64,000 bases of DNA from Idiomarina sp. Lineage in GTDB: Bacteria > Pseudomonadota > Gammaproteobacteria > Enterobacterales > Alteromonadaceae. Location: assembly GCA_020832105.1 (NCBI GenBank), contig JAFIFH010000029.1, positions 1-64,000 of the forward strand, written 5' to 3'. Below the pieces are notes generated by a model. That model was not told the DNA's origin. It searched no databases and saw nothing but the letters and a program-made list of their open reading frames with translations. The position numbers and the translations under genes are program-made. This document shows, piece by piece, positions 1 through 64,000 of the stretch; within the stretch, counting starts at the first letter, position 1; each line of letters starts with the position of its first letter.

Positions 1-292
1 CACCACATGCACGGATAGCACCCCAGGCCATCTGCTCTGCAACACCCGCTGACACGGCGCCCTGTTGTTCAAGCACGGTATCGTCGACACCAAGTAGCTT
101 GATCTTCATGGCATTGCTGTAGCTTACAATGCCACCATTAAACCATACAGAGCTCCCGGCGAGATCTGTACAATAGGTCGCGATCATCCCACCGGTACAG
201 GACTCCGCAGTTGCCAGCGTTTGCTTGCGACTGGTTAATCTCTCGGCTAAACCAGATGTTAACTCAGCTATTGCTTGGGCTGAACTCGTCAT
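1..292 (-). CDS. pncC: Nicotinamide-nucleotide amidase PncC (CinA C-terminal domain family), 5' part only
   Basis: The first 97 codons of a gene that runs off the left edge. The protein begins MTSSAQAIAELTSGLAERL and carries the family signature ATAESCTGGM at about residues 27-36, followed by WFNGGIVSYSN and the GAVS motif. Members of this family deamidate nicotinamide mononucleotide to nicotinate mononucleotide in pyridine nucleotide salvage. The short N-terminus shows it is the stand-alone YgaD/PncC form without the N-terminal CinA domain. The gene is divergent from mutS; in many gammaproteobacteria pncC is followed by recA, which may lie just outside the window. Family assignment is firm; the 3' part cannot be judged. 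Confidence 0.9.
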   Translation of the reverse strand, partial: MTSSAQAIAELTSGLAERLTSRKQTLATAESCTGGMIATYCTDLAGSSVWFNGGIVSYSNAMKIKLLGVDDTVLEQQGAVSAGVAEQMAWGAIRACG

Positions 293-377
293 TATGCAAA
301 AATCTCCAACAAACCTGATCATCCCTCTTGGCATTTTCATGCGAACACGGGATCATGGGTAGTGTAAAATAGAATAC

Positions 378-411
378 GTCCAGCACCCTCGTTGACACCC
401 TATCGCTGGAC
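378..411. repeat. Inverted repeat between pncC and mutS
   Basis: GTCCAGC at 378-384 is the exact reverse complement of GCTGGAC at 405-411, with 20 bases between. The interval holds a perfect TTGACA (392-397). No -10 box stands at 16-18 bases from it (TATAAG at 420-425 is 22 away), so I annotate only the repeat and not a promoter. It could be an operator or a leader hairpin for mutS. Confidence 0.4.
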
Positions 412-455
412 ATCAACTTTATAAGTATCGATCACAGGATAACAAGATAATCGTT

Positions 456-3029
456 ATGGTTGCGAGTACCCATACCCCAATGATGCAGCAATATTTACGC
501 ATTAAAGCAGATCACCCCGAAACCTTACTGTTTTATCGTATGGGAGATTTCTACGAGTTATTTTTTAACGATGCGAAAAAAGCAGCACAGTTACTCGACA
601 TCTCGCTGACCAAACGGGGTCAGTCTGCGGGTGAACCGATTCCAATGGCCGGGGTGCCCTATCACGCTGCTGAGAACTACCTTGGCAGGCTGCTTCGAAT
701 GGGTGAGTCGGTCGCTATCTGTGAACAAATAGGCGACCCAGCGACCAGTAAAGGCCCGGTCGAAAGGAAAGTCGTGCGCGTGCTGACCCCGGGCACGCTC
801 AGTGATGAAGCCTTGCTCGATACCCATAGTGAAAACCTGTTAGTCGCAGTCAGTTGCCCTCATCAGCATTACGGCATCGCGGCGCTGGATTTGTCCAGCG
901 GACGTTTTAGCGTGTCGGAACATGAAACTGTGGAACAAGCTTATGCTGAGCTCGAACGATTGCAACCTGCGGAATTACTTGTCCCTGAACAGGCTTCTTT
1001 CGGTGCCTTACTACAGCGCGGTGGCCTGATAAAAACCCCGGTACGCCGTCGCCCGGAGTGGGAATTTGACAGCACCACCGCTGCACAACTACTGACCCGC
1101 CAGTTTGCCACCAAAGACCTAACCGGCTTTGGCTTAAGCAACGCGAATGCAGCCATTGCTGCCGCTGGTGCGGTGATTCATTATGTTAAAGCGACCCAGC
1201 AATCAAGCTTGCCGCACATTCAGTCGATTCAGTTTGAGCATCGCGATGATGCTATCGTGATGGATGCAGCCACACGTAAGAACCTTGAGCTAACCCAGAA
1301 TCTCGCTGGCGGGGTCGAACATACCCTCGCTGCGGTTGTCGATAAAACCGTGACTGCCATGGGCAGTCGGCTGCTTAAGCGTTGGTTACACCAGCCCTTG
1401 CGTAGCCATAGCATGATCAACCAGCGTCTTGATGCAGTCAATTGGCTGCGCGCTGAAAACCAGGCAGAGAGTGTGCAGGAGGCCCTTAAGGCCGTGGGTG
1501 ATATGCAGCGCATCCTCGCCAGAATTGCACTGCAAAGCGCTCGCCCTCGTGATCTCACTCGCTTACGCCAGGCTTTACAACAAGTACCCGGGATTAAATC
1601 GGTACTGGCGCCTTCCTGTATGCATTTTTTACGCAACGACCTTGCGGACTTCAATCAGGTAGTCGACTTACTACAACGTGCAGTGATCGAAAACCCGCCA
1701 GTCGTGATCCGAGACGGTGGAGTCCTCGCCGCAGGCTACCATAGCGAACTTGATGAACTGCGTGAACTAAGCCAGGGCGCCACCGACCAGCTCGAGGCGC
1801 TTGCCGAGCGCGAACGAAAACGCAGTGGCATCGCCAACCTGAAAGTAGGTTATAACCGGGTCCATGGATTTTATATCGAAACCTCACGCCAGGCTGATGT
1901 GCCAGCGGACTATCAGCGTCGGCAAACCCTGAAAAATGCAGAGCGTTACATTATTCCCGAGCTCAAATCGTTCGAAGACAAGGTATTGCGCAGCCAAAGC
2001 CAGGCCCTGGCATTAGAAAAAAAACTGTACCATGAATTATTAGCACAGCTGTTGCCCGAGGTAGCTGACCTGCAGCGCTGCGCCGATGCCCTCGCCCAGC
2101 TGGACGTCTTATCGGGTTTTGCCTTGCACAGCGAAGCCGAGCAATATTGCCGGCCGCAACTAGACGATGGTGTTGGCATTGATATCACTGATGGGCGTCA
2201 CCCGGTGGTCGAGTATTATGCAGACACCCCCTTTATTGCTAACGATCTTCATATCGGTGACTCACGTCGACTGAATATTATTACCGGCCCGAATATGGGC
2301 GGTAAATCAACCTTTATGCGCCAGGCTGCGTTGATCACACTGCTTGCTCATGTCGGCTGCTTTGTACCTGCGACCCAAGCCAGAATTGGCCGTATTGAGC
2401 GGATTTTTACGCGCATTGGTGCGTCGGATGAACTGGCTTCAGGTCGCTCTACATTTATGGTTGAGATGACCGAAACCGCCAATATTCTCAACAATGCCAA
2501 CCCATATAGCCTGGTGCTGATGGACGAAATTGGCCGTGGCACCTCGACCTATGATGGGCTGTCGCTAGCCTGGGCCTGTGCCCAGTCATTAGCACTGGAT
2601 TGCAAAAGCCTGACTTTATTCGCGACCCATTACTTTGAGATTACTGATCTGGCCGAGCGCTTACCAGCTACCGTCAACTTGCATGTAGACGCTACCGAGC
2701 ACGACGATACCGTGGCTTTTTTGCACCACGTTAAGCCTGGCGCCGCCAATCGAAGTTTTGGTTTACAGGTCGCCAGGCTAGCGGGGGTCCCAGCGGCGGT
2801 GATCGCGAAAGCGAAAGCGAAGCTAACTGAGCTTGAGTCCAGTGCACCTGCTGCTCAAGCAGATTTGTTCGCACACCAAGACACGGCTGCGCCAATGAGC
2901 AACGAACCAGACCCACGCGCCCAGCAAGCGCTTAACTTGCTTGATGCCTTACAAGCACTTGATACTGATGATTGCACTGCGCGACAGGCACTCGACCTGT
3001 TGTATCAGTGGAAAGCTCTTTACAACTAG
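456..3029 (+). CDS. mutS: DNA mismatch repair ATPase MutS
   Basis: Mismatch recognition protein of methyl-directed repair, acting as a dimer on DNA and recruiting MutL. At 857 residues it is full length (E. coli 853). The mismatch-reading Phe-X-Glu motif is F32-Y33-E34 within MGDFYELFF. Walker A (GPNMGGKST) starts at residue 611, followed by the MutS signature around [18 protein letters not shown] and the FATHYFE motif. The ATG at 456 keeps the HTPMMQQYL start region seen in relatives; an AGGAT about 15 bases upstream is a weak ribosome site. It is the only plus-strand gene in the first 25 kb and faces rpoS across a shared terminator. Confidence 0.97.
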
Positions 3030-3041
3030 TCTGCTATGCAT

Positions 3042-3080
3042 AAAAAAACCGACTCTACGTCACTGTAGGGTCGGTTTTTT
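3042..3080. terminator. Bidirectional Rho-independent terminator between mutS and rpoS
   Basis: An 11-bp stem (3048-3058 with 3065-3075, one G-U pair) closes a 6-base loop and is flanked by an A-run on the left and a T-run on the right, so it can stop transcription from mutS on the plus strand and from rpoS on the minus strand. Confidence 0.9.
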
Positions 3081-3099
3081 CGTGTCTCATTGTCACCAA

Positions 3100-4107
3100 T
3101 TAAAAGTTCGACGACTCAAATACAGATTCAAGAGTAAGCCCTTGCTGGCGTAGCGTTTCACGCAGTTTGCGTAATGCTTCCACCTGAATTTGACGCACGC
3201 GCTCTCGCGTCAGACCGATTTCACGACCCACATCTTCCAGTGTCGACGGCTCATAACCAAGTAAGCCGAAACGACGTGCCAAAACTTCACGCTGCTTAGC
3301 GTTCAAAGTTTCTAGCCAGTGCAAAATATTGCCGCGCATATCTTCGTCTTGGATCTCAACTTCCGGACCACTGTTCTTTTCATCGGCGATGATGTCCAGC
3401 AGGCCTTTGTCTGAGTCACCACCAATTGGTGTGTCAACTGAAGAGATACGCTCATTCAGGCGTAGCATTTTCGTCACATCTTCAACTGGCTTGTCCAGAC
3501 TATGGGCGATGTCTTCTGCGGTAGGTTCATGATCCAGCTTATGCGCTAGTTCACGGGCTGCGCGCAAATACACATTCAGCTCTTTAACCACATGGATGGG
3601 CAGGCGAATCGTACGAGTCTGGTTCATAATCGCACGTTCAATAGTTTGGCGGATCCACCAGGTAGCATAGGTTGAAAAACGAAAACCACGTTCTGGGTCA
3701 AATTTTTCAACTGCGCGGATCAAACCGAGATTGCCTTCCTCAATCAAATCAAGCAATGCTAAACCACGGTTATTGTAACGACGGGCGATTTTCACGACTA
3801 AACGCAGATTGCTCTCAATCATGCGTTTACGAGCAGCTTCGTCTCCGCGAAGCGCCTTACGCGCAAAATAGACTTCCTCTTCCGCACTTAGTAGCGGTGA
3901 AAAGCCAATTTCGCTTAAATACATTTGAGTCGCATCCAGCTTCCGATGCGGCTTGATATTCGAAGCAAGAGCCTCTTCGAGCTCTACTTCTTCCTGCGCC
4001 TGGTCTTGATCTGCGCTCATATTGATTTCACGAACTGAATCATCCGCTTGTTCAGCGTCTTCTACGGTTGCTACGTCATCAACTATTTCTTTTTTGCCTT
4101 CACGCAT
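3100..4107 (-). CDS. rpoS: RNA polymerase sigma factor RpoS (sigma-38)
   Basis: Stationary-phase and general-stress sigma factor. Region 2 is visible as [34 protein letters not shown] and the -10-recognition stretch [11 protein letters not shown]; region 4 carries the helix-turn-helix [18 protein letters not shown] near the C-terminus. An ATG at 4113 is also in frame, but the GGAG at 4115-4118 sits 7 bases from the ATG at 4107 and only 1 base from the first, so 4107 is the better start (335 residues). It follows nlpD by 34 bases; in enterobacteria the main rpoS promoter lies inside nlpD, which would fit this layout. The N-terminus is rich in acidic residues, as in other RpoS proteins. Confidence 0.96.
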
Positions 4108-4141
4108 TACCATTCTCCTTTTGTGAGACCGGATGACTGCG

Positions 4142-5119
4142 CTAGCGAGACCTCGGCAAGTACTGCTCTGGATTTACCGAACTGCCTTGATAGCGTAACT
4201 CAAATCGTAAACGAACATCGTCTGCGTCTGAATCACCCATTGTGGCTATTTGTTGGCCTGCTGCGACCCATTCCTGTTCCTGCACCATTAACGTTTCGTT
4301 ATGGGCGTAGGCAGTTATAAAATCATCATTATGTTTCAAAATGATTAACCTACCGAAACCTCTGAGTGCGCTACCAACATATACCACTTTGCCTGCTGCC
4401 GCTGCTGTCACCGGGTCGCCTTTTACTCCTGAGAAAATTATCCCGCTGGCGCCGGGTCTGTCGTCGGAGAACCTCCGGGCTATACGCCCTTGTGAGGGCC
4501 ACTGCCACTCGATAGGTCCTCCATGAGAGCTGGCATTGCTAACAGACTGCGTGCGCGCCGCTCCCGTCTGGGGAGGGGTCGCTGCGCGCTGCTGCGCCGG
4601 TCGAACAGAACTTTGTTGCTGACTACTTTTTTGTTCCGTTCGATTTTTACCATACTCTTGTTCTACTTTACCTTCAACAGTTCGACTTAGATCAATTTGG
4701 TGGGTATCTTTACGTTCCTTAACACTTTTTTGGTTATTAATTGTACGACCTTGCGCAGCATTAACATTTGCTACTGGTTGTGAAGGCGCTTGCGCAACCA
4801 ATCGTAGTACCTGCCCAGGTTGAATCTGATATGGTTCTTGAAGATTATTAAGATGAGCGATATCGCGTAAATCCATTTCAGCACGAAATGCTATGGAGTA
4901 CAGGGTATCCCCGCGTTGTACCTGGTAGCTTTGGTCACTGAGTGAACCACGGCTAAAATCGTGCACCGTACGCCCGGTGTAAACCGCTTCAACCGGCGCA
5001 GGTTCGCTTCGCTGCGCGCACCCTGCAAGGATTGACGTCAGCACAAGGGAGATTGCGACCCACCGGCATTGAGCGTGCAAGCCTGATAGCCCCCGTTTAT
5101 TCGCTAAAATCGCTGTCAT
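4142..5119 (-). CDS. nlpD: Murein hydrolase activator lipoprotein NlpD
   Basis: Lipoprotein with an N-terminal signal ending in the lipobox LAGC, one LysM peptidoglycan-binding domain ([15 protein letters not shown] through IQPGQVLRL), a Gln/Ser/Thr-rich linker and a C-terminal LytM (M23) domain. The LytM metal ligands are lost: the usual HxxxD region reads GASGIIFSG and the usual HxH reads RLRFE. That matches NlpD, a non-catalytic activator of the amidase AmiC in daughter-cell separation. Start chosen at the ATG at 5119, preceded by AAGGA at 5 bases; a TTG at 5140 would lengthen it without a ribosome site. Lies between pcm and rpoS as in many gammaproteobacteria. Confidence 0.93.
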
Positions 5120-5168
5120 CCAAATCCTTGTTGCAAGCAACGGCAGTCATTGTCGAAAGATCACAGAA

Positions 5169-5810
5169 TTATTCTGGATCACCTTCTACTAAGGGAACAA
5201 ATCGAACGTCTTCCAAATCCCGATAAGTAAAATCATCGCCCTCCCGCTTAATCACGAGCAGCCGTTGACGTGTCTCACCAAGTGGCATCACCATCACTCC
5301 GCCCTCACTAGACAGTTGGTTAAGCAGCGCCTCGGGGACTCGTGCAGCAGCGGCTGTGACGATAATGCCATCAAAAGGCGCTTTAGACTGCCAACCCTGC
5401 CAGCCATCGCCAACCTTGGTCCGTACATTATGCAGATCAAGCTTCTTCAAACACCGTTTGGCCTGATACTGCAATGCTGAAATGCGCTCAACACTAAACA
5501 CTTCATCCACCAGCGAGGCCAGGATGGCAGTCTGGTAACCTGAGCCGGTGCCGATCTCTAGTACTTTGCGCGGATTCTGCGCAAGCAACAGGCTTGTCAT
5601 CAACGCCACGATATAGGGCTGCGAAATTGTCTGACCGTTACCGATTGGCAAAGCCGTATTTTCATAAGCTTTATGCGCCAATGATTCAGGCATGAACTGA
5701 TGACGCGGGGTCTGTTCAATCACCCGCAGTACTTTTTCATCCTGAATGCCTGCCGCCCTAAGTTGCTCGCATAACTTGCGCGCCATGCCTTGAAAGTTTG
5801 CCACTATCAT
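5169..5810 (-). CDS. pcm: Protein-L-isoaspartate O-methyltransferase
   Basis: SAM-dependent repair methyltransferase acting on isoaspartyl residues of aged proteins. 213 residues, the normal length. SAM motif I is [13 protein letters not shown]; the family's GNGQTISQP substrate-loop motif and the C-terminal RFVPL stretch are present. Its ATG overlaps the surE stop codon by 4 bases (ATGA), so the two are translationally coupled. The surE-pcm-nlpD-rpoS order is the classical stationary-phase survival cluster. Confidence 0.96.
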
Positions 5811-6562
5811 AAATCCTGTATTAACCAGTCCCGGACGTTATCCTGTTGCGCGCGCTCTGCGGTCATATCGACACTTAGCGGGGTAATTGACACATAGCCT
5901 TCACGGATTGCAGCAAAGTCTGTGTCAGGCCCATCGTCCTGATGTTTACCAACCGGACCGTACCAGAAAAGCTCACGCCCACGGGGGTCGGTCGCACGAA
6001 CCATGCCTTCCGCGCGATGGCGGCGGCCTAAACGAGTGATTCGCGTGCCTTTGAGCCCCTGATAGCTCATATAAGGCACATTCACGTTAAGCACAAAATC
6101 TGCACTCAATGGCTTTTGCTGTAAACGCAGTACCAGTTCAGCGACCACTTTAGCGGCGGTCTCGTAATATTCGTGGCCACTATCGCCCATCGACACGGCA
6201 ATAGCTGGCAGCCCCATAAAGCGTCCTTCAGTGGCTGCTGCCACTGTGCCCGAATACAGCACGTCGTCGCCCATATTCGGTGCATCGTTGATCCCTGAGA
6301 CGACCAAATCAGGCACTTCAGCAATCGGTGAATTGGTGCCCAGATGGACGCAGTCCGTTGGTGTACCATTGACCGAGAAAAAGCCGTTTTCCAGCTGTTC
6401 AACTCGCAGCGGTTCGTGCAGGGTCAGCGAATTACTCGCACCACTGCAATTGCGCTCAGGCGCAATAACCCGCACTTCCGCAATAGCGCTTAACGCTTTA
6501 TATAGCTCAGCAATGCCAGGGGCTCTGACGCCATCATCGTTGCTTAGTAAAATTTTCATCAT
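5807..6562 (-). CDS. surE: 5'/3'-nucleotidase SurE
   Basis: Metal-dependent nucleoside monophosphate phosphatase of the SurE family, tied to stationary-phase survival. The N-terminal SNDDG metal-binding motif, the [10 protein letters not shown] stretch and the [22 protein letters not shown] active-site region are all intact. 251 residues. Two adjacent ATG codons (6562 and 6559) are possible; the first overlaps the last base of the truD stop codon. Upstream AGGGGA gives a good ribosome site. Confidence 0.96.
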
Positions 6563-7629
6563 TAGCGGTTCCCCTGATTAGGCTCACGAACGCAAACCAA
6601 CTCACGCAGAATACTGGTCGCAAAAGTGCCTGTGGGTAAGCGCATGGAAAGCTCCAGATGATTGCCCAACCATTGCCATGTAAAGGCCTCGGGTAGCAGG
6701 TTGATAGGCCGACGCTCCTGCTTCAAACCAGCACGCTCCAACCCATCCAGAAAATGGCTACATGGCTGCAGCGCCTGGTTTTCAAATTCTGCCGCCTCGG
6801 CTTTACTCAACATCTCTCCACGGCCCCATAACGGCGCGCTAAGGCCTACGTCTCTCGCCGCAATACGCCCCTCGGTTTCTTCGCGCTCGCTGTCATCCTC
6901 GAACACAAAAAAGGAATTAGAACCTTTCAACACTAACACGTCACCGGCCAACAGCTGGCTAAAGTAGTTCTGTGCAATTCGCTGGCTAAGCACCTGATTA
7001 AACGCATAAGAACGGGCACTGGATAGGAGCAGACCACGTAAGGTACGATCCTTGATTCGCCGCCCGACAAACATCGCTTCCGCTTTATTCAGATTCTGCC
7101 CTTCGCGACCAAAACGCTGTTCACCATAATAGTTGGGGACACCTTGCTCAGCAACTGCTTGCAAGCGCTGCTCCAAAGCTTCTGGCTCGCTCACGTCACG
7201 CAATAAAATTTTAAACTGATTCGCCTGATGTGAGCCTCGACGCAATTTGCGACCCACACGTAGATGGCGAAGAACCTTAAACTCGTTATCCTGAAGGCTG
7301 TCCCAATTCACCTCGCGGGTTGCTGGCAACTGGACTGAAAACCACTGCCAGGTGACCGCATGGCGATCTTTAAGTCCGCTGTAGCTCACTTCTTTCGGTG
7401 GCACATCCACATAGCTTGCGATCTTACGGGCAACAAATTCGGTGTTCGCGCCCTGCTTTTCAATATATAGCCAGTGGTGCTGCCCTTTACTGTCTTCATC
7501 TGGGGTGAAGCCGAGAATTTCAGTGACCTGAAAGTCGGCAGGCTCATGCTTAAAAATGGCACTGCTCTGTGGCGCACTACCATGAAGGTAAGCCCAGTCC
7601 AAGTCGTAGTTCGGCTGCTCGTTACTCAT
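6562..7629 (-). CDS. truD: tRNA pseudouridine(13) synthase TruD
   Basis: Converts U13 of tRNA-Glu and related tRNAs to pseudouridine. The catalytic motif [12 protein letters not shown] gives the nucleophile Asp88; the TruD-specific [16 protein letters not shown] motif and the [10 protein letters not shown] strand are also present. 355 residues, typical. Start ATG overlaps the ispDF stop by 4 bases (ATGA), the end meets surE, so this is one operon. Confidence 0.95.
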
Positions 7630-8879
7630 AAATCGGATGACTCCGCGATTGCTGATGGGGTGAATTCAGATTTGGCTAATAGTACAGTCGCCTGACAGGC
7701 AATACCTTCTTTACGCCCGGTGAAGCCAAGCTGCTCGGTGGTGGTCGCCTTGACGCTGATCTGGTCAATCGAAGTCTGCAGCAGCTCACTGATACACTGA
7801 CGAATACGAATATTATGCGGTTTGAGTTTAGGCGTCTCTGCCATCAGCGTTATGTCCGCATTCACCAGACGGTAACCTTGCTCAGTGACCAACTGATAGA
7901 CTTGTTGCAGCAGTTCCTTGCTGTCCGCGCCACGATACGCTTGGTCAGTGTCTGGGAACAGATGGCCAATATCACCAAGCGCCAGCGCGCCTAATAGAGC
8001 ATCACACAGTGCATGAAGCAACACATCACCGTCTGAGTGGGCAATCAGCCCATATTCATGGTCGATAGCGATACCACCTAGGTAGACAGGCCCACTCCCA
8101 CCAAATTTGTGTACATCAAAACCCTGACCAATTCGCAGCATCGCTGGTGATTCCTCGTGCTTAACATGTTGAACCAAATAAGACTGCGCCGTTGCCACAT
8201 CTTCACTATGGGTAATCTTAATATTACTGCCCTTTCCTGCCACTAACTGAGGCTGAACACCTTGCTGCTCCATCGCTGACGACTCATCGGTAATCGAGGT
8301 TACATCGGTGGACAACGCCTCTAACAAGGGCGCCAACATAAACACTTGCGGCGTGAGTGCATGCCACAGGTTTTGGCGATCAATCGTGTCACAAATATTG
8401 CCTGACTCCCCCGCACGTTTCATCGTATCACGCACTGGCGCCGCAAGTAGCGCACCGGATTCTGGTGCCCGGCTGAACTGGTCAAGCAAACGGCGAAGAT
8501 CTGCAGCGTTCAGGCATGGTCGCGCAGCATCATGGACCACCGCAACCAATGAACCCGTGGCTGCACTGGAATGCATCCGCTGGCGCACAAACTGCAGTCC
8601 ATGTTTAACCGACTCTGCACGGTTAGCGCCGCCCACCACGCTAAAAACACGTTGGTCTTGGGCGATTGGCAGCGTGGCAAAAGTTTGGTCGCCTGGGTGC
8701 AGGGCGACGACCACCTGCTGAATTCGAGGGTCCTGAAACAGGCTTTCAATACTGTGTTCAAGCACAGTTTTGCCAACGATAGATAAGTATTGTTTAGGGG
8801 TTTTCAGTCCCATCCGGCTGCCTGTGCCGGCGGCTGGGACAATCGCAACGAATTGATACGGGGTAGAAGATGATGACAT
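7626..8879 (-). CDS. ispDF: Bifunctional IspD-IspF: MEP cytidylyltransferase / MEcPP synthase
   Basis: A single 417-residue reading frame holds two enzymes of the MEP isoprenoid pathway. Residues 1 to about 236 are IspD (nucleotide-binding [31 protein letters not shown]), which attaches CMP to methylerythritol phosphate. Residues 247-405 are IspF (metal ligands in GQGFDVHKF: Asp255, His257; [12 protein letters not shown] with His289; [16 protein letters not shown]), which forms the cyclic diphosphate. The two are separate, usually overlapping genes in enterobacteria. The linker holds Met247 with GAGGA 10 bases upstream (8152-8156), an apparent remnant or still active ribosome site for IspF alone. 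IspE is not in the window. Confidence 0.95.
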
Positions 8880-8954
8880 AAAGTGTCCGCTTTATTCGAG
8901 CATTAGCCAGGCGCACCCGGCATGTAATGGCTTTGAGATCTGACAGAGCACAGC

Positions 8955-9287
8955 CTAATTTGCTGACGACCGCTGATAATCAACCTGAGTTTGAATGGGT
9001 TCCACCGCCTCAGCGTCAATTCGCACCAGGCGAAAGAAAGTCTCGTCGGCTTTGACCAGACCCAGTTCATTGCGCGCGCGCTCTTCAACCGCCTCCTGGG
9101 CATTGCGCAAATCAACGATATCGGCCTGCAATAACTGATTGCGCTGGGCCAGCTGTTGATTGGTTTGCTCCTGTCGCTCAATGTCCTGCTGCAGACTACG
9201 CAGCTCAGACATACCGTTGTCACCGGTCCATAACCGGTATTGCAACGCTAAGAGCAAACTTAATACGCACAAAGTGAGAAGACGCAT
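8955..9287 (-). CDS. ftsB: Cell division protein FtsB
   Basis: Small bitopic divisome protein that with FtsL and FtsQ links early and late division proteins. The 110-residue product has an N-terminal membrane span (LLTLCVLSLLLALQYRLW), the conserved YRLW/GDNG junction, then a coiled coil (LRSLQQDIERQEQTNQQLAQ) and the conserved ERARNELGLVK motif. It lies 75 bases upstream of ispDF, the standard ftsB-ispD neighbourhood. Confidence 0.93.
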   Translation of the reverse strand: MRLLTLCVLSLLLALQYRLWTGDNGMSELRSLQQDIERQEQTNQQLAQRNQLLQADIVDLRNAQEAVEERARNELGLVKADETFFRLVRIDAEAVEPIQTQVDYQRSSAN

Positions 9288-9398
9288 GACGGTGACCGCT
9301 TGTTGTTATCTATCATTATTATAAGTGATGCTGCGCATCATCAATAGTTTGCTGACCTGACCTGATACCACTTGGTAGGTTTAACCGTGCTAAACACA

Positions 9399-10085
9399 CT
9401 ACTCTGGTAACCGGTTTACCCTGGTAAAACCTGGCCACTGCAGGGTTGTTGCCAGCAGAACTTCACGTAAGCTTAAGGTACGCGGCGCCTTTCGTCCAGC
9501 GGCAGACCACTGGTGACCGCAACAGGCAGCGCTCATGACCCCACGCGACGGTTTCAGTAAGTGTGCGTGCTGCTGCTCTAACGGCTGACCATCCAGACTA
9601 AACCAACCATGGCGGTTAAGATGAACTGCCGGTTGTGCCATCGCCTGCCCCTCTAATTCAGTCCGGTCGATACTGTCCAGGTAAACCCCGTACAACTGGT
9701 CTTGTTCTACCTGTAGCGGCATCACCAGACCCAGCCGGGCATGGCGGCGCAGCCATGTCTCTAATTTGCTGTCAGCGCCAGGCTGGCCTGACTGAGCGGC
9801 CATATGAATACCTGCCGGCGGTTTTGGCGCCTGGCGTGCGTGCCAGCTGGCATTGCGGATATCGAGTTGCAGAGGGTTAGAGCCTGGCGAGGCGTCTCGC
9901 TGCATGCTCAGCAGCGCATGGGCTGCGCGGCGTACATAAAAGGGTAAGCTGGCCAGACGACGCTTCAAAAAGACTGCGTTGTCTGGCCCGTTCCAACTGA
10001 GATCATGTAGCTCGCGTTCATACAAAGCCGCGCACAATTCTGCGAACTGATCATGGCTGTGTAGAAAGTCGCTCTGATCCATCAT
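9399..10085 (-). CDS. Unrecognised 228-residue protein between eno and ftsB
   Basis: I do not recognise a family. The frame is open for 228 codons, starts 13 bases after the eno stop and runs the same way, so it is probably read from the eno transcript. The N-terminal half looks alpha-helical (FAELCAALYERELHDLSW, FYVRRAAHALLSMQ); there is no signal peptide or membrane span. A Cys-Cys-Gly-His cluster (AACCGHQW) near residue 188 could be a metal site or chance. The ribosome site is weak. Inserted between two genes that are usually neighbours in gammaproteobacteria (eno, ftsB). Confidence 0.7.
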   Translation of the reverse strand: MMDQSDFLHSHDQFAELCAALYERELHDLSWNGPDNAVFLKRRLASLPFYVRRAAHALLSMQRDASPGSNPLQLDIRNASWHARQAPKPPAGIHMAAQSGQPGADSKLETWLRRHARLGLVMPLQVEQDQLYGVYLDSIDRTELEGQAMAQPAVHLNRHGWFSLDGQPLEQQHAHLLKPSRGVMSAACCGHQWSAAGRKAPRTLSLREVLLATTLQWPGFTRVNRLPE

Positions 10086-10098
10086 TGGCTAGAACATC

Positions 10099-13070
<2,972 letters not shown>

Positions 13071-13107
13071 TCAGGGAATTTAGGAAAAGTACTTAAGACG
13101 GGAAAAT

Positions 13108-13136
13108 AGTATACGCGCAAACGGCCATGGCAACAA
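13108..13136 (-). promoter_or_regulatory. Predicted sigma-70 promoter for pyrG-eno
   Basis: On the minus strand TTGTTG (13136-13131) and TATACT (13113-13108) are 17 bases apart, the -10 matching consensus in five of six positions and the -35 in three. It lies directly after the mazG stop and about 50 bases before pyrG. Confidence 0.45.
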
Positions 13137-13955
13137 TCACGATTGTTTAGCTTGTTGCCACAATGCTTCAAGTTGGTCCAGTGAATAATCCTGCAAACGC
13201 CCGTGGGCTGCGTCAACCTGGCGTTCGATATACTGGAAACGCCGGGTAAATTTTTGATTCGCTTTGCGCAGTGCAGTCTCTGGATTTACCTTCGCATGCC
13301 GGGACAGGTTCACCACAGCAAATAACAGGTCGCCGATCTCCTCTTCCACTTTGGCGGCATCCACGGGTGCCTCGGCTGGCTGTAGTTCTTCTTTCACCTC
13401 ATCCAGTTCTTCGCGTACCTTCGCCATCACATCATCAAGGTTGTCCCAGTCAAAACCGACGCTGGCACAACGCTTCTGTAATTTTAATGCCTGTAACAGC
13501 CCTGGCAAATTGCTCGGCACATCGGCAAAGACTGACGCCGGCGCACCATTACCCGCGGCTTTTTGCTCTCGCTCAGTGCGCTTGATGGTTTCCCATTGTG
13601 TTTTAAGCGCCTTCTCATCACCAGCCTCCATGCCTGCGAAAACATGGGGGTGTCTGCGCACCAGTTTGTCAGCCACACCGCTCGCGATGTCAGCAAAGCC
13701 AAACCAACCCTGTTCACGGCCTAACTGAGCGTAAAAGACCACCTGGAATAGTAAATCACCCAGTTCATCCTGAATTGCTGCCGGGTCCCCTTTTGCAATG
13801 GCATCGGCTACTTCGTAGGCTTCTTCAATGGTATGCGGCACTATGCTGTGAAAATCCTGCTTCAGGTCCCACGGGCAGCCATGCTCAGGGTCACGCAATT
13901 GCTGCATGATGCTCAGCAATCGCTGAAGAGGCTGCATATTGGCTGCGCTACTCAT
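13137..13955 (-). CDS. mazG: Nucleoside triphosphate pyrophosphohydrolase MazG
   Basis: House-cleaning NTP pyrophosphatase; in E. coli it also lowers ppGpp. Two MazG repeats: the first with HTIEEAYEVADAI and ELGDLLFQVVFYAQ, the second with EELDEVKEE and EEIGDLLFAVVNLSRH, each supplying the ExxE..ExxD metal ligands. 272 residues. Its ATG overlaps the relA stop by 4 bases, so translation is coupled to relA, a pairing seen in many relatives. Confidence 0.95.
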   Translation of the reverse strand: MSSAANMQPLQRLLSIMQQLRDPEHGCPWDLKQDFHSIVPHTIEEAYEVADAIAKGDPAAIQDELGDLLFQVVFYAQLGREQGWFGFADIASGVADKLVRRHPHVFAGMEAGDEKALKTQWETIKRTEREQKAAGNGAPASVFADVPSNLPGLLQALKLQKRCASVGFDWDNLDDVMAKVREELDEVKEELQPAEAPVDAAKVEEEIGDLLFAVVNLSRHAKVNPETALRKANQKFTRRFQYIERQVDAAHGRLQDYSLDQLEALWQQAKQS

Positions 13956-16156
13956 AAACGTTGCACGCTAAGAATATCGCTAAGCTGACGCAAGCGAGTC
14001 AACACCCGTTGTAACTCGTCGTTGTCATGCACATACAAGGTTAAGGTCAGGGTGACCTGAGACTTTGCGTGGTCAAGACGCGACTGCACATCACCCACAT
14101 TGACCTTTTCATTCGACATAATGGTGGTGACTTCATGCAATAAGCCACTACGGTCCATCGCTTCGAGCATAATCCGTGCTTCATAGTGCAGCGGTTTACC
14201 GCCAGACCATTTCACATCAATACCCCGCGCCGGGTTCTGCTGTAATAGTTGCGCCAGTTGCTCGCAGTGTTTTTGATGCACAGACACGCCGCGCCCCTGG
14301 GTGACATAACCCATAATCGGGTCGCCCGGTAACGGCTGACAACAGCGGGCAAAGCTCATCATCAGGTTACCGATGCCTTCCACTTGCACGCCGCCGGTGG
14401 CTTTCCCTCCAGGCTTTTTGCGAATGATTTTCTTCAGGGCCTGTTCGGTGGCCTCTTCACTGTCCACAGACTCAACCGGCTTCAGGTAATTCACCACCTG
14501 ATGCAAACCAATGTCGCCAGCACCTATCGCAGCAAGCAAATCGTCGAGCTGAGTCATATTGAAGCGTGCCACCGCTTTTTCCGCATCCACCAGATGCAGC
14601 TTTTGTCGCGCTAACTCGGCTTCAAGCAATTCTTTACCGCTTTGAATATGCTTATCACGGTCCAGCTTCTTGAAAAATGTTTGTACTTTGTTGCGCGCTC
14701 GCGCTGAATTCAGATACCCCAGGGCCGGGTTCATCCAATCGCGCCGCGGCGATGGTTCTTTCTGGGTGAGGATCTCAACCCGCTCGCCATTGCCAAGATT
14801 GTAAGTAAAGGGCACGATGCGCCCATCTACTTTCGCCCCGATACAACGATGCCCTACCTGACTATGAATATAATAAGCAAAATCCAGCGGCGTCGAGCCG
14901 GCTGGTAAATCAATCACATCCCCTTTGGGAGTGAACACATACACACGGTCTTCAAATACCTGACTGCGAATTTCCTGCACCAGGTCGTCGTTTTCCGCCA
15001 TGTCCTCATGCCAGGCCAGTAACTTCCGCAACCAGGCAATTTTCTCTTCGTAACCCTGACCACGCCCGCCCGGCGCACCTTCTTTATACATCCAGTGCGC
15101 TGCGACGCCCATTTCCGCATCGTCGTGCATTTGCTCAGAGCGAATCTGGATCTCCACATTTTTTTGTTCCGGCCCAATCACCACGGTATGAATAGACTGG
15201 TATCCATTGGCTTTGGGCGTGGCCACATAGTCATCAAATTCCGAGGCCAAATGACGCCAGCGGGTGTGCACAACGCCCAGCGCGCCATAGCAGTCTTTTA
15301 ACGAATGGGTCACGATACGCACTGCGCGGATGTCAAAGAGCTCGCTAAAATCCAGGCCCTTCTTATGCATTTTGCGCCAGATACTATAGATATGTTTAGG
15401 CCGACCATACACTTTAGCGTCTACTTGCTCGGCATCCAGGTGGGCTTGCAAGTCATTAACGAAAGTATCGATATACGCCTCCCGCTGCAGGCGTTTTTCA
15501 TCCAGCTGACGGGCGATTTGTTTATAGGTTTGCGGGTGCAGATAACGAAATGCGAGATCTTCTATTTCCCATTTGAGCTGACCGATCCCCAGGCGATTGG
15601 CCAGCGGCGCGTAAATCTCGCTACACTCTTTGGCCGCCAGAACCCGCTCTTCCTCATCTGCATTTTTTAACAGTCGTAAATGACAAATTCGTTCGGCGAG
15701 CTTAACCAGCACTGCGCGAACGTCTTCCACCATTGCCAGTAGCATACGCCGCACGGTATCTATTTGTTCAGCATTCGGCTTACCATGCTGAAAATGCTGC
15801 AACTCGCTAATACTCTGCATTTGATGAACGGTATGCACCATCTGCACCAATGGCTCGCCGCCCTTCTCCACCAGCCAGTCGTCATCGATCACGCCACTTT
15901 CATACGCAGGTATACATAGTGCCGCTTGCAGACCTACTTTATCCAGGTTCAGCTCGGCTAAAATCTCGACCATCTCTTCGCCTTTGAGCAAGGCTTCAGC
16001 GGGTTCACCAAGGACCGCAGATTGTGGCATCACCTGCGCCAAATCGTCGGCAAACCGGGCTAGCGTGTGTCGCACCTTTTCCTTTGGTACGGCCTGTAAC
16101 CAGCCACCTTGGCGCTGAATACCTTTGTCTACATGTGTACTACGAACCTGAACCAT
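13952..16156 (-). CDS. relA: (p)ppGpp synthetase RelA
   Basis: Ribosome-associated stringent-response synthetase. Order of parts: a degenerate HD hydrolase domain (the HDxxED motif is absent, as in RelA but not SpoT), the synthetase domain (RPKHIYSIWRKM; FDIRAVRIV; NGYQSIHTVV), a TGS domain (VFTPKGDVIDLPAGSTPLDFAY), a zinc-finger-like region with FARCCQPLPGD and a C-terminal ACT domain. The frame extends to a possible start at 16240, but the ATG at 16156 has AGAGG 4 bases upstream and yields MVQVRSTHVDKG, aligning with other RelA starts (734 residues). Confidence 0.96.
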   Translation of the reverse strand: MVQVRSTHVDKGIQRQGGWLQAVPKEKVRHTLARFADDLAQVMPQSAVLGEPAEALLKGEEMVEILAELNLDKVGLQAALCIPAYESGVIDDDWLVEKGGEPLVQMVHTVHQMQSISELQHFQHGKPNAEQIDTVRRMLLAMVEDVRAVLVKLAERICHLRLLKNADEEERVLAAKECSEIYAPLANRLGIGQLKWEIEDLAFRYLHPQTYKQIARQLDEKRLQREAYIDTFVNDLQAHLDAEQVDAKVYGRPKHIYSIWRKMHKKGLDFSELFDIRAVRIVTHSLKDCYGALGVVHTRWRHLASEFDDYVATPKANGYQSIHTVVIGPEQKNVEIQIRSEQMHDDAEMGVAAHWMYKEGAPGGRGQGYEEKIAWLRKLLAWHEDMAENDDLVQEIRSQVFEDRVYVFTPKGDVIDLPAGSTPLDFAYYIHSQVGHRCIGAKVDGRIVPFTYNLGNGERVEILTQKEPSPRRDWMNPALGYLNSARARNKVQTFFKKLDRDKHIQSGKELLEAELARQKLHLVDAEKAVARFNMTQLDDLLAAIGAGDIGLHQVVNYLKPVESVDSEEATEQALKKIIRKKPGGKATGGVQVEGIGNLMMSFARCCQPLPGDPIMGYVTQGRGVSVHQKHCEQLAQLLQQNPARGIDVKWSGGKPLHYEARIMLEAMDRSGLLHEVTTIMSNEKVNVGDVQSRLDHAKSQVTLTLTLYVHDNDELQRVLTRLRQLSDILSVQRL

Positions 16157-16267
16157 GGGACCTCTGTCTGCGCGGAAATCGAAAATGTGCCAGTTAAACC
16201 GGGGAAAGGCAGGTGACAAACAGCGTACCTGCCCTATCAATGTGCGAAATCAACAGCAGGATGTCAA

Positions 16268-16645
16268 TCAGTTCGCCGATAAAACAACGTAGGCGATGGC
16301 ATAGTCCTGCTCATCGCTGATAGAAAGGTGGAAATGACAGGCCCCCAGGCAACTAGCCTGTTCTTGTGCGGCAGCAAAGAACTCGAGTCGTGGCTGGCCA
16401 CTGTCATGATTAGAAATCAGAATATGCTGGAACGAGACTTTGCCAATGCCGGTGCCCAAGGCCTTCGCTGCTGCCTCTTTGGCGGCCCAGCGTTTAGCTA
16501 AGAAGGCAGCAGGTTTAGGATGGTTGGCATAGCGCTCAAGCTCCGCTGGGGTCAACACACGCAGCGCAAAGTCAGGATTGCGTGCAAGTACCTGTTCAAT
16601 ACGGCGGATGCTGACGATGTCTGTACCTATCCCAACGATACTCAT
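16268..16645 (-). CDS. acpS: Holo-[acyl-carrier-protein] synthase
   Basis: Transfers 4'-phosphopantetheine from CoA to acyl carrier protein. 125 residues; the metal/CoA motifs GIGTDIVSIRRIE and FLAKRWAAKEAAAKALGTGI are intact. Five bases downstream of pdxJ, as in the conserved rnc-era-recO-pdxJ-acpS operon. Confidence 0.96.
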   Translation of the reverse strand: MSIVGIGTDIVSIRRIEQVLARNPDFALRVLTPAELERYANHPKPAAFLAKRWAAKEAAAKALGTGIGKVSFQHILISNHDSGQPRLEFFAAAQEQASCLGACHFHLSISDEQDYAIAYVVLSAN

Positions 16646-16650
16646 TGGCG

Positions 16651-17379
16651 CTAGCAGCGAGCCTGGTTAATAATATGCTTCATTTCGCGTACCGCCTGAT
16701 CAAGCCCGGTAAACACTGCACGGGCAATAATTGCGTGACCAATATTCAATTCAAACAGCTCGGGAATGGCAGCAATGTCGGTGGTGTTATGGTAATGCAA
16801 ACCGTGACCGGCATTGACCACCAGGCCAAGGGCTTTGGCTTCTCGCGCGGCTTTTTGAATACCACGTAAAGCCTGGCGCTGGGCATCGCCTTCAACTTCA
16901 GCGTAATGGCCTGTATGCAGCTCCACCAACGGCGCACCCACTTCACGAGCAGCTTCCAGTTGACGGGTGTCTGCGTCGATAAACAGGCTGACCTGAATAC
17001 CAGCCTCACTAAGCTCAGCGACCACATCGCGGGTGCGTGCAATTTGGTTGGCGACATCCAGGCCGCCCTCTGTGGTCAACTCCTCACGCTTTTCTGGCAC
17101 CAGACACACGTAAGCGGGCTTGGTTTTACAGGCGATTTTGACCATCTCGTCGGTCATTGCCATTTCCAGGTTCATCCGCGTTTGCAGCGTCTGTGCAAGC
17201 AATTCAACATCACGGTCAATAATATGCCGACGGTCTTCACGCAGATGGATGGTGATCCCGTCCGCACCAGCCTGCTCGGCAATGGCGGCCGCCTGAACAG
17301 GCTCTGGATAGCTCACCCCGCGGGCATTGCGAAGGGTTGCGATATGATCGATATTGACGCCAAGTAGTGCTGGGCGCAT
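16651..17379 (-). CDS. pdxJ: Pyridoxine 5'-phosphate synthase PdxJ
   Basis: Condenses 1-deoxyxylulose 5-phosphate with 3-amino-2-oxopropyl phosphate to pyridoxine phosphate. 242 residues with the TIM-barrel motifs [32 protein letters not shown] and [18 protein letters not shown] stands 5 bases before the ATG. Confidence 0.97.
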
Positions 17380-17406
17380 AGAGGCTCCTTTAAATATGTA
17401 TTTGAC

Positions 17407-18105
17407 TCAGCGTAGCCTGGTTTGTTGAAACAACTCACGGCTACGTAGCGGTTTAGTGCCAAGGTAGGGGGTCAAAGCCGCGCGCATCACCCATTTAAAC
17501 TGACGTAAAAGTTGCTCTTCATTGAGCGCAAAATTGGCCATTTTCAAAATCGCCTCGCCGATAAAAAATGGCGTTGGCTCACGGCCATCAATGACTTCCG
17601 CAAATCCTTCCTCGGCCCTGAAGTAATACGTTTTTAACGGGTCTATCGGATCGCCCTGGTCTACCTCGGTCAGCCAATCAAAATCCAGCTGCAGGTGTTT
17701 GAGCAAGCTCCACTCGAACTTGCGCAGTACGGGTTCCATGGCCACTTCGTCACGCAGCAAATGCAGGCTATTATGGTAATCGGCGAACAGTTCTGGCACT
17801 GCAGCCTGTTCGGGCACCAGTCGTTGCAACAGTTCATTCATGTAGAACCCGCAATACAGGTAATCCCCCGCCAGGCCGGCTTGATAGTCCTCGCTGTCGC
17901 AACTGGTTAAGGTTTTCAACTCACTGCGCCCGCGCCAGTCAATTTGCAGGCAACGAAAAGGCTGCAGTAAGGCAGCCTGGCCACGTTTACCTCGCTTCGC
18001 ACCTTTGGCCAGCAAGCGGATTCGGCCATCGTGCTGGGTGAGTACCTCAATGATCAGGCTATGTTCCTGATAAGGCCATCGGTGCAACACGTAAGCCGCT
18101 TGCAC
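17407..18105 (-). CDS. recO: DNA repair protein RecO
   Basis: RecF-pathway mediator that anneals ssDNA and loads RecA. The N-terminal OB-fold (AAYVLHRWPYQEHSLIIEVLT, GRIRLLAKGAKR) is followed by the helical domain with YCGFYMNELLQRLVPE. 232 residues. Starts with GTG, three bases after the era stop, with GAGGA 7 bases upstream inside the era end. The zinc-finger cysteines of some RecO proteins are absent, as in E. coli. Confidence 0.93.
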   Translation of the reverse strand: MQAAYVLHRWPYQEHSLIIEVLTQHDGRIRLLAKGAKRGKRGQAALLQPFRCLQIDWRGRSELKTLTSCDSEDYQAGLAGDYLYCGFYMNELLQRLVPEQAAVPELFADYHNSLHLLRDEVAMEPVLRKFEWSLLKHLQLDFDWLTEVDQGDPIDPLKTYYFRAEEGFAEVIDGREPTPFFIGEAILKMANFALNEEQLLRQFKWVMRAALTPYLGTKPLRSRELFQQTRLR

Positions 18106-18108
18106 GGC

Positions 18109-19020
18109 TTAATCCTCGCCGTATCCTAAGCTGCGTAAGGCGCGCTCATCATCGGCCCAGCCTGACTTCACTTTGACCCACAAAATAAGATGCACTTTGC
18201 CACCTACTAACTTTTCGATGTCGCGTCGTGCCTGTTGGCCAACTTCTTTAAGTTTACTGCCACCCTGGCCAATTACCATGCGCTTCTGGCTTTCACGTTC
18301 CACCAGGATTAATGCATGAATATGGGTCGTACCATTGTCGTGGGTTTCGTACTTCTCCACTTCAACGGTGGTCGAATAAGGCAGCTCATCACCGGTCAGG
18401 CGCATCAGCTTTTCGCGCACTGCTTCAGCCGCCATAAACCGCATCGAGCGGTCTGTGACATAGTCGTCCGGGAACATATGCACGCCTTCGTGCAAATACT
18501 CGTTGACGATTTTTTTCAGCACAGGCACATGTTCACCTGAACGGGCAATCATCGGCAAAATATCGGCAAAAGTATGTAAACCGCTAATTTTCTGAATATG
18601 CGGCAGCAGCTCTCCTTTGTCCTTGACCTGATCAATTTTATTGATGATCAACACGACTGGGCGCTGACTGCGTTTAATTTTTTCCAGCACCATTTGGTCA
18701 TCGTCGGTCCACACGGTGGAGTCGACCACGAAGAGTACCAAATCCACATCACCAATGGACGAACTTGCCGCGCGGTTCATCAAGCGATTAATCGCTTTCT
18801 TCTCATCGCTGTGCAGGCCTGGGGTGTCTACATAAACCACTTGATCACGCCCTTCAGTGGCAATACCAAGAATGCGGTGGCGGGTGGTTTGTGCTTTTTT
18901 CGAGGTGATACTGATTTTCTGCTGTAAAATTTGATTCAATAAAGTGGATTTACCCACGTTTGGTCTGCCGACAATGGCAACAAAACCAGTGCGCGCTTCT
19001 TGCGACTCTTGTTCATTCAT
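18109..19020 (-). CDS. era: GTPase Era
   Basis: Essential GTPase for 16S rRNA maturation and 30S assembly. G1 is GRPNVGKST (residues 18-26), G3 DTPGLH, G4 NKID; the C-terminal KH domain carries [17 protein letters not shown]. 303 residues. Fourteen bases after rnc, the enzyme that processes the same rRNA precursor. Confidence 0.97.
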
Positions 19021-19034
19021 GACGTTATGCCTAG

Positions 19035-19736
19035 TTAAAATTTAGTTCCGACGTTATCTTCAAGCTCGCGTAACGCCGCTGTCGCAGCTGCCTGTTCTGC
19101 CTTGCGTCGGCTGGTGCCCGTGCCCTGTAGAGGCTCTTCCAGGTTTTCAATCGAGCAGCTGACGGTAAATTGTTGATTATGTGCCTGCCCCTGGCGTGCA
19201 ACGACTTCGTACACTGGCAGTGCTTGTTGCCGCGCTTGCATATATTCCTGCAATCGGGTTTTCGGATCTTTTTGACTGGCACCAGGTTTAATGGTTTCCA
19301 GATACGGCTGAAACCAGCCCAGTACCATCTGCTTACAGGTGTCCAGATCACTATCCATATACACGGCACCAATAATGCCTTCTACTGCATCAGAGAGAAT
19401 CGATTCACGGCGAAAACCGCCACTTTTCAATTCCCCAGGGCCTAGCTGCAGGTGGTCACCAAGTTCAAAGCCCTGCGCCAGCTTGGCCAGCATGGGGCCG
19501 CATACTAAGGTAGCACGCATGCGGCTGAGGTCTCCCTCGTCATGAGTGCTAAAGCGATGATACAAAGCTTCAGCAATCACCATACTTAATATTGAATCAC
19601 CAAGAAACTCTAGCCGTTCGTAATGCTTAGCCGATGCACTGCGGTGGGTCAAAGCCCGCTGAAGTAACTTGTTGTCCTTGAATTCATAACCAATTGCTTT
19701 ATTTAACTGGCGTATCGCTTGTGCCGTTAAACTCAC
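19035..19736 (-). CDS. rnc: Ribonuclease III
   Basis: Double-strand-specific endoribonuclease that processes rRNA precursors and many mRNAs. The RNase III signature [11 protein letters not shown] is at residues 40-50 and the second acidic cluster at [15 protein letters not shown]; the C-terminal dsRNA-binding domain spans about 155-226. GTG start overlapping the lepB stop by 4 bases. Confidence 0.97.
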
Positions 19737-20653
19737 TCAATGCCTCCCAGCCGCTCAAAGCGAACCTTGCTCGGCACCCAACGTGGCAACCAACTACTAC
19801 GGTTGCGATCAAATTCAAAACTCATCCAGACAAAGGTCGCCCGGCCAACCAGGTGTTCTTCTGCAACAAAGCCCCAATAGCGGCTATCAATCGAGTTGTC
19901 CCGGTTGTCTCCAAGTGCAAAATAGTGCCCTTCAGGAACAATCCATTCGTCACGACGGGTGCCTTCCTGGCGCACATAATTGCCGGTCAACGATGGACTG
20001 GACTGGTCTATCAGGACGTCATAGCTGCGCCCGTCCAGCGTTTCACGAAAACGTGATAATGGTGCCCGCTCTTTAAAGAAGTCCCCTTCACTGAGCAGCT
20101 CATGCTCGGCTACGACGATATCTGGCTCTGCGCAGGGCATCTCGCAACTGGCCGGTTGCACGTAAATCTTCTTCTCGCGATAAATAATTCGGTCGCCAGG
20201 CAGACCAACCACACGCTTGATATAATCTACTGCAGGGTCAATTGGGTATTTAAAAACGGCGATGTCACCGCGTTGCGGGCGCCCGGTTTCGAAAAACTCT
20301 TTGCGCCACACAGGATCGCGCAGCCCATAACGGAATTTTTCCACCAGAATAAAATCGCCTTCGAGCAGCGTTGGCATCATTGAGCCTGAAGGAATGCGAA
20401 AAGGTTCGTAAATAAACGACCGCATAATCAATACAAAGGCCAGAATAGGAAACGCCGCTTGCGCGAACTCAGCCAGACTTGACTGCGGCGCCGCATGTTC
20501 ACGCTGCTCCGCAGTAAAAGGCGTGCCAGCCTTGGCTTGCAGCCCGTCTACTTTAGCATCGCGCTTTGGCTTCCACACAAAGTGGTCAATTGCCCAGATA
20601 ATACCGGTGGCCAGGGTCAGCAGCACCAGAAAAAGGGAGAAATATACGGTCAT
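19733..20653 (-). CDS. lepB: Signal peptidase I
   Basis: Inner-membrane serine protease removing signal peptides from exported proteins. Two N-terminal membrane spans (about 4-22 and 62-80), catalytic Ser91 in PSGSMMPTL and catalytic Lys146 in [12 protein letters not shown], then [16 protein letters not shown] (box E). 306 residues. Nineteen bases... downstream of lepA on the same strand with AAGGAT before the ATG, the classical lepA-lepB pair. Confidence 0.97.
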
Positions 20654-20671
20654 CTTGTCATCCTTGTGCGC

Positions 20672-22489
20672 CTATTTACTGGTTCTCAGTACGGCGAGGA
20701 ACGCTTCCTGCGGTACTTCCACATTACCGACCTGCTTCATGCGTTTCTTACCTTCTTTTTGTTTCTGCAACAGTTTCTTCTTCCGGCTGACGTCGCCACC
20801 ATAACATTTTGCGGTCACGTTTTTACGTAGCTGTTTCACCGTGCTGCGCGCAATCACATGCGTGCCAATCGCCGCCTGAATCGCGATATCAAACATCTGG
20901 CGCGGGATTAGCTCGCGCATGCGGTCGACCACTTCACGACCCCGGTACTCGGCATTGTCGCGGTGAGTAATCAGTGCCAATGCATCGACCCGGTCGCCGT
21001 TGATTAAAATGTCTACCCGCACCATGTTCGACGCTTCAAAACGTTTGAACTGATAATCAAGGGACGCATAACCACGGCTGGTTGATTTCAGACGGTCAAA
21101 AAAGTCCATCACAACTTCAGCCATCGGCATTTCGTAGGTCAGTGCAACTTGATTACCATGGTAGCTCATATTCGTTTGCACGCCGCGCTTTTCAACGCAC
21201 AGGGTAATCACATTACCGAGATGTTCTTGCGGCACCAGAATATTAGCTTCAACGATAGGCTCGTAAATGGTTTCAATATCATTCACCGGTGGCAATGCTG
21301 AAGGGTTATCTACTTTCAGCTCAACGCCTTTGGTGGTTTTAACTTTGTAAATCACCGTCGGCGCTGTGGTGATAAGGTCAATATCATATTCCCGCTCCAG
21401 GCGTTCCTGGATAATTTCCATGTGCAACATGCCAAGGAAGCCACAACGGAAACCAAAACCAAGGGCCCCTGAATTTTCTGGCTCGTAGAATAATGACGCG
21501 TCGTTGAGGCTTAATTTGCCCAAGGCATCACGCAGCTTTTCATAATCGTCTGAGCTGATTGGGAACATGCCTGCGTACACTTGAGGACGAACCTTTTTAA
21601 AACCCGGTAACGGCTTATCCGCAGGGTTTTTCGCCAGGGTCAGAGTGTCGCCCACAGGCGCGCCCAGAATATCCTTAATGCCAGACACCACGAAGCCCAC
21701 TTCACCGGCGTGGAGCACGCCGGTATTCAATGGTTTCGGAGTGAAAATACCGACCTTGTCAATTTGATGAACCTGACCGGTGCTCATGACCTTCATTTTA
21801 TCGCCTGCACGCAGCACGCCTTTTTTGATACGAACCAGAGACACAACGCCTTGATAGTTATCAAACCAGGAGTCGATAATCAATGCCTGTAGCGGCGCAT
21901 CGTCGTCAGCTTCGGCTTCCGGTGAAGGAATTTGGGTGACAATACGCTCCAGTACATCGGTTATACCTAAACCGGTTTTGGCTGAACACTGCACCGCATC
22001 GATGGCTTCAATACCGACAATGTCTTCAATTTCCTGCGCGACGCGCATGGCATCAGCCTGGGGCAGATCAATTTTGTTCAGCACCGGGACCACTTCCAGG
22101 TCCATCTCAATAGCCGTGTAGCAGTTTGCCAGGGTCTGTGCTTCAACGCCCTGAGCTGCGTCAACCACCAGCAATGCCCCTTCACAACCCGCTAAACTGC
22201 GTGACACTTCATACGAGAAGTCCACATGACCGGGGGTGTCGATGAAATTCAGCTGATAACGTTCACCGTCGTTGGCTTCATAATATAAAGTCACGCTTTG
22301 CGCTTTGATGGTAATACCGCGCTCACGCTCGATATCCATTGAGTCAAGGACCTGCTCAGCCATTTCCCGCTCGGCCAAACCACCACAATGCTGGATCAGA
22401 CGATCCGACAAGGTGGATTTACCATGATCGATGTGAGCAATAACAGAAAAGTTACGAATATTCTTCTTGGCAATGCCTGGCTGGCTCAT
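20672..22489 (-). CDS. lepA: Translation elongation factor 4 (LepA)
   Basis: Ribosome-associated GTPase that can back-translocate tRNAs. GTP-binding motifs [18 protein letters not shown] and NKIDLP; EF-G-like domains II, III and V follow, and the LepA-specific C-terminal domain ends with [18 protein letters not shown] and [14 protein letters not shown]. The frame is open to 22537, but the ATG at 22489, preceded by AAGAGG at 4 bases, gives [19 protein letters not shown], the normal LepA start (605 residues). Confidence 0.97.
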
Positions 22490-22568
22490 AAAACCTCTTA
22501 TCAGAACCGCTAAATTCGTTGCATCCTGGCTGCGCACACAGGCGCGGCCAGCATAGTGTTAACCGTGA

Positions 22569-22597
22569 ATTTTACTCGCTTTTGCCTGTCCATACAA
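22569..22597 (-). promoter_or_regulatory. Predicted promoter for lepA-lepB
   Basis: Minus strand TTGTAT (22597-22592) and TAAAAT (22574-22569) at 17-base spacing, about 80 bases before lepA. The -10 matches in five of six positions, the -35 in three. An exact inverted repeat straddles the -35. Confidence 0.4.
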
Positions 22598-22616
22598 TGA
22601 AAGTGTGGCAAAAGCG
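22577..22616. repeat. Perfect 10-bp inverted repeat straddling the lepA -35 box
   Basis: CGCTTTTGCC at 22577-22586 and its exact complement GGCAAAAGCG at 22607-22616 are separated by 20 bases. No T-run follows on either strand, so it does not look like a terminator. Placement across the predicted -35 suggests an operator; a terminal hairpin for rseC is the alternative. Confidence 0.5.
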
Positions 22617-22638
22617 CGCCTGGGGATAGGTAGGGTTG

Positions 22639-23079
22639 TCAGGATGGGTCGGGCAGATGACTCACTTTGAGCAGGCGCTGAACTTGCACATCTTTATATT
22701 TCATCATCGCTTTGAGAGCGAAGAAACTTAAACCGAAGCCTGCGCCACCCAACGCAATGGACAGGCCTTCATGGGCCGGTTGCAACCAACTACCGAGGGC
22801 TGCGCCAGCGAGCAACGCAACCAATGGCAACAGGTACAGCGCCAACGCATAGCGTGTCAAGGTAGTTTCCGGAAGTTCCAGCTGTATGCTCTGCCCAAGG
22901 GTATAGGGTTCAGTGCTGGTAATGCTGAATTGACCACGCCGGTTAGGCAATGCCCGGGACAAAATACCGGCACCACAGGTACTGCGTTTGGCGCAACCAG
23001 AACAGCCACTCTTCAGCTCGGTGCTCAACTCAATGGTGTCACCGTCGATAGCTGTTACTGTAGCAATTTCACGGACCAT
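22639..23079 (-). CDS. rseC: Sigma-E operon protein RseC/MucC
   Basis: Inner-membrane protein of the sigma-E operon. It has the family's N-terminal cysteine cluster (CSGCAKRSTCGAG, residues about 25-37) and two membrane spans (about 78-98 and 104-124). 146 residues. E. coli RseC is linked to SoxR reduction and to sigma-E activation; the cysteine cluster is thought to bind Fe-S. It is the last gene of rpoE-rseA-rseB-rseC. Confidence 0.9.
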   Translation of the reverse strand: MVREIATVTAIDGDTIELSTELKSGCSGCAKRSTCGAGILSRALPNRRGQFSITSTEPYTLGQSIQLELPETTLTRYALALYLLPLVALLAGAALGSWLQPAHEGLSIALGGAGFGLSFFALKAMMKYKDVQVQRLLKVSHLPDPS

Positions 23080-23090
23080 ACCATTCCTAA

Positions 23091-24074
23091 TTAATTTGCC
23101 GGCCGCACCGACTGTGCGATACGTTCGATGGTGGCCAGTGGCAGCTCACCCACCACCGTCACCTGATGCTCATTCAGGCGCGTTGAATAAAGTGATTCGG
23201 CGCCTTCTATTTGCATCGACTGCGACGCCGGCGTGCGCTCGCTAATATATACCGACACTTTTGCCAGTCCGTCAGAATAAAGATAGTAATCCGCATGCTT
23301 ACCGGTCACCGCCATACGATGACTATTGGAGCGAATCATGTCAAACCCCTGCGGTAGCCAACCAATATTCCATGCGCCACGCACCGGGCTGCGATTGGAG
23401 TAATCTTCAATCAACGGTGGCCGAGCCACTTCTTTGAGTTCACGCAGATTGTCCATGAAATCTTCGCTGATAAACAGGCTGGTCAACTGTACTTGTTCCA
23501 GTATGTCACCTTCCATCGACAGCGTAGCGCTGCGCAACAGCATGCCGCTATCACGATCAATCCACACCGAGTAGCCGTAACGTTGACGGTCCCGGGCGAC
23601 CAGGCGAATATGTTGTGCCGGGCGATCCATAATCCGGCCGCCACCCACGGAAACTACATGGTAAGCATTGCTAATGCGTGAAAATGGGTAGAAAAAACCA
23701 GCAGGTATTGGCCCACTCAGGACGCTGGTTCGCATACTGTAGGGGGTACCCAGGGAATGGTAATACGAGACGTGATTGTTGTGGCGCAGGGCTCGATACT
23801 CAGGGCCGTTCATGCCCGACAGGAGCTCAACTTCCTCACCACTTTCACTGACACCATGAAGCCATCGGTAGGGTTCGATTCGCTCGCCGCGAACATGCAC
23901 AAAGGAAGCGTCAAAATTGAGCTGACGCAACGCTTGTTGCATCCGATCAAACCAGTGCGAGCCCTGGCTGAGATCATTTTCTTCAACCTGTGGCTGTTGT
24001 GACTGGACAGAGCCAGACATCATCAACAGGGTCAGTGTCAACAGGCTGGCTGCAAGGCGTACTACATGACTCAT
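23091..24074 (-). CDS. rseB: Sigma-E regulatory protein RseB/MucB
   Basis: Periplasmic protein that binds RseA and protects it from DegS until it senses off-pathway lipopolysaccharide. Signal peptide about 1-25 (LLTLTLLMMSGSVQSQ), then the large lipid-binding domain (SFVHVRGERIEPYRWLHG; GYSVWIDRDSGMLLRS) and the small C-terminal domain. 327 residues. Follows rseA by 38 bases. Confidence 0.94.
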   Translation of the reverse strand: MSHVVRLAASLLTLTLLMMSGSVQSQQPQVEENDLSQGSHWFDRMQQALRQLNFDASFVHVRGERIEPYRWLHGVSESGEEVELLSGMNGPEYRALRHNNHVSYYHSLGTPYSMRTSVLSGPIPAGFFYPFSRISNAYHVVSVGGGRIMDRPAQHIRLVARDRQRYGYSVWIDRDSGMLLRSATLSMEGDILEQVQLTSLFISEDFMDNLRELKEVARPPLIEDYSNRSPVRGAWNIGWLPQGFDMIRSNSHRMAVTGKHADYYLYSDGLAKVSVYISERTPASQSMQIEGAESLYSTRLNEHQVTVVGELPLATIERIAQSVRPAN

Positions 24075-24112
24075 GCTTGGCTTCCGCGCTGATTCAATAT
24101 AACAAAATTAAC

Positions 24113-24733
24113 TTACCGCTGATGAGCGTCTGGCTGTTCATCTGCTTGCTCAGGCGAGTCTTCTTGCTGACTAAGTTGCGTTTGTTGCTGATGATCGACG
24201 AAGTAAGACTGGATATAACGACGCTGATCAGTACCCTGAGTGTTCTCTTGCAACATCGGTGCTTCCTGAACAGCATTAAAGCTGACCGGGCTTGCCATAC
24301 CGCTAAGCGGCGACGTTTCAAAGACAGGGTTGGCTGTTGGTGAGGGTTGCCCACCCGCTTCACTTGGGTCAAGCATGTAGTTATTCACCCCAATCACCGT
24401 GACTAAGGCCACGCTGGCTGCCACTGCAAGACTTGCTGCCGGGCGCCACCAGGAATCATTGGCAGCTGGTCTGGTCCAGCTGGAACCAGCCCGCTTCGCG
24501 GGTGCAACCACAACATTGTGGGCAGGTTCTGCAGCGACCTGGGCCGCAACTGCCGCGGATATGTCAATGGCCATGCCCGGTTGAGCTTCATTACGAATAA
24601 TCGAACTGGCGAGTTGATAACGCTGCAACCGCTCTCTCTGCGCATCGTCGGTAAGCATGCTATCAAGCACACTTGCATCCATGTCCTCACCGTCTACCAG
24701 TGCTGACAGATGTTCATTATGCTTGTCAGTCAT
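24113..24733 (-). CDS. rseA: Anti-sigma-E factor RseA
   Basis: Inner-membrane anti-sigma factor holding RpoE; cleaved by DegS and RseP on envelope stress. The N-terminal sigma-binding domain (HLSALVDGEDMD; RERLQRYQLASSIIRNE) is followed by one membrane span near residues 96-118 (PAASLAVAASVALVTVIGVN) and a periplasmic Gln-rich tail. 206 residues. GAGGA is 7 bases before the ATG. The tail ends in a Gln/His/Asp-rich stretch without the terminal YQF/YVF-like DegS trigger, because that trigger belongs to porins. Confidence 0.92.
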   Translation of the reverse strand: MTDKHNEHLSALVDGEDMDASVLDSMLTDDAQRERLQRYQLASSIIRNEAQPGMAIDISAAVAAQVAAEPAHNVVVAPAKRAGSSWTRPAANDSWWRPAASLAVAASVALVTVIGVNNYMLDPSEAGGQPSPTANPVFETSPLSGMASPVSFNAVQEAPMLQENTQGTDQRRYIQSYFVDHQQQTQLSQQEDSPEQADEQPDAHQR

Positions 24734-24751
24734 ATGCGTTTCCTCAAAATG

Positions 24752-25330
24752 TTAACCTTCTAAAAGGGGTTTCAATTTTTTATCGATAGCCTCACGTGCA
24801 CGGAAAATACGTGAACGCACGGTACCTATAGGACAGTCCATAGTCACTGCGATTTCTTCGTAACCCATCCCGTCCAATTCGCGCAACGTAATTGCCTGTT
24901 TGAGATCATCGGGCAGCGCGTTGATTGCTTCCAGCACCGTCGCTTTAATCTCGTCTGACAACATTTGGCTTTCGGGTGAGGCGATGTCTTTCAGACCATG
25001 ACCGTCATCTAAAAATTCTGCTTCCTGAGCATCGATATCCGAGCCAGGTGGTTTGCGACTGCGTGACACCAGATAATTCTTCGCGGTATTCACTGCAATT
25101 CGGTATAACCAGGTGTAAAACGCGCTCTCACCACGAAAATTTGGCAGTGCCCGGTAAGCCTTAATAAAAGCTTCCTGGGCCACATCAGGCACATCGCCCT
25201 GCTGCTTAACGTAGCGGGAAATCAGACTCATGATCTTATGCTGGTACTTCTTTACCAGAATATCAAAAGCGGCCTGATCACCTTGTTGCACGCGCTCTAC
25301 AAGTTGTTGATCTATATCCTGTTCGCTCAT
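24752..25330 (-). CDS. rpoE: RNA polymerase sigma factor RpoE (sigma-24)
   Basis: Extracytoplasmic-function sigma factor for misfolded outer-membrane proteins. Region 2 reads VPDVAQEAFIKAYRALPNFRGESAFYTWLYRIAVNTAKNYLV broken by normal variation; region 4 has LKQAITLRELDGMGYEEIA and IGTVRSRIFRAREAI. 192 residues, very close in layout to E. coli RpoE. Preceded by a promoter it should itself recognise, so the operon is probably autoregulated. Confidence 0.96.
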   Translation of the reverse strand: MSEQDIDQQLVERVQQGDQAAFDILVKKYQHKIMSLISRYVKQQGDVPDVAQEAFIKAYRALPNFRGESAFYTWLYRIAVNTAKNYLVSRSRKPPGSDIDAQEAEFLDDGHGLKDIASPESQMLSDEIKATVLEAINALPDDLKQAITLRELDGMGYEEIAVTMDCPIGTVRSRIFRAREAIDKKLKPLLEG

Positions 25331-25398
25331 CCGAGCCCACTCTCCCGTTCCCTTGCACGTACTGCTAAAAGTACTGGCTCGAGCTGCGTGTCACATAA

Positions 25399-25425
25399 CT
25401 AGACTCGTAGCTTTTCAAAAAGTTC
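25399..25425 (-). promoter_or_regulatory. Sigma-E-dependent promoter of the rpoE operon
   Basis: On the minus strand GAACTT (25425-25420) is followed after 16 bases by TCTAG (25403-25399). This fits the sigma-E pattern GGAACTT-N16-TCTAA, including an A/T-rich stretch after the -35. The start of transcription would lie about 60 bases before the rpoE ATG. Confidence 0.75.
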
Positions 25426-25486
25426 GCATTTATTACGCAAACAAGGGTAAAATTCTTATTCAATCAATACAACAGCTTTGGATACT

Positions 25487-27091
25487 ATGACATCTCATCA
25501 AGCGTACCACTGTGATGCGCTGATTATCGGTAGCGGCGCTGCCGGCTTATCATTGGCGTTAAAGCTCGCCCAGGACCTGAATGTAATCGTTTTAAGCAAA
25601 GGCCCGCTTGCCGAAGGTTCAACTTATTACGCCCAAGGTGGTATCGCCGCCGTCTTTGATGAAAATGATAGCATTGAATCCCATGTTGACGACACTTTAA
25701 AAGCAGGTGCGGGGTTGTGTGACAAAGACGCGGTCTTTTTTACTGCTTCGCGGGCTAAAGCTGCGCTCCACTGGTTGATTGAGCTTGGCACCCCCTTCGA
25801 TCAAGAAACCAACGCCCTCGGCGAAGCCCGTTTTCACCTTACCCGCGAAGGCGGGCATAGCCACCGACGAATCTTACACGCCGCAGATGCCACAGGTAAA
25901 GCGGTGCAAACCACCTTAGTCGATCAGATTCATGACCATCCAAATATTCGTGTGTTTGAAGGCTTTAATGCGATTGACCTGATTGCTGGCGGTGAGGGCG
26001 ACAACCGACGCTGCATTGGCGCTTATGTATGGAGTAATGAAGAACGCAGAGTTTTCACCATAGGTGCACCTTTTGTCACCCTGGCCACCGGCGGCGCAAG
26101 CAAAGTCTATCAGTACACCAGCAACCCAGATATTGCGTCAGGTGATGGCATCGCCATGGCATGGCGCGCTGGATGCCGGGTCGCTAATATGGAATTTAAC
26201 CAGTTTCACCCAACCTGTCTGTTCCATCCAAAAGCACAGAACTTTCTACTCAGCGAGGCGTTAAGAGGTGAAGGGGCCATTTTACGTCGCCCCGACGGCA
26301 GCCCCTTTATGGGCGACTTCCACCCTGACAAGGAGCTCGCACCGCGAGACGTAGTCGCCCGCGCCATCGATTTTGAGATGAAGCGTTTAGGCGCGGATTG
26401 CATGTTCCTGGATATCTCCCATCAGGATCCGGAATTCATTCAACACCACTTTCCAACCATTTATCAGCGCTGTCTGGATCTTGGTATTGATATTACCAAG
26501 GAACCAATGCCGATAGTGCCTGCAGCGCATTATACCTGTGGCGGCGTGATCGCTGATAAACACGCACAAACCGATCTGCCTGGCTTGTATGCGATTGGCG
26601 AAGTCGCCTATACCGGGCTGCATGGTGCCAACCGGATGGCCAGCAACTCATTGCTGGAATGTGTGGTATATGCCCATGCCGCTGCTGAGCATATTATGCT
26701 CCAGCGGGATAAGGTGCGTATTGCTGAGGCGCTGCCCATTTGGGACGAGAGCCAGGTCACCGACTCAGATGAAGAGGTGATTATTCAGCATAACTGGCAT
26801 GAGCTGCGCTTATTTATGTGGGACTACGTCGGTATTGTGCGCACCAATAAGCGCCTGGCCCGGGCCGCTCGTCGCATTGAAATGCTGCAGCAGGAAATAC
26901 ATGAGTATTACTCGAATTTCCGCGTGACCAACAATCTGCTTGAGTTACGTAACCTGGTGCAGGTAGCTGAGCTGATTGTGCAGTGTGCGATGCAACGCCA
27001 TGAGAGCCGTGGCTTGCATTATAACCTTGATTACCCGAATCAGCTCGACGACCCCAAACCGACCATTATTGCGCCGTCCCGCAAGACTTAA
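25487..27091 (+). CDS. nadB: L-aspartate oxidase NadB
   Basis: FAD-dependent oxidation of L-aspartate to iminoaspartate, first step of de novo NAD synthesis. FAD-binding [15 protein letters not shown] at the N-terminus, the family motifs [54 protein letters not shown] and [16 protein letters not shown]. 534 residues from the ATG at 25487; a TTG nine bases earlier is also in frame but less likely. Divergent from rpoE; the end overlaps the end of ygfX by 4 bases on the opposite strand. Confidence 0.97.
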
Positions 27092-27561
27092 GCTGTGGGC
27101 CTGGCGCCGGTAGAAACATTCTGACAAACCCGATTCAGTCGGGTCCAGTGTTCGGGGGAGAGTTGATCTCGCACCACCCAGACCCAGTGGCATGGGTGCT
27201 GTTTGCTGTCGACGTTATCTGGGAAAGTTGTCAATGCGGGGCCAAGTTGCAGCGCAATGAGCCATGGCGTGCGCAGGCTGTGGTGAATTTGGAGCTGATT
27301 AAATTGACCAGCTTCGGTTACCATTAAAGTGTGCGTTGCAGGCTGCTCCGGCGCTGGCAGGTAAGCCACCACCCAGCTTGCATACAGCAGCATTGGCCAG
27401 GGCCATAACCAGTCACCCCACCAGCCACCTACCCCAATGAGACCAGTGACGTAAGCCACCACCCAGCCTGCATAACAAGCCAGGCTCAAGGCAGTCAAAA
27501 GCCGCAGGCGCTGAAGCCAGCGGGACTGATTAGCCTTGAGCGTCCAATGCTGGATAAGCAT
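27088..27561 (-). CDS. ygfX: YgfX/CptA-family inner-membrane protein
   Basis: 157 residues with two N-terminal membrane spans in a Trp-rich stretch (about 21-42 and 53-69) and a soluble tail containing PWLIALQLG and [21 protein letters not shown]. It lies next to sdhE, as in the ygfX-sdhE (cptAB) pair, which supports the assignment more than the weak sequence conservation does. E. coli YgfX was described as a toxin affecting MreB/FtsZ and separately as part of the sdhE operon for flavinylation. The two spans contain near-identical stretches encoded by a 24-base direct repeat. Confidence 0.75.
27361..27474. repeat. 24-base direct repeat inside ygfX
   Basis: 27361-27384 and 27451-27474 are identical except at one position. 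The period is 90 bases, a multiple of three, and each copy encodes a W-V-V-A-Y segment, one in each membrane span of the product. Confidence 0.7.
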
Positions 27562-27591
27562 TAGAAATCGGCGCCAGGCGGGGCTTGCGGA

Positions 27592-27864
27592 CTAAACTTT
27601 AACCCTACTCAACATCAGCTTAACCATACCATCAAGCTCTTTATCGTCACAGGTCTGATGGCCCATAAACCAGGCAAACAGATCTGGATCATCACAGGTG
27701 ATAAGGCGTCGGAAAACCGCTTTTTGCTGTTCATCAAGCTCGTCATATGCCTCTTCAACAAATGGCGCAAACAGGACATCAAGCTCCAGCATGCCGCGGC
27801 GGCACGCCCAGCGCAGTCGTTTCTTATCAATAAGCGCATCAGCTGATTGCTTTACCATTTCCAT
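27592..27864 (-). CDS. sdhE: FAD assembly factor SdhE
   Basis: Small soluble chaperone that helps attach FAD covalently to succinate dehydrogenase SdhA. The conserved block WACRRGMLELDVLFAPF contains the RGxxExD flavinylation motif, and CDDPDLFAWFMG is also diagnostic. Start set at the ATG at 27864 with GAGG 8 bases upstream (90 residues); an in-frame GTG lies nine bases before. Confidence 0.93.
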   Translation of the reverse strand: MEMVKQSADALIDKKRLRWACRRGMLELDVLFAPFVEEAYDELDEQQKAVFRRLITCDDPDLFAWFMGHQTCDDKELDGMVKLMLSRVKV

Positions 27865-28072
27865 GCGAAACACCTCTTACTTTGCTCAAAGGAGCGCCTG
27901 ACAAACTGCACACATGCGGATCTAAGCTGCAGCGCCAATGACGTAAACCATACAGGTGTTATCTTAACACGTGATTTTGTTACCCTGCAGCTTGTTATTA
28001 TGAAATATGTCCCCATCATCAGGTTATCCGTTAAAACGTACAGTTAGACAGATATCAGGATGAGCGTGTTTT

Positions 28073-28948
28073 ATGAGTCTAAGTTACCAGCTTTCACAGC
28101 TTGCAATTATCAAAGTGACCGGAGAGCAAGCTGCAGACTTCCTACAAGGTCAGCTCACTGCCGACGTAGTCAACCAGACTGCGGATAGCTGGCAGTTCGC
28201 CGGGCATTGTGATGCAAAAGGGAAACTCTGGGCGATTCATCGAGTCGTGAAAACATCGCCAGGGTTTTTACTGTTAACGGCACAATCCTGCGCTGCCGAC
28301 AGCCTGGCGCAGCTGAAAAAGTTTGCGGTATTCAGTCAAGTTGATATCACCGATGTCAGTGCGCAATACACCGTCTCCTTCACGCCACTGAGTGCGCAAT
28401 CAACGTCGCCTAATCAAGTTTCCAGCAACGCTGATGATGATGTCACCTTGCACCTGGAAAATGCCGAGCTCAGCCTGGCGCCTGCTGCGCAACCTCAGGT
28501 TGAAACCAACGATGCAGTATGGCTGCGGTATGAGCTAGAGCATGGGGTTGCGCAATTGACCCCGGCGACCATTGGCGAATTTGTGCCGCAAATGGTGGGG
28601 CTTGATCGGTTAGGCGGCGTCAACTTTAAAAAAGGGTGCTATATCGGTCAGGAGACCGTGGCACGTATGCATTATTTAGGTCAAAATAAGCGTTTGCCCC
28701 GCCTGATGAGCGGTTTGGCGAGCGCAATACCCGCCCCTGGTGACACCCTGGAACGACAAATGGGGGACAACTGGCGGCGAGCGGGTGCAGTTCTTAACGC
28801 AGTGCGTTATGATAATGGCGAAGTTGCGGTGTTGGCCGTTCTGCCGGCAGATATCGAAGACAACGTAACGATTCGCATCAAGGGTGATGAGCAAAGTCAG
28901 CTGACTTTACACCCAAAATTCGACAACCAGGAAATTTCAAATGAGTGA
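28073..28948 (+). CDS. ygfZ: tRNA-modifying/Fe-S accessory protein YgfZ
   Basis: Folate-binding protein of the GcvT-like family that helps Fe-S enzymes such as MiaB. It has the invariant motif KGCYIGQE (K-G-C-Y-x-G-Q-E) around residue 190, followed by TVARMHYLGQNKR, and the N-terminal FLQGQLTADV. 291 residues, somewhat short of E. coli's 326. Divergent from sdhE across a 208-base gap in which I see no clear promoter. Overlaps the next gene by 8 bases. Confidence 0.92.
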   Translation: MSLSYQLSQLAIIKVTGEQAADFLQGQLTADVVNQTADSWQFAGHCDAKGKLWAIHRVVKTSPGFLLLTAQSCAADSLAQLKKFAVFSQVDITDVSAQYTVSFTPLSAQSTSPNQVSSNADDDVTLHLENAELSLAPAAQPQVETNDAVWLRYELEHGVAQLTPATIGEFVPQMVGLDRLGGVNFKKGCYIGQETVARMHYLGQNKRLPRLMSGLASAIPAPGDTLERQMGDNWRRAGAVLNAVRYDNGEVAVLAVLPADIEDNVTIRIKGDEQSQLTLHPKFDNQEISNE

Positions 28949-29426
28949 AGCAATTACCGCAGATAAAGCCGTAACCATCCATTACGCTGTAAAAAACCCA
29001 GCTGGTGAGGTTTTAGACAAGTCCAGCGAAGAACAACCGTTAGCGTTCATCTTTGGCCGTGGCATGTTGATCCCAGGGTTAGAAAAAGCTTTGGAAGGCA
29101 AGACCGCGGGCGACACTTTCTCAACTGACGTCACTGCTGAAGAAGCATACGGTGAGCGTCATGACGGTCTGGTGCAAGCCGTGCCTCGCGAAATGTTTGG
29201 CGAGAATGAAGTTCAGCCTGGTATGCAATTCCGTGCCAGCACTGACCATGGCGAACAATCCGTACTTGTGGTTGAAGTCAACGAAGAAACCGTAACTGTT
29301 GATGGCAACCACCCGCTTGCAGGCGTAAACCTGAGCTTTGACGTAGAAGTTGTTGACGTGCGTGAAGCGACTGCCGAAGAACTTGACCATGGACACGTTC
29401 ATGGCAAAGGTGGCGTTGAGCACTAA
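28941..29426 (+). CDS. FKBP-type peptidyl-prolyl isomerase, SlyD-like
   Basis: 161-residue prolyl isomerase and chaperone. The FKBP part (VTIHYAVKNPAGEVLDKSS, FGRGMLIPGLEKALEGKTAGD) is interrupted by an insert-in-flap domain (about 70-125) and resumes with GNHPLAGVNLSFDVEVVDVREAT. The tail HGHVHGKGG is His-rich like SlyD but lacks the long Cys/His metal-binding extension of E. coli SlyD. Its start lies inside the end of ygfZ, so translation is coupled. SlpA (FkpB) is the alternative name; the tail favours SlyD. Confidence 0.88.
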   Translation: MSEAITADKAVTIHYAVKNPAGEVLDKSSEEQPLAFIFGRGMLIPGLEKALEGKTAGDTFSTDVTAEEAYGERHDGLVQAVPREMFGENEVQPGMQFRASTDHGEQSVLVVEVNEETVTVDGNHPLAGVNLSFDVEVVDVREATAEELDHGHVHGKGGVEH

Positions 29427-29505
29427 GCCGCCCGGCGTTAGCGCTCATTAAGATCCCAGGCGTACAGTAGACGATCCACTGGTACATTGCCTGGTAGATA
29501 AAAAA

Positions 29506-29536
29506 GAGGGTAGCTTTCGAGCTACCCTCTTTTTTT
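29506..29536 (+). terminator. Rho-independent terminator after the ygfZ-slyD pair
   Basis: Perfect 10-bp stem (29506-29515 with 29520-29529) with a stable TTCG loop, followed by seven T. An A-run precedes it, so it may work in both directions. Confidence 0.93.
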
Positions 29537-29643
29537 ATGCCCTGGCGTATCAGTCGCTCGCAATCCGCCTTTAATCGCATTGACCTTGCATGAGCACTAA
29601 AATTGCCGCACTTTATATGCATCAATCACAACACAGGGAACAT

Positions 29644-32094
29644 ATGATGACGGCGACGCAACAGCAGACCACACCATGGGGCATGCGCCTCACCGTGGCG
29701 TCTTTGGTTTTTATTGGCAGCGCGAGTGCAGCGCAGGCAAATCAGGTCGATCTACCTTATCAACAACCTGCCCAGGACATCATTGATATCGTCGATGCAG
29801 CCCCCTCCCCCGGCGCTTCGGTGTCACCAGGAGGCGAGTACCTGTTGATTCAGCAATACCCTGCCTTACCAGCCATAGAAGATCTCGCCTCAGCCGAGTA
29901 CCGCCTGGCTGGTATGCGCATCAACCCTGACAACAATGCAATTAGCCAAAGCCGTTACATCCAGGGGCTGGAGTTAGTCAATATCAATGACGGCAGCACC
30001 ACGACCATCAATGGTCTTCCCCAGGATGCCAGAATCATCAACACATCATGGGCACCTAATGGTGAATATTTCGCCTTCCTGAACATGCAACCTGATGGCG
30101 TGCACCTTTACCGTGTCGATGTCGATAGTGGCAATGCCTCACGTTGGAGTGATGTTCAGGTCAATGCCCTGCGTACCACCAGTATTCAATGGCAACATGA
30201 CAGCCAAAGCGTCTACCTAATGGCGGTAGATCCAGACCGTGGCGCTGCACCGGAAGCAAACCGCGCGCCAAGCGGCCCGGTGATCACCGAAAGCCGGGGC
30301 CGTACCGCACCATCGCGTACCTATCAGGACTTGCTGCAAAACAGTCATGACGAAGCCTTATTTGAATATTACTTCAATAGCTACATTGCTCGCGTTGATC
30401 TCGACGGTGACCTTGAGTATTTAGGCCAGAGCGGCATTTATGACAGCTTTAGTTTGTCACCAGACAATCAGTACCTGTTAGTCACTGAGTTGAACAGTCC
30501 TTATTCTTACGCGGTGCCACACTTTAGATTTGCGCGCACCACGAACGTGTGGGACACCCAGGGTAGCCCGGTCTACCAGGTGGTTGATCAGGCTTTGGCT
30601 GATGACTTACCGATTTCATTTGATGCCGTGGTGCCTGAACGCCGCAGTATCAGCTGGCGTAATGACGCGGACAGCACCCTGGTGTGGGCCGAAGCAGCAG
30701 ACGCTGGCGACCCGCGTAACGACAGCGAATACCGTGACCACGTTTATCAGTTAAGTGCGCCTTTTGAAGTAGACCCAGCGCATTTGATGTCGCTGCAATC
30801 CCGTTTTTCTCGTTTGGCTGCTGCCGACGAAGAGAACGCCATTGTCTACGAGCGCTGGTGGTCAAGCCGTGAAGAGCGGGCATGGCATGTGGACCCAAGT
30901 GGTCAGCGTGACGCCCACCTGATGTGGGAACGTTCGTGGCAGGATCGCTACAATGACCCGGGTTCACCGATGATGACCCGTGACAACCGTGGCCGTGCCG
31001 TTGTGTATCTGAACGACGGAGAGATTCTGCTCAGCGGTGCTGGTGCGTCAGATGAAGGCGATCGTCCTTTCATTGACCGCTATACCCTTGAGACCGGTGA
31101 AACGGAACGCCTATGGCGCTCTGAGTCGCCCTACTATGAACGTGCACTCAGCTTGCTCGACGCCGACAACCTGGTGTTTTTAACGCAACGGGAAGCGGTG
31201 GATGAACCTGCTGACTTCTATAAGCGCAACCTCCAGTCAGACGAGCTGACGGCGCTGACTGACACTGATCACCCAATGCCTCATACCTCAGGGATTAGCC
31301 GCGAATTGGTTCATTATGAGCGTGAGGACGGATTAGCGATGTCGGCAACCTTATTCTTGCCAGCAGGCTATGACAAAGACCGCGATGGTCCACTACCGAC
31401 TATCGTCTGGGCTTATCCGCGGGAGTATCGCAGCAGTGCCGATGCCGCTCAGGTGAGTGGTTCGCCGTATGAGTTCAATCGGATTAGTTACTGGCGTCCA
31501 CAGTTTCTCGCCACCCAGGGCTATGCAGTGTTTGATAATGCGACGATGCCTATTGTTGGTGAAGGCGACAACCAGCCGAATGACACCTTCATCGAGCAGT
31601 TGGTGATGAACTCAGAAGCGGTGATTAAAGCGGGTGTTGATCTTGGTGTCAGTGATCCGGACCGGTTTGCGTTGGGTGGCCACTCTTATGGCGCCTTTAT
31701 GACCGCCAACGTGCTTGCTCACTCGGATCTATTTAAAGCCGGTATTGCACGCAGTGGCGCCTATAATCGCAGCTTAACGCCGTTTGGTTTTCAACGTGAA
31801 GAGCGCACAGTATGGGACGACCCACAACTGTATCTGACCATGTCACCGTTCTTCTCTGCGCATCAGATTAAAACCCCACTGTTGCTTATCCACGGTGCTG
31901 AAGATAACAACTCAGGGACTTTCCCGATGCAAAGTGAGCGTTTATACCAGGCGGTTAAAGGTCTCGGTGGTACGTCACGTCTGGTGATGCTACCCCACGA
32001 ATCGCATGGTTACCGCGCCCGTGAATCTGTGCTACACATGCTATGGGAAACCGTAGAGTGGCTGGATGAGTTTGTGAAAAACGCCGAAGAATAA
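29644..32094 (+). CDS. Exported prolyl oligopeptidase family (S9) peptidase
   Basis: Serine peptidase with an N-terminal beta-propeller and C-terminal alpha/beta-hydrolase. A signal peptide (ASLVFIGSASAAQA) implies periplasmic or secreted activity. Active-site serine 681 sits in GGHSYGAF, the acid is in LLIHGAEDNN and His788 in HESHGYRAR. The propeller and the Glu/Asp-rich middle resemble the S9D glutamyl-endopeptidase-like branch, so cleavage after acidic residues is possible but not proven. Start at the ATG pair 29644/29647 after AGGGA; the frame is open back to 29590 without a ribosome site. Confidence 0.88.
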   Translation: MMTATQQQTTPWGMRLTVASLVFIGSASAAQANQVDLPYQQPAQDIIDIVDAAPSPGASVSPGGEYLLIQQYPALPAIEDLASAEYRLAGMRINPDNNAISQSRYIQGLELVNINDGSTTTINGLPQDARIINTSWAPNGEYFAFLNMQPDGVHLYRVDVDSGNASRWSDVQVNALRTTSIQWQHDSQSVYLMAVDPDRGAAPEANRAPSGPVITESRGRTAPSRTYQDLLQNSHDEALFEYYFNSYIARVDLDGDLEYLGQSGIYDSFSLSPDNQYLLVTELNSPYSYAVPHFRFARTTNVWDTQGSPVYQVVDQALADDLPISFDAVVPERRSISWRNDADSTLVWAEAADAGDPRNDSEYRDHVYQLSAPFEVDPAHLMSLQSRFSRLAAADEENAIVYERWWSSREERAWHVDPSGQRDAHLMWERSWQDRYNDPGSPMMTRDNRGRAVVYLNDGEILLSGAGASDEGDRPFIDRYTLETGETERLWRSESPYYERALSLLDADNLVFLTQREAVDEPADFYKRNLQSDELTALTDTDHPMPHTSGISRELVHYEREDGLAMSATLFLPAGYDKDRDGPLPTIVWAYPREYRSSADAAQVSGSPYEFNRISYWRPQFLATQGYAVFDNATMPIVGEGDNQPNDTFIEQLVMNSEAVIKAGVDLGVSDPDRFALGGHSYGAFMTANVLAHSDLFKAGIARSGAYNRSLTPFGFQREERTVWDDPQLYLTMSPFFSAHQIKTPLLLIHGAEDNNSGTFPMQSERLYQAVKGLGGTSRLVMLPHESHGYRARESVLHMLWETVEWLDEFVKNAEE

Positions 32095-32136
32095 AGCTGG
32101 CATATATCGGGTCCAGCCCCTAGGTAGATGATAAAG

Positions 32137-32179
32137 CGCTGTCGCGGTTGATAAATATCACCCCTGACAGCGTTTTTTT
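32137..32179 (+). terminator. Rho-independent terminator after the S9 peptidase
   Basis: CGCTGTC (32137-32143) pairs with GACAGCG (32166-32172), with a further bulged inner stem, and seven T follow. Confidence 0.85.
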
Positions 32180-32260
32180 GTTGAGAAAATAACAATTTAT
32201 ACATAATCTGAGGTGACGTAATAACGCCAAATGTGATCGATTAGTTGAAAAGGAAACCCC

Positions 32261-32614
32261 ATGTCTAACGATGCCTACGATACGCCAGACCATGACAACT
32301 CAGGTGACAATCAAGCACCACCACCAGAGCACTACGCTGCCAAGCAGCAAACCGACGCAGAAAACAGTTTAGCCATGGTGCTGTCAGTATGGTGGTCTTT
32401 TACCTGGCGTTCAGGCTTGCTCTTTGTCGTTGCAAGCTTTCTGGTCGGTATGATTGTGACTATCGCTACCGGTGGTGATTTAGTAAGAATCGAGCAAATA
32501 TCCGGTATTGTGACATTGATTATCGCCATTCCCATTGGCATTTGGTCGATGGGTAAAGCGCTGAGTGTGAAGCATAAAGGTCATCGGATTATATTTACCC
32601 GCGATCAGGACTAA
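32261..32614 (+). CDS. Small membrane protein with two spans, function unknown
   Basis: 117 residues: a hydrophilic, Asp/Pro-rich N-terminus (1-35), then two membrane segments (about 50-70 and 79-98, LLFVVASFLVGMIVTIA and ISGIVTLIIAIPIGIWSMG) and a basic tail. AAAAGGAAA stands just before the ATG. It has its own region between two terminators or stem-loops, so it is likely a single-gene transcript. I recognise no family. Confidence 0.75.
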   Translation: MSNDAYDTPDHDNSGDNQAPPPEHYAAKQQTDAENSLAMVLSVWWSFTWRSGLLFVVASFLVGMIVTIATGGDLVRIEQISGIVTLIIAIPIGIWSMGKALSVKHKGHRIIFTRDQD

Positions 32615-32631
32615 GTTTAATCACGCCCGGC

Positions 32632-32696
32632 AAGGCTTTACAGTTAGCGCAAACCCACTACTTTATATGGGTGTTATTTATATGTCGTAAAGCCTT
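32632..32696 (+). other. Stem-loop in the pldA leader
   Basis: AAGGCTTTAC (32632-32641) is the exact complement of GTAAAGCCTT (32687-32696). The 45-base interior contains an inner ACCCA/TGGGT stem. It ends 7 bases before the pldA ribosome site and is followed by only TTAAT, so it is a poor terminator; a leader element for pldA or a 3' end for the preceding gene are both possible. Confidence 0.5.
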
Positions 32697-32715
32697 TAAT
32701 ACCCCAGGAGTTCAG

Positions 32716-33654
32716 ATGTTGTGTCGTAATAGTTTTTCCTTTTGCTTGTTGCTTGGGGCAATGGCCTGCTTACCCGGGCTCGTACAAGCGAGCACTGCCG
32801 CGCAAGGCACGCCACCGGTCACAACACCACCTTCGGAGGTGGGCCCGCAGGAACCCGAGAGCCGGGTTGACGAACGTGTTGAAGCGGAGCTGGAAAGCGC
32901 AGAAAACCGCTATGTAATTACCCCGCACCGACCGAACTATGTACTCCCAGCGAAATATACCACGCGCAGTAATGAAACGGCTTTTGAAGGCATTCCAGAC
33001 TCGAGTGATATAGAAGACCTCGAGTTTAAACTCCAGTTCAGCTTTAAATATCCACTCAGTACCGGACTGTTCGGCAGCCGCCATGCGCTGTGGGTTGCCT
33101 ACACCCAGCAGTCTTATTGGCAAGCTTATAACAGTAAAGAGTCACGGCCCTTCCGTGAAACCAATTATGAACCAGAAGTATTTGTCGCTTTTAATGTCAG
33201 CGACTTCAACTTTTTTGGTATCGACCCGAAGTTCATCAATGTCAGCCTGAACCACCAATCGAACGGCCGCGCTGAACCGACGTCCCGCTCCTGGAACCGG
33301 GTGACCGCGGAGTTTATTTTTGAGCATGACAATCTCGCATTCTCAATCCGCCCATGGTGGCGCATCCCTGAGTCTGGCGATGATGATGACAACCCAGACA
33401 TCAAACGTTACCTTGGTTACGGTGATTTGAATTTTATCTACAGTTGGAACGATTACAGCGTCGATGTGCTGCTGCGCAATAATCTGCGCACATCAACAAA
33501 CCGTGGCGCCCTGCGTGTTGGTTTTTCCTTTCCACTATGGAACAGGTTTCGCGGCTATGTGCAGTACTTCAATGGCTACGGAGAGTCCCTGGTCGATTAC
33601 GATCACCATACCCAAAGCCTGGGCGTCGGCATTATCCTGACTAACTGGCTGTAA
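32716..33654 (+). CDS. pldA: Outer-membrane phospholipase A
   Basis: Calcium-dependent phospholipase A1/A2 of the outer-membrane barrel type. After a signal peptide (FCLLLGAMACLPGLVQAS) comes the barrel; the catalytic triad is His180, Ser182 and Asn194 (NHQSNGR and RSWNR). 312 residues from the ATG at 32716, which has AGGA 6 bases upstream. It ends in a hydrophobic strand (GVGIILTNWL) as expected for BAM insertion, though Leu replaces the usual terminal Phe. It removes misplaced phospholipids from the outer leaflet. Confidence 0.92.
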   Translation: MLCRNSFSFCLLLGAMACLPGLVQASTAAQGTPPVTTPPSEVGPQEPESRVDERVEAELESAENRYVITPHRPNYVLPAKYTTRSNETAFEGIPDSSDIEDLEFKLQFSFKYPLSTGLFGSRHALWVAYTQQSYWQAYNSKESRPFRETNYEPEVFVAFNVSDFNFFGIDPKFINVSLNHQSNGRAEPTSRSWNRVTAEFIFEHDNLAFSIRPWWRIPESGDDDDNPDIKRYLGYGDLNFIYSWNDYSVDVLLRNNLRTSTNRGALRVGFSFPLWNRFRGYVQYFNGYGESLVDYDHHTQSLGVGIILTNWL

Positions 33655-33713
33655 ATAGCACGCAGCTTTTGCGTACTTCCAGCACACTTTTGCAACGTTA
33701 AGAGGCCCTTACT

Positions 33714-35057
33714 ATGGTTGTTACAAAGCAAGCTTCACTAGCTGCGCCAACATCGCGCCGCAATTTTATTACCTGTGGCCTGAGCGCGTTAGCCTTATGC
33801 GTCACCATCGGTTATAGCGCACAGAGCCATGCCAATGATCACCGTCAAATCTCAAGTGAACTCGAACAGCAAGTCATTGAATGGCGTCGTGACATCCACC
33901 AGAACCCCGAACTTAGCAATCGTGAATTTCGCACCTCTGCCCTGGTGGCAGAACATCTTGAAGCATTAGGCATGGAAGTACGAACCGAGATAGCCCACAC
34001 GGGCGTAGTTGGTTTCCTACGCGGAGCTCACCCAGGGCCAACCATTGCGCTGCGCGCCGATATGGACGCATTACCAGTGACTGAACGCACCGACGTGCCT
34101 TTCGCATCCACCGCCACCGGCGAATACCGAGGTGATGAAGTTGGCGTGATGCACGCCTGCGGCCATGACTTACATGTGGCCATGCTGATGGGCGCCGCTG
34201 AACATCTGGCCGGCATACAGGACGAGCTGCACGGCAACGTGATGTTCATCTTCCAGCCCGCTGAAGAAGGCGCGCCTCCGGGGGAAGAAGGCGGCGCTGA
34301 ACTGATGCTGGCCGAGGGCCTGTTTGACGAGCACAAGCCAGACGCCGTGCTGGGTATTCATGTATGGTCAGCGGGCAATACAGGCGAAATTGGCTATCGC
34401 AAAGGCCCGTTAATGGCCTCTTCTGATCGCTTTGAAATCTTTGTTAAAGGCGAACAGACTCACGGCTCACGCCCTTGGGGCGGCGTCGACCCTATCGTCG
34501 TCAGCAGCCAGATCATTAATAACGTACAAACCATTGTCAGCCGCCAGGTGGATATCACCAAAGCACCAGCCGTGGTCAGTTTTGGTAAAATCGAAGGTGG
34601 TGTGCGCAATAACATTATCCCTGACGAAGTTTACCTTGAAGGCACCATCCGCAACTTTGACATGGGTATTCGCGACGAGATTTTTGAAAAGCTAACCACC
34701 ACAGCTGAATACACGGCCAGAGCCAGTGGCGCAAGTGCAGACGTGCACATCCACGAAGGCTACCCGGTTACGTCTAACGATGCAGATCTGGTGACCCGCT
34801 TGTTGCCGACCACCTATCGGGTCGCTGGCGAAGACAAGGTATACGAAAATGAGTTGGTCACTGGCGCCGAAGACTTTTCGTTCTTCGCCAACGAAGTACC
34901 CGGTATGTTTGTGTTTCTGGGTATCACCCCACCAGACCAGGACCCTGCCACTGCGCCGAGCAACCATTCACCGTATTTTTATGCGGACGAAGATGCCCTT
35001 AAAGTGGGCGTGGAGCTCTTTGTGAACTGGGTGATTGATTACTCACAAGGCGAATAG
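33714..35057 (+). CDS. M20-family amidohydrolase/carboxypeptidase, Tat-exported
   Basis: Zinc-dependent amidohydrolase of the IAA-amino-acid hydrolase/hippuricase group of M20D peptidases. Metal ligands are in VMHACGHDLHVAML and the Glu in PAEEGAPPGEEGG; RRDIHQNPELSNREF and ALRADMDALPVTE are family motifs. The N-terminus has a twin-arginine signal (SRRNFIT followed by a hydrophobic stretch and an AxA-like site SHA), so the folded, metal-loaded enzyme is probably exported. Substrate unknown: N-acyl amino acids are likely. AAGAGG lies 8 bases before the ATG. Confidence 0.88.
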   Translation: MVVTKQASLAAPTSRRNFITCGLSALALCVTIGYSAQSHANDHRQISSELEQQVIEWRRDIHQNPELSNREFRTSALVAEHLEALGMEVRTEIAHTGVVGFLRGAHPGPTIALRADMDALPVTERTDVPFASTATGEYRGDEVGVMHACGHDLHVAMLMGAAEHLAGIQDELHGNVMFIFQPAEEGAPPGEEGGAELMLAEGLFDEHKPDAVLGIHVWSAGNTGEIGYRKGPLMASSDRFEIFVKGEQTHGSRPWGGVDPIVVSSQIINNVQTIVSRQVDITKAPAVVSFGKIEGGVRNNIIPDEVYLEGTIRNFDMGIRDEIFEKLTTTAEYTARASGASADVHIHEGYPVTSNDADLVTRLLPTTYRVAGEDKVYENELVTGAEDFSFFANEVPGMFVFLGITPPDQDPATAPSNHSPYFYADEDALKVGVELFVNWVIDYSQGE

Positions 35058-35088
35058 GTCAGACACGCGTAGATACAAGCAAAAAAAT

Positions 35089-35114
35089 CCCCGGCAAACT
35101 CAGGCCTGCCGGGG
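35089..35114 (-). terminator. GC-rich hairpin with a T-tract only on the minus strand
   Basis: CCCCGGCA (35089-35096) pairs with TGCCGGGG (35107-35114). On the plus strand it follows the M20 gene but lacks a T-run; on the minus strand it is followed by ATTTTTTT, a full intrinsic terminator. No minus-strand gene is visible upstream of it. Confidence 0.6.
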
Positions 35115-35325
35115 GAATGCTTAACATCCAGGGAAGTGATAGTTAAGTTCTTCATCATGTTTTGACGAGAGCAATCTTAAGCCCACTTGACGACACTTTC
35201 GCTACAGGTTTATGACGCTTTTGTGAACCCTGCTTCTAGCGGAGATTCTCTTCGCCTCAGTTTCCATTTACATTCGTAACTTAACATTTAAAATGGCGAG
35301 CTCAGTTCATAATAAGGAAATGAAA

Positions 35326-35958
35326 ATGAAAGGGCATTCACTATTCTTTGCTGCCGGCACGGTTAGCCTCGCATTATTCGCAATACCTGCAGCAGTTCAA
35401 GCTGCAGAATCACCCAGCTTCGATAACATTGGTATTAGCTATGTTGATATCGATTTTAACAGTAGAAGCCTCACCGGGTTTGCTATTAACGCCGAAAAGA
35501 CACTACCATTCGGCTTTTTTCTCTCCGCCGATGCGTTGAACTTTGCAGAGAACTTTGGCGACCGGGTGGTGATCGATGGTGTTGGCAACGAAGCCAAATA
35601 TCGATATTCGTTTCTGAATGCCAACCTTAATTACAAGCTGGTGGACAGAGGCGGTTTCACCGCTTATGCAGGTGCCGGGCTGAGCTATGTTAAAGACGAA
35701 GTTATCGTCAGAGGGCAATTCAGCGACAGCAATAGCGAGAATGGTTGGAACATGCTGGTGGGGATACGTCACGCTATTACCAGTGTCATTGAACTGGACG
35801 CCAATATTCGCCACTTAAATATCGCCGATAGCAGCGAGCAGATTATCAGCGTTGGCGCACGCCTCTATCCATCAAACCGCATATCGCTCAATCTTGGTTA
35901 CACCGAGATTCATAACAACTTTACGTACATTGAGTTTGGTGTTAGTTACCATTTTTAA
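35326..35958 (+). CDS. Outer-membrane beta-barrel protein, small (type 1)
   Basis: 210 residues from the ATG at 35326, chosen because AAGGA stands 7 bases before it. Signal peptide through FAIPAAVQAAE, then about eight amphipathic beta-strands (ISYVDIDF, AYAGAGLSYV, MLVGIRHAI, ISLNLGYTEI) and the C-terminal FGVSYHF with terminal Phe, the BAM recognition pattern. It is an OmpX/OmpW-like or OmpA-barrel-like protein of unknown role. A paralogue with the same layout lies at 46645-47280. Confidence 0.8.
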   Translation: MKGHSLFFAAGTVSLALFAIPAAVQAAESPSFDNIGISYVDIDFNSRSLTGFAINAEKTLPFGFFLSADALNFAENFGDRVVIDGVGNEAKYRYSFLNANLNYKLVDRGGFTAYAGAGLSYVKDEVIVRGQFSDSNSENGWNMLVGIRHAITSVIELDANIRHLNIADSSEQIISVGARLYPSNRISLNLGYTEIHNNFTYIEFGVSYHF

Positions 35959-36110
35959 TGGTTCCCGGGGGGAAATAGATTTCTCTGAACACCATAGCGG
36001 AAGCTAGTAAATCATTACTTTAATTCATTCGAATTATTCCAAAAAGCCTCCCGGATATCGTACAATACACAACAGTAAAGACATGTAGAGAATACCGGAG
36101 TGTAAAAGAG

Positions 36111-36134
36111 TTAGTTATTATTATGAATAACTAA
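36111..36134. repeat. Perfect AT-rich inverted repeat
   Basis: TTAGTTATT (36111-36119) and AATAACTAA (36126-36134) are exact complements around a 6-base centre. Lies in the 448-base gap between the beta-barrel gene and iscR, upstream of the RNA candidate. Looks like an operator; no T-run follows. Confidence 0.5.
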
Positions 36135-36186
36135 TAATTAAACTGTCACTTCGCAGCACCACGGTAAGTTTCTCTTTAAAAGGTTT

Positions 36187-36300
36187 TGCGACAAGCCCCT
36201 CGGCATAGGTGTCGCACGTCAAAGTTTAGGCGAATGGCTGTATGTACAGCCGAAAACATAGCCCTGAGCCGCTCTCCCAACCCGGTTCAGGGCTTTTTTT
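36187..36300 (+). ncRNA. Candidate small RNA or structured 3' end upstream of iscR
   Basis: Three stem-loops in a row: TGCGACA/TGTCGCA (36187-36193 with 36210-36216, with an inner GCC/GGC), GGCTGT/ACAGCC (36236-36241 with 36246-36251) and a 12-bp terminator stem (36260-36271 with 36283-36294) running into T residues. It ends before the iscR promoter, so it is not the iscR leader. The 5' end is unknown; TACAAT at 36061-36066 is a possible -10. Alternatively it is the long 3' end of the beta-barrel mRNA, whose stop codon is at 35958. I cannot match it to a known RNA family. Confidence 0.35.
36260..36300 (+). terminator. Strong Rho-independent terminator before iscR
   Basis: AGCCCTGAGCCG (36260-36271) pairs with CGGTTCAGGGCT (36283-36294) with one G-U pair, followed by a run of T to 36300. 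Confidence 0.9.
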
Positions 36301-36312
36301 CACCCATCTGCA

Positions 36313-36345
36313 ATACTTGAGTAAAACACTCAAGTATGTCATTAT
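36313..36345 (+). promoter_or_regulatory. iscR promoter with overlapping IscR type-1 operator
   Basis: The 25-base operator spans 36313-36337: half-sites ATACTTGAGT and ACTCAAGTAT are perfect complements around AAAAC, closely matching the Fe-S-loaded IscR type-1 consensus. It covers a -35 TTGAGT (36317-36322) and most of the 17-base spacer to the -10 CATTAT (36340-36345). Holo-IscR bound here would block RNA polymerase, giving autorepression. Confidence 0.85.
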
Positions 36346-36406
36346 TCTGCTAATTGAAATCTTATTCGCTGTTCTCTCAACCATGAGGAACAGGTAAGGG
36401 GTAACC

Positions 36407-36871
36407 ATGCGATTAACTTCCAAAGGACGCTATGCGGTAACCGCGATGCTCGACGTTGCGTTGCATGCTGACAAAGGCCCGGTGCCACTTGCGGATATCT
36501 CAGAACGTCAGGAAATTTCGTTATCTTACCTGGAACAATTGTTCTCTCGTTTGCGCCGCCACCAGCTGGTGGACAGTGTGCGTGGGCCTGGTGGTGGTTA
36601 CCGTTTAGGGCGCGAACCTGAAGCTATCGCCATTGGTGAAGTGATTCGTGCGGTGGATGAGTCAGTAGATGCTACCCGTTGTCAGGGCAAGTCAAACTGT
36701 CAGCAAGGGGAACAATGTCTTACCCACAGTCTGTGGGAAGATCTCAGTGATCGTATCTCGAGTTTTCTAGACAGCATCAGCCTCGCGGAACTGATGCGCC
36801 AGGGAGATATCAAGACTGTGGCCAGTCGTCAGGAATCGAATGTCATCAAACTTAAGGTGACAACCGGTTAA
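36407..36871 (+). CDS. iscR: Fe-S cluster-sensing transcriptional regulator IscR
   Basis: Rrf2-family repressor. The winged helix is at 1-65 ([40 protein letters not shown]). The [2Fe-2S] ligands Cys92, Cys98, Cys104 and His107 are present at exactly the E. coli positions. 154 residues. Unlike in enterobacteria it is not followed by iscSUA; instead it converges on the suf operon with one base between stop codons. It probably controls itself and suf through the two operators described here. Confidence 0.93.
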
Positions 36872-36872
36872 A

Positions 36873-37274
36873 TCAGGCCGCTAACCCCTGAATTTTTGCC
36901 ACCATCGCGCGCAAGCCATTGCCGCGGGTTGGCGAAATATGGCGCTCTAAATCTAGCTTGGCAAAGTACCCGTCAATATCGAAGCTCTGAATTTCCGCTC
37001 GGGTTTTATTGTCATACGCAGCGAGTACCAGAGCTAATAAACCCTGCACGATAATCGCATCGCTATCCACTTTAAACGTCAGTCGCCCAGCGTTTTCTTC
37101 AGACACCATCCACACACTACTCTGACAGCCACGCACTTTATTCTGCTCAAGTTTCAATGTATCTGGCAGGCCTGGTAGCTGCTTACCAAGATCAATAATG
37201 TATTGATACCGCTGCTCCCAATCGTCAAGGAAGTCGAGGTCGTCAATAATCTCTTCAGTACTGGGTAAATTCAT
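36873..37274 (-). CDS. sufE: Cysteine desulfuration protein SufE
   Basis: Accepts persulfide sulfur from SufS and passes it to SufB. Acceptor Cys50 lies in VRGCQSSVW; the C-terminal HISPTRGNGLRAM motif is typical. 133 residues. Last gene of the suf operon, 45 bases after sufT. Confidence 0.95.
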   Translation of the reverse strand: MNLPSTEEIIDDLDFLDDWEQRYQYIIDLGKQLPGLPDTLKLEQNKVRGCQSSVWMVSEENAGRLTFKVDSDAIIVQGLLALVLAAYDNKTRAEIQSFDIDGYFAKLDLERHISPTRGNGLRAMVAKIQGLAA

Positions 37275-37319
37275 TTAAGCTCGTATTCCTTTGTCACTGA
37301 GCGCGGATTTGCTGCGCGT

Positions 37320-37856
37320 TCAGAAAAAAACGCCAGCCTCAAGCTGCGCTTCTTCGCTCATCATGTCTCTCGACCAAGCCGGGTCAAAAACCAAATCGAC
37401 ATTGACCGAGTTCACATTTGGCACCATTCCCACACGATACTCAACGTCCCCAACGAGCACAGGGCCCATGCCGCAGCCTGGCGCAGTTAAGGTCATATCT
37501 ATATTCACGCTAGCGGAATCCTGATCAATAGACACTTTGTAAATCAAGCCAAGGGAGACCAGGTTAATCGGAATTTCCGGGTCATACACACTTTCCAGCG
37601 CCTGCCATACCTGCCCTTCATCGATGCCTTCTACATCTGATTCAGCGAATTCAAGCACCGTTGGCTTGCGCCCTAGCGCATCGGCATCCGTACCATCAAT
37701 GCGCAGCATATTGCCCTGCCAGGTAATCGTATAATTGCCACCCAGGTCCTGAGTGATAGTCACGAATTCACCTTTCGGAATAATCTTCGCTTCGCCGGTG
37801 GGCACGCGTCGGGCTTTCACCTCACGCGTGGTATTAACCATTTTCTGCATCGACAT
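37320..37856 (-). CDS. sufT: Fe-S cluster assembly protein SufT (MIP18/DUF59 domain)
   Basis: 178 residues with an N-terminal extension and a C-terminal DUF59 domain (ALESVYDPEIPINLVSLGLIY; LTAPGCGMGPVL, with the reactive Cys). SufT occurs in Suf-dependent bacteria and aids maturation of Fe-S proteins such as lipoate synthase and aconitase in Staphylococcus. One base after sufA. Confidence 0.9.
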   Translation of the reverse strand: MSMQKMVNTTREVKARRVPTGEAKIIPKGEFVTITQDLGGNYTITWQGNMLRIDGTDADALGRKPTVLEFAESDVEGIDEGQVWQALESVYDPEIPINLVSLGLIYKVSIDQDSASVNIDMTLTAPGCGMGPVLVGDVEYRVGMVPNVNSVNVDLVFDPAWSRDMMSEEAQLEAGVFF

Positions 37857-37857
37857 A

Positions 37858-38223
37858 TTATACCGCGGACTTTACGCTAAAGCTTTCACCGCAGCCACAC
37901 TCGTCGGCGACGTTGGGGTTATTAAACTTAACGATACCGTTAATCCCCTCTTTGACGTAATCGATTTCTGTGTGTCTGAGGGCTTCTAACGAACCGGTAT
38001 CTACGGCTAAGGTGATCTGGTCACTGATTTCAATCACCAAATCGTCGTCTTCTGGCCCGTCTGCATAATCAAGTACATAGGCAAAACCCGTGCAGCCGCT
38101 CAACTTAGTGGAGAAGCGGATAATTTTATCGCTATGCTGATTTAGTTTCCCAGCAAAGTAGCGTTGTGCAGTCTCGGTCATGGTGACCACCTGAGTCTGC
38201 GGTGTAAACGTTTCAACTGACAT
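37858..38223 (-). CDS. sufA: A-type Fe-S carrier SufA
   Basis: 121-residue HesB/IscA-family scaffold or carrier. The three cluster-binding cysteines are in SGCTGFAY and DECGCGESF. Operon position between sufS and sufT favours SufA over IscA or ErpA. Confidence 0.92.
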   Translation of the reverse strand: MSVETFTPQTQVVTMTETAQRYFAGKLNQHSDKIIRFSTKLSGCTGFAYVLDYADGPEDDDLVIEISDQITLAVDTGSLEALRHTEIDYVKEGINGIVKFNNPNVADECGCGESFSVKSAV

Positions 38224-38238
38224 ACATTACCTCCCCTA

Positions 38239-39471
38239 TTACGCGAGCATCATCGCTGCTTTTTTAAGCCCTTTAAAGAGCGCATCGACGTCTTGCAGGG
38301 TGTTATAAATCGTAAATGAGGCCCGTGCTGTGCCCGGCACACCTAAGCGTTGCATCAGCGGCTGCGCACAGTGATCACCGGTACGGATGGCGATGCCCTG
38401 ACGGTCCAGCAAAAAGCCGATGTCTGCAGGGTGAATGCCTTCAATCACAAAGCTAAGAATACCAATCTTGTTGTCAGCATTGCCAACAATTCGCATGCCC
38501 GGGATATCTTTCGCCAGTTCAAGCGCGTGCTCTAACAACGCCTGTTCGTGTGCTTTAACCGCATTGATATCGAGCGCCTGGAACCAGTCAATCGCCGCCG
38601 CCATACCAATCGCACCGGCGATATTTGGCGTGCCCGCTTCAAGACGGTTGGGCAATGCGCCCCAGGTTGCGTCCTCATAGGTTACCGTGGCGATCATCTC
38701 ACCGCCAGTCAACCAGATCGGCCAGTCTTCAAGCACCGCCTTGCGACCCCAAAGCACACCAATCCCTGTTGGACCAAACAGTTTATGCCCTGAGAATACA
38801 TAAAAATCGGCACCAATCGCCTGCACATCGACATCGCCATGGGCAACGCCTTGAGCACCATCAATCAATACCAAGGCACCTTTGGCTTTCGCCTTGGCAG
38901 TCAGGCTTACAATCGGGTTCACCGTACCCAGCGCATTAGACACATGGGGCATGGCTAGCAATCGCGTGCGATCACTTAACAGCTGGTCAAACGCCTCAAT
39001 ACTCAGGTTCCCCTGCTCATCGATAGGTACGACTTTCAATTGCGCGCCCGAGGCTTTACACGCTTGTTGCCAGGTCACCAGATTCGCGTGGTGCTCCATC
39101 TGGGTGACCAGAACTTCGTCACCGGCCTTGAGCCGCTGCGCCATACCTTTGGCGATAATATTAATGCCTTCAGTGGTACCGCTAGTCCAAATAACCTCTT
39201 CCACCGCTGCGGCATTGATAAAATTAGCAACGGTTTTGCGCGCGTTTTCAAAGCGTTTAGTGGCTTCATCTGACAACTGATGCGCACCGCGGTGAACGTT
39301 GGAATTGCACTGGGTGTAATAGTCTACCAGTGCGTCAATCACTGCTTGCGGCTTCTGCGTCGTGGCGGCGTTATCGAGATAAATTAACGGGTTACCGTCC
39401 AGCTCTCGCTGTAAGATCGGAAACTGCGCGCGCACTGCACCAACATCAAAGTCGGTTACCGTCTCGGTCAT
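38239..39471 (-). CDS. sufS: Cysteine desulfurase SufS
   Basis: PLP-dependent group II desulfurase supplying sulfur for the SufBCD scaffold. PLP lysine Lys230 is in FSGHKLFGPTGIGVLWG and the persulfide Cys368 in RTGDHCAQP. The ATG at 39471 overlaps the sufD stop by 4 bases (ATGA) and gives MTETVTDFDVG; an upstream extension to 39519 would run deep into sufD. 410 residues. Confidence 0.96.
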   Translation of the reverse strand: MTETVTDFDVGAVRAQFPILQRELDGNPLIYLDNAATTQKPQAVIDALVDYYTQCNSNVHRGAHQLSDEATKRFENARKTVANFINAAAVEEVIWTSGTTEGINIIAKGMAQRLKAGDEVLVTQMEHHANLVTWQQACKASGAQLKVVPIDEQGNLSIEAFDQLLSDRTRLLAMPHVSNALGTVNPIVSLTAKAKAKGALVLIDGAQGVAHGDVDVQAIGADFYVFSGHKLFGPTGIGVLWGRKAVLEDWPIWLTGGEMIATVTYEDATWGALPNRLEAGTPNIAGAIGMAAAIDWFQALDINAVKAHEQALLEHALELAKDIPGMRIVGNADNKIGILSFVIEGIHPADIGFLLDRQGIAIRTGDHCAQPLMQRLGVPGTARASFTIYNTLQDVDALFKGLKKAAMMLA

Positions 39472-40751
39472 TTGACCTCCATATTGACAAAACGCTCGCG
39501 TAATTGTGGTTGTAACCAATTGCGCAGGGCTTCATTTGGCATTTGCTCAACCAGCTCCTGAATAAAGCCAAAGTTCAGCATAACCAATGCTTTTGAGCGG
39601 CTGATGCCGCGGGTCAACATGTAATACAAGGCTTCGTCATCAATTTCCGCAACGGTCGCGCCATGGGCGCACTGCACGTCGTCCGCATAAATCTCAAGCT
39701 CTGGTTTGGTATTGATTTGACCGCGACGAGACAATAGCAGGTTGCGGTTATTCAGTTCCGCCAGGGTTTTCTGTGCGTCACGGTGAATATGGATGCGACC
39801 ATTGAATACTGCCTTGGCATTATCACCAACAATACCCCGAGCGTTTTCTTCGGTGGTACCATTGGGCATCGCATGCTCAATGGTGCTGTGCAGATCAAAG
39901 TGCTCGTTCTCCGCCAGCAAATAGATATTATTGAACTTGGCGTAGGCATGCTCGGCTGCATGCTCGATATCAACATCGAGGCGCGACAATTGACTGCCGT
40001 AGCCCACCAGGGTGCTGTTCAAATTCGAACTTTCGCCCATTTTAAAGTGGCTGCCACCAATATGAATAGCGTCGCCGCCATGCAATGCAAAGCGATAATG
40101 CTCAAGCTTTGCCTTGGTACCCAACTGGTATTCAGCAAAAGCAGTGTTCATACTCGCTGCTGACCCTGCACCATGCTCAATCACCGTCACTTCGGCTTCA
40201 TCACCGACTCTGACCAATACCCGATTGTGCGATTCAGTACCATCGGTCACCAGGTTGATCACGCGAATCGCCCGGGTCACTTTCACGCCGGCATCCACAT
40301 CAACAATCAATCCTTCGGTGGCCATGACATCATTGACTAAACCGAACAGGTGCCGTTCAGGTTTGACCTGAGTAAACACCTGACCGACCACAGTACGCGC
40401 GGCATCGCCAGGTGCGCTAAGCAAACTGATGTGCACACCCGCTGGCACATCAAGCTGCGCCAGTTCAGTTCTAAGTTCGCCATTCACAAACAGAATATCG
40501 ACACTGTCCAGTCCCGGTACCGCGAAGCTGTCACTGTCAATGGACACATTGACGGACTCGTTTGCCGCACGTCCCGCTAAAGCTTCCACCGGATGCAGTG
40601 AGGTATAACGCCAGGCTTCCGTGCGTCGACCAGGCCAGGCTTGCGTCTGTAACTGATGCAACGCGTTGCTGCGAACTGGATTCAACCAGTCGTCGCCACT
40701 GGCCATTCGGCTGCTGGCGCGATCAATGACTTGGTTTAACCACTGACTCAT
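39468..40751 (-). CDS. sufD: Fe-S scaffold subunit SufD
   Basis: 427-residue beta-helix protein that forms SufBC2D with SufB and SufC. Characteristic C-terminal NNRNLLLSRRGQINTKPELEIYADDVQCAHGATVAEID, here cited in parts as LLSRRGQINTKPELEIYAD and VQCAHGATV with the Cys and His involved at the SufB interface. Start overlaps the sufC stop by 4 bases. Confidence 0.95.
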   Translation of the reverse strand: MSQWLNQVIDRASSRMASGDDWLNPVRSNALHQLQTQAWPGRRTEAWRYTSLHPVEALAGRAANESVNVSIDSDSFAVPGLDSVDILFVNGELRTELAQLDVPAGVHISLLSAPGDAARTVVGQVFTQVKPERHLFGLVNDVMATEGLIVDVDAGVKVTRAIRVINLVTDGTESHNRVLVRVGDEAEVTVIEHGAGSAASMNTAFAEYQLGTKAKLEHYRFALHGGDAIHIGGSHFKMGESSNLNSTLVGYGSQLSRLDVDIEHAAEHAYAKFNNIYLLAENEHFDLHSTIEHAMPNGTTEENARGIVGDNAKAVFNGRIHIHRDAQKTLAELNNRNLLLSRRGQINTKPELEIYADDVQCAHGATVAEIDDEALYYMLTRGISRSKALVMLNFGFIQELVEQMPNEALRNWLQPQLRERFVNMEVK

Positions 40752-41509
40752 GCATCCGCCTCCTCGGCCTTTGCGCCGAGCCAGGCATAACCGGTTTTCT
40801 CAACTTCTTTAGCCAGTGATGCGTCACCGCTTTTAACGATTTTACCGTCAGCGAGAATATGCACATAGTCAGGCTCAATGTAATCTAACAGGCGTTGATA
40901 ATGGGTTACCACAATAAAGCTACGCTTGCCGTCACGCTGGCTATTAACGCCATTAGCAACGACCTGCAGAGCGTCAACGTCCAGACCGGAGTCTGATTCA
41001 TCCAGAATACACAGGCTTGGCTCAAGCAAAATCATCTGCATAATTTCGTTGCGCTTTTTCTCACCGCCAGAGAAGCCTTCATTCACCCCACGTTTTAAAA
41101 ACGCTAAGGGTAGGTCCACCTGCTGACAAGCCGCTTTGGCTTTCTTCAAAAAGTCAGTCGCACTTAAGGCTTCTTCGCCCCGCGCCAAACGAATCGCATT
41201 CACCGACTCTTTCATAAATTCCATGTTACTAACCCCAGGTATTTCTACCGGGTACTGGAAGGCCAGAAACAAGCCTGCCTGGGCGCGATCTTCTACTTCC
41301 ATATCGAGCAGGTCCTGCCCTTTGAACTCGACACTGCCGCCTTCCACTTCGTAGCCGTCGCGGCCTGATAACACGTAGCCTAACGTACTTTTACCCGCCC
41401 CGTTCGGGCCCATGATCGCGTGTACTTCGCCGGGTTTGATATCCAGGTTCAGACCTTTCAAAATCTCTTTGCCTTCTATGCTGGCACGCAAATCTTTAAT
41501 ATGTATCAT
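40748..41509 (-). CDS. sufC: Fe-S assembly ATPase SufC
   Basis: ABC-type ATPase driving conformational change of SufBD. Walker A GPNGAGKSTL, the SufC signature FSGGEKKRNEI, Walker B LCILDESDSGLDVDAL and the H-loop VVTHYQRLL are intact. 253 residues. Two bases after sufB. Confidence 0.97.
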   Translation of the reverse strand: MIHIKDLRASIEGKEILKGLNLDIKPGEVHAIMGPNGAGKSTLGYVLSGRDGYEVEGGSVEFKGQDLLDMEVEDRAQAGLFLAFQYPVEIPGVSNMEFMKESVNAIRLARGEEALSATDFLKKAKAACQQVDLPLAFLKRGVNEGFSGGEKKRNEIMQMILLEPSLCILDESDSGLDVDALQVVANGVNSQRDGKRSFIVVTHYQRLLDYIEPDYVHILADGKIVKSGDASLAKEVEKTGYAWLGAKAEEADA

Positions 41510-41511
41510 CT

Positions 41512-42948
41512 TTACCCCACTGAACCTTCAAGACTAATTTCTAGCAATTTGCCCGCTTCAACCGCGAACTCCATTGGCAATTCTTTAAATACTTCCTTAC
41601 AGAACCCATTGACGATCATTGAGACCGCTTTTTCAGGGTTAAGCCCACGTTGCCTGCACAGGAACAACTGATCGTCACTCACCTTTGAGGTGGTGGCTTC
41701 GTGCTCAACTATCGCAGACGGATTACGGCTTTCGATGTAAGGAAAGGTATGCGCCGCGCACGTGTCACCAATCAATAACGAGTCACACTCGGTAAAATTA
41801 CGAGCACCATCAGCATTTGGCCCCATCCGCACCAGGCCACGGTATGCATTGCTGCTATTACCCGCAGAAATACCTTTGGAGATAATGGTTGAACGGGTAT
41901 TTTTACCCATATGAATCATTTTGGTACCGGTATCGGCCTGTTGGCGCCCGCGGGTCAGTGCGACGGAATAGAATTCACCCACGCTATTGTCCCCTTTGAG
42001 GATACAACTTGGATACTTCCAGGTAATCGCCGAGCCTGTTTCTACCTGAGTCCAGGAGATCTTCGCGTTGGTTTCAGCGATGCCTCGCTTGGTCACGAAA
42101 TTGTAAATACCACCTTTACCGTTTTCATCACCCGGGTACCAGTTCTGCACGGTAGAATACTTAATTTCAGCATTATCCATCGCCACCAGTTCAACCACTG
42201 CGGCGTGCAATTGGTTCTCGTCGCGCTGTGGTGCGGTACAACCTTCGAGGTAGCTCACGTAGCTCCCTTCTTCGGCAACAATCAAGGTGCGTTCAAACTG
42301 TCCGGTATTGAGCTCGTTAATCCGGAAATAGGTAGAGAGCTCCATCGGGCAACGGGTGCCTTTCGGAATGTAGACAAATGAACCATCAGTAAACACCGCA
42401 CTGTTCAGCGCAGCAAAATAGTTATCGCCTCGCGGCACTACACTACCGATGTATTTTTTTACCAAGTCTGGGTACTTCTGAATCGCTTCAGAAATCGGGC
42501 AGAAAATAACCCCTGCTTCTTCCAGCTTAGCGCGGAAAGTGGTCACTACTGAGACTGAGTCGAACACCGCGTCTACAGCAACGCCGGCCAGCATTTCCTG
42601 CTCGTGCAACGGAATACCAAGTTTTTCGTAGGTGCGCAGTAATTCAGGGTCGACCTCGTCCAACGACTGAGGCTTGTCCTTCATGCTCTTCGGCGCAGAG
42701 TAATAAGAGATGGCCTGATAATCCATTTTTGGATAATCCACATGGGCCCACTCTGGCTCTTCCATTTTCAGCCAGGCACGGTAGGCTTTCAGGCGCCACT
42801 CCAGCATCCATTCAGGTTCATTTTTCATTGCTGAAATGCGCTCAATGACTGATTCGTCAAGACCCGCTGCAAAGGTATCGGACTCAATTTCTGAAACGAA
42901 ACCGGCATCATACTTACGCGATATCGCCTGCTCGATTTGCTCACTCAT
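41512..42948 (-). CDS. sufB: Fe-S scaffold subunit SufB
   Basis: Core scaffold on which the cluster is built. Diagnostic stretches include [46 protein letters not shown] and [18 protein letters not shown]. 478 residues. First gene of sufBCDSATE, about 35 bases after the -10 of an IscR-covered promoter. Confidence 0.97.
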
Positions 42949-42984
42949 GACATACTCACTCGGGTAGCTGAACTAATGGCCCTG

Positions 42985-43017
42985 ATTATATAGTACCCGA
43001 CTATTTCACTCAAGTAT
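42985..43017 (-). promoter_or_regulatory. suf operon promoter with overlapping IscR type-1 operator
   Basis: On the minus strand TTGAGT (43013-43008) and a perfect TATAAT (42990-42985) are 17 bases apart. The 25-base segment 42993-43017 matches 23 of 25 positions of the IscR type-1 consensus when read on the plus strand (GTACCCGACT, ATTTC, ACTCAAGTAT). The operator thus covers the -35 and spacer in the same geometry as at iscR. Confidence 0.85.
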
Positions 43018-43259
43018 TGAAGCCGTGGATGCACCTTACCGCCCCCGTCCCCAGCAGAACATTCGTTTTAAATACAATCGCTTAGTATGTGCATACCCCA
43101 CCTGCGGTAAAGAATGGTAAGTATTTTCAAAAATTCTGGTAATATTTAACAAAATTCCAATAAATAGAGATGCGCCCCATAACATTTAGTTATAACTTGT
43201 TGTTGTTTTAACTTACAAATGTCGGTGGCAGCGCTAAATCTCAAAAAAAAAAGCAATGG

Positions 43260-45116
43260 ATGATGGGTAAACTTTCGATATTGGCCAGGACGGCATTTTT
43301 TGCTATCAACTTATGCGGGTGCTTCGCCCTGCTAGGTGCGCTTGCAACTGCCCAGGCCACATCCCTGGGCGGTAATAACACCGAGCAGCGATTTTACCTG
43401 AGTCAGAATCATGCCTATTCAGCACCTCCTGTCCTCTCCAGCGCTATACTGATCGACCCATCCGCTACTGCCACATTTCAGGACGTGCAGCAGGCAGAGT
43501 TCACCACCATAGAGTCGCACAAAGACTTACATCTTGCTTATACACATGCGGCAGCCTGGCTGAAAACCCGGATCCACAATGATAGCGATCTCACCCGTAC
43601 ATTGTTTCTGCGTTTTGACAATCCATCTCTGGCAGACATTGAGCTTTACGTGATGACTAAGAATGGCAATGGTGTGCCACAAAGAACGATGCGCAGCGGC
43701 CTTGATGTGCCGTTGTCTCAACGCGCTTATGTTACTCGCTTAAGTAGCTTTCCAATGACCTTCGAACCCCGGCAAACTTTACTTATTTACACTCGGGTGG
43801 CGTCGCCAGCCAGTACCAGCCTTAGCTTTAATCTACTGGACGAGTTCGAACACCGCAATTCCGCTTACCGACACAGCTTTTGGCTAACCGCCTACTTCGG
43901 CATGTTTTGCGCCTTAGCATTGTATAACCTGCTGTTGTTTAGCGGGCTGCGCGACAAGGTGTTTGCGCTGTACGCAGTGTTTGCAATGAGTTTTGGCATC
44001 GCCGGGCTCTCCTTTAACGGCCTTGGCACTCTGCTGTTCTGGGGCGATGGGCAGATTAATTCTTATCGGGTAGTCGCCGTTGGCTATACCCTATCTGCGT
44101 TTTTTGGCACCCTGTTCACCCAGCAATTTTTGCATACCCAGGTTATTACTCCGGGCTGGCACCGTTACCTGAACGTCCTGGCACTGTTCGCCGCAGGCGG
44201 CGTGGTGGGGGCCGCGACGTTACCGACAATGACCGCGTTACAACTGATGGACGTCGTCGGACTCGCGGTATGTGTCAGCCTGCTTAGCTGTGGTATCTAC
44301 TGTGCCTGCAAAGGCGTGGCTGGTGCGCGCATCTTTGTACTCGCCTGGTGCTTATTACTTATCGGAGCCAGCGCCTTCGCCCTGCGCAACCTGGGTCTGC
44401 TGCCGTCAAATATCTATACCATGTACGGTTTGCAATTTGGCTCAGCACTGGAGATGCTGCTGCTTTCGTTTGGCCTGGTGGCGCGCTTCCACACCCTGAA
44501 ACGACAAAAAGAGATCGCTCAGTCACGGATGTTGCTGGCAATGAAACAAAATGAGCTGGAGCTTGAGCAGAAAGTTGCGCAACGCACACAGGAACTGGAG
44601 AACATGGCTAGCACCGATATGCTGACCGGCTTACTCAACCGCAATGGGATGGCCCGTTATCTGAATACCATGCTGCAAAGAAGCCGTCGCGCTGAAGATG
44701 CGAACCACACTACATCACAGGTCACCCTGTATATGCTTGATTTAGATGACTTCAAACCGGTCAATGATATTTATGGTCACGAGGCAGGTGACGTCGTACT
44801 GAAAGAAGTGGCGAAGCGACTACAAAACACAGCCCGTGGCAAGGATGGCATTGCACGATTTGGGGGTGACGAGTTCATAATCATTAGCGAAGATTCGCTA
44901 AAAGACGCAAAACTGCAGCAAGCCAACATCGACGCTTTTATTGAGCGCCTGCAGGACGTTATTCGTAAGCCCATCATGTTACCCGATGGGAACGAAGTGT
45001 CGGTACACGCCTCAGTGGGCCATGCCACAAGCCTGGGCCGCGCTGATATTGACCAAATGCTGCGCAATGCCGATATCGCCATGTACTGCGCGAAACGGCA
45101 AAAGGCAGCAAGTTAG
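43260..45116 (+). CDS. Membrane diguanylate cyclase with 7TMR-DISM sensor
   Basis: 618 residues: signal peptide (FFAINLCGCFALLGALATAQA), periplasmic DISM-type carbohydrate/ligand-binding domain (about 50-200), seven membrane spans (about 205-405), a coiled-coil linker (LELEQKVAQRTQELEN) and a C-terminal GGDEF domain. The active-site GGDEF is at 535-539 and the inhibitory I-site RGKD at 526-529, so the enzyme should make c-di-GMP with product inhibition. Two adjacent ATGs (43260, 43263) without a strong ribosome site. It converges on the permease gene with 7 bases between stops. Confidence 0.9.
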   Translation: MMGKLSILARTAFFAINLCGCFALLGALATAQATSLGGNNTEQRFYLSQNHAYSAPPVLSSAILIDPSATATFQDVQQAEFTTIESHKDLHLAYTHAAAWLKTRIHNDSDLTRTLFLRFDNPSLADIELYVMTKNGNGVPQRTMRSGLDVPLSQRAYVTRLSSFPMTFEPRQTLLIYTRVASPASTSLSFNLLDEFEHRNSAYRHSFWLTAYFGMFCALALYNLLLFSGLRDKVFALYAVFAMSFGIAGLSFNGLGTLLFWGDGQINSYRVVAVGYTLSAFFGTLFTQQFLHTQVITPGWHRYLNVLALFAAGGVVGAATLPTMTALQLMDVVGLAVCVSLLSCGIYCACKGVAGARIFVLAWCLLLIGASAFALRNLGLLPSNIYTMYGLQFGSALEMLLLSFGLVARFHTLKRQKEIAQSRMLLAMKQNELELEQKVAQRTQELENMASTDMLTGLLNRNGMARYLNTMLQRSRRAEDANHTTSQVTLYMLDLDDFKPVNDIYGHEAGDVVLKEVAKRLQNTARGKDGIARFGGDEFIIISEDSLKDAKLQQANIDAFIERLQDVIRKPIMLPDGNEVSVHASVGHATSLGRADIDQMLRNADIAMYCAKRQKAAS

Positions 45117-45123
45117 TAACGGT

Positions 45124-46314
45124 TTAAACCAGTCGAAACGCAACCATCAGCTGTGCAATGATCACCAGCGCACCTATCACCAGCGCTACATTCAGGGCCA
45201 GGGTTCCACCGGCGACCTGATAGCCACCATGGGGCTTCTCGGCACGTACCTTACGCACCATGATCACCGGTAAAATGATTGCAATCACTACCAGCGCGAT
45301 CGCTGCGTAGCCAAGCGCCATGATAAAACCCTGCGGGTAAAACAAGGCGAAAATCAGGGGTGGAATAAAGGTCAGTAAACCAGTTTGAGCACGACCTCGC
45401 TTATTGTTCTGGCGCTTGAATTTTTCCGCCAGAAAATCAAACAAGCCCAGACTGACACCAAGGAAGGATGTAGCTAACGCCAAATCGGCAAACAGATAGA
45501 TAGATGCCTCGACCCAGGGTGACTGCACCGCGGCGGCGATGGAGCTGACAAAGCCTGGCAAGTTATCATTCTGCAGCAGAACACTCTGCCCTACGGCGCC
45601 AAAGCTCAGCGCTTGCCAGATGATATACACCACCAGCGGCAGTGCCGAACCAATCAGCACGATTTTACGCAGTGCCGCCATGTCTTTATTGACATAACGC
45701 ACCAGCGAAGGAATACAGCTGTGAAAACCGAACGAGGTAAATATAACTGGTAATGCAGCGACTAACAGCCCCTGTTCAATAGGCAGGTCTAGCAAGTGTC
45801 CACCAGACACCTGAGGGGTCAACATCACCATAGTAACCGCGAGCACGACAAGCTTAATCACAAACAGAATACGGTTTATAATATCAACCTTACTGGTGCC
45901 CAGTGACACCACCAGCCCGATAATCAAAGTAAATACCAGCGCGCCGCTAAAATCAGGCGCACCTGGCAGGTGGCCAATCACCCGCTGCTGCATTAACGCA
46001 CCGCCCCCCGCGATATAGGCAGCACATAGCGCATAGAGTAAAAACAGCATAGATATGGTTGCTGCAAGGCGTCCCTTCCAACCAAGAAAGGCTTCAGCAA
46101 GTCCATGCAAGGTTGCGGTAATAGGTACATGCTGGTGAAGTTCAAGCATTAACAGGCCGGTATACGCCATCAGCACCCAGATACCGAGCATAATGACCAC
46201 TGAGGTACCAAACCCTAAACCAGCTGAGGTGAGTGGTAAGGCGAGCATTCCTGCACCTATGGTGGTGCCGGCAAGAATGAAAATACTTCCGAGAATTCGA
46301 CTACGGTTACTCAA
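45124..46314 (-). CDS. Aromatic amino acid permease, TyrP-like
   Basis: 396-residue member of the hydroxy/aromatic amino acid permease family with about 11 membrane spans. N-terminal GSIFILAGTTIGAGMLALPL and the stretch ALPVIFTSFGFHSCIPSLVRY match TyrP/Mtr proteins; overall layout is closest to TyrP (tyrosine:proton symport). The start appears to be TTG at 46314, aligning with the TyrP N-terminus; AAGGA is 14 bases upstream. I see no clear TyrR box. The 5' region contains a tandem repeat. Confidence 0.85.
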   Translation of the reverse strand: MSNRSRILGSIFILAGTTIGAGMLALPLTSAGLGFGTSVVIMLGIWVLMAYTGLLMLELHQHVPITATLHGLAEAFLGWKGRLAATISMLFLLYALCAAYIAGGGALMQQRVIGHLPGAPDFSGALVFTLIIGLVVSLGTSKVDIINRILFVIKLVVLAVTMVMLTPQVSGGHLLDLPIEQGLLVAALPVIFTSFGFHSCIPSLVRYVNKDMAALRKIVLIGSALPLVVYIIWQALSFGAVGQSVLLQNDNLPGFVSSIAAAVQSPWVEASIYLFADLALATSFLGVSLGLFDFLAEKFKRQNNKRGRAQTGLLTFIPPLIFALFYPQGFIMALGYAAIALVVIAIILPVIMVRKVRAEKPHGGYQVAGGTLALNVALVIGALVIIAQLMVAFRLV

Positions 46315-46330
46315 AACGGTGATGTCCTTA

Positions 46331-46348
46331 TTGTTCTTGTTGTTCTTG
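46331..46348. repeat. Tandem 9-base repeat ahead of the permease gene
   Basis: TTGTTCTTG occurs twice head to tail, followed by further T/G-rich sequence to 46356. It lies in the untranslated leader of the minus-strand permease gene, just before its ribosome site. Confidence 0.6.
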
Positions 46349-46532
46349 TTTTTGTTATCACGCGCGGCCGATTTATTCTTCAGTGGATGTAGCTCGCGAC
46401 ATGTGCACTTTTTAGTGTATGCGAAAGGCTAGCCGACTTTGCAGCAAAGTGGAAGTGTTAAAAAACTAGATTCATTACAGTTTATTACGCAACAAAGGAT
46501 GCAACAAATTCGAAAAGGTGAGGTCGGAGTGC

Positions 46533-46550
46533 TATACCTGCTTAGGTATA
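46533..46550. repeat. Inverted repeat upstream of the second beta-barrel gene
   Basis: TATACC (46533-46538) and GGTATA (46545-46550) flank TGCTTA. Together with the following TATACT it could be an operator at the promoter of the gene starting at 46645. The rest of the 330-base gap 46315-46644 shows no gene. Confidence 0.35.
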
Positions 46551-46644
46551 TATACTAACTGGACGGTCAGTCGGCGGGCTTTAACAGCCTGCTGTGATGA
46601 AGCATTCCAGCGAGGACTCACTAGCTACTTAATAAGGACTTTAT

Positions 46645-47280
46645 ATGAAATTAACTTTGTTTGCCGCCCTCACCCTCAGCGCGGTTACTTTCAGTGCTAC
46701 AGCGCAAACTTCGCTGGTGCCGACTCAACACCAGCCTTCTTTCAACTTCGTTCAGGCGGGTTACCAGAGTTACGACATGGGCACCATATCGGGTGATTTA
46801 GATGGCTTTGCGCTGCGTGGCAGTTTTGAATTCACCGAGCAACTATTTGCAACTTTGGACTATGAAGACCTCTCCGGCAGTAATTGGAATGACGGTTTTG
46901 GTGCAAGCAGCGACACCCGAGAACTTTATTTAAACCTTGGCTATCAGTTTTATCAGCAGGGTAGTACCTCTTTATATGCAACCGCTGGTTTGGCCTGGTA
47001 TGAGTTTAAAGCGAACTACAATTTTGCTGGACTGCCTGAATCATCTTTTTCCGACGATGATACCGGGTTTAACGCGCTGATTGGTGTGCGTCATCGTTTT
47101 ACTGAGTACCTTGAAGTAGACGCATCTGTTCGCCATGTGGATATCGGCGGTGATAGCGAGCAGATATTTAGCCTGTCAGGGCGCTATTATATTAACCCGC
47201 GCTTTAGTATCGATGCCCGATACACAAGAATTGACAGTGATCTCTCAGGGGTAGGTATTGGTGCCTCATACCATTTTTAG
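46645..47280 (+). CDS. Outer-membrane beta-barrel protein, small (type 2)
   Basis: 211 residues with a clean signal peptide (MKLTLFAALTLSAVTFSATAQ), alternating amphipathic strands (LYLNLGYQFY, FNALIGVRHRF, IFSLSGRYYI) and terminal GIGASYHF. The C-terminal half parallels the protein at 35326-35958 (ELDANIRHLNI against EVDASVRHVDI, SEQI, then YHF), so the two are paralogues. AAGGA lies 8 bases before the ATG. Function unknown. Confidence 0.8.
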   Translation: MKLTLFAALTLSAVTFSATAQTSLVPTQHQPSFNFVQAGYQSYDMGTISGDLDGFALRGSFEFTEQLFATLDYEDLSGSNWNDGFGASSDTRELYLNLGYQFYQQGSTSLYATAGLAWYEFKANYNFAGLPESSFSDDDTGFNALIGVRHRFTEYLEVDASVRHVDIGGDSEQIFSLSGRYYINPRFSIDARYTRIDSDLSGVGIGASYHF

Positions 47281-47313
47281 GGACGGTTAAAGGTTCCTTT
47301 ACGTGGACAACAT

Positions 47314-47342
47314 AAAAAACGCCCTGCAGACCGGGCGTTTTT
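47314..47342. terminator. Bidirectional terminator between the beta-barrel gene and the methyltransferase gene
   Basis: AACGCCC (47318-47324) pairs with GGGCGTT (47333-47339); A-run on the left and T-run on the right serve the two convergent genes. Confidence 0.88.
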
Positions 47343-47357
47343 GCTCATCATTTGCCG

Positions 47358-48005
47358 TTAGCCGTTGTCGCGCACAAACAACAAGGTGTGCCAGCGGGTC
47401 CCTTCTCGTCCCTGAGCGTCACTGCTGACATGCTCATCCACACACCAGAAACCAAGGGCTTCTGCAATGGTATTGAGCTGGTTTGGGGTCACCGGTGAAA
47501 ATAAGCGCCCATTTGGATCGCGAAAATCATCGCCGATATCTGGCCGTGCAGCGGGTATTGATAGCAGCATCCGCCCATCATCAGTCAAGCACTGCGACAT
47601 CTCCTGCAATGCACGGGGCAATTGAGCTTCAGGTAAGTGCATCAACACCGCGGAGCAAATAATCGCATCAAAGCTATGAGGGGCGTTTAAAGGTGCTGGC
47701 AATTCCGCTCGTAAACCATCGGGTAAGTACCCTTTAAAAAGCCGTTCCTTAAGCTGTGGGTCCGCTTCAATAGCCAGCTCCCGCAGCGCATCCACCGGCT
47801 CGACGCCGTAGGCATCGAAGCCCAAATCGAGCAACCTCTGCACATCCCGGCCACTACCAGCACCGACATCCAGCACTCGGGTTCGTGGCAATAGCGCGCT
47901 CTTGAAAAAATTCGCAATCCCCCCCTCGACCTGCTGGTAGCGCTTAAAAACACTCTCTGCATGCTTACGATAATAAGCCATTGTTACTGAATCGCCGAAC
48001 GCCAT
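47358..48005 (-). CDS. Class I SAM-dependent methyltransferase, substrate unknown
   Basis: 215 residues with SAM motif I VLDVGAGSGRDVQRL (about 44-58), the acidic motif II region AYGVEPV and motif IV FDAIICSAVLMHLPE. This is the Methyltransf_11/25 type fold, as in enzymes that methylate small molecules or tRNA bases; no diagnostic substrate motif is visible. AAGGA stands 6 bases before the ATG. Confidence 0.82.
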   Translation of the reverse strand: MAFGDSVTMAYYRKHAESVFKRYQQVEGGIANFFKSALLPRTRVLDVGAGSGRDVQRLLDLGFDAYGVEPVDALRELAIEADPQLKERLFKGYLPDGLRAELPAPLNAPHSFDAIICSAVLMHLPEAQLPRALQEMSQCLTDDGRMLLSIPAARPDIGDDFRDPNGRLFSPVTPNQLNTIAEALGFWCVDEHVSSDAQGREGTRWHTLLFVRDNG

Positions 48006-48092
48006 ATCTATTCCTTTGCCTGGTTTGCTGCATATTGATTATGTGCCAAACAAAACGTTAACACCATGTTAGTGGTCGGACAAGCTTGATCG

Positions 48093-49937
48093 TCAGCGTA
48101 GCTCCCGGGAGAGGTTGAAACGCGCTTCCTGCTGAGCTTCAAGTTCACTGAATACCCCATGCACCAGTAATTCCGCCTCATCTTTAAGCGTCGCTTCGAG
48201 TTCTTGTTGATGTGCCTCCACACCATCCATCAGGGTAGTGAACATTTCCTCTCGATTAATTCGCTCGTCACCGTAATTAAGCACCAGGTCGGTGCCGATC
48301 CAGGTTGCACCGCCGAGTATCAACATACAAATGGGCCCGCATACACTACCGGCACTGGCGGCCGTGGCACTGCTGCCTGCACGCACACTAAAGCGCGCAA
48401 AGACGCTGGCAAACATACGCCGGGCGCCAGCGCGACCGGCAACGGCGGCACCTGGCGTCAAGGCACGGCTCATCAACAACAACCCCGGCGCTACCCCGGC
48501 ACCGACACCTGATTTATGGATCAACTGGTCGACATCAACATTGAGCGGCGTAAGTTCAACACACCAGGGAACCTGCACTGGGCTTGCCACAACCTCATCC
48601 CGATATGAGATGGCGGCCTGCTGCACAATAGCAGTTAAATCGCGATTCAACTGAACTTGTGCAGCCTCGAGTGGCGCTTGCAGACTAGCCGCCATAAAGA
48701 CATCAATTTTCTCGGCCATCAGTTGGTCAAACTGTTGTTGGGTAAAACTACTGCGCATCAGGTATGCCAGCTGGGTGTACTGACCTGCTAAGGAGAAATT
48801 CCAGTCCAGGAAGCCATTGACCGCATCGTCTGCACGGGCATAGGCGCTATCCAGGGCCTGCTCAATGCGCTGGTGCAGGCGAGCAATCACTTGCGCTTCA
48901 TATTCCGTTCGCAGTGCTTGGTTGCGTGCCCGATAATCTTCTCGTAAAGAATCAATACGCTCTGCGCTGCAGGGGTCCTGTTCTAGCTGCCCTCGCTCGC
49001 TACGCTGGGCCTGAATGCCGTCAGTCCAGCCTTGCCAGGGCTCAGCCAAACGACTGTCAGCCACAAACCAGGTGACGCTGGCAACCAATGCCACCAGTAA
49101 CCAGATGACAAGCCCACGCCCGAACCGTTGCCGAGGTGCCGTTGAGATTGCCTGATAGTCGCTCATCAGTGCGTAGGCACCGAGCAGCAGTAACCATATC
49201 AGCGCCACCTGAATGACCATCGCAAACATCACCACGAGCCAGAAAGCAAGAGTTAGCCACCAGGGAAAAGTGCCGCTGATCAGTTGGGTAATATGCCAAA
49301 AGCCAGAATACAGTGCCGCGTTGACCCCAAGCATCCAGCCACTGAGCTGCAGTTGTGCAGTGGCAAGTTCGGCCTGGTAAGCCTGTTGCATCACCTCGAC
49401 AAGCGACAGGTGGCGGGTTTGTGGCACTTCAGTCACCCAATAGTGCAACGCCAATAATGCCAACACCAGTAACATAATATTGAGCCAGTGACTTACCCGC
49501 AGCGCTACACTGGTTTGGTGAACAGGTTCGATATGGCGCTCAACCCAGGGCCGCAGCGCGCCTTGAATGAGATGAAATGAAATCACACTGCCCGCGATGA
49601 CCGCCCATTCCGGCCCGCTCAGTCGGGCGGAGGCAATCAATGCGGCTGCCGCCAGCGCCAGGGAACTTAGTGCCACCAGCAACTGCACCCAGCTACTTTG
49701 CCACAGTCTTTGCCGCCAGTGACTTTCGTGCCTGGTGAGCAGGCCGATATAAGCATGCCTGCGCAAAAGCATCACCTGGGTAAGATAACTGTAGATGAGA
49801 AAGCTACTGCCGATCAGGGTTAGCCACAAAGTGACCACGCCCATTGCAGACAAAGGATAAAATGCCAGCACCAGCAATATCGCTGCACTGGCGAGCAAAT
49901 GGCCGGCACCGGTCTTATAGGGTAATTCCAGCGACAA
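48093..49937 (-). CDS. Large polytopic membrane protein of unknown function
   Basis: 614 residues that I cannot assign. About seven membrane spans lie in the first 295 residues. A hydrophilic, mostly helical region follows (about 296-475) with two isolated cysteines (323 and 459) that could pair. Next is a Gly/Ala-rich, weakly hydrophobic stretch (476-550; GVGAGVAPGLLL, GAAVAGRAGAR, GSSATAASAGSVCGPIC, LGGATWIGTDLVLNY) and then an acidic coiled-coil tail (NREEMFTTLMDGVEAHQQ onward). The start is TTG with AAGGAG 6 bases upstream. It could be a channel or transport-linked scaffold; that is conjecture. Divergent from ydbH. Confidence 0.75.
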   Translation of the reverse strand: MSLELPYKTGAGHLLASAAILLVLAFYPLSAMGVVTLWLTLIGSSFLIYSYLTQVMLLRRHAYIGLLTRHESHWRQRLWQSSWVQLLVALSSLALAAAALIASARLSGPEWAVIAGSVISFHLIQGALRPWVERHIEPVHQTSVALRVSHWLNIMLLVLALLALHYWVTEVPQTRHLSLVEVMQQAYQAELATAQLQLSGWMLGVNAALYSGFWHITQLISGTFPWWLTLAFWLVVMFAMVIQVALIWLLLLGAYALMSDYQAISTAPRQRFGRGLVIWLLVALVASVTWFVADSRLAEPWQGWTDGIQAQRSERGQLEQDPCSAERIDSLREDYRARNQALRTEYEAQVIARLHQRIEQALDSAYARADDAVNGFLDWNFSLAGQYTQLAYLMRSSFTQQQFDQLMAEKIDVFMAASLQAPLEAAQVQLNRDLTAIVQQAAISYRDEVVASPVQVPWCVELTPLNVDVDQLIHKSGVGAGVAPGLLLMSRALTPGAAVAGRAGARRMFASVFARFSVRAGSSATAASAGSVCGPICMLILGGATWIGTDLVLNYGDERINREEMFTTLMDGVEAHQQELEATLKDEAELLVHGVFSELEAQQEARFNLSRELR

Positions 49938-50090
49938 ACAAATCTCCTTTACATTATGCTACGCGGCAACCAGCTATACTCCAGCTACAATAATTCATTA
50001 GCTAAAATAGAGCAGTCATTGCCTAAGCTTTCATTGTCATCTCATTGTTAGCGCAAAGATAGCCTTTAACAACTTTTTAGGAAACTCCTG

Positions 50091-53000
50091 TTGCCGCATC
50101 ACGCAAGCCTGCATATGCTTACTCGCATGCGAAAAATTTTGATTGTACTCAGTGTTTTAATCCTGTTGCTGGCCGCTGCTATCGGCGCGGCCTATAGCTA
50201 TGTGCAATATCAACTGAGTCAGTTACCAGTTGAGAACCTCAATTACCGGGTTGCAGCAGTGGGCTACAAACATATCCGCCTGGCCGAAGTTAGCTTTACT
50301 TATATTGAACCGGCACGGAATGTAGACGCGCTCAGCTCAGGTTTTCGAAGTGGCGAAGCCGCCCTTAAGGCCCCCGTGCGCCTCGACGATGTATTCGTTA
50401 CATGGCAGTGGCGCGGCTTCAGCCCCAACCTGCAAATTGTTGAGGTCGGCCATGTTGACTTTACCTTGTCCCACTGGCCTGCTGCTTTTCTCGAACATAG
50501 TGAAGATGCAGGCAGCGAGGGCCTGTCGCTACCTGATGACTGGCGCGTCACCGACGATCTCCCCCACCACTTTGAGATTAAAAGCTTTATTGTCGACCTG
50601 CCCTGCGCTGATCGCTGCTACTATTCTGGCAGACTTTCTTTTTCCAGCGACAATAAAGACCCGCTGCTTACCACCGATGAACCTCAGCGCACCCAGCTTA
50701 ACTTATCCTTGAGCCCGCATCAGAACTTCCATGAGATGGAGCAACTTAATATCTATGTGGATTATCGCGTCATTGATGACCTGCCCGAGTTAAATTTGAC
50801 TGTGCAAAGTCCCATGGCGCTGAATCTCAAATTAAGCCAACAATTGAGCAGAACTCGCCAACTCTCAGGTGAGCTGATGCTACAACTTGAACCTTCAGCG
50901 CACTGGATGTTTAGCGAAATCAACCAATGGCGGCCGCAATTCGAAGCCCAGAGCGAATCTGTATTGAGTTTTTTAAGTGACAGCCTGGAGGTTAATGTAT
51001 CGTATCACAGCAATTTACCAGACACCCCCATACAGCGCTGGGCTAATGAAATCGAGGTTGAGCTTACCGCTGACATCACCTTACAAGATCAATTGTTCGC
51101 TAACTTTACCGGCCAGCTCGAACGTGATGACTATATCGACCTAACGGGTAGCCTTGATGCCACTATATGGCCTGGCCTAAGGGCTAACTTGTCCCCTTTG
51201 CTCGCGCCTCGAGACCCAGCAGAGCAATCGGCATTTCAGGCCGATGCCCTTCTCGCTCAGCTGGAATCACCAGTAACCCTGCGCTCTAACTGGGCCTTAG
51301 CGTTTCCACCAGGCACTGAAATCAGTAGCTGGGTGGACCAGGCAGACGGTAGCCTTTCCTTTGAGTTTGCGAGTGATAACGAATTTGTCTTTGACCAGTT
51401 TGCGTTAATGGAGCTAGGCAGCCAGGCGGAGATCACGCTGGTTGCGGGCATGGTGGATAGAGTCGACCTGATAGTTGCCGGGGGATTAGATCTACTCACC
51501 TTTAATGAGCAACTGACGCCGCTGAGCATAGATCCAGACCGAGTGCATTGGTCAGTGCATATCGACACAGAACAGATGATTAACTGGGCTGACTTGCCGG
51601 TTCACGTGCAGGCGCAAAGCACTGGTAACTCCGACATCACTCTTGATGCACAGTTGCGCGCAAATATTCAAAGCTACATTGAGCAAACCAGTGATGACCC
51701 GCTTACGCAGCTTGCAATCCGCAGCCAGCGTGGGCACGTACTGTTGCGCCAGCCTGAACTACGCATGGATAGCATGCATGCCCACGACATTGAACTTGAG
51801 TTGCCATTTGCTATGCAATTTTCGTTGGTCGATGGCTTACACATAGAAGCCGCCGATACCGCGCACTTGCGCATGGCTCTGAGTATCCCCATGGATGAAC
51901 AAGTCATTCAAACGCCCCAGCTGGAGGTGACGCTGAACCAATGGCAGTGGCATATGCCAATGGCTGACATTGCAGACAGTCGGTTCAGTGCCGATATGGA
52001 TGTCAATGCGGCCAATGTACAAGCCCCCGCCGTATTACCCATTAACTGGCGCTGGTTTGGTCAGGTGTCCGCCGAGCCTCTGCGCGAACATCCCGGGCTG
52101 CAGGCAAACGGTCGGCTCACGAATAGCGCCGGTTTAGTGTTACGTCAACAACTAGCAGGATCGACACAACAGCTCACCCTTGATTGGCAACTGGCTGATA
52201 TTTTCTGGTTAGCAGGCAACCCCATAGCTGCAACCCTAGATGGGCTATGGCCTGAATTACTTACTCTGGAGCGCGGCCGTACCCGTGCTTCAGGGCAAAT
52301 TCAGCTGCCACTTAACAACGCGCCGCTGCTGATGAATGCCGACCTTGAGCTTCTCGATGTGGCTGGCATCTATGATACGGCCAGTTTCTCTGGGCTAAGG
52401 GCACAACTCAGTGGGCGCACCGACGGCAGCAGCTTTTCCGTGGCACTGGATGAGAGCTACCTGCAACGCCTGCAATATGGCATGACTCATGGGCCTGGTG
52501 AACTGCAGCTAAGTTATCAGGGGCAATGGGCGGCGCCATTGGACGGCCAACTGGAGGTGAAAGCTAACCGACTTAGCGTCCTTAATGGTATTGTTTCGCT
52601 CGTTCCGGCACATTATGACCTAAGCCAGCCTGAGCACATTTTTAACGTCGATATCTCGCAACTTGATATTGCACGGCTGCTGGCCGAGTACCCGGCTACC
52701 GATATTCAGGGGAGTGGTTTATTATCAGGGAGCATTCCGGTGCGCTATTCAGCACAGGGGATATTTGTCGACAACGGCCGCATTAGTGCGCTCCCGCCTG
52801 GTGGGCAACTCCAGTATCGCTCCGAGCGAGCGCGGCAAATGGCACAAAGTAATATGGCGATGGGGATTGTCATGGATGCGCTGGACGACTTTCATTATTC
52901 GGCACTCCAAGGCGATGTGACCTACCTCGAAGACGGCACCCTGCAACTGGGTTTGCTGGTAGAGGGGCGTAACCCAAGCCTTGAGCAAGGCCGGCCCGTG

Positions 53001-53126
53001 CGCCTGGAAATCACAGTACAGGAAGACTTACCCGCACTGCTTGCCAGTTTACAATTGACTAACCAACTGAATGAATTGATACAGGAGCGTGTTCAACAGC
53101 GCTTAATTCAGGGACTACGCAACTAA
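50091..53126 (+). CDS. ydbH: Intermembrane phospholipid transport protein YdbH (AsmA-like)
   Basis: 1011 residues: a signal anchor near the N-terminus (KILIVLSVLILLLAAAIGAA), then a long run of beta-strand-rich, DUF3971-type sequence ending in the conserved GNPS/RPVRLEITVQ and LTNQLNELIQERVQQRL region. E. coli YdbH, with TamB and YhdP, is one of three redundant inner-membrane-anchored bridges carrying phospholipid to the outer membrane; YnbE caps it on the outer-membrane side. The likely start is TTG at 50091 (AGGA 8 bases upstream); ATGs at 50115 and 50127 are alternatives. Confidence 0.88.
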   Translation: MPHHASLHMLTRMRKILIVLSVLILLLAAAIGAAYSYVQYQLSQLPVENLNYRVAAVGYKHIRLAEVSFTYIEPARNVDALSSGFRSGEAALKAPVRLDDVFVTWQWRGFSPNLQIVEVGHVDFTLSHWPAAFLEHSEDAGSEGLSLPDDWRVTDDLPHHFEIKSFIVDLPCADRCYYSGRLSFSSDNKDPLLTTDEPQRTQLNLSLSPHQNFHEMEQLNIYVDYRVIDDLPELNLTVQSPMALNLKLSQQLSRTRQLSGELMLQLEPSAHWMFSEINQWRPQFEAQSESVLSFLSDSLEVNVSYHSNLPDTPIQRWANEIEVELTADITLQDQLFANFTGQLERDDYIDLTGSLDATIWPGLRANLSPLLAPRDPAEQSAFQADALLAQLESPVTLRSNWALAFPPGTEISSWVDQADGSLSFEFASDNEFVFDQFALMELGSQAEITLVAGMVDRVDLIVAGGLDLLTFNEQLTPLSIDPDRVHWSVHIDTEQMINWADLPVHVQAQSTGNSDITLDAQLRANIQSYIEQTSDDPLTQLAIRSQRGHVLLRQPELRMDSMHAHDIELELPFAMQFSLVDGLHIEAADTAHLRMALSIPMDEQVIQTPQLEVTLNQWQWHMPMADIADSRFSADMDVNAANVQAPAVLPINWRWFGQVSAEPLREHPGLQANGRLTNSAGLVLRQQLAGSTQQLTLDWQLADIFWLAGNPIAATLDGLWPELLTLERGRTRASGQIQLPLNNAPLLMNADLELLDVAGIYDTASFSGLRAQLSGRTDGSSFSVALDESYLQRLQYGMTHGPGELQLSYQGQWAAPLDGQLEVKANRLSVLNGIVSLVPAHYDLSQPEHIFNVDISQLDIARLLAEYPATDIQGSGLLSGSIPVRYSAQGIFVDNGRISALPPGGQLQYRSERARQMAQSNMAMGIVMDALDDFHYSALQGDVTYLEDGTLQLGLLVEGRNPSLEQGRPVRLEITVQEDLPALLASLQLTNQLNELIQERVQQRLIQGLRN

Positions 53127-53171
53127 CTCGCGACCGCAGGGTCGTAGGACTATGGACAAAGGAGAGATAAC

Positions 53172-53375
53172 ATGAAAAAACGCGTATTGCTCACCTGCTG
53201 TGGGCTGCTTACGTTAAGCGCTGGAGCACTCAGTGGGTGCACCCCAACCGTTCAGGTCGCTGCACCTTCTGAACCTATTCACATTAACCTGAACGTGCGC
53301 ATCGAACATGAAATTTATATTCGTGTGGCACAAGAACTCGACGAAATTTTCAGTGAATCCAGTGGCCTGTTTTAA
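53172..53375 (+). CDS. ynbE: Outer-membrane lipoprotein YnbE
   Basis: 67-residue lipoprotein: signal with lipobox LSGC, then the YnbE core TVQVAAPSEPIHINLNVRIE and EIYIRVAQELDEIF. In E. coli YnbE joins YdbH through beta-strand stacking to complete the lipid bridge. AAAGGAG lies before the ATG; 45 bases after ydbH. Confidence 0.92.
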   Translation: MKKRVLLTCCGLLTLSAGALSGCTPTVQVAAPSEPIHINLNVRIEHEIYIRVAQELDEIFSESSGLF

Positions 53376-53387
53376 GGAGCTCGCATT

Positions 53388-53768
53388 ATGCAATTTATAA
53401 CCATGTTATCCCCCGCACGCTTATTATTCTTGTGCAGCCTGTTTTTCGCCTCTTTTGCTATTACCGGAACCGCCCATGCTAATGAGATGTCCTTACAGCA
53501 AGCAATGAGCGAACTCAGCGGCGCGAAAGCGCAGGGCCAGGTGGGTGAAAAAAGCAACGGCTACCTTGGCGTTGTGAATGACGCCGCACAGGCGCACATG
53601 ATCGTCAATCTGATTAACGACGCTCGCCGTTCAGAATACGCACGCATTGCTGAACAGAACAATATTGCGGTTGCAGATGTCGAGGCTATGGCAGGCAAGC
53701 GAGCCATCGAGCGCACGCCTGCAGGGCAGTATATTCAGCTTGATGGTGAGTGGGTCGTGAAACGCTAA
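53388..53768 (+). CDS. ydbL: Periplasmic protein YdbL (DUF1318)
   Basis: 126 residues with a signal peptide ending near TAHA, then the DUF1318 motifs AKAQGQVGEKSNGYLG and VNLINDARRSEYARIAEQNNI. In E. coli YdbL acts as a chaperone that keeps YnbE from over-assembling. Twelve bases after ynbE, completing ydbH-ynbE-ydbL. Confidence 0.92.
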   Translation: MQFITMLSPARLLFLCSLFFASFAITGTAHANEMSLQQAMSELSGAKAQGQVGEKSNGYLGVVNDAAQAHMIVNLINDARRSEYARIAEQNNIAVADVEAMAGKRAIERTPAGQYIQLDGEWVVKR

Positions 53769-53785
53769 CGACCTTCTATGTTTAG

Positions 53786-53807
53786 AGAGCGAGCCACGGC
53801 TCGCTCT
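53786..53807 (+). terminator. Hairpin after ydbL, weak terminator
   Basis: AGAGCGAGCC (53786-53795) and GGCTCGCTCT (53798-53807) form a strong stem, but only TGCTTTG follows, so termination would be partial or the hairpin protects the 3' end. Confidence 0.55.
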
Positions 53808-53944
53808 TGCTTTGCCCGCTCCCCTATTGCTGTCATGATCCCCGTAATGATCCCATCCACGCCTTTACACTGACTATTTTGAGCTATTCCTCAGGTAGAT
53901 ACGTAAATTGTTCATGAAGACGACAGATCTTTGCTGATGTTTTC

Positions 53945-53951
53945 CTATACT
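53945..53951 (+). promoter_or_regulatory. Sigma-S-like -10 element ahead of a small gene
   Basis: CTATACT preceded by TCC fits the extended -10 favoured by sigma-S, which has a C before the TATACT. No TTGACA-like -35 stands at 17 bases, which also fits sigma-S. About 60 bases upstream of the ATG at 54014. Confidence 0.35.
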
Positions 53952-54013
53952 TCATGAGTAACTAGAAGGTAGCTAAGTGACCTATCACAAGGGAAGCTGC
54001 TAAGGGGATAGCA

Positions 54014-54181
54014 ATGAAAACGATTAAACTAGCAAAAATGGAAAGACAGCCTCAACGCCCTAAGTGGCTCTCGTTGAGCAACATTACCTACGCGGGGTTA
54101 ACCATATTCGCGTTGGTACTTTTTATGCAGGACGCTCAGGCCTCAGCCTCCTTGTCGACGTTTTTGTTGAACCTGCAATAA
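54014..54181 (+). CDS. Small single-span membrane protein (55 residues)
   Basis: Open frame of 55 codons starting MKTIKLAKMERQPQRPKW: a basic N-terminus, one hydrophobic segment (ITYAGLTIFALVLFM, about 28-42) and a short tail ending FLLNLQ. AAGGGG lies 6 bases before the ATG. The last 39 bases overlap the 3' end of the convergent nuclease gene. The tidy charge pattern, ribosome site and -10 support a real gene; there is no family match I know. Confidence 0.55.
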   Translation: MKTIKLAKMERQPQRPKWLSLSNITYAGLTIFALVLFMQDAQASASLSTFLLNLQ

Positions 54182-56299
54182 AATATTCGCTGCCGCCTCC
54201 GCATCATCCAGTGCCCGGTGATGACGCTGTAAGTCAATGCCCAAGGCTGCACACAGCTTGCCCAACGAGTAGGATTTGTGCCCTGGAAAATACTGCCGAG
54301 CCAGCCTTACCGTACATTGCTTAGGTAGGCGCAAAGACCGTTCGCATCGTTCAAACTCACGCTTAATGAACCCATAGTCAAAATTCACATTATGAGCGAC
54401 AAAAATAGCCCCGCGCATAAAGGATTCGATCTCCGTGAGCAACTCACTAAATAATGGTGCGTCTTTTACCATCTCATTACTAATCCCGGTTAACTGCGTA
54501 ATACGTTGAGGAATATGACGTTGCGGGTTGACCAACGATTGCCAGCGCTCAACGATACTGCCCTCGCGCACTTTAACCATACCTACTTCAGTCACCCGAT
54601 GCCCGCTATGGTTTCCCCCTGTGGTTTCCACGTCGATCACCACATACTCCTGCTGCGGATTAAACTGCCATATGACGGACTGGACCTGCACCTGAATACC
54701 AACTCGGTTGAGCATTTGTATACTGATCAACTGATTACGGCGTAAACTATCGCCTGGTGCTTTAATCTCTTCGAAACGTAGGCCTTGCTCGTCAATCACC
54801 ATTAAATCAGGAAAACCGTCACTTAACCCATGGTAGTCCTGCGCCATGGCTCTGAGCACCTCGATCAGGGTATGTAGCGAGGTGTTGCTGGTTAACAACT
54901 TGAGGATTTCAAGCATCTTTGGATGCCAGCGAAACACCCCATTCCCCTTGCCATACTTTTCCGTGCTGACCCTAACCAGATACTGATACAGATCATTCTG
55001 ATCGCTGAAGCTGTCGAGCTTTGCCTCGATCTCTGTGGCTAACTGGGTATAGAACAGATTTGCCTTAAGCACCGGTGGCAGCCGGTCAAATTCATTGCAT
55101 AGTCCAGCCTTCGGATTTTCAAATAACTCGGTCCAAAATACCAAACCAAATAGCGCCCGCCACAATCGATTCTCGGTTTTAAAGGCTGCTAACCCCTGAC
55201 CTTGATAAAGCGCTTTAACGCCGGCCTCCACGCTACCCAGGTAAGCTTCATCCAGTGCCAGCGGTGCACCACTTTGACGCAACATGTCAGTCAGTATGCT
55301 GGTGCGCTTGCGGTGATATTTTCGCGCATAAAAATCCTCTGCAAAGACCAGCAGCGCCTCATTCGGTGGATCGTCGATAAGCTGTTCAAGTGCCTCACGA
55401 ACCTCTTCTACCTGGCCGCTAGCATATTGCTGGCGCAAACGCTTTTCTACTGCGCCGGGTGCTGCGGATTTTTGCAGATACGCTAACCCCAGAGATTCAT
55501 CATGTTCGGCTAAGCTACTACTGAGCACACGACGCCCGAGTTGCTCATAAAAGATATCTTTGGCATCGACTGCCTGCGGCCCCTTAACAAGCTCAGGGAC
55601 CTGCGCCGCCAGCGCAGACAGGCCGCTGTCAGGGGTGACTTTAAGTTGCGTATTGAAGTGCTCAAACAGGAAGCTACTTTGGGCTTCCTCGCGGGTTGCA
55701 AAGCGGGCCTGTGCCTGATGCTGCAATCGACGGGTACGCATGATGCCGAGATCACGCATAGACAACTGATTCAACCGCGCCTGGGTCGTGCCAAAATACA
55801 GGAATAAAAAATATTGCATCCGCTGTAGCTGCGCCTGCACCACATAATGCTGTTGTAACCAGCCCTCGGCTTCAGCGAATACCACATGATGACTCACATA
55901 GTCCTGCCATACCCCTTTGCGCGCAGATTTCACCGGTGGCGCTACGGAAGTGGCTGCAACCTCAGCGATACCCTGCAGTTCGGCTTTATTTAGCTGGGTT
56001 AGTACATATGGCCAATCGGCTCCCCTGGCATGGCGCACTAACCCTGCCGCAAAAAGCAATTGCAGGGCCTGTTCACTATCCTTAATTTCCTCATAATGCA
56101 GCGAGTCGCGGCGAACATAGGGCGACTGACGATTGAAAATCCGCACGAGAACGCACTGGGCGTCCTCAGGCAGGTGTTGAAAGCCCTCGATATAAGCACT
56201 ATCGTCCTGATCCAGCAGGTGGCTGCAGGTACCTTCGAGGTACGCAGTAAACTCTTTAAAATGATCAAGATAGTACTTAACCGGCAATGCTTTCATCAC
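54143..56299 (-). CDS. VRR-NUC nuclease fused to a DEDDh (DnaQ-like) 3'-5' exonuclease
   Basis: 718 residues with two nuclease domains. The first 490 residues are helical and FAN1-like. The VRR-NUC domain (about 480-543) has GFPDLM with Asp498 and EEIKAPGD with Glu511 and Lys513, the PD-(D/E)xK core of structure-specific FAN1 nucleases. Residues 552-710 are a DnaQ-type exonuclease: Exo I DVETT (Asp556, Glu558), Exo II HNVNFD (Asp641), Exo III HRALDDA (His694, Asp699). All catalytic residues are intact. It starts with GTG at 56299 (AGGA 7 bases upstream) or ATG at 56296, 15 bases after recD, so it is the last gene of recC-recB-recD. A combined flap/crosslink endonuclease and exonuclease is inferred. 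Confidence 0.88.
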   Translation of the reverse strand: MMKALPVKYYLDHFKEFTAYLEGTCSHLLDQDDSAYIEGFQHLPEDAQCVLVRIFNRQSPYVRRDSLHYEEIKDSEQALQLLFAAGLVRHARGADWPYVLTQLNKAELQGIAEVAATSVAPPVKSARKGVWQDYVSHHVVFAEAEGWLQQHYVVQAQLQRMQYFLFLYFGTTQARLNQLSMRDLGIMRTRRLQHQAQARFATREEAQSSFLFEHFNTQLKVTPDSGLSALAAQVPELVKGPQAVDAKDIFYEQLGRRVLSSSLAEHDESLGLAYLQKSAAPGAVEKRLRQQYASGQVEEVREALEQLIDDPPNEALLVFAEDFYARKYHRKRTSILTDMLRQSGAPLALDEAYLGSVEAGVKALYQGQGLAAFKTENRLWRALFGLVFWTELFENPKAGLCNEFDRLPPVLKANLFYTQLATEIEAKLDSFSDQNDLYQYLVRVSTEKYGKGNGVFRWHPKMLEILKLLTSNTSLHTLIEVLRAMAQDYHGLSDGFPDLMVIDEQGLRFEEIKAPGDSLRRNQLISIQMLNRVGIQVQVQSVIWQFNPQQEYVVIDVETTGGNHSGHRVTEVGMVKVREGSIVERWQSLVNPQRHIPQRITQLTGISNEMVKDAPLFSELLTEIESFMRGAIFVAHNVNFDYGFIKREFERCERSLRLPKQCTVRLARQYFPGHKSYSLGKLCAALGIDLQRHHRALDDAEAAANILLQVQQKRRQGG

Positions 56300-56314
56300 T
56301 ACGACACGTCCTGC

Positions 56315-58384
56315 TTATAAATTCAGATTTCCAGCCCTTGAGGTTTGCCGCGACACCGCCTGCTCTAACACCTGCCACCGCGGCACCACCATGGTTAATT
56401 GCTCTGCGGCACGGGTCACCCCGGTGTAAATCAATTCGCGGCACAAGACTGCATTGTCAGTGGAGGGCATGACCATCACCGTATGGGCAAATTCAGACCC
56501 CTGCGATTTGTGCACGGTCATCGCGAAAACCGTTTCGACCTGGCGTAAACGGCTTGGCAAAATCCAGCGCAGGCGGCCTTCACTATCCACAAACACCACC
56601 CGTTCACGACCGTCCCGCGGCCAGGTCAATACCATGCCTATGTCACCATTACGCAAGTTCAGGCTATAATCATTTTGAGTCACCATCACCGGTCTGCCCT
56701 CATACCACTGGGACGGCTTAGGCATGAAGGTTAACCAGCGCTCTACCTGATGGTTCAGCCCCTCAACTCCGAACACGCCATCGCGAATTGGAGAGAGTAA
56801 CTGAAAGCCCGCATAGGCTTTGAGTACGTCGCGGGCCCAATGTTCGATCTCAGTGTCCTGCGCGTCTGCTGCCGGGCGCCGGCTCTCAATTGTCTGCCAG
56901 TATGTTGCAAAGCCTTGCAGGCACACCAAGCGCAGTGATTCCAGCAATTGCTGTTCACGCGCGAGGGGGGTATCGTCATCCCTAAAGCCTGGGGTTAATA
57001 ATCGAATATCGGTAAATAAGCGCGCGTCATCCTGGGCTTTAAGTAATTCACTGATTCGCGGCAAGTCACCGGTATTTAACGCATGAGCCAGGTGGCCAAT
57101 GCCGCTACGACCATCAAAACGTCGGCTGACTCTGAGCATCACCACATGTTGCAAGTACTCTGGCCCCTCGCTATCAAATAGCTGCATGGGCAACCTGGCT
57201 TTACTGACTGACTGCAAATAATCAAAACTTTGTTGGCGATAGCGGCCCGCCTCAGCCCCTGCACACAACTGACCTAACACTGCACCGGCTTCTACCGAAG
57301 CCAGTTGGTCTTTGTCTCCCAATAAAACCAGCTGCGCATGCTTTGGCAGCGCTGCGAGAATAGCGTCCATCATCTCAATGTCCACCATACTGGCTTCATC
57401 GATCACCAGCACATCAAGACTCAACGGGTTACCCTGATGATAGCGAAAGGCGCGGGTGTGCTGTTGGGTACCCAGTAACTTATGCAAGGTCAGGCTGTCG
57501 CTGCTGATCGCATTAAATGTGTCCTGCCAGGCCGCAAACTGAGGCGCCACCCGCATCTCATCGAGGGCGTTTTGAATCGACTCCTTCAGTCTGGCTGCCG
57601 CTTTGCCTGTGGGGGCTGCTAAGCGGATCTTTAACGCCTGGCCGCCCTGCTGCATGGCCAAACGCTGCAGCATCGCAAGTAAGCGAACCACCGTATACGT
57701 CTTACCTGTGCCGGGCCCGCCGGTAATCACACTAAAGCGACTTCGCAAGGTATTGGCGCAGGCTAATTTTTGCCACGGCACCCGCTCTATGGCGGAGGTT
57801 GTTGCAGCGGTCGTTGGCGCCTCTAGCGGAAACAATTCGTTGAGCATGGTGTTCAATGTCGCACCAGGCACGGCTTCAAAGGCACCACTTTTCATGCGCC
57901 CGCGCAGCTGACTGGCAATGCGCTGCTCGTATAACCAGAAACGCCTTAGGTATAATGCGCCCTGCGCATAAACCAAAGGTTCACTGAGATCGTCACTCGA
58001 GGGGGCTGCACCGACCACAGCGACCGCAGGACTGGCTGCAAAAGCCTGCTGAATATCCGCTACCGTGACCTTTGCAAGACAGTCCGCTGGCGTTTGCGTC
58101 AGCGTCTCGGTTTGCGCAAACTGACGCGGCGACAAGCCAAGTAGCTCATGTGGGTCACTGAGCAAGGTATCAAGATGCAAACACACATGACCGCGCATCA
58201 CTTGATAAGACAATAATGCAGTCATCAGTGCGATCACTTCGCTGCTGTTGGTTTGTGCAGCATCACTAAGGGGTGCGGTGGTCACCATGCGGGCCAGAGC
58301 TACATCAAGTGCCCCCAACCAGCCTGATTGCTGCCACTGCTGCAGTTGTACCAGCATGGTCTCGTTATTCGCCAGCTCGCTCAT
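56315..58384 (-). CDS. recD: Exodeoxyribonuclease V alpha subunit RecD
   Basis: 5'-3' helicase subunit of RecBCD. Walker A GGPGTGKT at 222-229, Walker B DVLVIDEASMVD, LLGDKDQLASVEAG, and the C-terminal helicase motifs ITVHKSQGSEF-like (here AMTVHKSQGSEFAHTVMV) and LIYTGVTRAAEQL. 689 residues, longer than E. coli's 608. ATG overlaps the recB stop by one base. Confidence 0.96.
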   Translation of the reverse strand: MSELANNETMLVQLQQWQQSGWLGALDVALARMVTTAPLSDAAQTNSSEVIALMTALLSYQVMRGHVCLHLDTLLSDPHELLGLSPRQFAQTETLTQTPADCLAKVTVADIQQAFAASPAVAVVGAAPSSDDLSEPLVYAQGALYLRRFWLYEQRIASQLRGRMKSGAFEAVPGATLNTMLNELFPLEAPTTAATTSAIERVPWQKLACANTLRSRFSVITGGPGTGKTYTVVRLLAMLQRLAMQQGGQALKIRLAAPTGKAAARLKESIQNALDEMRVAPQFAAWQDTFNAISSDSLTLHKLLGTQQHTRAFRYHQGNPLSLDVLVIDEASMVDIEMMDAILAALPKHAQLVLLGDKDQLASVEAGAVLGQLCAGAEAGRYRQQSFDYLQSVSKARLPMQLFDSEGPEYLQHVVMLRVSRRFDGRSGIGHLAHALNTGDLPRISELLKAQDDARLFTDIRLLTPGFRDDDTPLAREQQLLESLRLVCLQGFATYWQTIESRRPAADAQDTEIEHWARDVLKAYAGFQLLSPIRDGVFGVEGLNHQVERWLTFMPKPSQWYEGRPVMVTQNDYSLNLRNGDIGMVLTWPRDGRERVVFVDSEGRLRWILPSRLRQVETVFAMTVHKSQGSEFAHTVMVMPSTDNAVLCRELIYTGVTRAAEQLTMVVPRWQVLEQAVSRQTSRAGNLNL

Positions 58385-61300
58385 CAGGTTGCTCCTTGCT
58401 TACAGTAGCTGTCGAGTTGCTCAATGAGCGCTTTTGCTGGCCGATCAAAAAACGCACCATGCTCAGCACCGTTATGGCCGCGTAAGAACAAATACACCAC
58501 ACCGCCAATATGGGTGTCATAGTCATATGCATCACCCAGGCGGGCTTGCAATAGTCGATGCAGCGCCAGCGTATACAGCACATACTGCACGTCATAGCGG
58601 CTACTGAGCATCTTATCGCGCATCGCAGACTGGGTATAATCTGCGTCACCTGGGCCCAGGTAATTCGACTTGTAGTCGGCCACGTAGTAACGCCCTTCAT
58701 GCTCAAATATTAAATCTATAAAGCCCTTTAACATGCCGTTCAGATAGTTGTCCTGCAGTGCAGGTCGCGGGTGTTCAGGCATCACATGCGCGGCGATGAG
58801 ATCATCAAGCTTGCGGGCACTGACCTGATGCAGAGCAAACCAGAATTCTGGTTCGGCCTTGTAATGCTGCAAGCCGGCTAGCGAAAATGTCTGGCCATTA
58901 TCCAGCTCGAAAAGGGTCGTTACATACAGTGCCAGCCAACTATCGAGCTGCTCGCGAAGTTCCAGCCATATGCCATGGGTGCAACGCTTATCGATAAGTA
59001 ACTGGCGTGACTGCGAATCTTCGGCGATGACGGCAAAGCCCAACTCTGCAGCATCCTCAAGGATATTGTGCAAAAAGGTGCCCGGCTCTGCGCCACGTGG
59101 AAAATGATGCAGATGCGGCCCACCTTCGCTGGCAATCACAGGCTGCACCGCTTCAGCGGGCTCTGCGTCGGCACCGTCTTCTTCATACAGGTTTGCCTCC
59201 AACGCACTTTCCGGCTCACGTAAACCGGTATATTTAAGGGCCGAGTAACTGGCTATCCACCAGCTTGCAAATCGATGCTGTGCCGGCATCTGGCGCACCA
59301 CTGGCTGACCGATTTGCGCAACGGGTGGGGTCCAGTGTTGATTGGTTACCGCCGGTTGCGGACACACCCGAATACCAGGTTGATTTGACCAGGTGCGTTT
59401 CGCCTGGCTGATAAAGTCAGCGGGCATGCTGTCTTTGCCCGCTGAGGCTCCAGCCAGATAGGCCAATGCGGAATGTTGCCAGTCTTTGACTGGCGCCACA
59501 CTTGCCCAGCAGGCAAATCGGGAACGGGTTAAGGCCACGTACAAGCGACGGATTTCCTCACCCAGGCGCTCTTCGTCTACCTGCTTTATCACCTCAGGGG
59601 TAGCCTGCATGCTATGCCGTAACTCACCCTCGTCATCGTGATAAGAAAACAATGTGCGCTTTTCATCAATCGCTCGGCTGGCACTACTAAAGGGTAAAAA
59701 CACCAACGGGTATTCGAGCCCTTTAGACTTGTGCACCGTAACGATCTGGACCAGTTGGGAATCACTTTCCAGCCGCACGCTTTGCTCGTCGCTACCTTCT
59801 TCGTCGGCGTGGTAAATCTTTTCCTGCAAAAAACGCAACAACGCATGCTCACCATCAAGCATGCCAGCAGCCTGCTGCAGTAATTCCGCTAAATGCAGAA
59901 GATCGGTAGATTCGCGCTCCCCACCAATCTCACTGAGTAGCCGCGTCGCAATATCAAAGTCGTGAATAACCTGATGTAACATTGCCAGTACACCCTGGGT
60001 TTGCCAGCTATGCGCGTACTGCAAGAACTGCTCTACCCGGCTATCCCAGGCCAAATCATCATGTTGCAAGTGGGCCAGCTCACTCACCGGCACATCTAAT
60101 AGTCTGGTATACAACGCGTTGGTCAGCCCCTGACGTTGCTGCGGATACGCACAAGCGTGCAATATAGCCAGCACATCTCTGGCCACTGCGGTGTCGTAGA
60201 CCGAGTTCCGGTCCGACAGGTACACACTAGCGACACCTCGCGCACGCAGATGCTGTTGCACCAGGTAGCCTTCGAAACGACTATTAACCAGGACGGCGAT
60301 ATCGGCACTTCGCAACGCGTTTAGCTTGCCATCCGCCTGACGAATGCCGGTGAGCCCCTGCTCAGCGCCCTGCAGTAAGGACACAATGTAGCTGGCACAG
60401 CTCGCCGCTTGCTGCTCGTTGTAATCACCTTTGCTGATTGGCTTGCTCGGGTCTTCAGTGTTCTCATCAAGCCATAGTTGTAGGGCTTCACTGACCTGCT
60501 CACCATCAATCACCAATGACGCTTGCTGGCCATGGGCTGCCACCTCAACAAAAGGAACCTGATTACCGTTAGGCCGATTAAATAAGAAGGCTTTCTTCGG
60601 CAATGAGGACTCAGCAGGCAAAAAGACATGGTTGCTGGCCGCCACCATGTCATGGCTAGAACGGAAGTTACGGGCCAGGGTAAAATGCCGGCCTGCAGTG
60701 TCCCGCCGAGCTTGCAAATAGGTGAAAATATCGGCTCCCCTGAATGCATAAATCGCTTGTTTGGGGTCGCCAATTAAATAGATAGCGCTATTTGCAGGCT
60801 GCTCTGCCAATCGATAAATGGTATTGAAAATAGTGTATTGGTCGGGGTCTGTGTCCTGAAATTCGTCGATCATCGCGATCGGGTACTGCGCCCGAACACG
60901 TTCCGCCAACTCATGCCCTGCTGGTTGTTGCAGGGCCTTGCGAGTTTGCAGAATAATATCGTCGAAACTCATTAAGGCATGCTGGTGAAGTTGTTGGCTA
61001 AAGCGGTGTTTGATCCACTGCGCGGCGTGGTAAAGCAGCTCAGTTTTGATGCTCGGCCCGCTGTCCTGTAATGCTTTTAGCTCAGCGAGTTTACCGGTAA
61101 ATGTGAGGTGCGCGGTGTCGATACTCAGCAACTGAGCAAAGCCCTCAACCGAATAATTATCGAGCATGGCAGGGGTCACCTTAGGTAGCGCATGGACCGC
61201 CTCAGCCACAGGTAGATCCAACCACGCCTGCACTGGCTGTAATGCCTTTTTGGTGGCATTGGGCGCTACTTTACGTTTATTCAGTAACCAGCCCTGGGCA

Positions 61301-62103
61301 TCTGCTTCATCGACAAACTGCAACAATTGCGGCAAATAGCTTTGCCATGCACGATGCACCTCAGTCACCCGAGCCTCGTACTCGGCCCGTTTTGTCGCCA
61401 CCAGCGCGGTGATATCTAATGGCTGTGGCGGCGCGTCGTCGACCATCGCCCACAATGGCAAACTGAGTTTAGCTAACCCTTGTGGGGAACTGGCAACATC
61501 AGCGACTGCTGCATAATCATCTGCCTGCAGGGGGTAGACCATATTGCGCCAATAGTCTCGCGCAGCGTCATCACGAAACTTTTGCAACTCGGTGGTCAGC
61601 TCCTGAGAGAACAGGCTGCCACTGCTAAATGCGTGTTCGCGTAACAACCCCTGACACCAGCTGTGGATGGTTTTTACACTCGCCTCGTCCATCCATTCAC
61701 TGGCAGTCTGCAGTGCCTGCGCGCAACGCGCCCAACTGGCGATTGGATAGCTTTGTCGCAACGTGACCAAAAATGGGTCGACAGCGTCACATGTTGCATC
61801 CTCAGCCTGGCGAAACCATCGCGCTGCCTCCACCAGCCTTAAACGAATACGGTCTTTTAACTCTGCCGTGGCCGCTTTAGTAAAGGTGACCACCAAAATA
61901 TTTGGCGGTAAGAGTGGCGCAGCGTCGCTACCGTCACCATGCTCAGCGGCTGCGCCCACATCTTTGATATGGGCAAGAATAAACCGAATATACAAAGCTG
62001 CAATGGTATAGGTCTTTCCAGTCCCGGCGCTGGCTTCAATCAAACTACTGCCCACCAGGGGTAGTTGTAGTGGGCTACTCAGGGTGACACTAGGCGTACT
62101 CAT
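58384..62103 (-). CDS. recB: Exodeoxyribonuclease V beta subunit RecB
   Basis: 3'-5' helicase and the only nuclease of RecBCD; loads RecA after Chi. N-terminal UvrD-type helicase starts with the Walker A EASAGTGKTYT, followed by IDEFQDTDPDQY, IGDPKQAIYAFRGAD, VHKSKGLEYPLVFLP and RRLYVALTRSRF. The C-terminal nuclease has Asp1130 (GFIDLIFEHEG), Asp1143 and Lys1145 (ADYKSNYLG). 1239 residues. ATG overlaps the recC stop by 4 bases. Confidence 0.97.
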   Translation of the reverse strand: MSTPSVTLSSPLQLPLVGSSLIEASAGTGKTYTIAALYIRFILAHIKDVGAAAEHGDGSDAAPLLPPNILVVTFTKAATAELKDRIRLRLVEAARWFRQAEDATCDAVDPFLVTLRQSYPIASWARCAQALQTASEWMDEASVKTIHSWCQGLLREHAFSSGSLFSQELTTELQKFRDDAARDYWRNMVYPLQADDYAAVADVASSPQGLAKLSLPLWAMVDDAPPQPLDITALVATKRAEYEARVTEVHRAWQSYLPQLLQFVDEADAQGWLLNKRKVAPNATKKALQPVQAWLDLPVAEAVHALPKVTPAMLDNYSVEGFAQLLSIDTAHLTFTGKLAELKALQDSGPSIKTELLYHAAQWIKHRFSQQLHQHALMSFDDIILQTRKALQQPAGHELAERVRAQYPIAMIDEFQDTDPDQYTIFNTIYRLAEQPANSAIYLIGDPKQAIYAFRGADIFTYLQARRDTAGRHFTLARNFRSSHDMVAASNHVFLPAESSLPKKAFLFNRPNGNQVPFVEVAAHGQQASLVIDGEQVSEALQLWLDENTEDPSKPISKGDYNEQQAASCASYIVSLLQGAEQGLTGIRQADGKLNALRSADIAVLVNSRFEGYLVQQHLRARGVASVYLSDRNSVYDTAVARDVLAILHACAYPQQRQGLTNALYTRLLDVPVSELAHLQHDDLAWDSRVEQFLQYAHSWQTQGVLAMLHQVIHDFDIATRLLSEIGGERESTDLLHLAELLQQAAGMLDGEHALLRFLQEKIYHADEEGSDEQSVRLESDSQLVQIVTVHKSKGLEYPLVFLPFSSASRAIDEKRTLFSYHDDEGELRHSMQATPEVIKQVDEERLGEEIRRLYVALTRSRFACWASVAPVKDWQHSALAYLAGASAGKDSMPADFISQAKRTWSNQPGIRVCPQPAVTNQHWTPPVAQIGQPVVRQMPAQHRFASWWIASYSALKYTGLREPESALEANLYEEDGADAEPAEAVQPVIASEGGPHLHHFPRGAEPGTFLHNILEDAAELGFAVIAEDSQSRQLLIDKRCTHGIWLELREQLDSWLALYVTTLFELDNGQTFSLAGLQHYKAEPEFWFALHQVSARKLDDLIAAHVMPEHPRPALQDNYLNGMLKGFIDLIFEHEGRYYVADYKSNYLGPGDADYTQSAMRDKMLSSRYDVQYVLYTLALHRLLQARLGDAYDYDTHIGGVVYLFLRGHNGAEHGAFFDRPAKALIEQLDSYCKQGAT

Positions 62104-64000
62104 TTGGCACCCCCCTGCCCTGAACCGTAGGAGGTAAGCTGTGCTTTATCCATCATCGCTTTAAAACTCTGATAATGACGTTCACTGACGCCTTCGAAAT
62201 CCGCCATGGTTAATGCCTCAGCCTGTGGGTAAAAACGCGACAGATACACCAGGCTCTCCGCCTGTTTACTATAGGCTTGCGTTAGATCGAAGGATTTCGG
62301 CTTATCGAGCCAGGCCCAGGCCAGCGGCAAGGCGGTGGCCAGAGGCTGGCTCAGCGCATGGTCCATCAATCTGCCGAGCTCATCCAGATAGCCGCGGGCA
62401 TCGTCTGCAGACAGCGCTGCCAGCCGCACACTCGCCCCTTCGCCGACCAGCAGGGTTTCCACCTGATGGCTACCGGCAAATACCAGCTGGGCGATAAGAT
62501 GGCGCAGCCATAGCGAAACACAGTGTTTAGGCAGCACGTACTGGCTACGTGACGTGATATGGGCGACTTTACTGACTTTTACCAACACCTGTGTGAGCTG
62601 AGTATCCTGCTGCCGATGACGGTATAGATCGGTTAATTCCCCTTCTATCGCAAAACGACCTAAAGGCAGATTAAACGAAGTATCAGCAATATTCAGGTAA
62701 TCCCCTGCCCAGTAAGGCCGAATCGTGTCACTGATTGTGGCCACTGAATCTGCAAGGCGGGTTTTCAGGTGGTGTACTTCATAAGAGAGCGGTAACTGAC
62801 CCCGGCGGCGGATCCTGGCGAACGTATCATCGATGATCTCCGCACAGGCTGAGTGATGGGCAGGTTTGTGCAACAGCACCTGGGTCACCAGTTCATGCTT
62901 TACCTTCCACTCGTCGAGCTTATTTAAATTAAAGGCTTCGTCATCATAAGACTCACTGCTCAAATCCTGTAACGAAACCCCGAGCCGTTTACGCGCAAAT
63001 AATTGCGCGGGCTCGCGTAGCAGCCATTCCAGATCATAGAGTTGTAACGGTGCCTCAGGCTCGAAGGGCTCTAACTGCGCGGCGTCTTGCAATGGCGAAG
63101 AAATATTCTGGTGACCGTTCCTATGTATCGGCAGCCACTCTCTGGCATAGGTAAAAAATTGAGTATGACTGCCTTCGGGCGCGCTGAAGTAGTCTGCGGC
63201 GAAGGGCTGCAAACGATGGCTTGTGGTCAAACGATCAAGTAACAGGTCCTCGTCGTCCGCCGCAGGTTCGGCTTGCCAGCCAGCGGCAAGATGATCGCGC
63301 AGCTGCCCCACCAGCACCGACGGCGGCATTTCACTGTTGTCCTGCGCGCTCATGCCAACCCAACTGAGGTAGAATTGTTCCCGCGCAGACAGTAATGCCT
63401 CGAGAAATAAATAGCGGTCATCTTCGCGCCGTGAACGATCCCCTGGCTGATAATGTCCGGCCATCAAATCAAAGTCAGTGGCCGGGGTGCTGCGCGGGTA
63501 GTCAGCATCATTCATGCCGAGCAGGCACACTCGTTTAAATGGAATCGCACGCATTGGCATCAGCGTGGCGAAATTCACACTGCCAGCCATAAAGCGCTGG
63601 TTGAGGCCGCTTTCATCTACCGCCGAAAGCCATACTTCCTGCACAATGTTATAACGCAGGTCACCGTCAAACTGCGCCTCATCAATACTCTCAGCCAGCT
63701 CATCAAGGGCCTCGCGCAAACGATTGAGCATCAATTGCTCACTGTCCTCACGAGGACTAAACAGGTCATCCAGCAGTTGCTGTAAAATAGGATACCAGGC
63801 GCTAAAACTTTTTGCGTTGGCCAGCGCCCGCCAGTAAAACTGCAGGCAATTGATAATATCTGCCAGCGCACCCGCTGTCTGTGCTTGCATCCCTGCCACT
63901 TCAGTATAGGGCTCGATGCCTTGCCATGGCTGATTATCTACTTCGCCAGCGGCGTAGCCATACAGCATTCTTTGCAGCGCAAACAACCAGCTGTTCTCTG
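62100..64000 (-). CDS. recC: Exodeoxyribonuclease V gamma subunit RecC, 3' part
   Basis: The C-terminal 633 or so residues of RecC; the frame stays open to the window edge, reading ENSWLFALQRMLYGYA, a typical RecC stretch. CLLGMNDADYPRSTPATDFDLM and RSRREDDRYLFLEALLSARE are conserved; the last part is the inactive nuclease-like domain that sits over RecB. RecC scans for Chi. The N-terminus lies outside the window. Confidence 0.95.
   Translation of the reverse strand, partial: ENSWLFALQRMLYGYAAGEVDNQPWQGIEPYTEVAGMQAQTAGALADIINCLQFYWRALANAKSFSAWYPILQQLLDDLFSPREDSEQLMLNRLREALDELAESIDEAQFDGDLRYNIVQEVWLSAVDESGLNQRFMAGSVNFATLMPMRAIPFKRVCLLGMNDADYPRSTPATDFDLMAGHYQPGDRSRREDDRYLFLEALLSAREQFYLSWVGMSAQDNSEMPPSVLVGQLRDHLAAGWQAEPAADDEDLLLDRLTTSHRLQPFAADYFSAPEGSHTQFFTYAREWLPIHRNGHQNISSPLQDAAQLEPFEPEAPLQLYDLEWLLREPAQLFARKRLGVSLQDLSSESYDDEAFNLNKLDEWKVKHELVTQVLLHKPAHHSACAEIIDDTFARIRRRGQLPLSYEVHHLKTRLADSVATISDTIRPYWAGDYLNIADTSFNLPLGRFAIEGELTDLYRHRQQDTQLTQVLVKVSKVAHITSRSQYVLPKHCVSLWLRHLIAQLVFAGSHQVETLLVGEGASVRLAALSADDARGYLDELGRLMDHALSQPLATALPLAWAWLDKPKSFDLTQAYSKQAESLVYLSRFYPQAEALTMADFEGVSERHYQSFKAMMDKAQLTSYGSGQGGAK

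Follow-up and report, generated by a model that had tools for sequence, protein, structure and literature searches.

A FAN1 nuclease continued by a DEDDh exonuclease behind recD in Idiomarina: a predicted repair enzyme, probably under SOS control in most lineages

At the end of a recCBD gene cluster in an Idiomarina genome, a single open reading frame joins two nucleases, which raises the question of what one polypeptide would do with both of them and whether its place behind recD betrays its partner. The stretch of DNA analyzed, referred to here as the window, comprises 64,000 nucleotides, and the features that bear on this question are collected in Table 1. A preliminary description of the locus had recognized a VRR-NUC domain followed directly by a DnaQ-like domain, each with its catalytic site, and this is borne out by Pfam, by a PDB sequence search, and by residue alignment; the domain search does return VRR_NUC, and all three matches (FAN1_HTH, VRR_NUC, and RNase_T/DEDDh) exceed the Pfam gathering cut-offs, the position of FAN1_HTH being the same in a second, class-wide profile scan. 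The N-terminal part is more than had been described, however. Residues 4-545 align to the full-length FAN1 of Pseudomonas aeruginosa (PaFAN1, 4r89, E 5.1e-20), so that together with the HTH match the VRR-NUC assignment stands as part of a whole FAN1, and the reading of this region as VRR-NUC alone does not. Residues 551-715 align to the PolC-type exonuclease 2p1j (E 8e-28), with almost no linker between the two parts, and the DEDDh residues are D556, E558, D641, H694, and D699.

Table 1. Features of the window that are discussed in the text, and loci at which a FAN1-only gene has a DinG-like neighbor
Feature	Position	Strand	Basis or remark
fan1-DEDDh fusion gene	54143..56299	minus	open ORF, 718 aa; full-length homologues; start codon GTG, with an ATG directly next
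DEDDh 3'-5' exonuclease domain, residues 553-707	54179..54643	minus	Pfam PF00929 (RNase_T), 8.9e-40
VRR-NUC, residues 472-542 (Pfam-matched extent)	54674..54886	minus	PF08774, E 1.9e-12; holds D498, E511, K513
E376, fourth FAN1 catalytic acid by alignment	55172..55174	minus	PaFAN1 4r89 alignment; 53/53 homologues
FAN1_HTH, residues 9-88	56036..56275	minus	Pfam PF21315, E 3.4e-19
15-base spacer, recD to fusion gene	56300..56314	minus	recD upstream, same strand
Possible decayed LexA box, CTGAATTTATAAGCAG	56311..56326	minus	two mismatches; overlaps recD end
recD	56315..58384	minus	TIGR01447, 1.1e-160
recB	58384..62103	minus	TIGR00609, 1.3e-291
recC	62100..63998	minus	TIGR01450, 6.3e-304; cut by window edge, 1195 aa in genome contig
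FAN1-only gene with DinG-like neighbor	L124, L131-L135, L137-L140, L143, L144, L147-L149

The features of FAN1 follow one another in the window protein in the order HTH, helical/TPR region, and VRR-NUC, as seen from the Pfam matches to the first and last and from the alignment and fold of PaFAN1. Pfam FANC_SAP, which describes the SAP subdomain, gives no match to the window protein at 0.001, and the one FAN1-only relative scanned for it (L019) has a match just below the cut-off. The AlphaFold model, for which an alignment of 53 fused sequences served as input, has a mean pLDDT of 94.4 and a pTM of 0.87, with 645 of the 718 residues at 90 or above. When the parts of the model were compared with known structures by Foldseek, the FAN1 part matched PaFAN1 (5y7q) with a TM score of 0.83 (by target length), an rmsd of 4.1 Å, and 22% identity, and the best match of the DEDDh part was the DinG protein of Staphylococcus aureus (8zef; rmsd 1.8 Å over 169 columns, 35% identity), the epsilon subunit 2ido being matched as well. 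PaFAN1 thus shares with the fusion the domain order over residues 4-545, the catalytic residues, and the fold over its whole length, but it ends after VRR-NUC, where the fusion protein continues with the DEDDh domain. The 718-residue protein is a complete bacterial FAN1 plus a DEDDh 3' exonuclease.

Both active sites appear to be under selection. All 53 homologues keep the FAN1 quartet E376, D498, E511, and K513 unchanged, and 52 of them have every DEDDh residue, the exception being L123, in which E558 is lost; in an alignment of 88 fused proteins, a few rows of which are one gene fetched twice, D498, E511, K513, and the five DEDDh residues are kept in all 88. The homologues with conserved catalytic residues are only 36-57% identical to the window protein, and it is this retention at such distances that makes both sites look selected. 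By our own reading of the alignment, E376 would pair with E834 of human FAN1, the catalytic quartet of which is given as D960/E975/K977/E834 in the accessible part of PMC4348246. As for the exception, the fusion protein of L123 (L123:2308-4464), which comes from outside the class of the window, has lost the second DEDDh acid (DIGTSG), and its exonuclease may be inactive because of that.

The fusion is not peculiar to the window. It was found in 17 of the 58 genomes searched (its own and those of relatives), the match lying in two pieces of one frame in G001 and G018, while in G047, G053, and G057 the match covers the FAN1 part only. Within the genus of the window, it was not found in 10 of 17 genomes searched and is therefore dispensable. 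The nearest named relative is Aliidiomarina maris (56-58% identity), after which the lineage of the window is probably Aliidiomarina. A scan of genome contigs with a single query, which provides a lower bound in that it covers the best 80 loci, gave 73 loci with both parts (two of them, L098 and L102, broken in their records) and seven with the DEDDh part only; the two-part loci among these 80 belong mainly to Alteromonas, Glaciecola, Paraglaciecola, Salinimonas, and Pseudoalteromonas, and also to Neptunomonas, Aliidiomarina, and MAGs labelled Hellea. FAN1_HTH was matched in a class-wide sample (19 of 369 genomes) and in a phylum-wide one (55 of 398), and the long-frame loci fetched from these samples outside the family of the window were full-length fusions in eight of eight cases from seven genomes, whereas the ninth frame fetched (L124, 687 aa) is FAN1-only. 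Plasmids carry the gene as well, since two records from Bradyrhizobium and three from Pseudoalteromonas hold the fusion over 99% of its length; its product is labelled "exonuclease domain-containing protein" in all three records with a listed gene, and in one also hypothetical protein. Another plasmid hit (H10), considered as a second VRR-NUC-DEDDh family, was rejected, as it lies in a PolC-type polymerase (NCBIfam NF001688, TIGR01405), and among the closed plus-strand frames listed for a gut phage hit (H11) none reaches 120 aa.

In a tree of the FAN1 part built from a sample of 68 rows, with a midpoint root for drawing, all 45 fused rows lie on one side of a branch and the 23 FAN1-only rows on the other, with a support of 100/100. 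Judged by these sequences, the fusion is a conserved clade of Gamma- and Alphaproteobacteria, many of them marine, with one origin in the tree. The earlier view that FAN1 proteins are normally separate from DnaQ-type enzymes therefore holds for the FAN1-only proteins seen, but not for what is a well-populated clade of fusions. The Neptunomonas rows are nested in those of Glaciecola, which suggests a transfer. No paper on a FAN1-DEDDh fusion was found in the accessible part of the open-licence literature, and the accessible parts of PMC4103454, PMC9635880, PMC11981726, and PMC1189080 make no mention of one.

The position of the gene suggested at the outset a role with RecBCD; as an accessory, the fusion protein would prepare or trim ends for RecBCD in double-strand-break repair. 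The arrangement itself is confirmed: the fusion gene begins 15 bases after recD on the same strand, with recB and recC before recD. No site resembling a promoter or a terminator came up when 53700-56700 was scanned on the minus strand by consensus, and no unusual fold was seen in the 15-base gap. The two genes adjoin and run in the same direction in four genomes (G000, G005, G010, and G011), separated by 15 bases in the window, by about 36 in A. maris, and by 95 in both G010 and G011, and the recD-linked proteins (the window and L031, L002, and L003) form one clade with a support of 100/99. All four genomes belong to the genus of the window, however, and although recD was located in all 17 genomes with the fusion, in the other 13 it is not adjacent. 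In three unlinked congeners, recD and the fusion gene are 26-34 kb apart on opposite strands, the latter with its own exact LexA box, and among the 73 named contigs with both parts from the best 80 loci, A. maris alone has recD within the fetched stretch (at most 9 kb on each side of the gene, and shorter at contig ends). Even where the genes are linked, a long near-perfect hairpin without a T tract separates them in two of the four species (L002 and L003, the two with 95-base gaps; folding energies of -61 and -69 kcal/mol, with z scores near -9 and -10). Partnership with RecBCD is rejected as a general rule on the adjacency in only 4 of 17 genomes, and the fusion protein as a RecBCD accessory is a distinctly improbable explanation. 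In G001, the sole unlinked congener examined for an empty site, the downstream genes of the window were not found near recD. Past the end of the fusion gene, the window holds a ydbH-like gene (50091-53126) and a DUF1318 gene (53388-53768) on the opposite strand, which are also present in those recD-linked relatives whose stretches extend that far.

A different association emerges from the DNA upstream of the fusion genes. A gamma-type LexA box, defined as CTGTN8ACAG, exact or with one mismatch plus an A+T-rich spacer, lies between -150 and +20 at 72 of 87 gamma-type fused loci with distinct upstream DNA (29 of them exact); of 726 control ORFs taken from these loci, 10 have one (none exact), and dinucleotide shuffles of the 87 upstream regions contain a mean of 1.6 boxes and at most 6. 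Exact boxes alone, sought between -250 and +20, are found at 30 of 87 fused loci versus 1 of 722 controls. As the loci are not independent, they were also clustered at 70% identity, leaving out three loci outside the order of the window and one plasmid, and in 29 of the 36 clusters at least half of the members have a box. The alpha-type box (GAACN7GAAC or GTTCN7GTTC within 250 bases) is present in all eight alpha-type loci, namely, L119-L123 from outside the class of the window, L153 from Bradyrhizobium, and L087 and L089 from the MAGs labelled Hellea, versus 3 of 41 other ORFs of the same loci. Among FAN1-only loci, an exact gamma-type box was seen in 3 of 23 over a wider region (-250 to +320), alpha-type and near matches not being counted. 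The fusion is thus probably an SOS gene in most lineages seen, induction being judged from the boxes, and the DNA-repair role that had been proposed for the protein now has their support.

It has to be noted that the gene of the window is among the 15 of 87 loci without a gamma-type box. The best match upstream of it has two mismatches (Table 1), and since a match at least as good turns up in 29 of 500 shuffles, it is weak as a decayed box. Within the genus, a box was found in none of the four recD-linked species, versus an exact one in all three unlinked species; the linked species being one clade, this difference counts as one event at most. In front of recC, none of the four linked species has an exact or near box, such matches as occur in that stretch lying inside genes. 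Lacking a box and following recD immediately, the gene of the window is probably co-expressed with recCBD in this lineage. Elsewhere in the window genome, exact gamma-type boxes shortly precede recA and three genes of S24 peptidases (lexA/umuD-like), in the best of these cases 11 bases before a lexA-like frame of 216 aa, but the exact pattern occurs at 26 places genome-wide versus 18 for a reversed control pattern; the pattern by itself is thus weak and single boxes prove little, and it is conservation across species that carries the argument.

The neighborhoods of FAN1-only and fused genes differ in a second respect. Of 23 FAN1-only loci, 15 have a gene for a DinG-like helicase close by (Table 1), touching or overlapping the FAN1-only gene in most and about 1 kb away in L143, whereas none was found at 96 fused loci searched, 72 of which have at least 2.5 kb of downstream DNA, nor at six further fused loci (from the linked species and two plasmids). 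All three FAN1-neighbor helicases scanned have the Pfam domains Helicase_C_2 and DEAD_2, and two of the three have an N-terminal PD-(D/E)XK match. In the accessible part of PMC12796719, PA1865 of P. aeruginosa is said to act in crosslink unhooking, with citation of FAN1 papers, its expression rising on exposure to UV-C and to ciprofloxacin and falling with hydrogen peroxide. No account of a FAN1-DinG gene pair was found in the accessible part of the open-licence literature.

Two other neighbors were considered as partners and set aside. At 36 of 88 fused loci (e.g., L048:8602-8889), a gene immediately before the fusion encodes a small HNH-like protein, in which Cys and His motifs are visible by eye and for which Pfam gave no match in the two cases scanned. 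This gene was not found in the window genome, and in Neptunomonas it may have moved together with the fusion. Of these 36 loci, 30 have a box no more than 150 bases from the fusion gene and none has one before the HNH-like gene, the start of which is extrapolated from a match, and the latter gene was rejected as an SOS partner. On the Bradyrhizobium sp. 172 plasmid p172_1, which is typed as conjugative, the gene of an SOS response-associated peptidase (L153:4158-4907) is directly upstream of the fusion; an SRAP (HMCES-type) neighbor was matched also in L122 and partly in L121, and three loci, one of them partial, do not make it a general, conserved partner.

Action against phage DNA had been mentioned as a further possibility, and a few neighbors could be read in favor of an anti-phage nuclease: the surroundings of the fusion on one Bradyrhizobium plasmid include a gene whose annotation places it in a GTPase-associated system, and a neighbor in L119 has a sub-threshold match to a Swt1-like HEPN domain. 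A match of the DEDDh part to the PADLOC candidate PDC-S48 points the same way, but in a run on the fusion protein, RecD, and one HNH-like neighbor, the PADLOC matches of the fusion protein were confined to that part, and no defence model matched most of the fusion protein. The few neighbors scanned in the window, Alteromonas, and Glaciecola are unlike defence genes, none of 16 phage records covers 80% of the fusion protein, and the LexA boxes point to repair, all of which leaves a defence function highly improbable.

The reading that we favor, with a probability of roughly 0.6, is a bifunctional DNA-repair nuclease in which FAN1 nicks and the DEDDh domain trims, mostly SOS-controlled and, in the lineage of the window, linked to recD. 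The FAN1 half would bind branched, gapped, or crosslinked duplex, the presumed substrate, and nick one strand; the attached exonuclease would then, if the cuts follow this order, degrade the strand with the newly made 3' end across the lesion or extrusion, and a 3' end would be left for resynthesis. Both activities are predictions from sequence and structure and would fit a group of crosslink-repair enzymes, for which MrfB offers a precedent in mitomycin repair (PMC11194089, in its accessible part). Against this reading it counts that a 5'-3' exonuclease activity is already inherent in FAN1 proteins (according to the accessible part of PMC4103454), so that a fused 3'-5' exonuclease is not strictly needed, and that the DEDDh domain could have other targets, such as RNA or unrelated 3' ends. 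The dispensability of the fusion within the genus, the lost acid of L123, and the gamma-type loci without a box, that of the window among them, weigh on the same side. A related alternative is that the DEDDh domain cleans 3' flaps or 3' damage independently of the FAN1 cut, the fusion serving only to share a promoter. DEDDh domains of a similar type do occur alone and fused to another partner, but the domain order, the short linker, and both active sites are kept in the aligned fusions save one row, which suggests a joint task and makes this alternative unlikely.

The coupling of incision and excision in the favored reading has counterparts elsewhere. In Cho+Exo proteins, a Cho/UvrC-type GIY-YIG nuclease and an epsilon-type exonuclease likewise place a repair endonuclease and a DEDDh domain in one chain, but with a GIY-YIG endonuclease and the opposite domain order, and for the mycobacterial Cho-like fusion digestion from the nick was proposed (both from the accessible part of PMC1564403). 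In a tree of DEDDh domains, 10 rows of the Cho+Exo type (three of them confirmed as GIY-YIG/DEDDh proteins by Pfam and the others assigned by length and likeness) group with 31 FAN1-fused rows, apart from eight other DnaQ-type proteins, with a support of 99/96, and seven GIY-YIG rows from Bacteroidota fall inside the FAN1-fused rows with modest supports of 94/92 and below; as the branches are long and the loci were found by likeness to the window protein, no direction of transfer can be read from this tree. The ExoDinG protein of S. aureus, the best structural match of the DEDDh part, is a crosslink-repair fusion as well, and crosslink resistance requires both of its activities (PMC12345164, accessible part), though its exonuclease is joined to a helicase and that of the FAN1 fusion to a nuclease. 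As described in the accessible part of PMC12559329, human FAN1 nicks 3' of a loop, which is then removed by the 3'-5' exonuclease of polymerase delta, the same sequence of incision and excision that is proposed here; the human pair, however, are separate proteins acting with PCNA and RFC, and the exonuclease is part of a polymerase. A broader version, in which the fusion is a self-contained nick-and-excise machine for crosslink unhooking or loop removal, mostly under SOS control, and the DEDDh domain has been recruited repeatedly (by FAN1, Cho/UvrC-type nucleases, and DinG), is plausible but somewhat short of an even bet.

If this broader version is true, a single bacterial polypeptide does the jobs of human FAN1 and the polymerase delta exonuclease, and such a natural fusion would be a compact system in which the coupling of nicking to excision could be studied directly. 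Bacterial FAN1 has been little studied, and the LexA boxes connect it with the SOS response; the arrangements seen also suggest that bacterial crosslink repair exchanges its partners among FAN1, DinG-type helicases, and DEDDh exonucleases.
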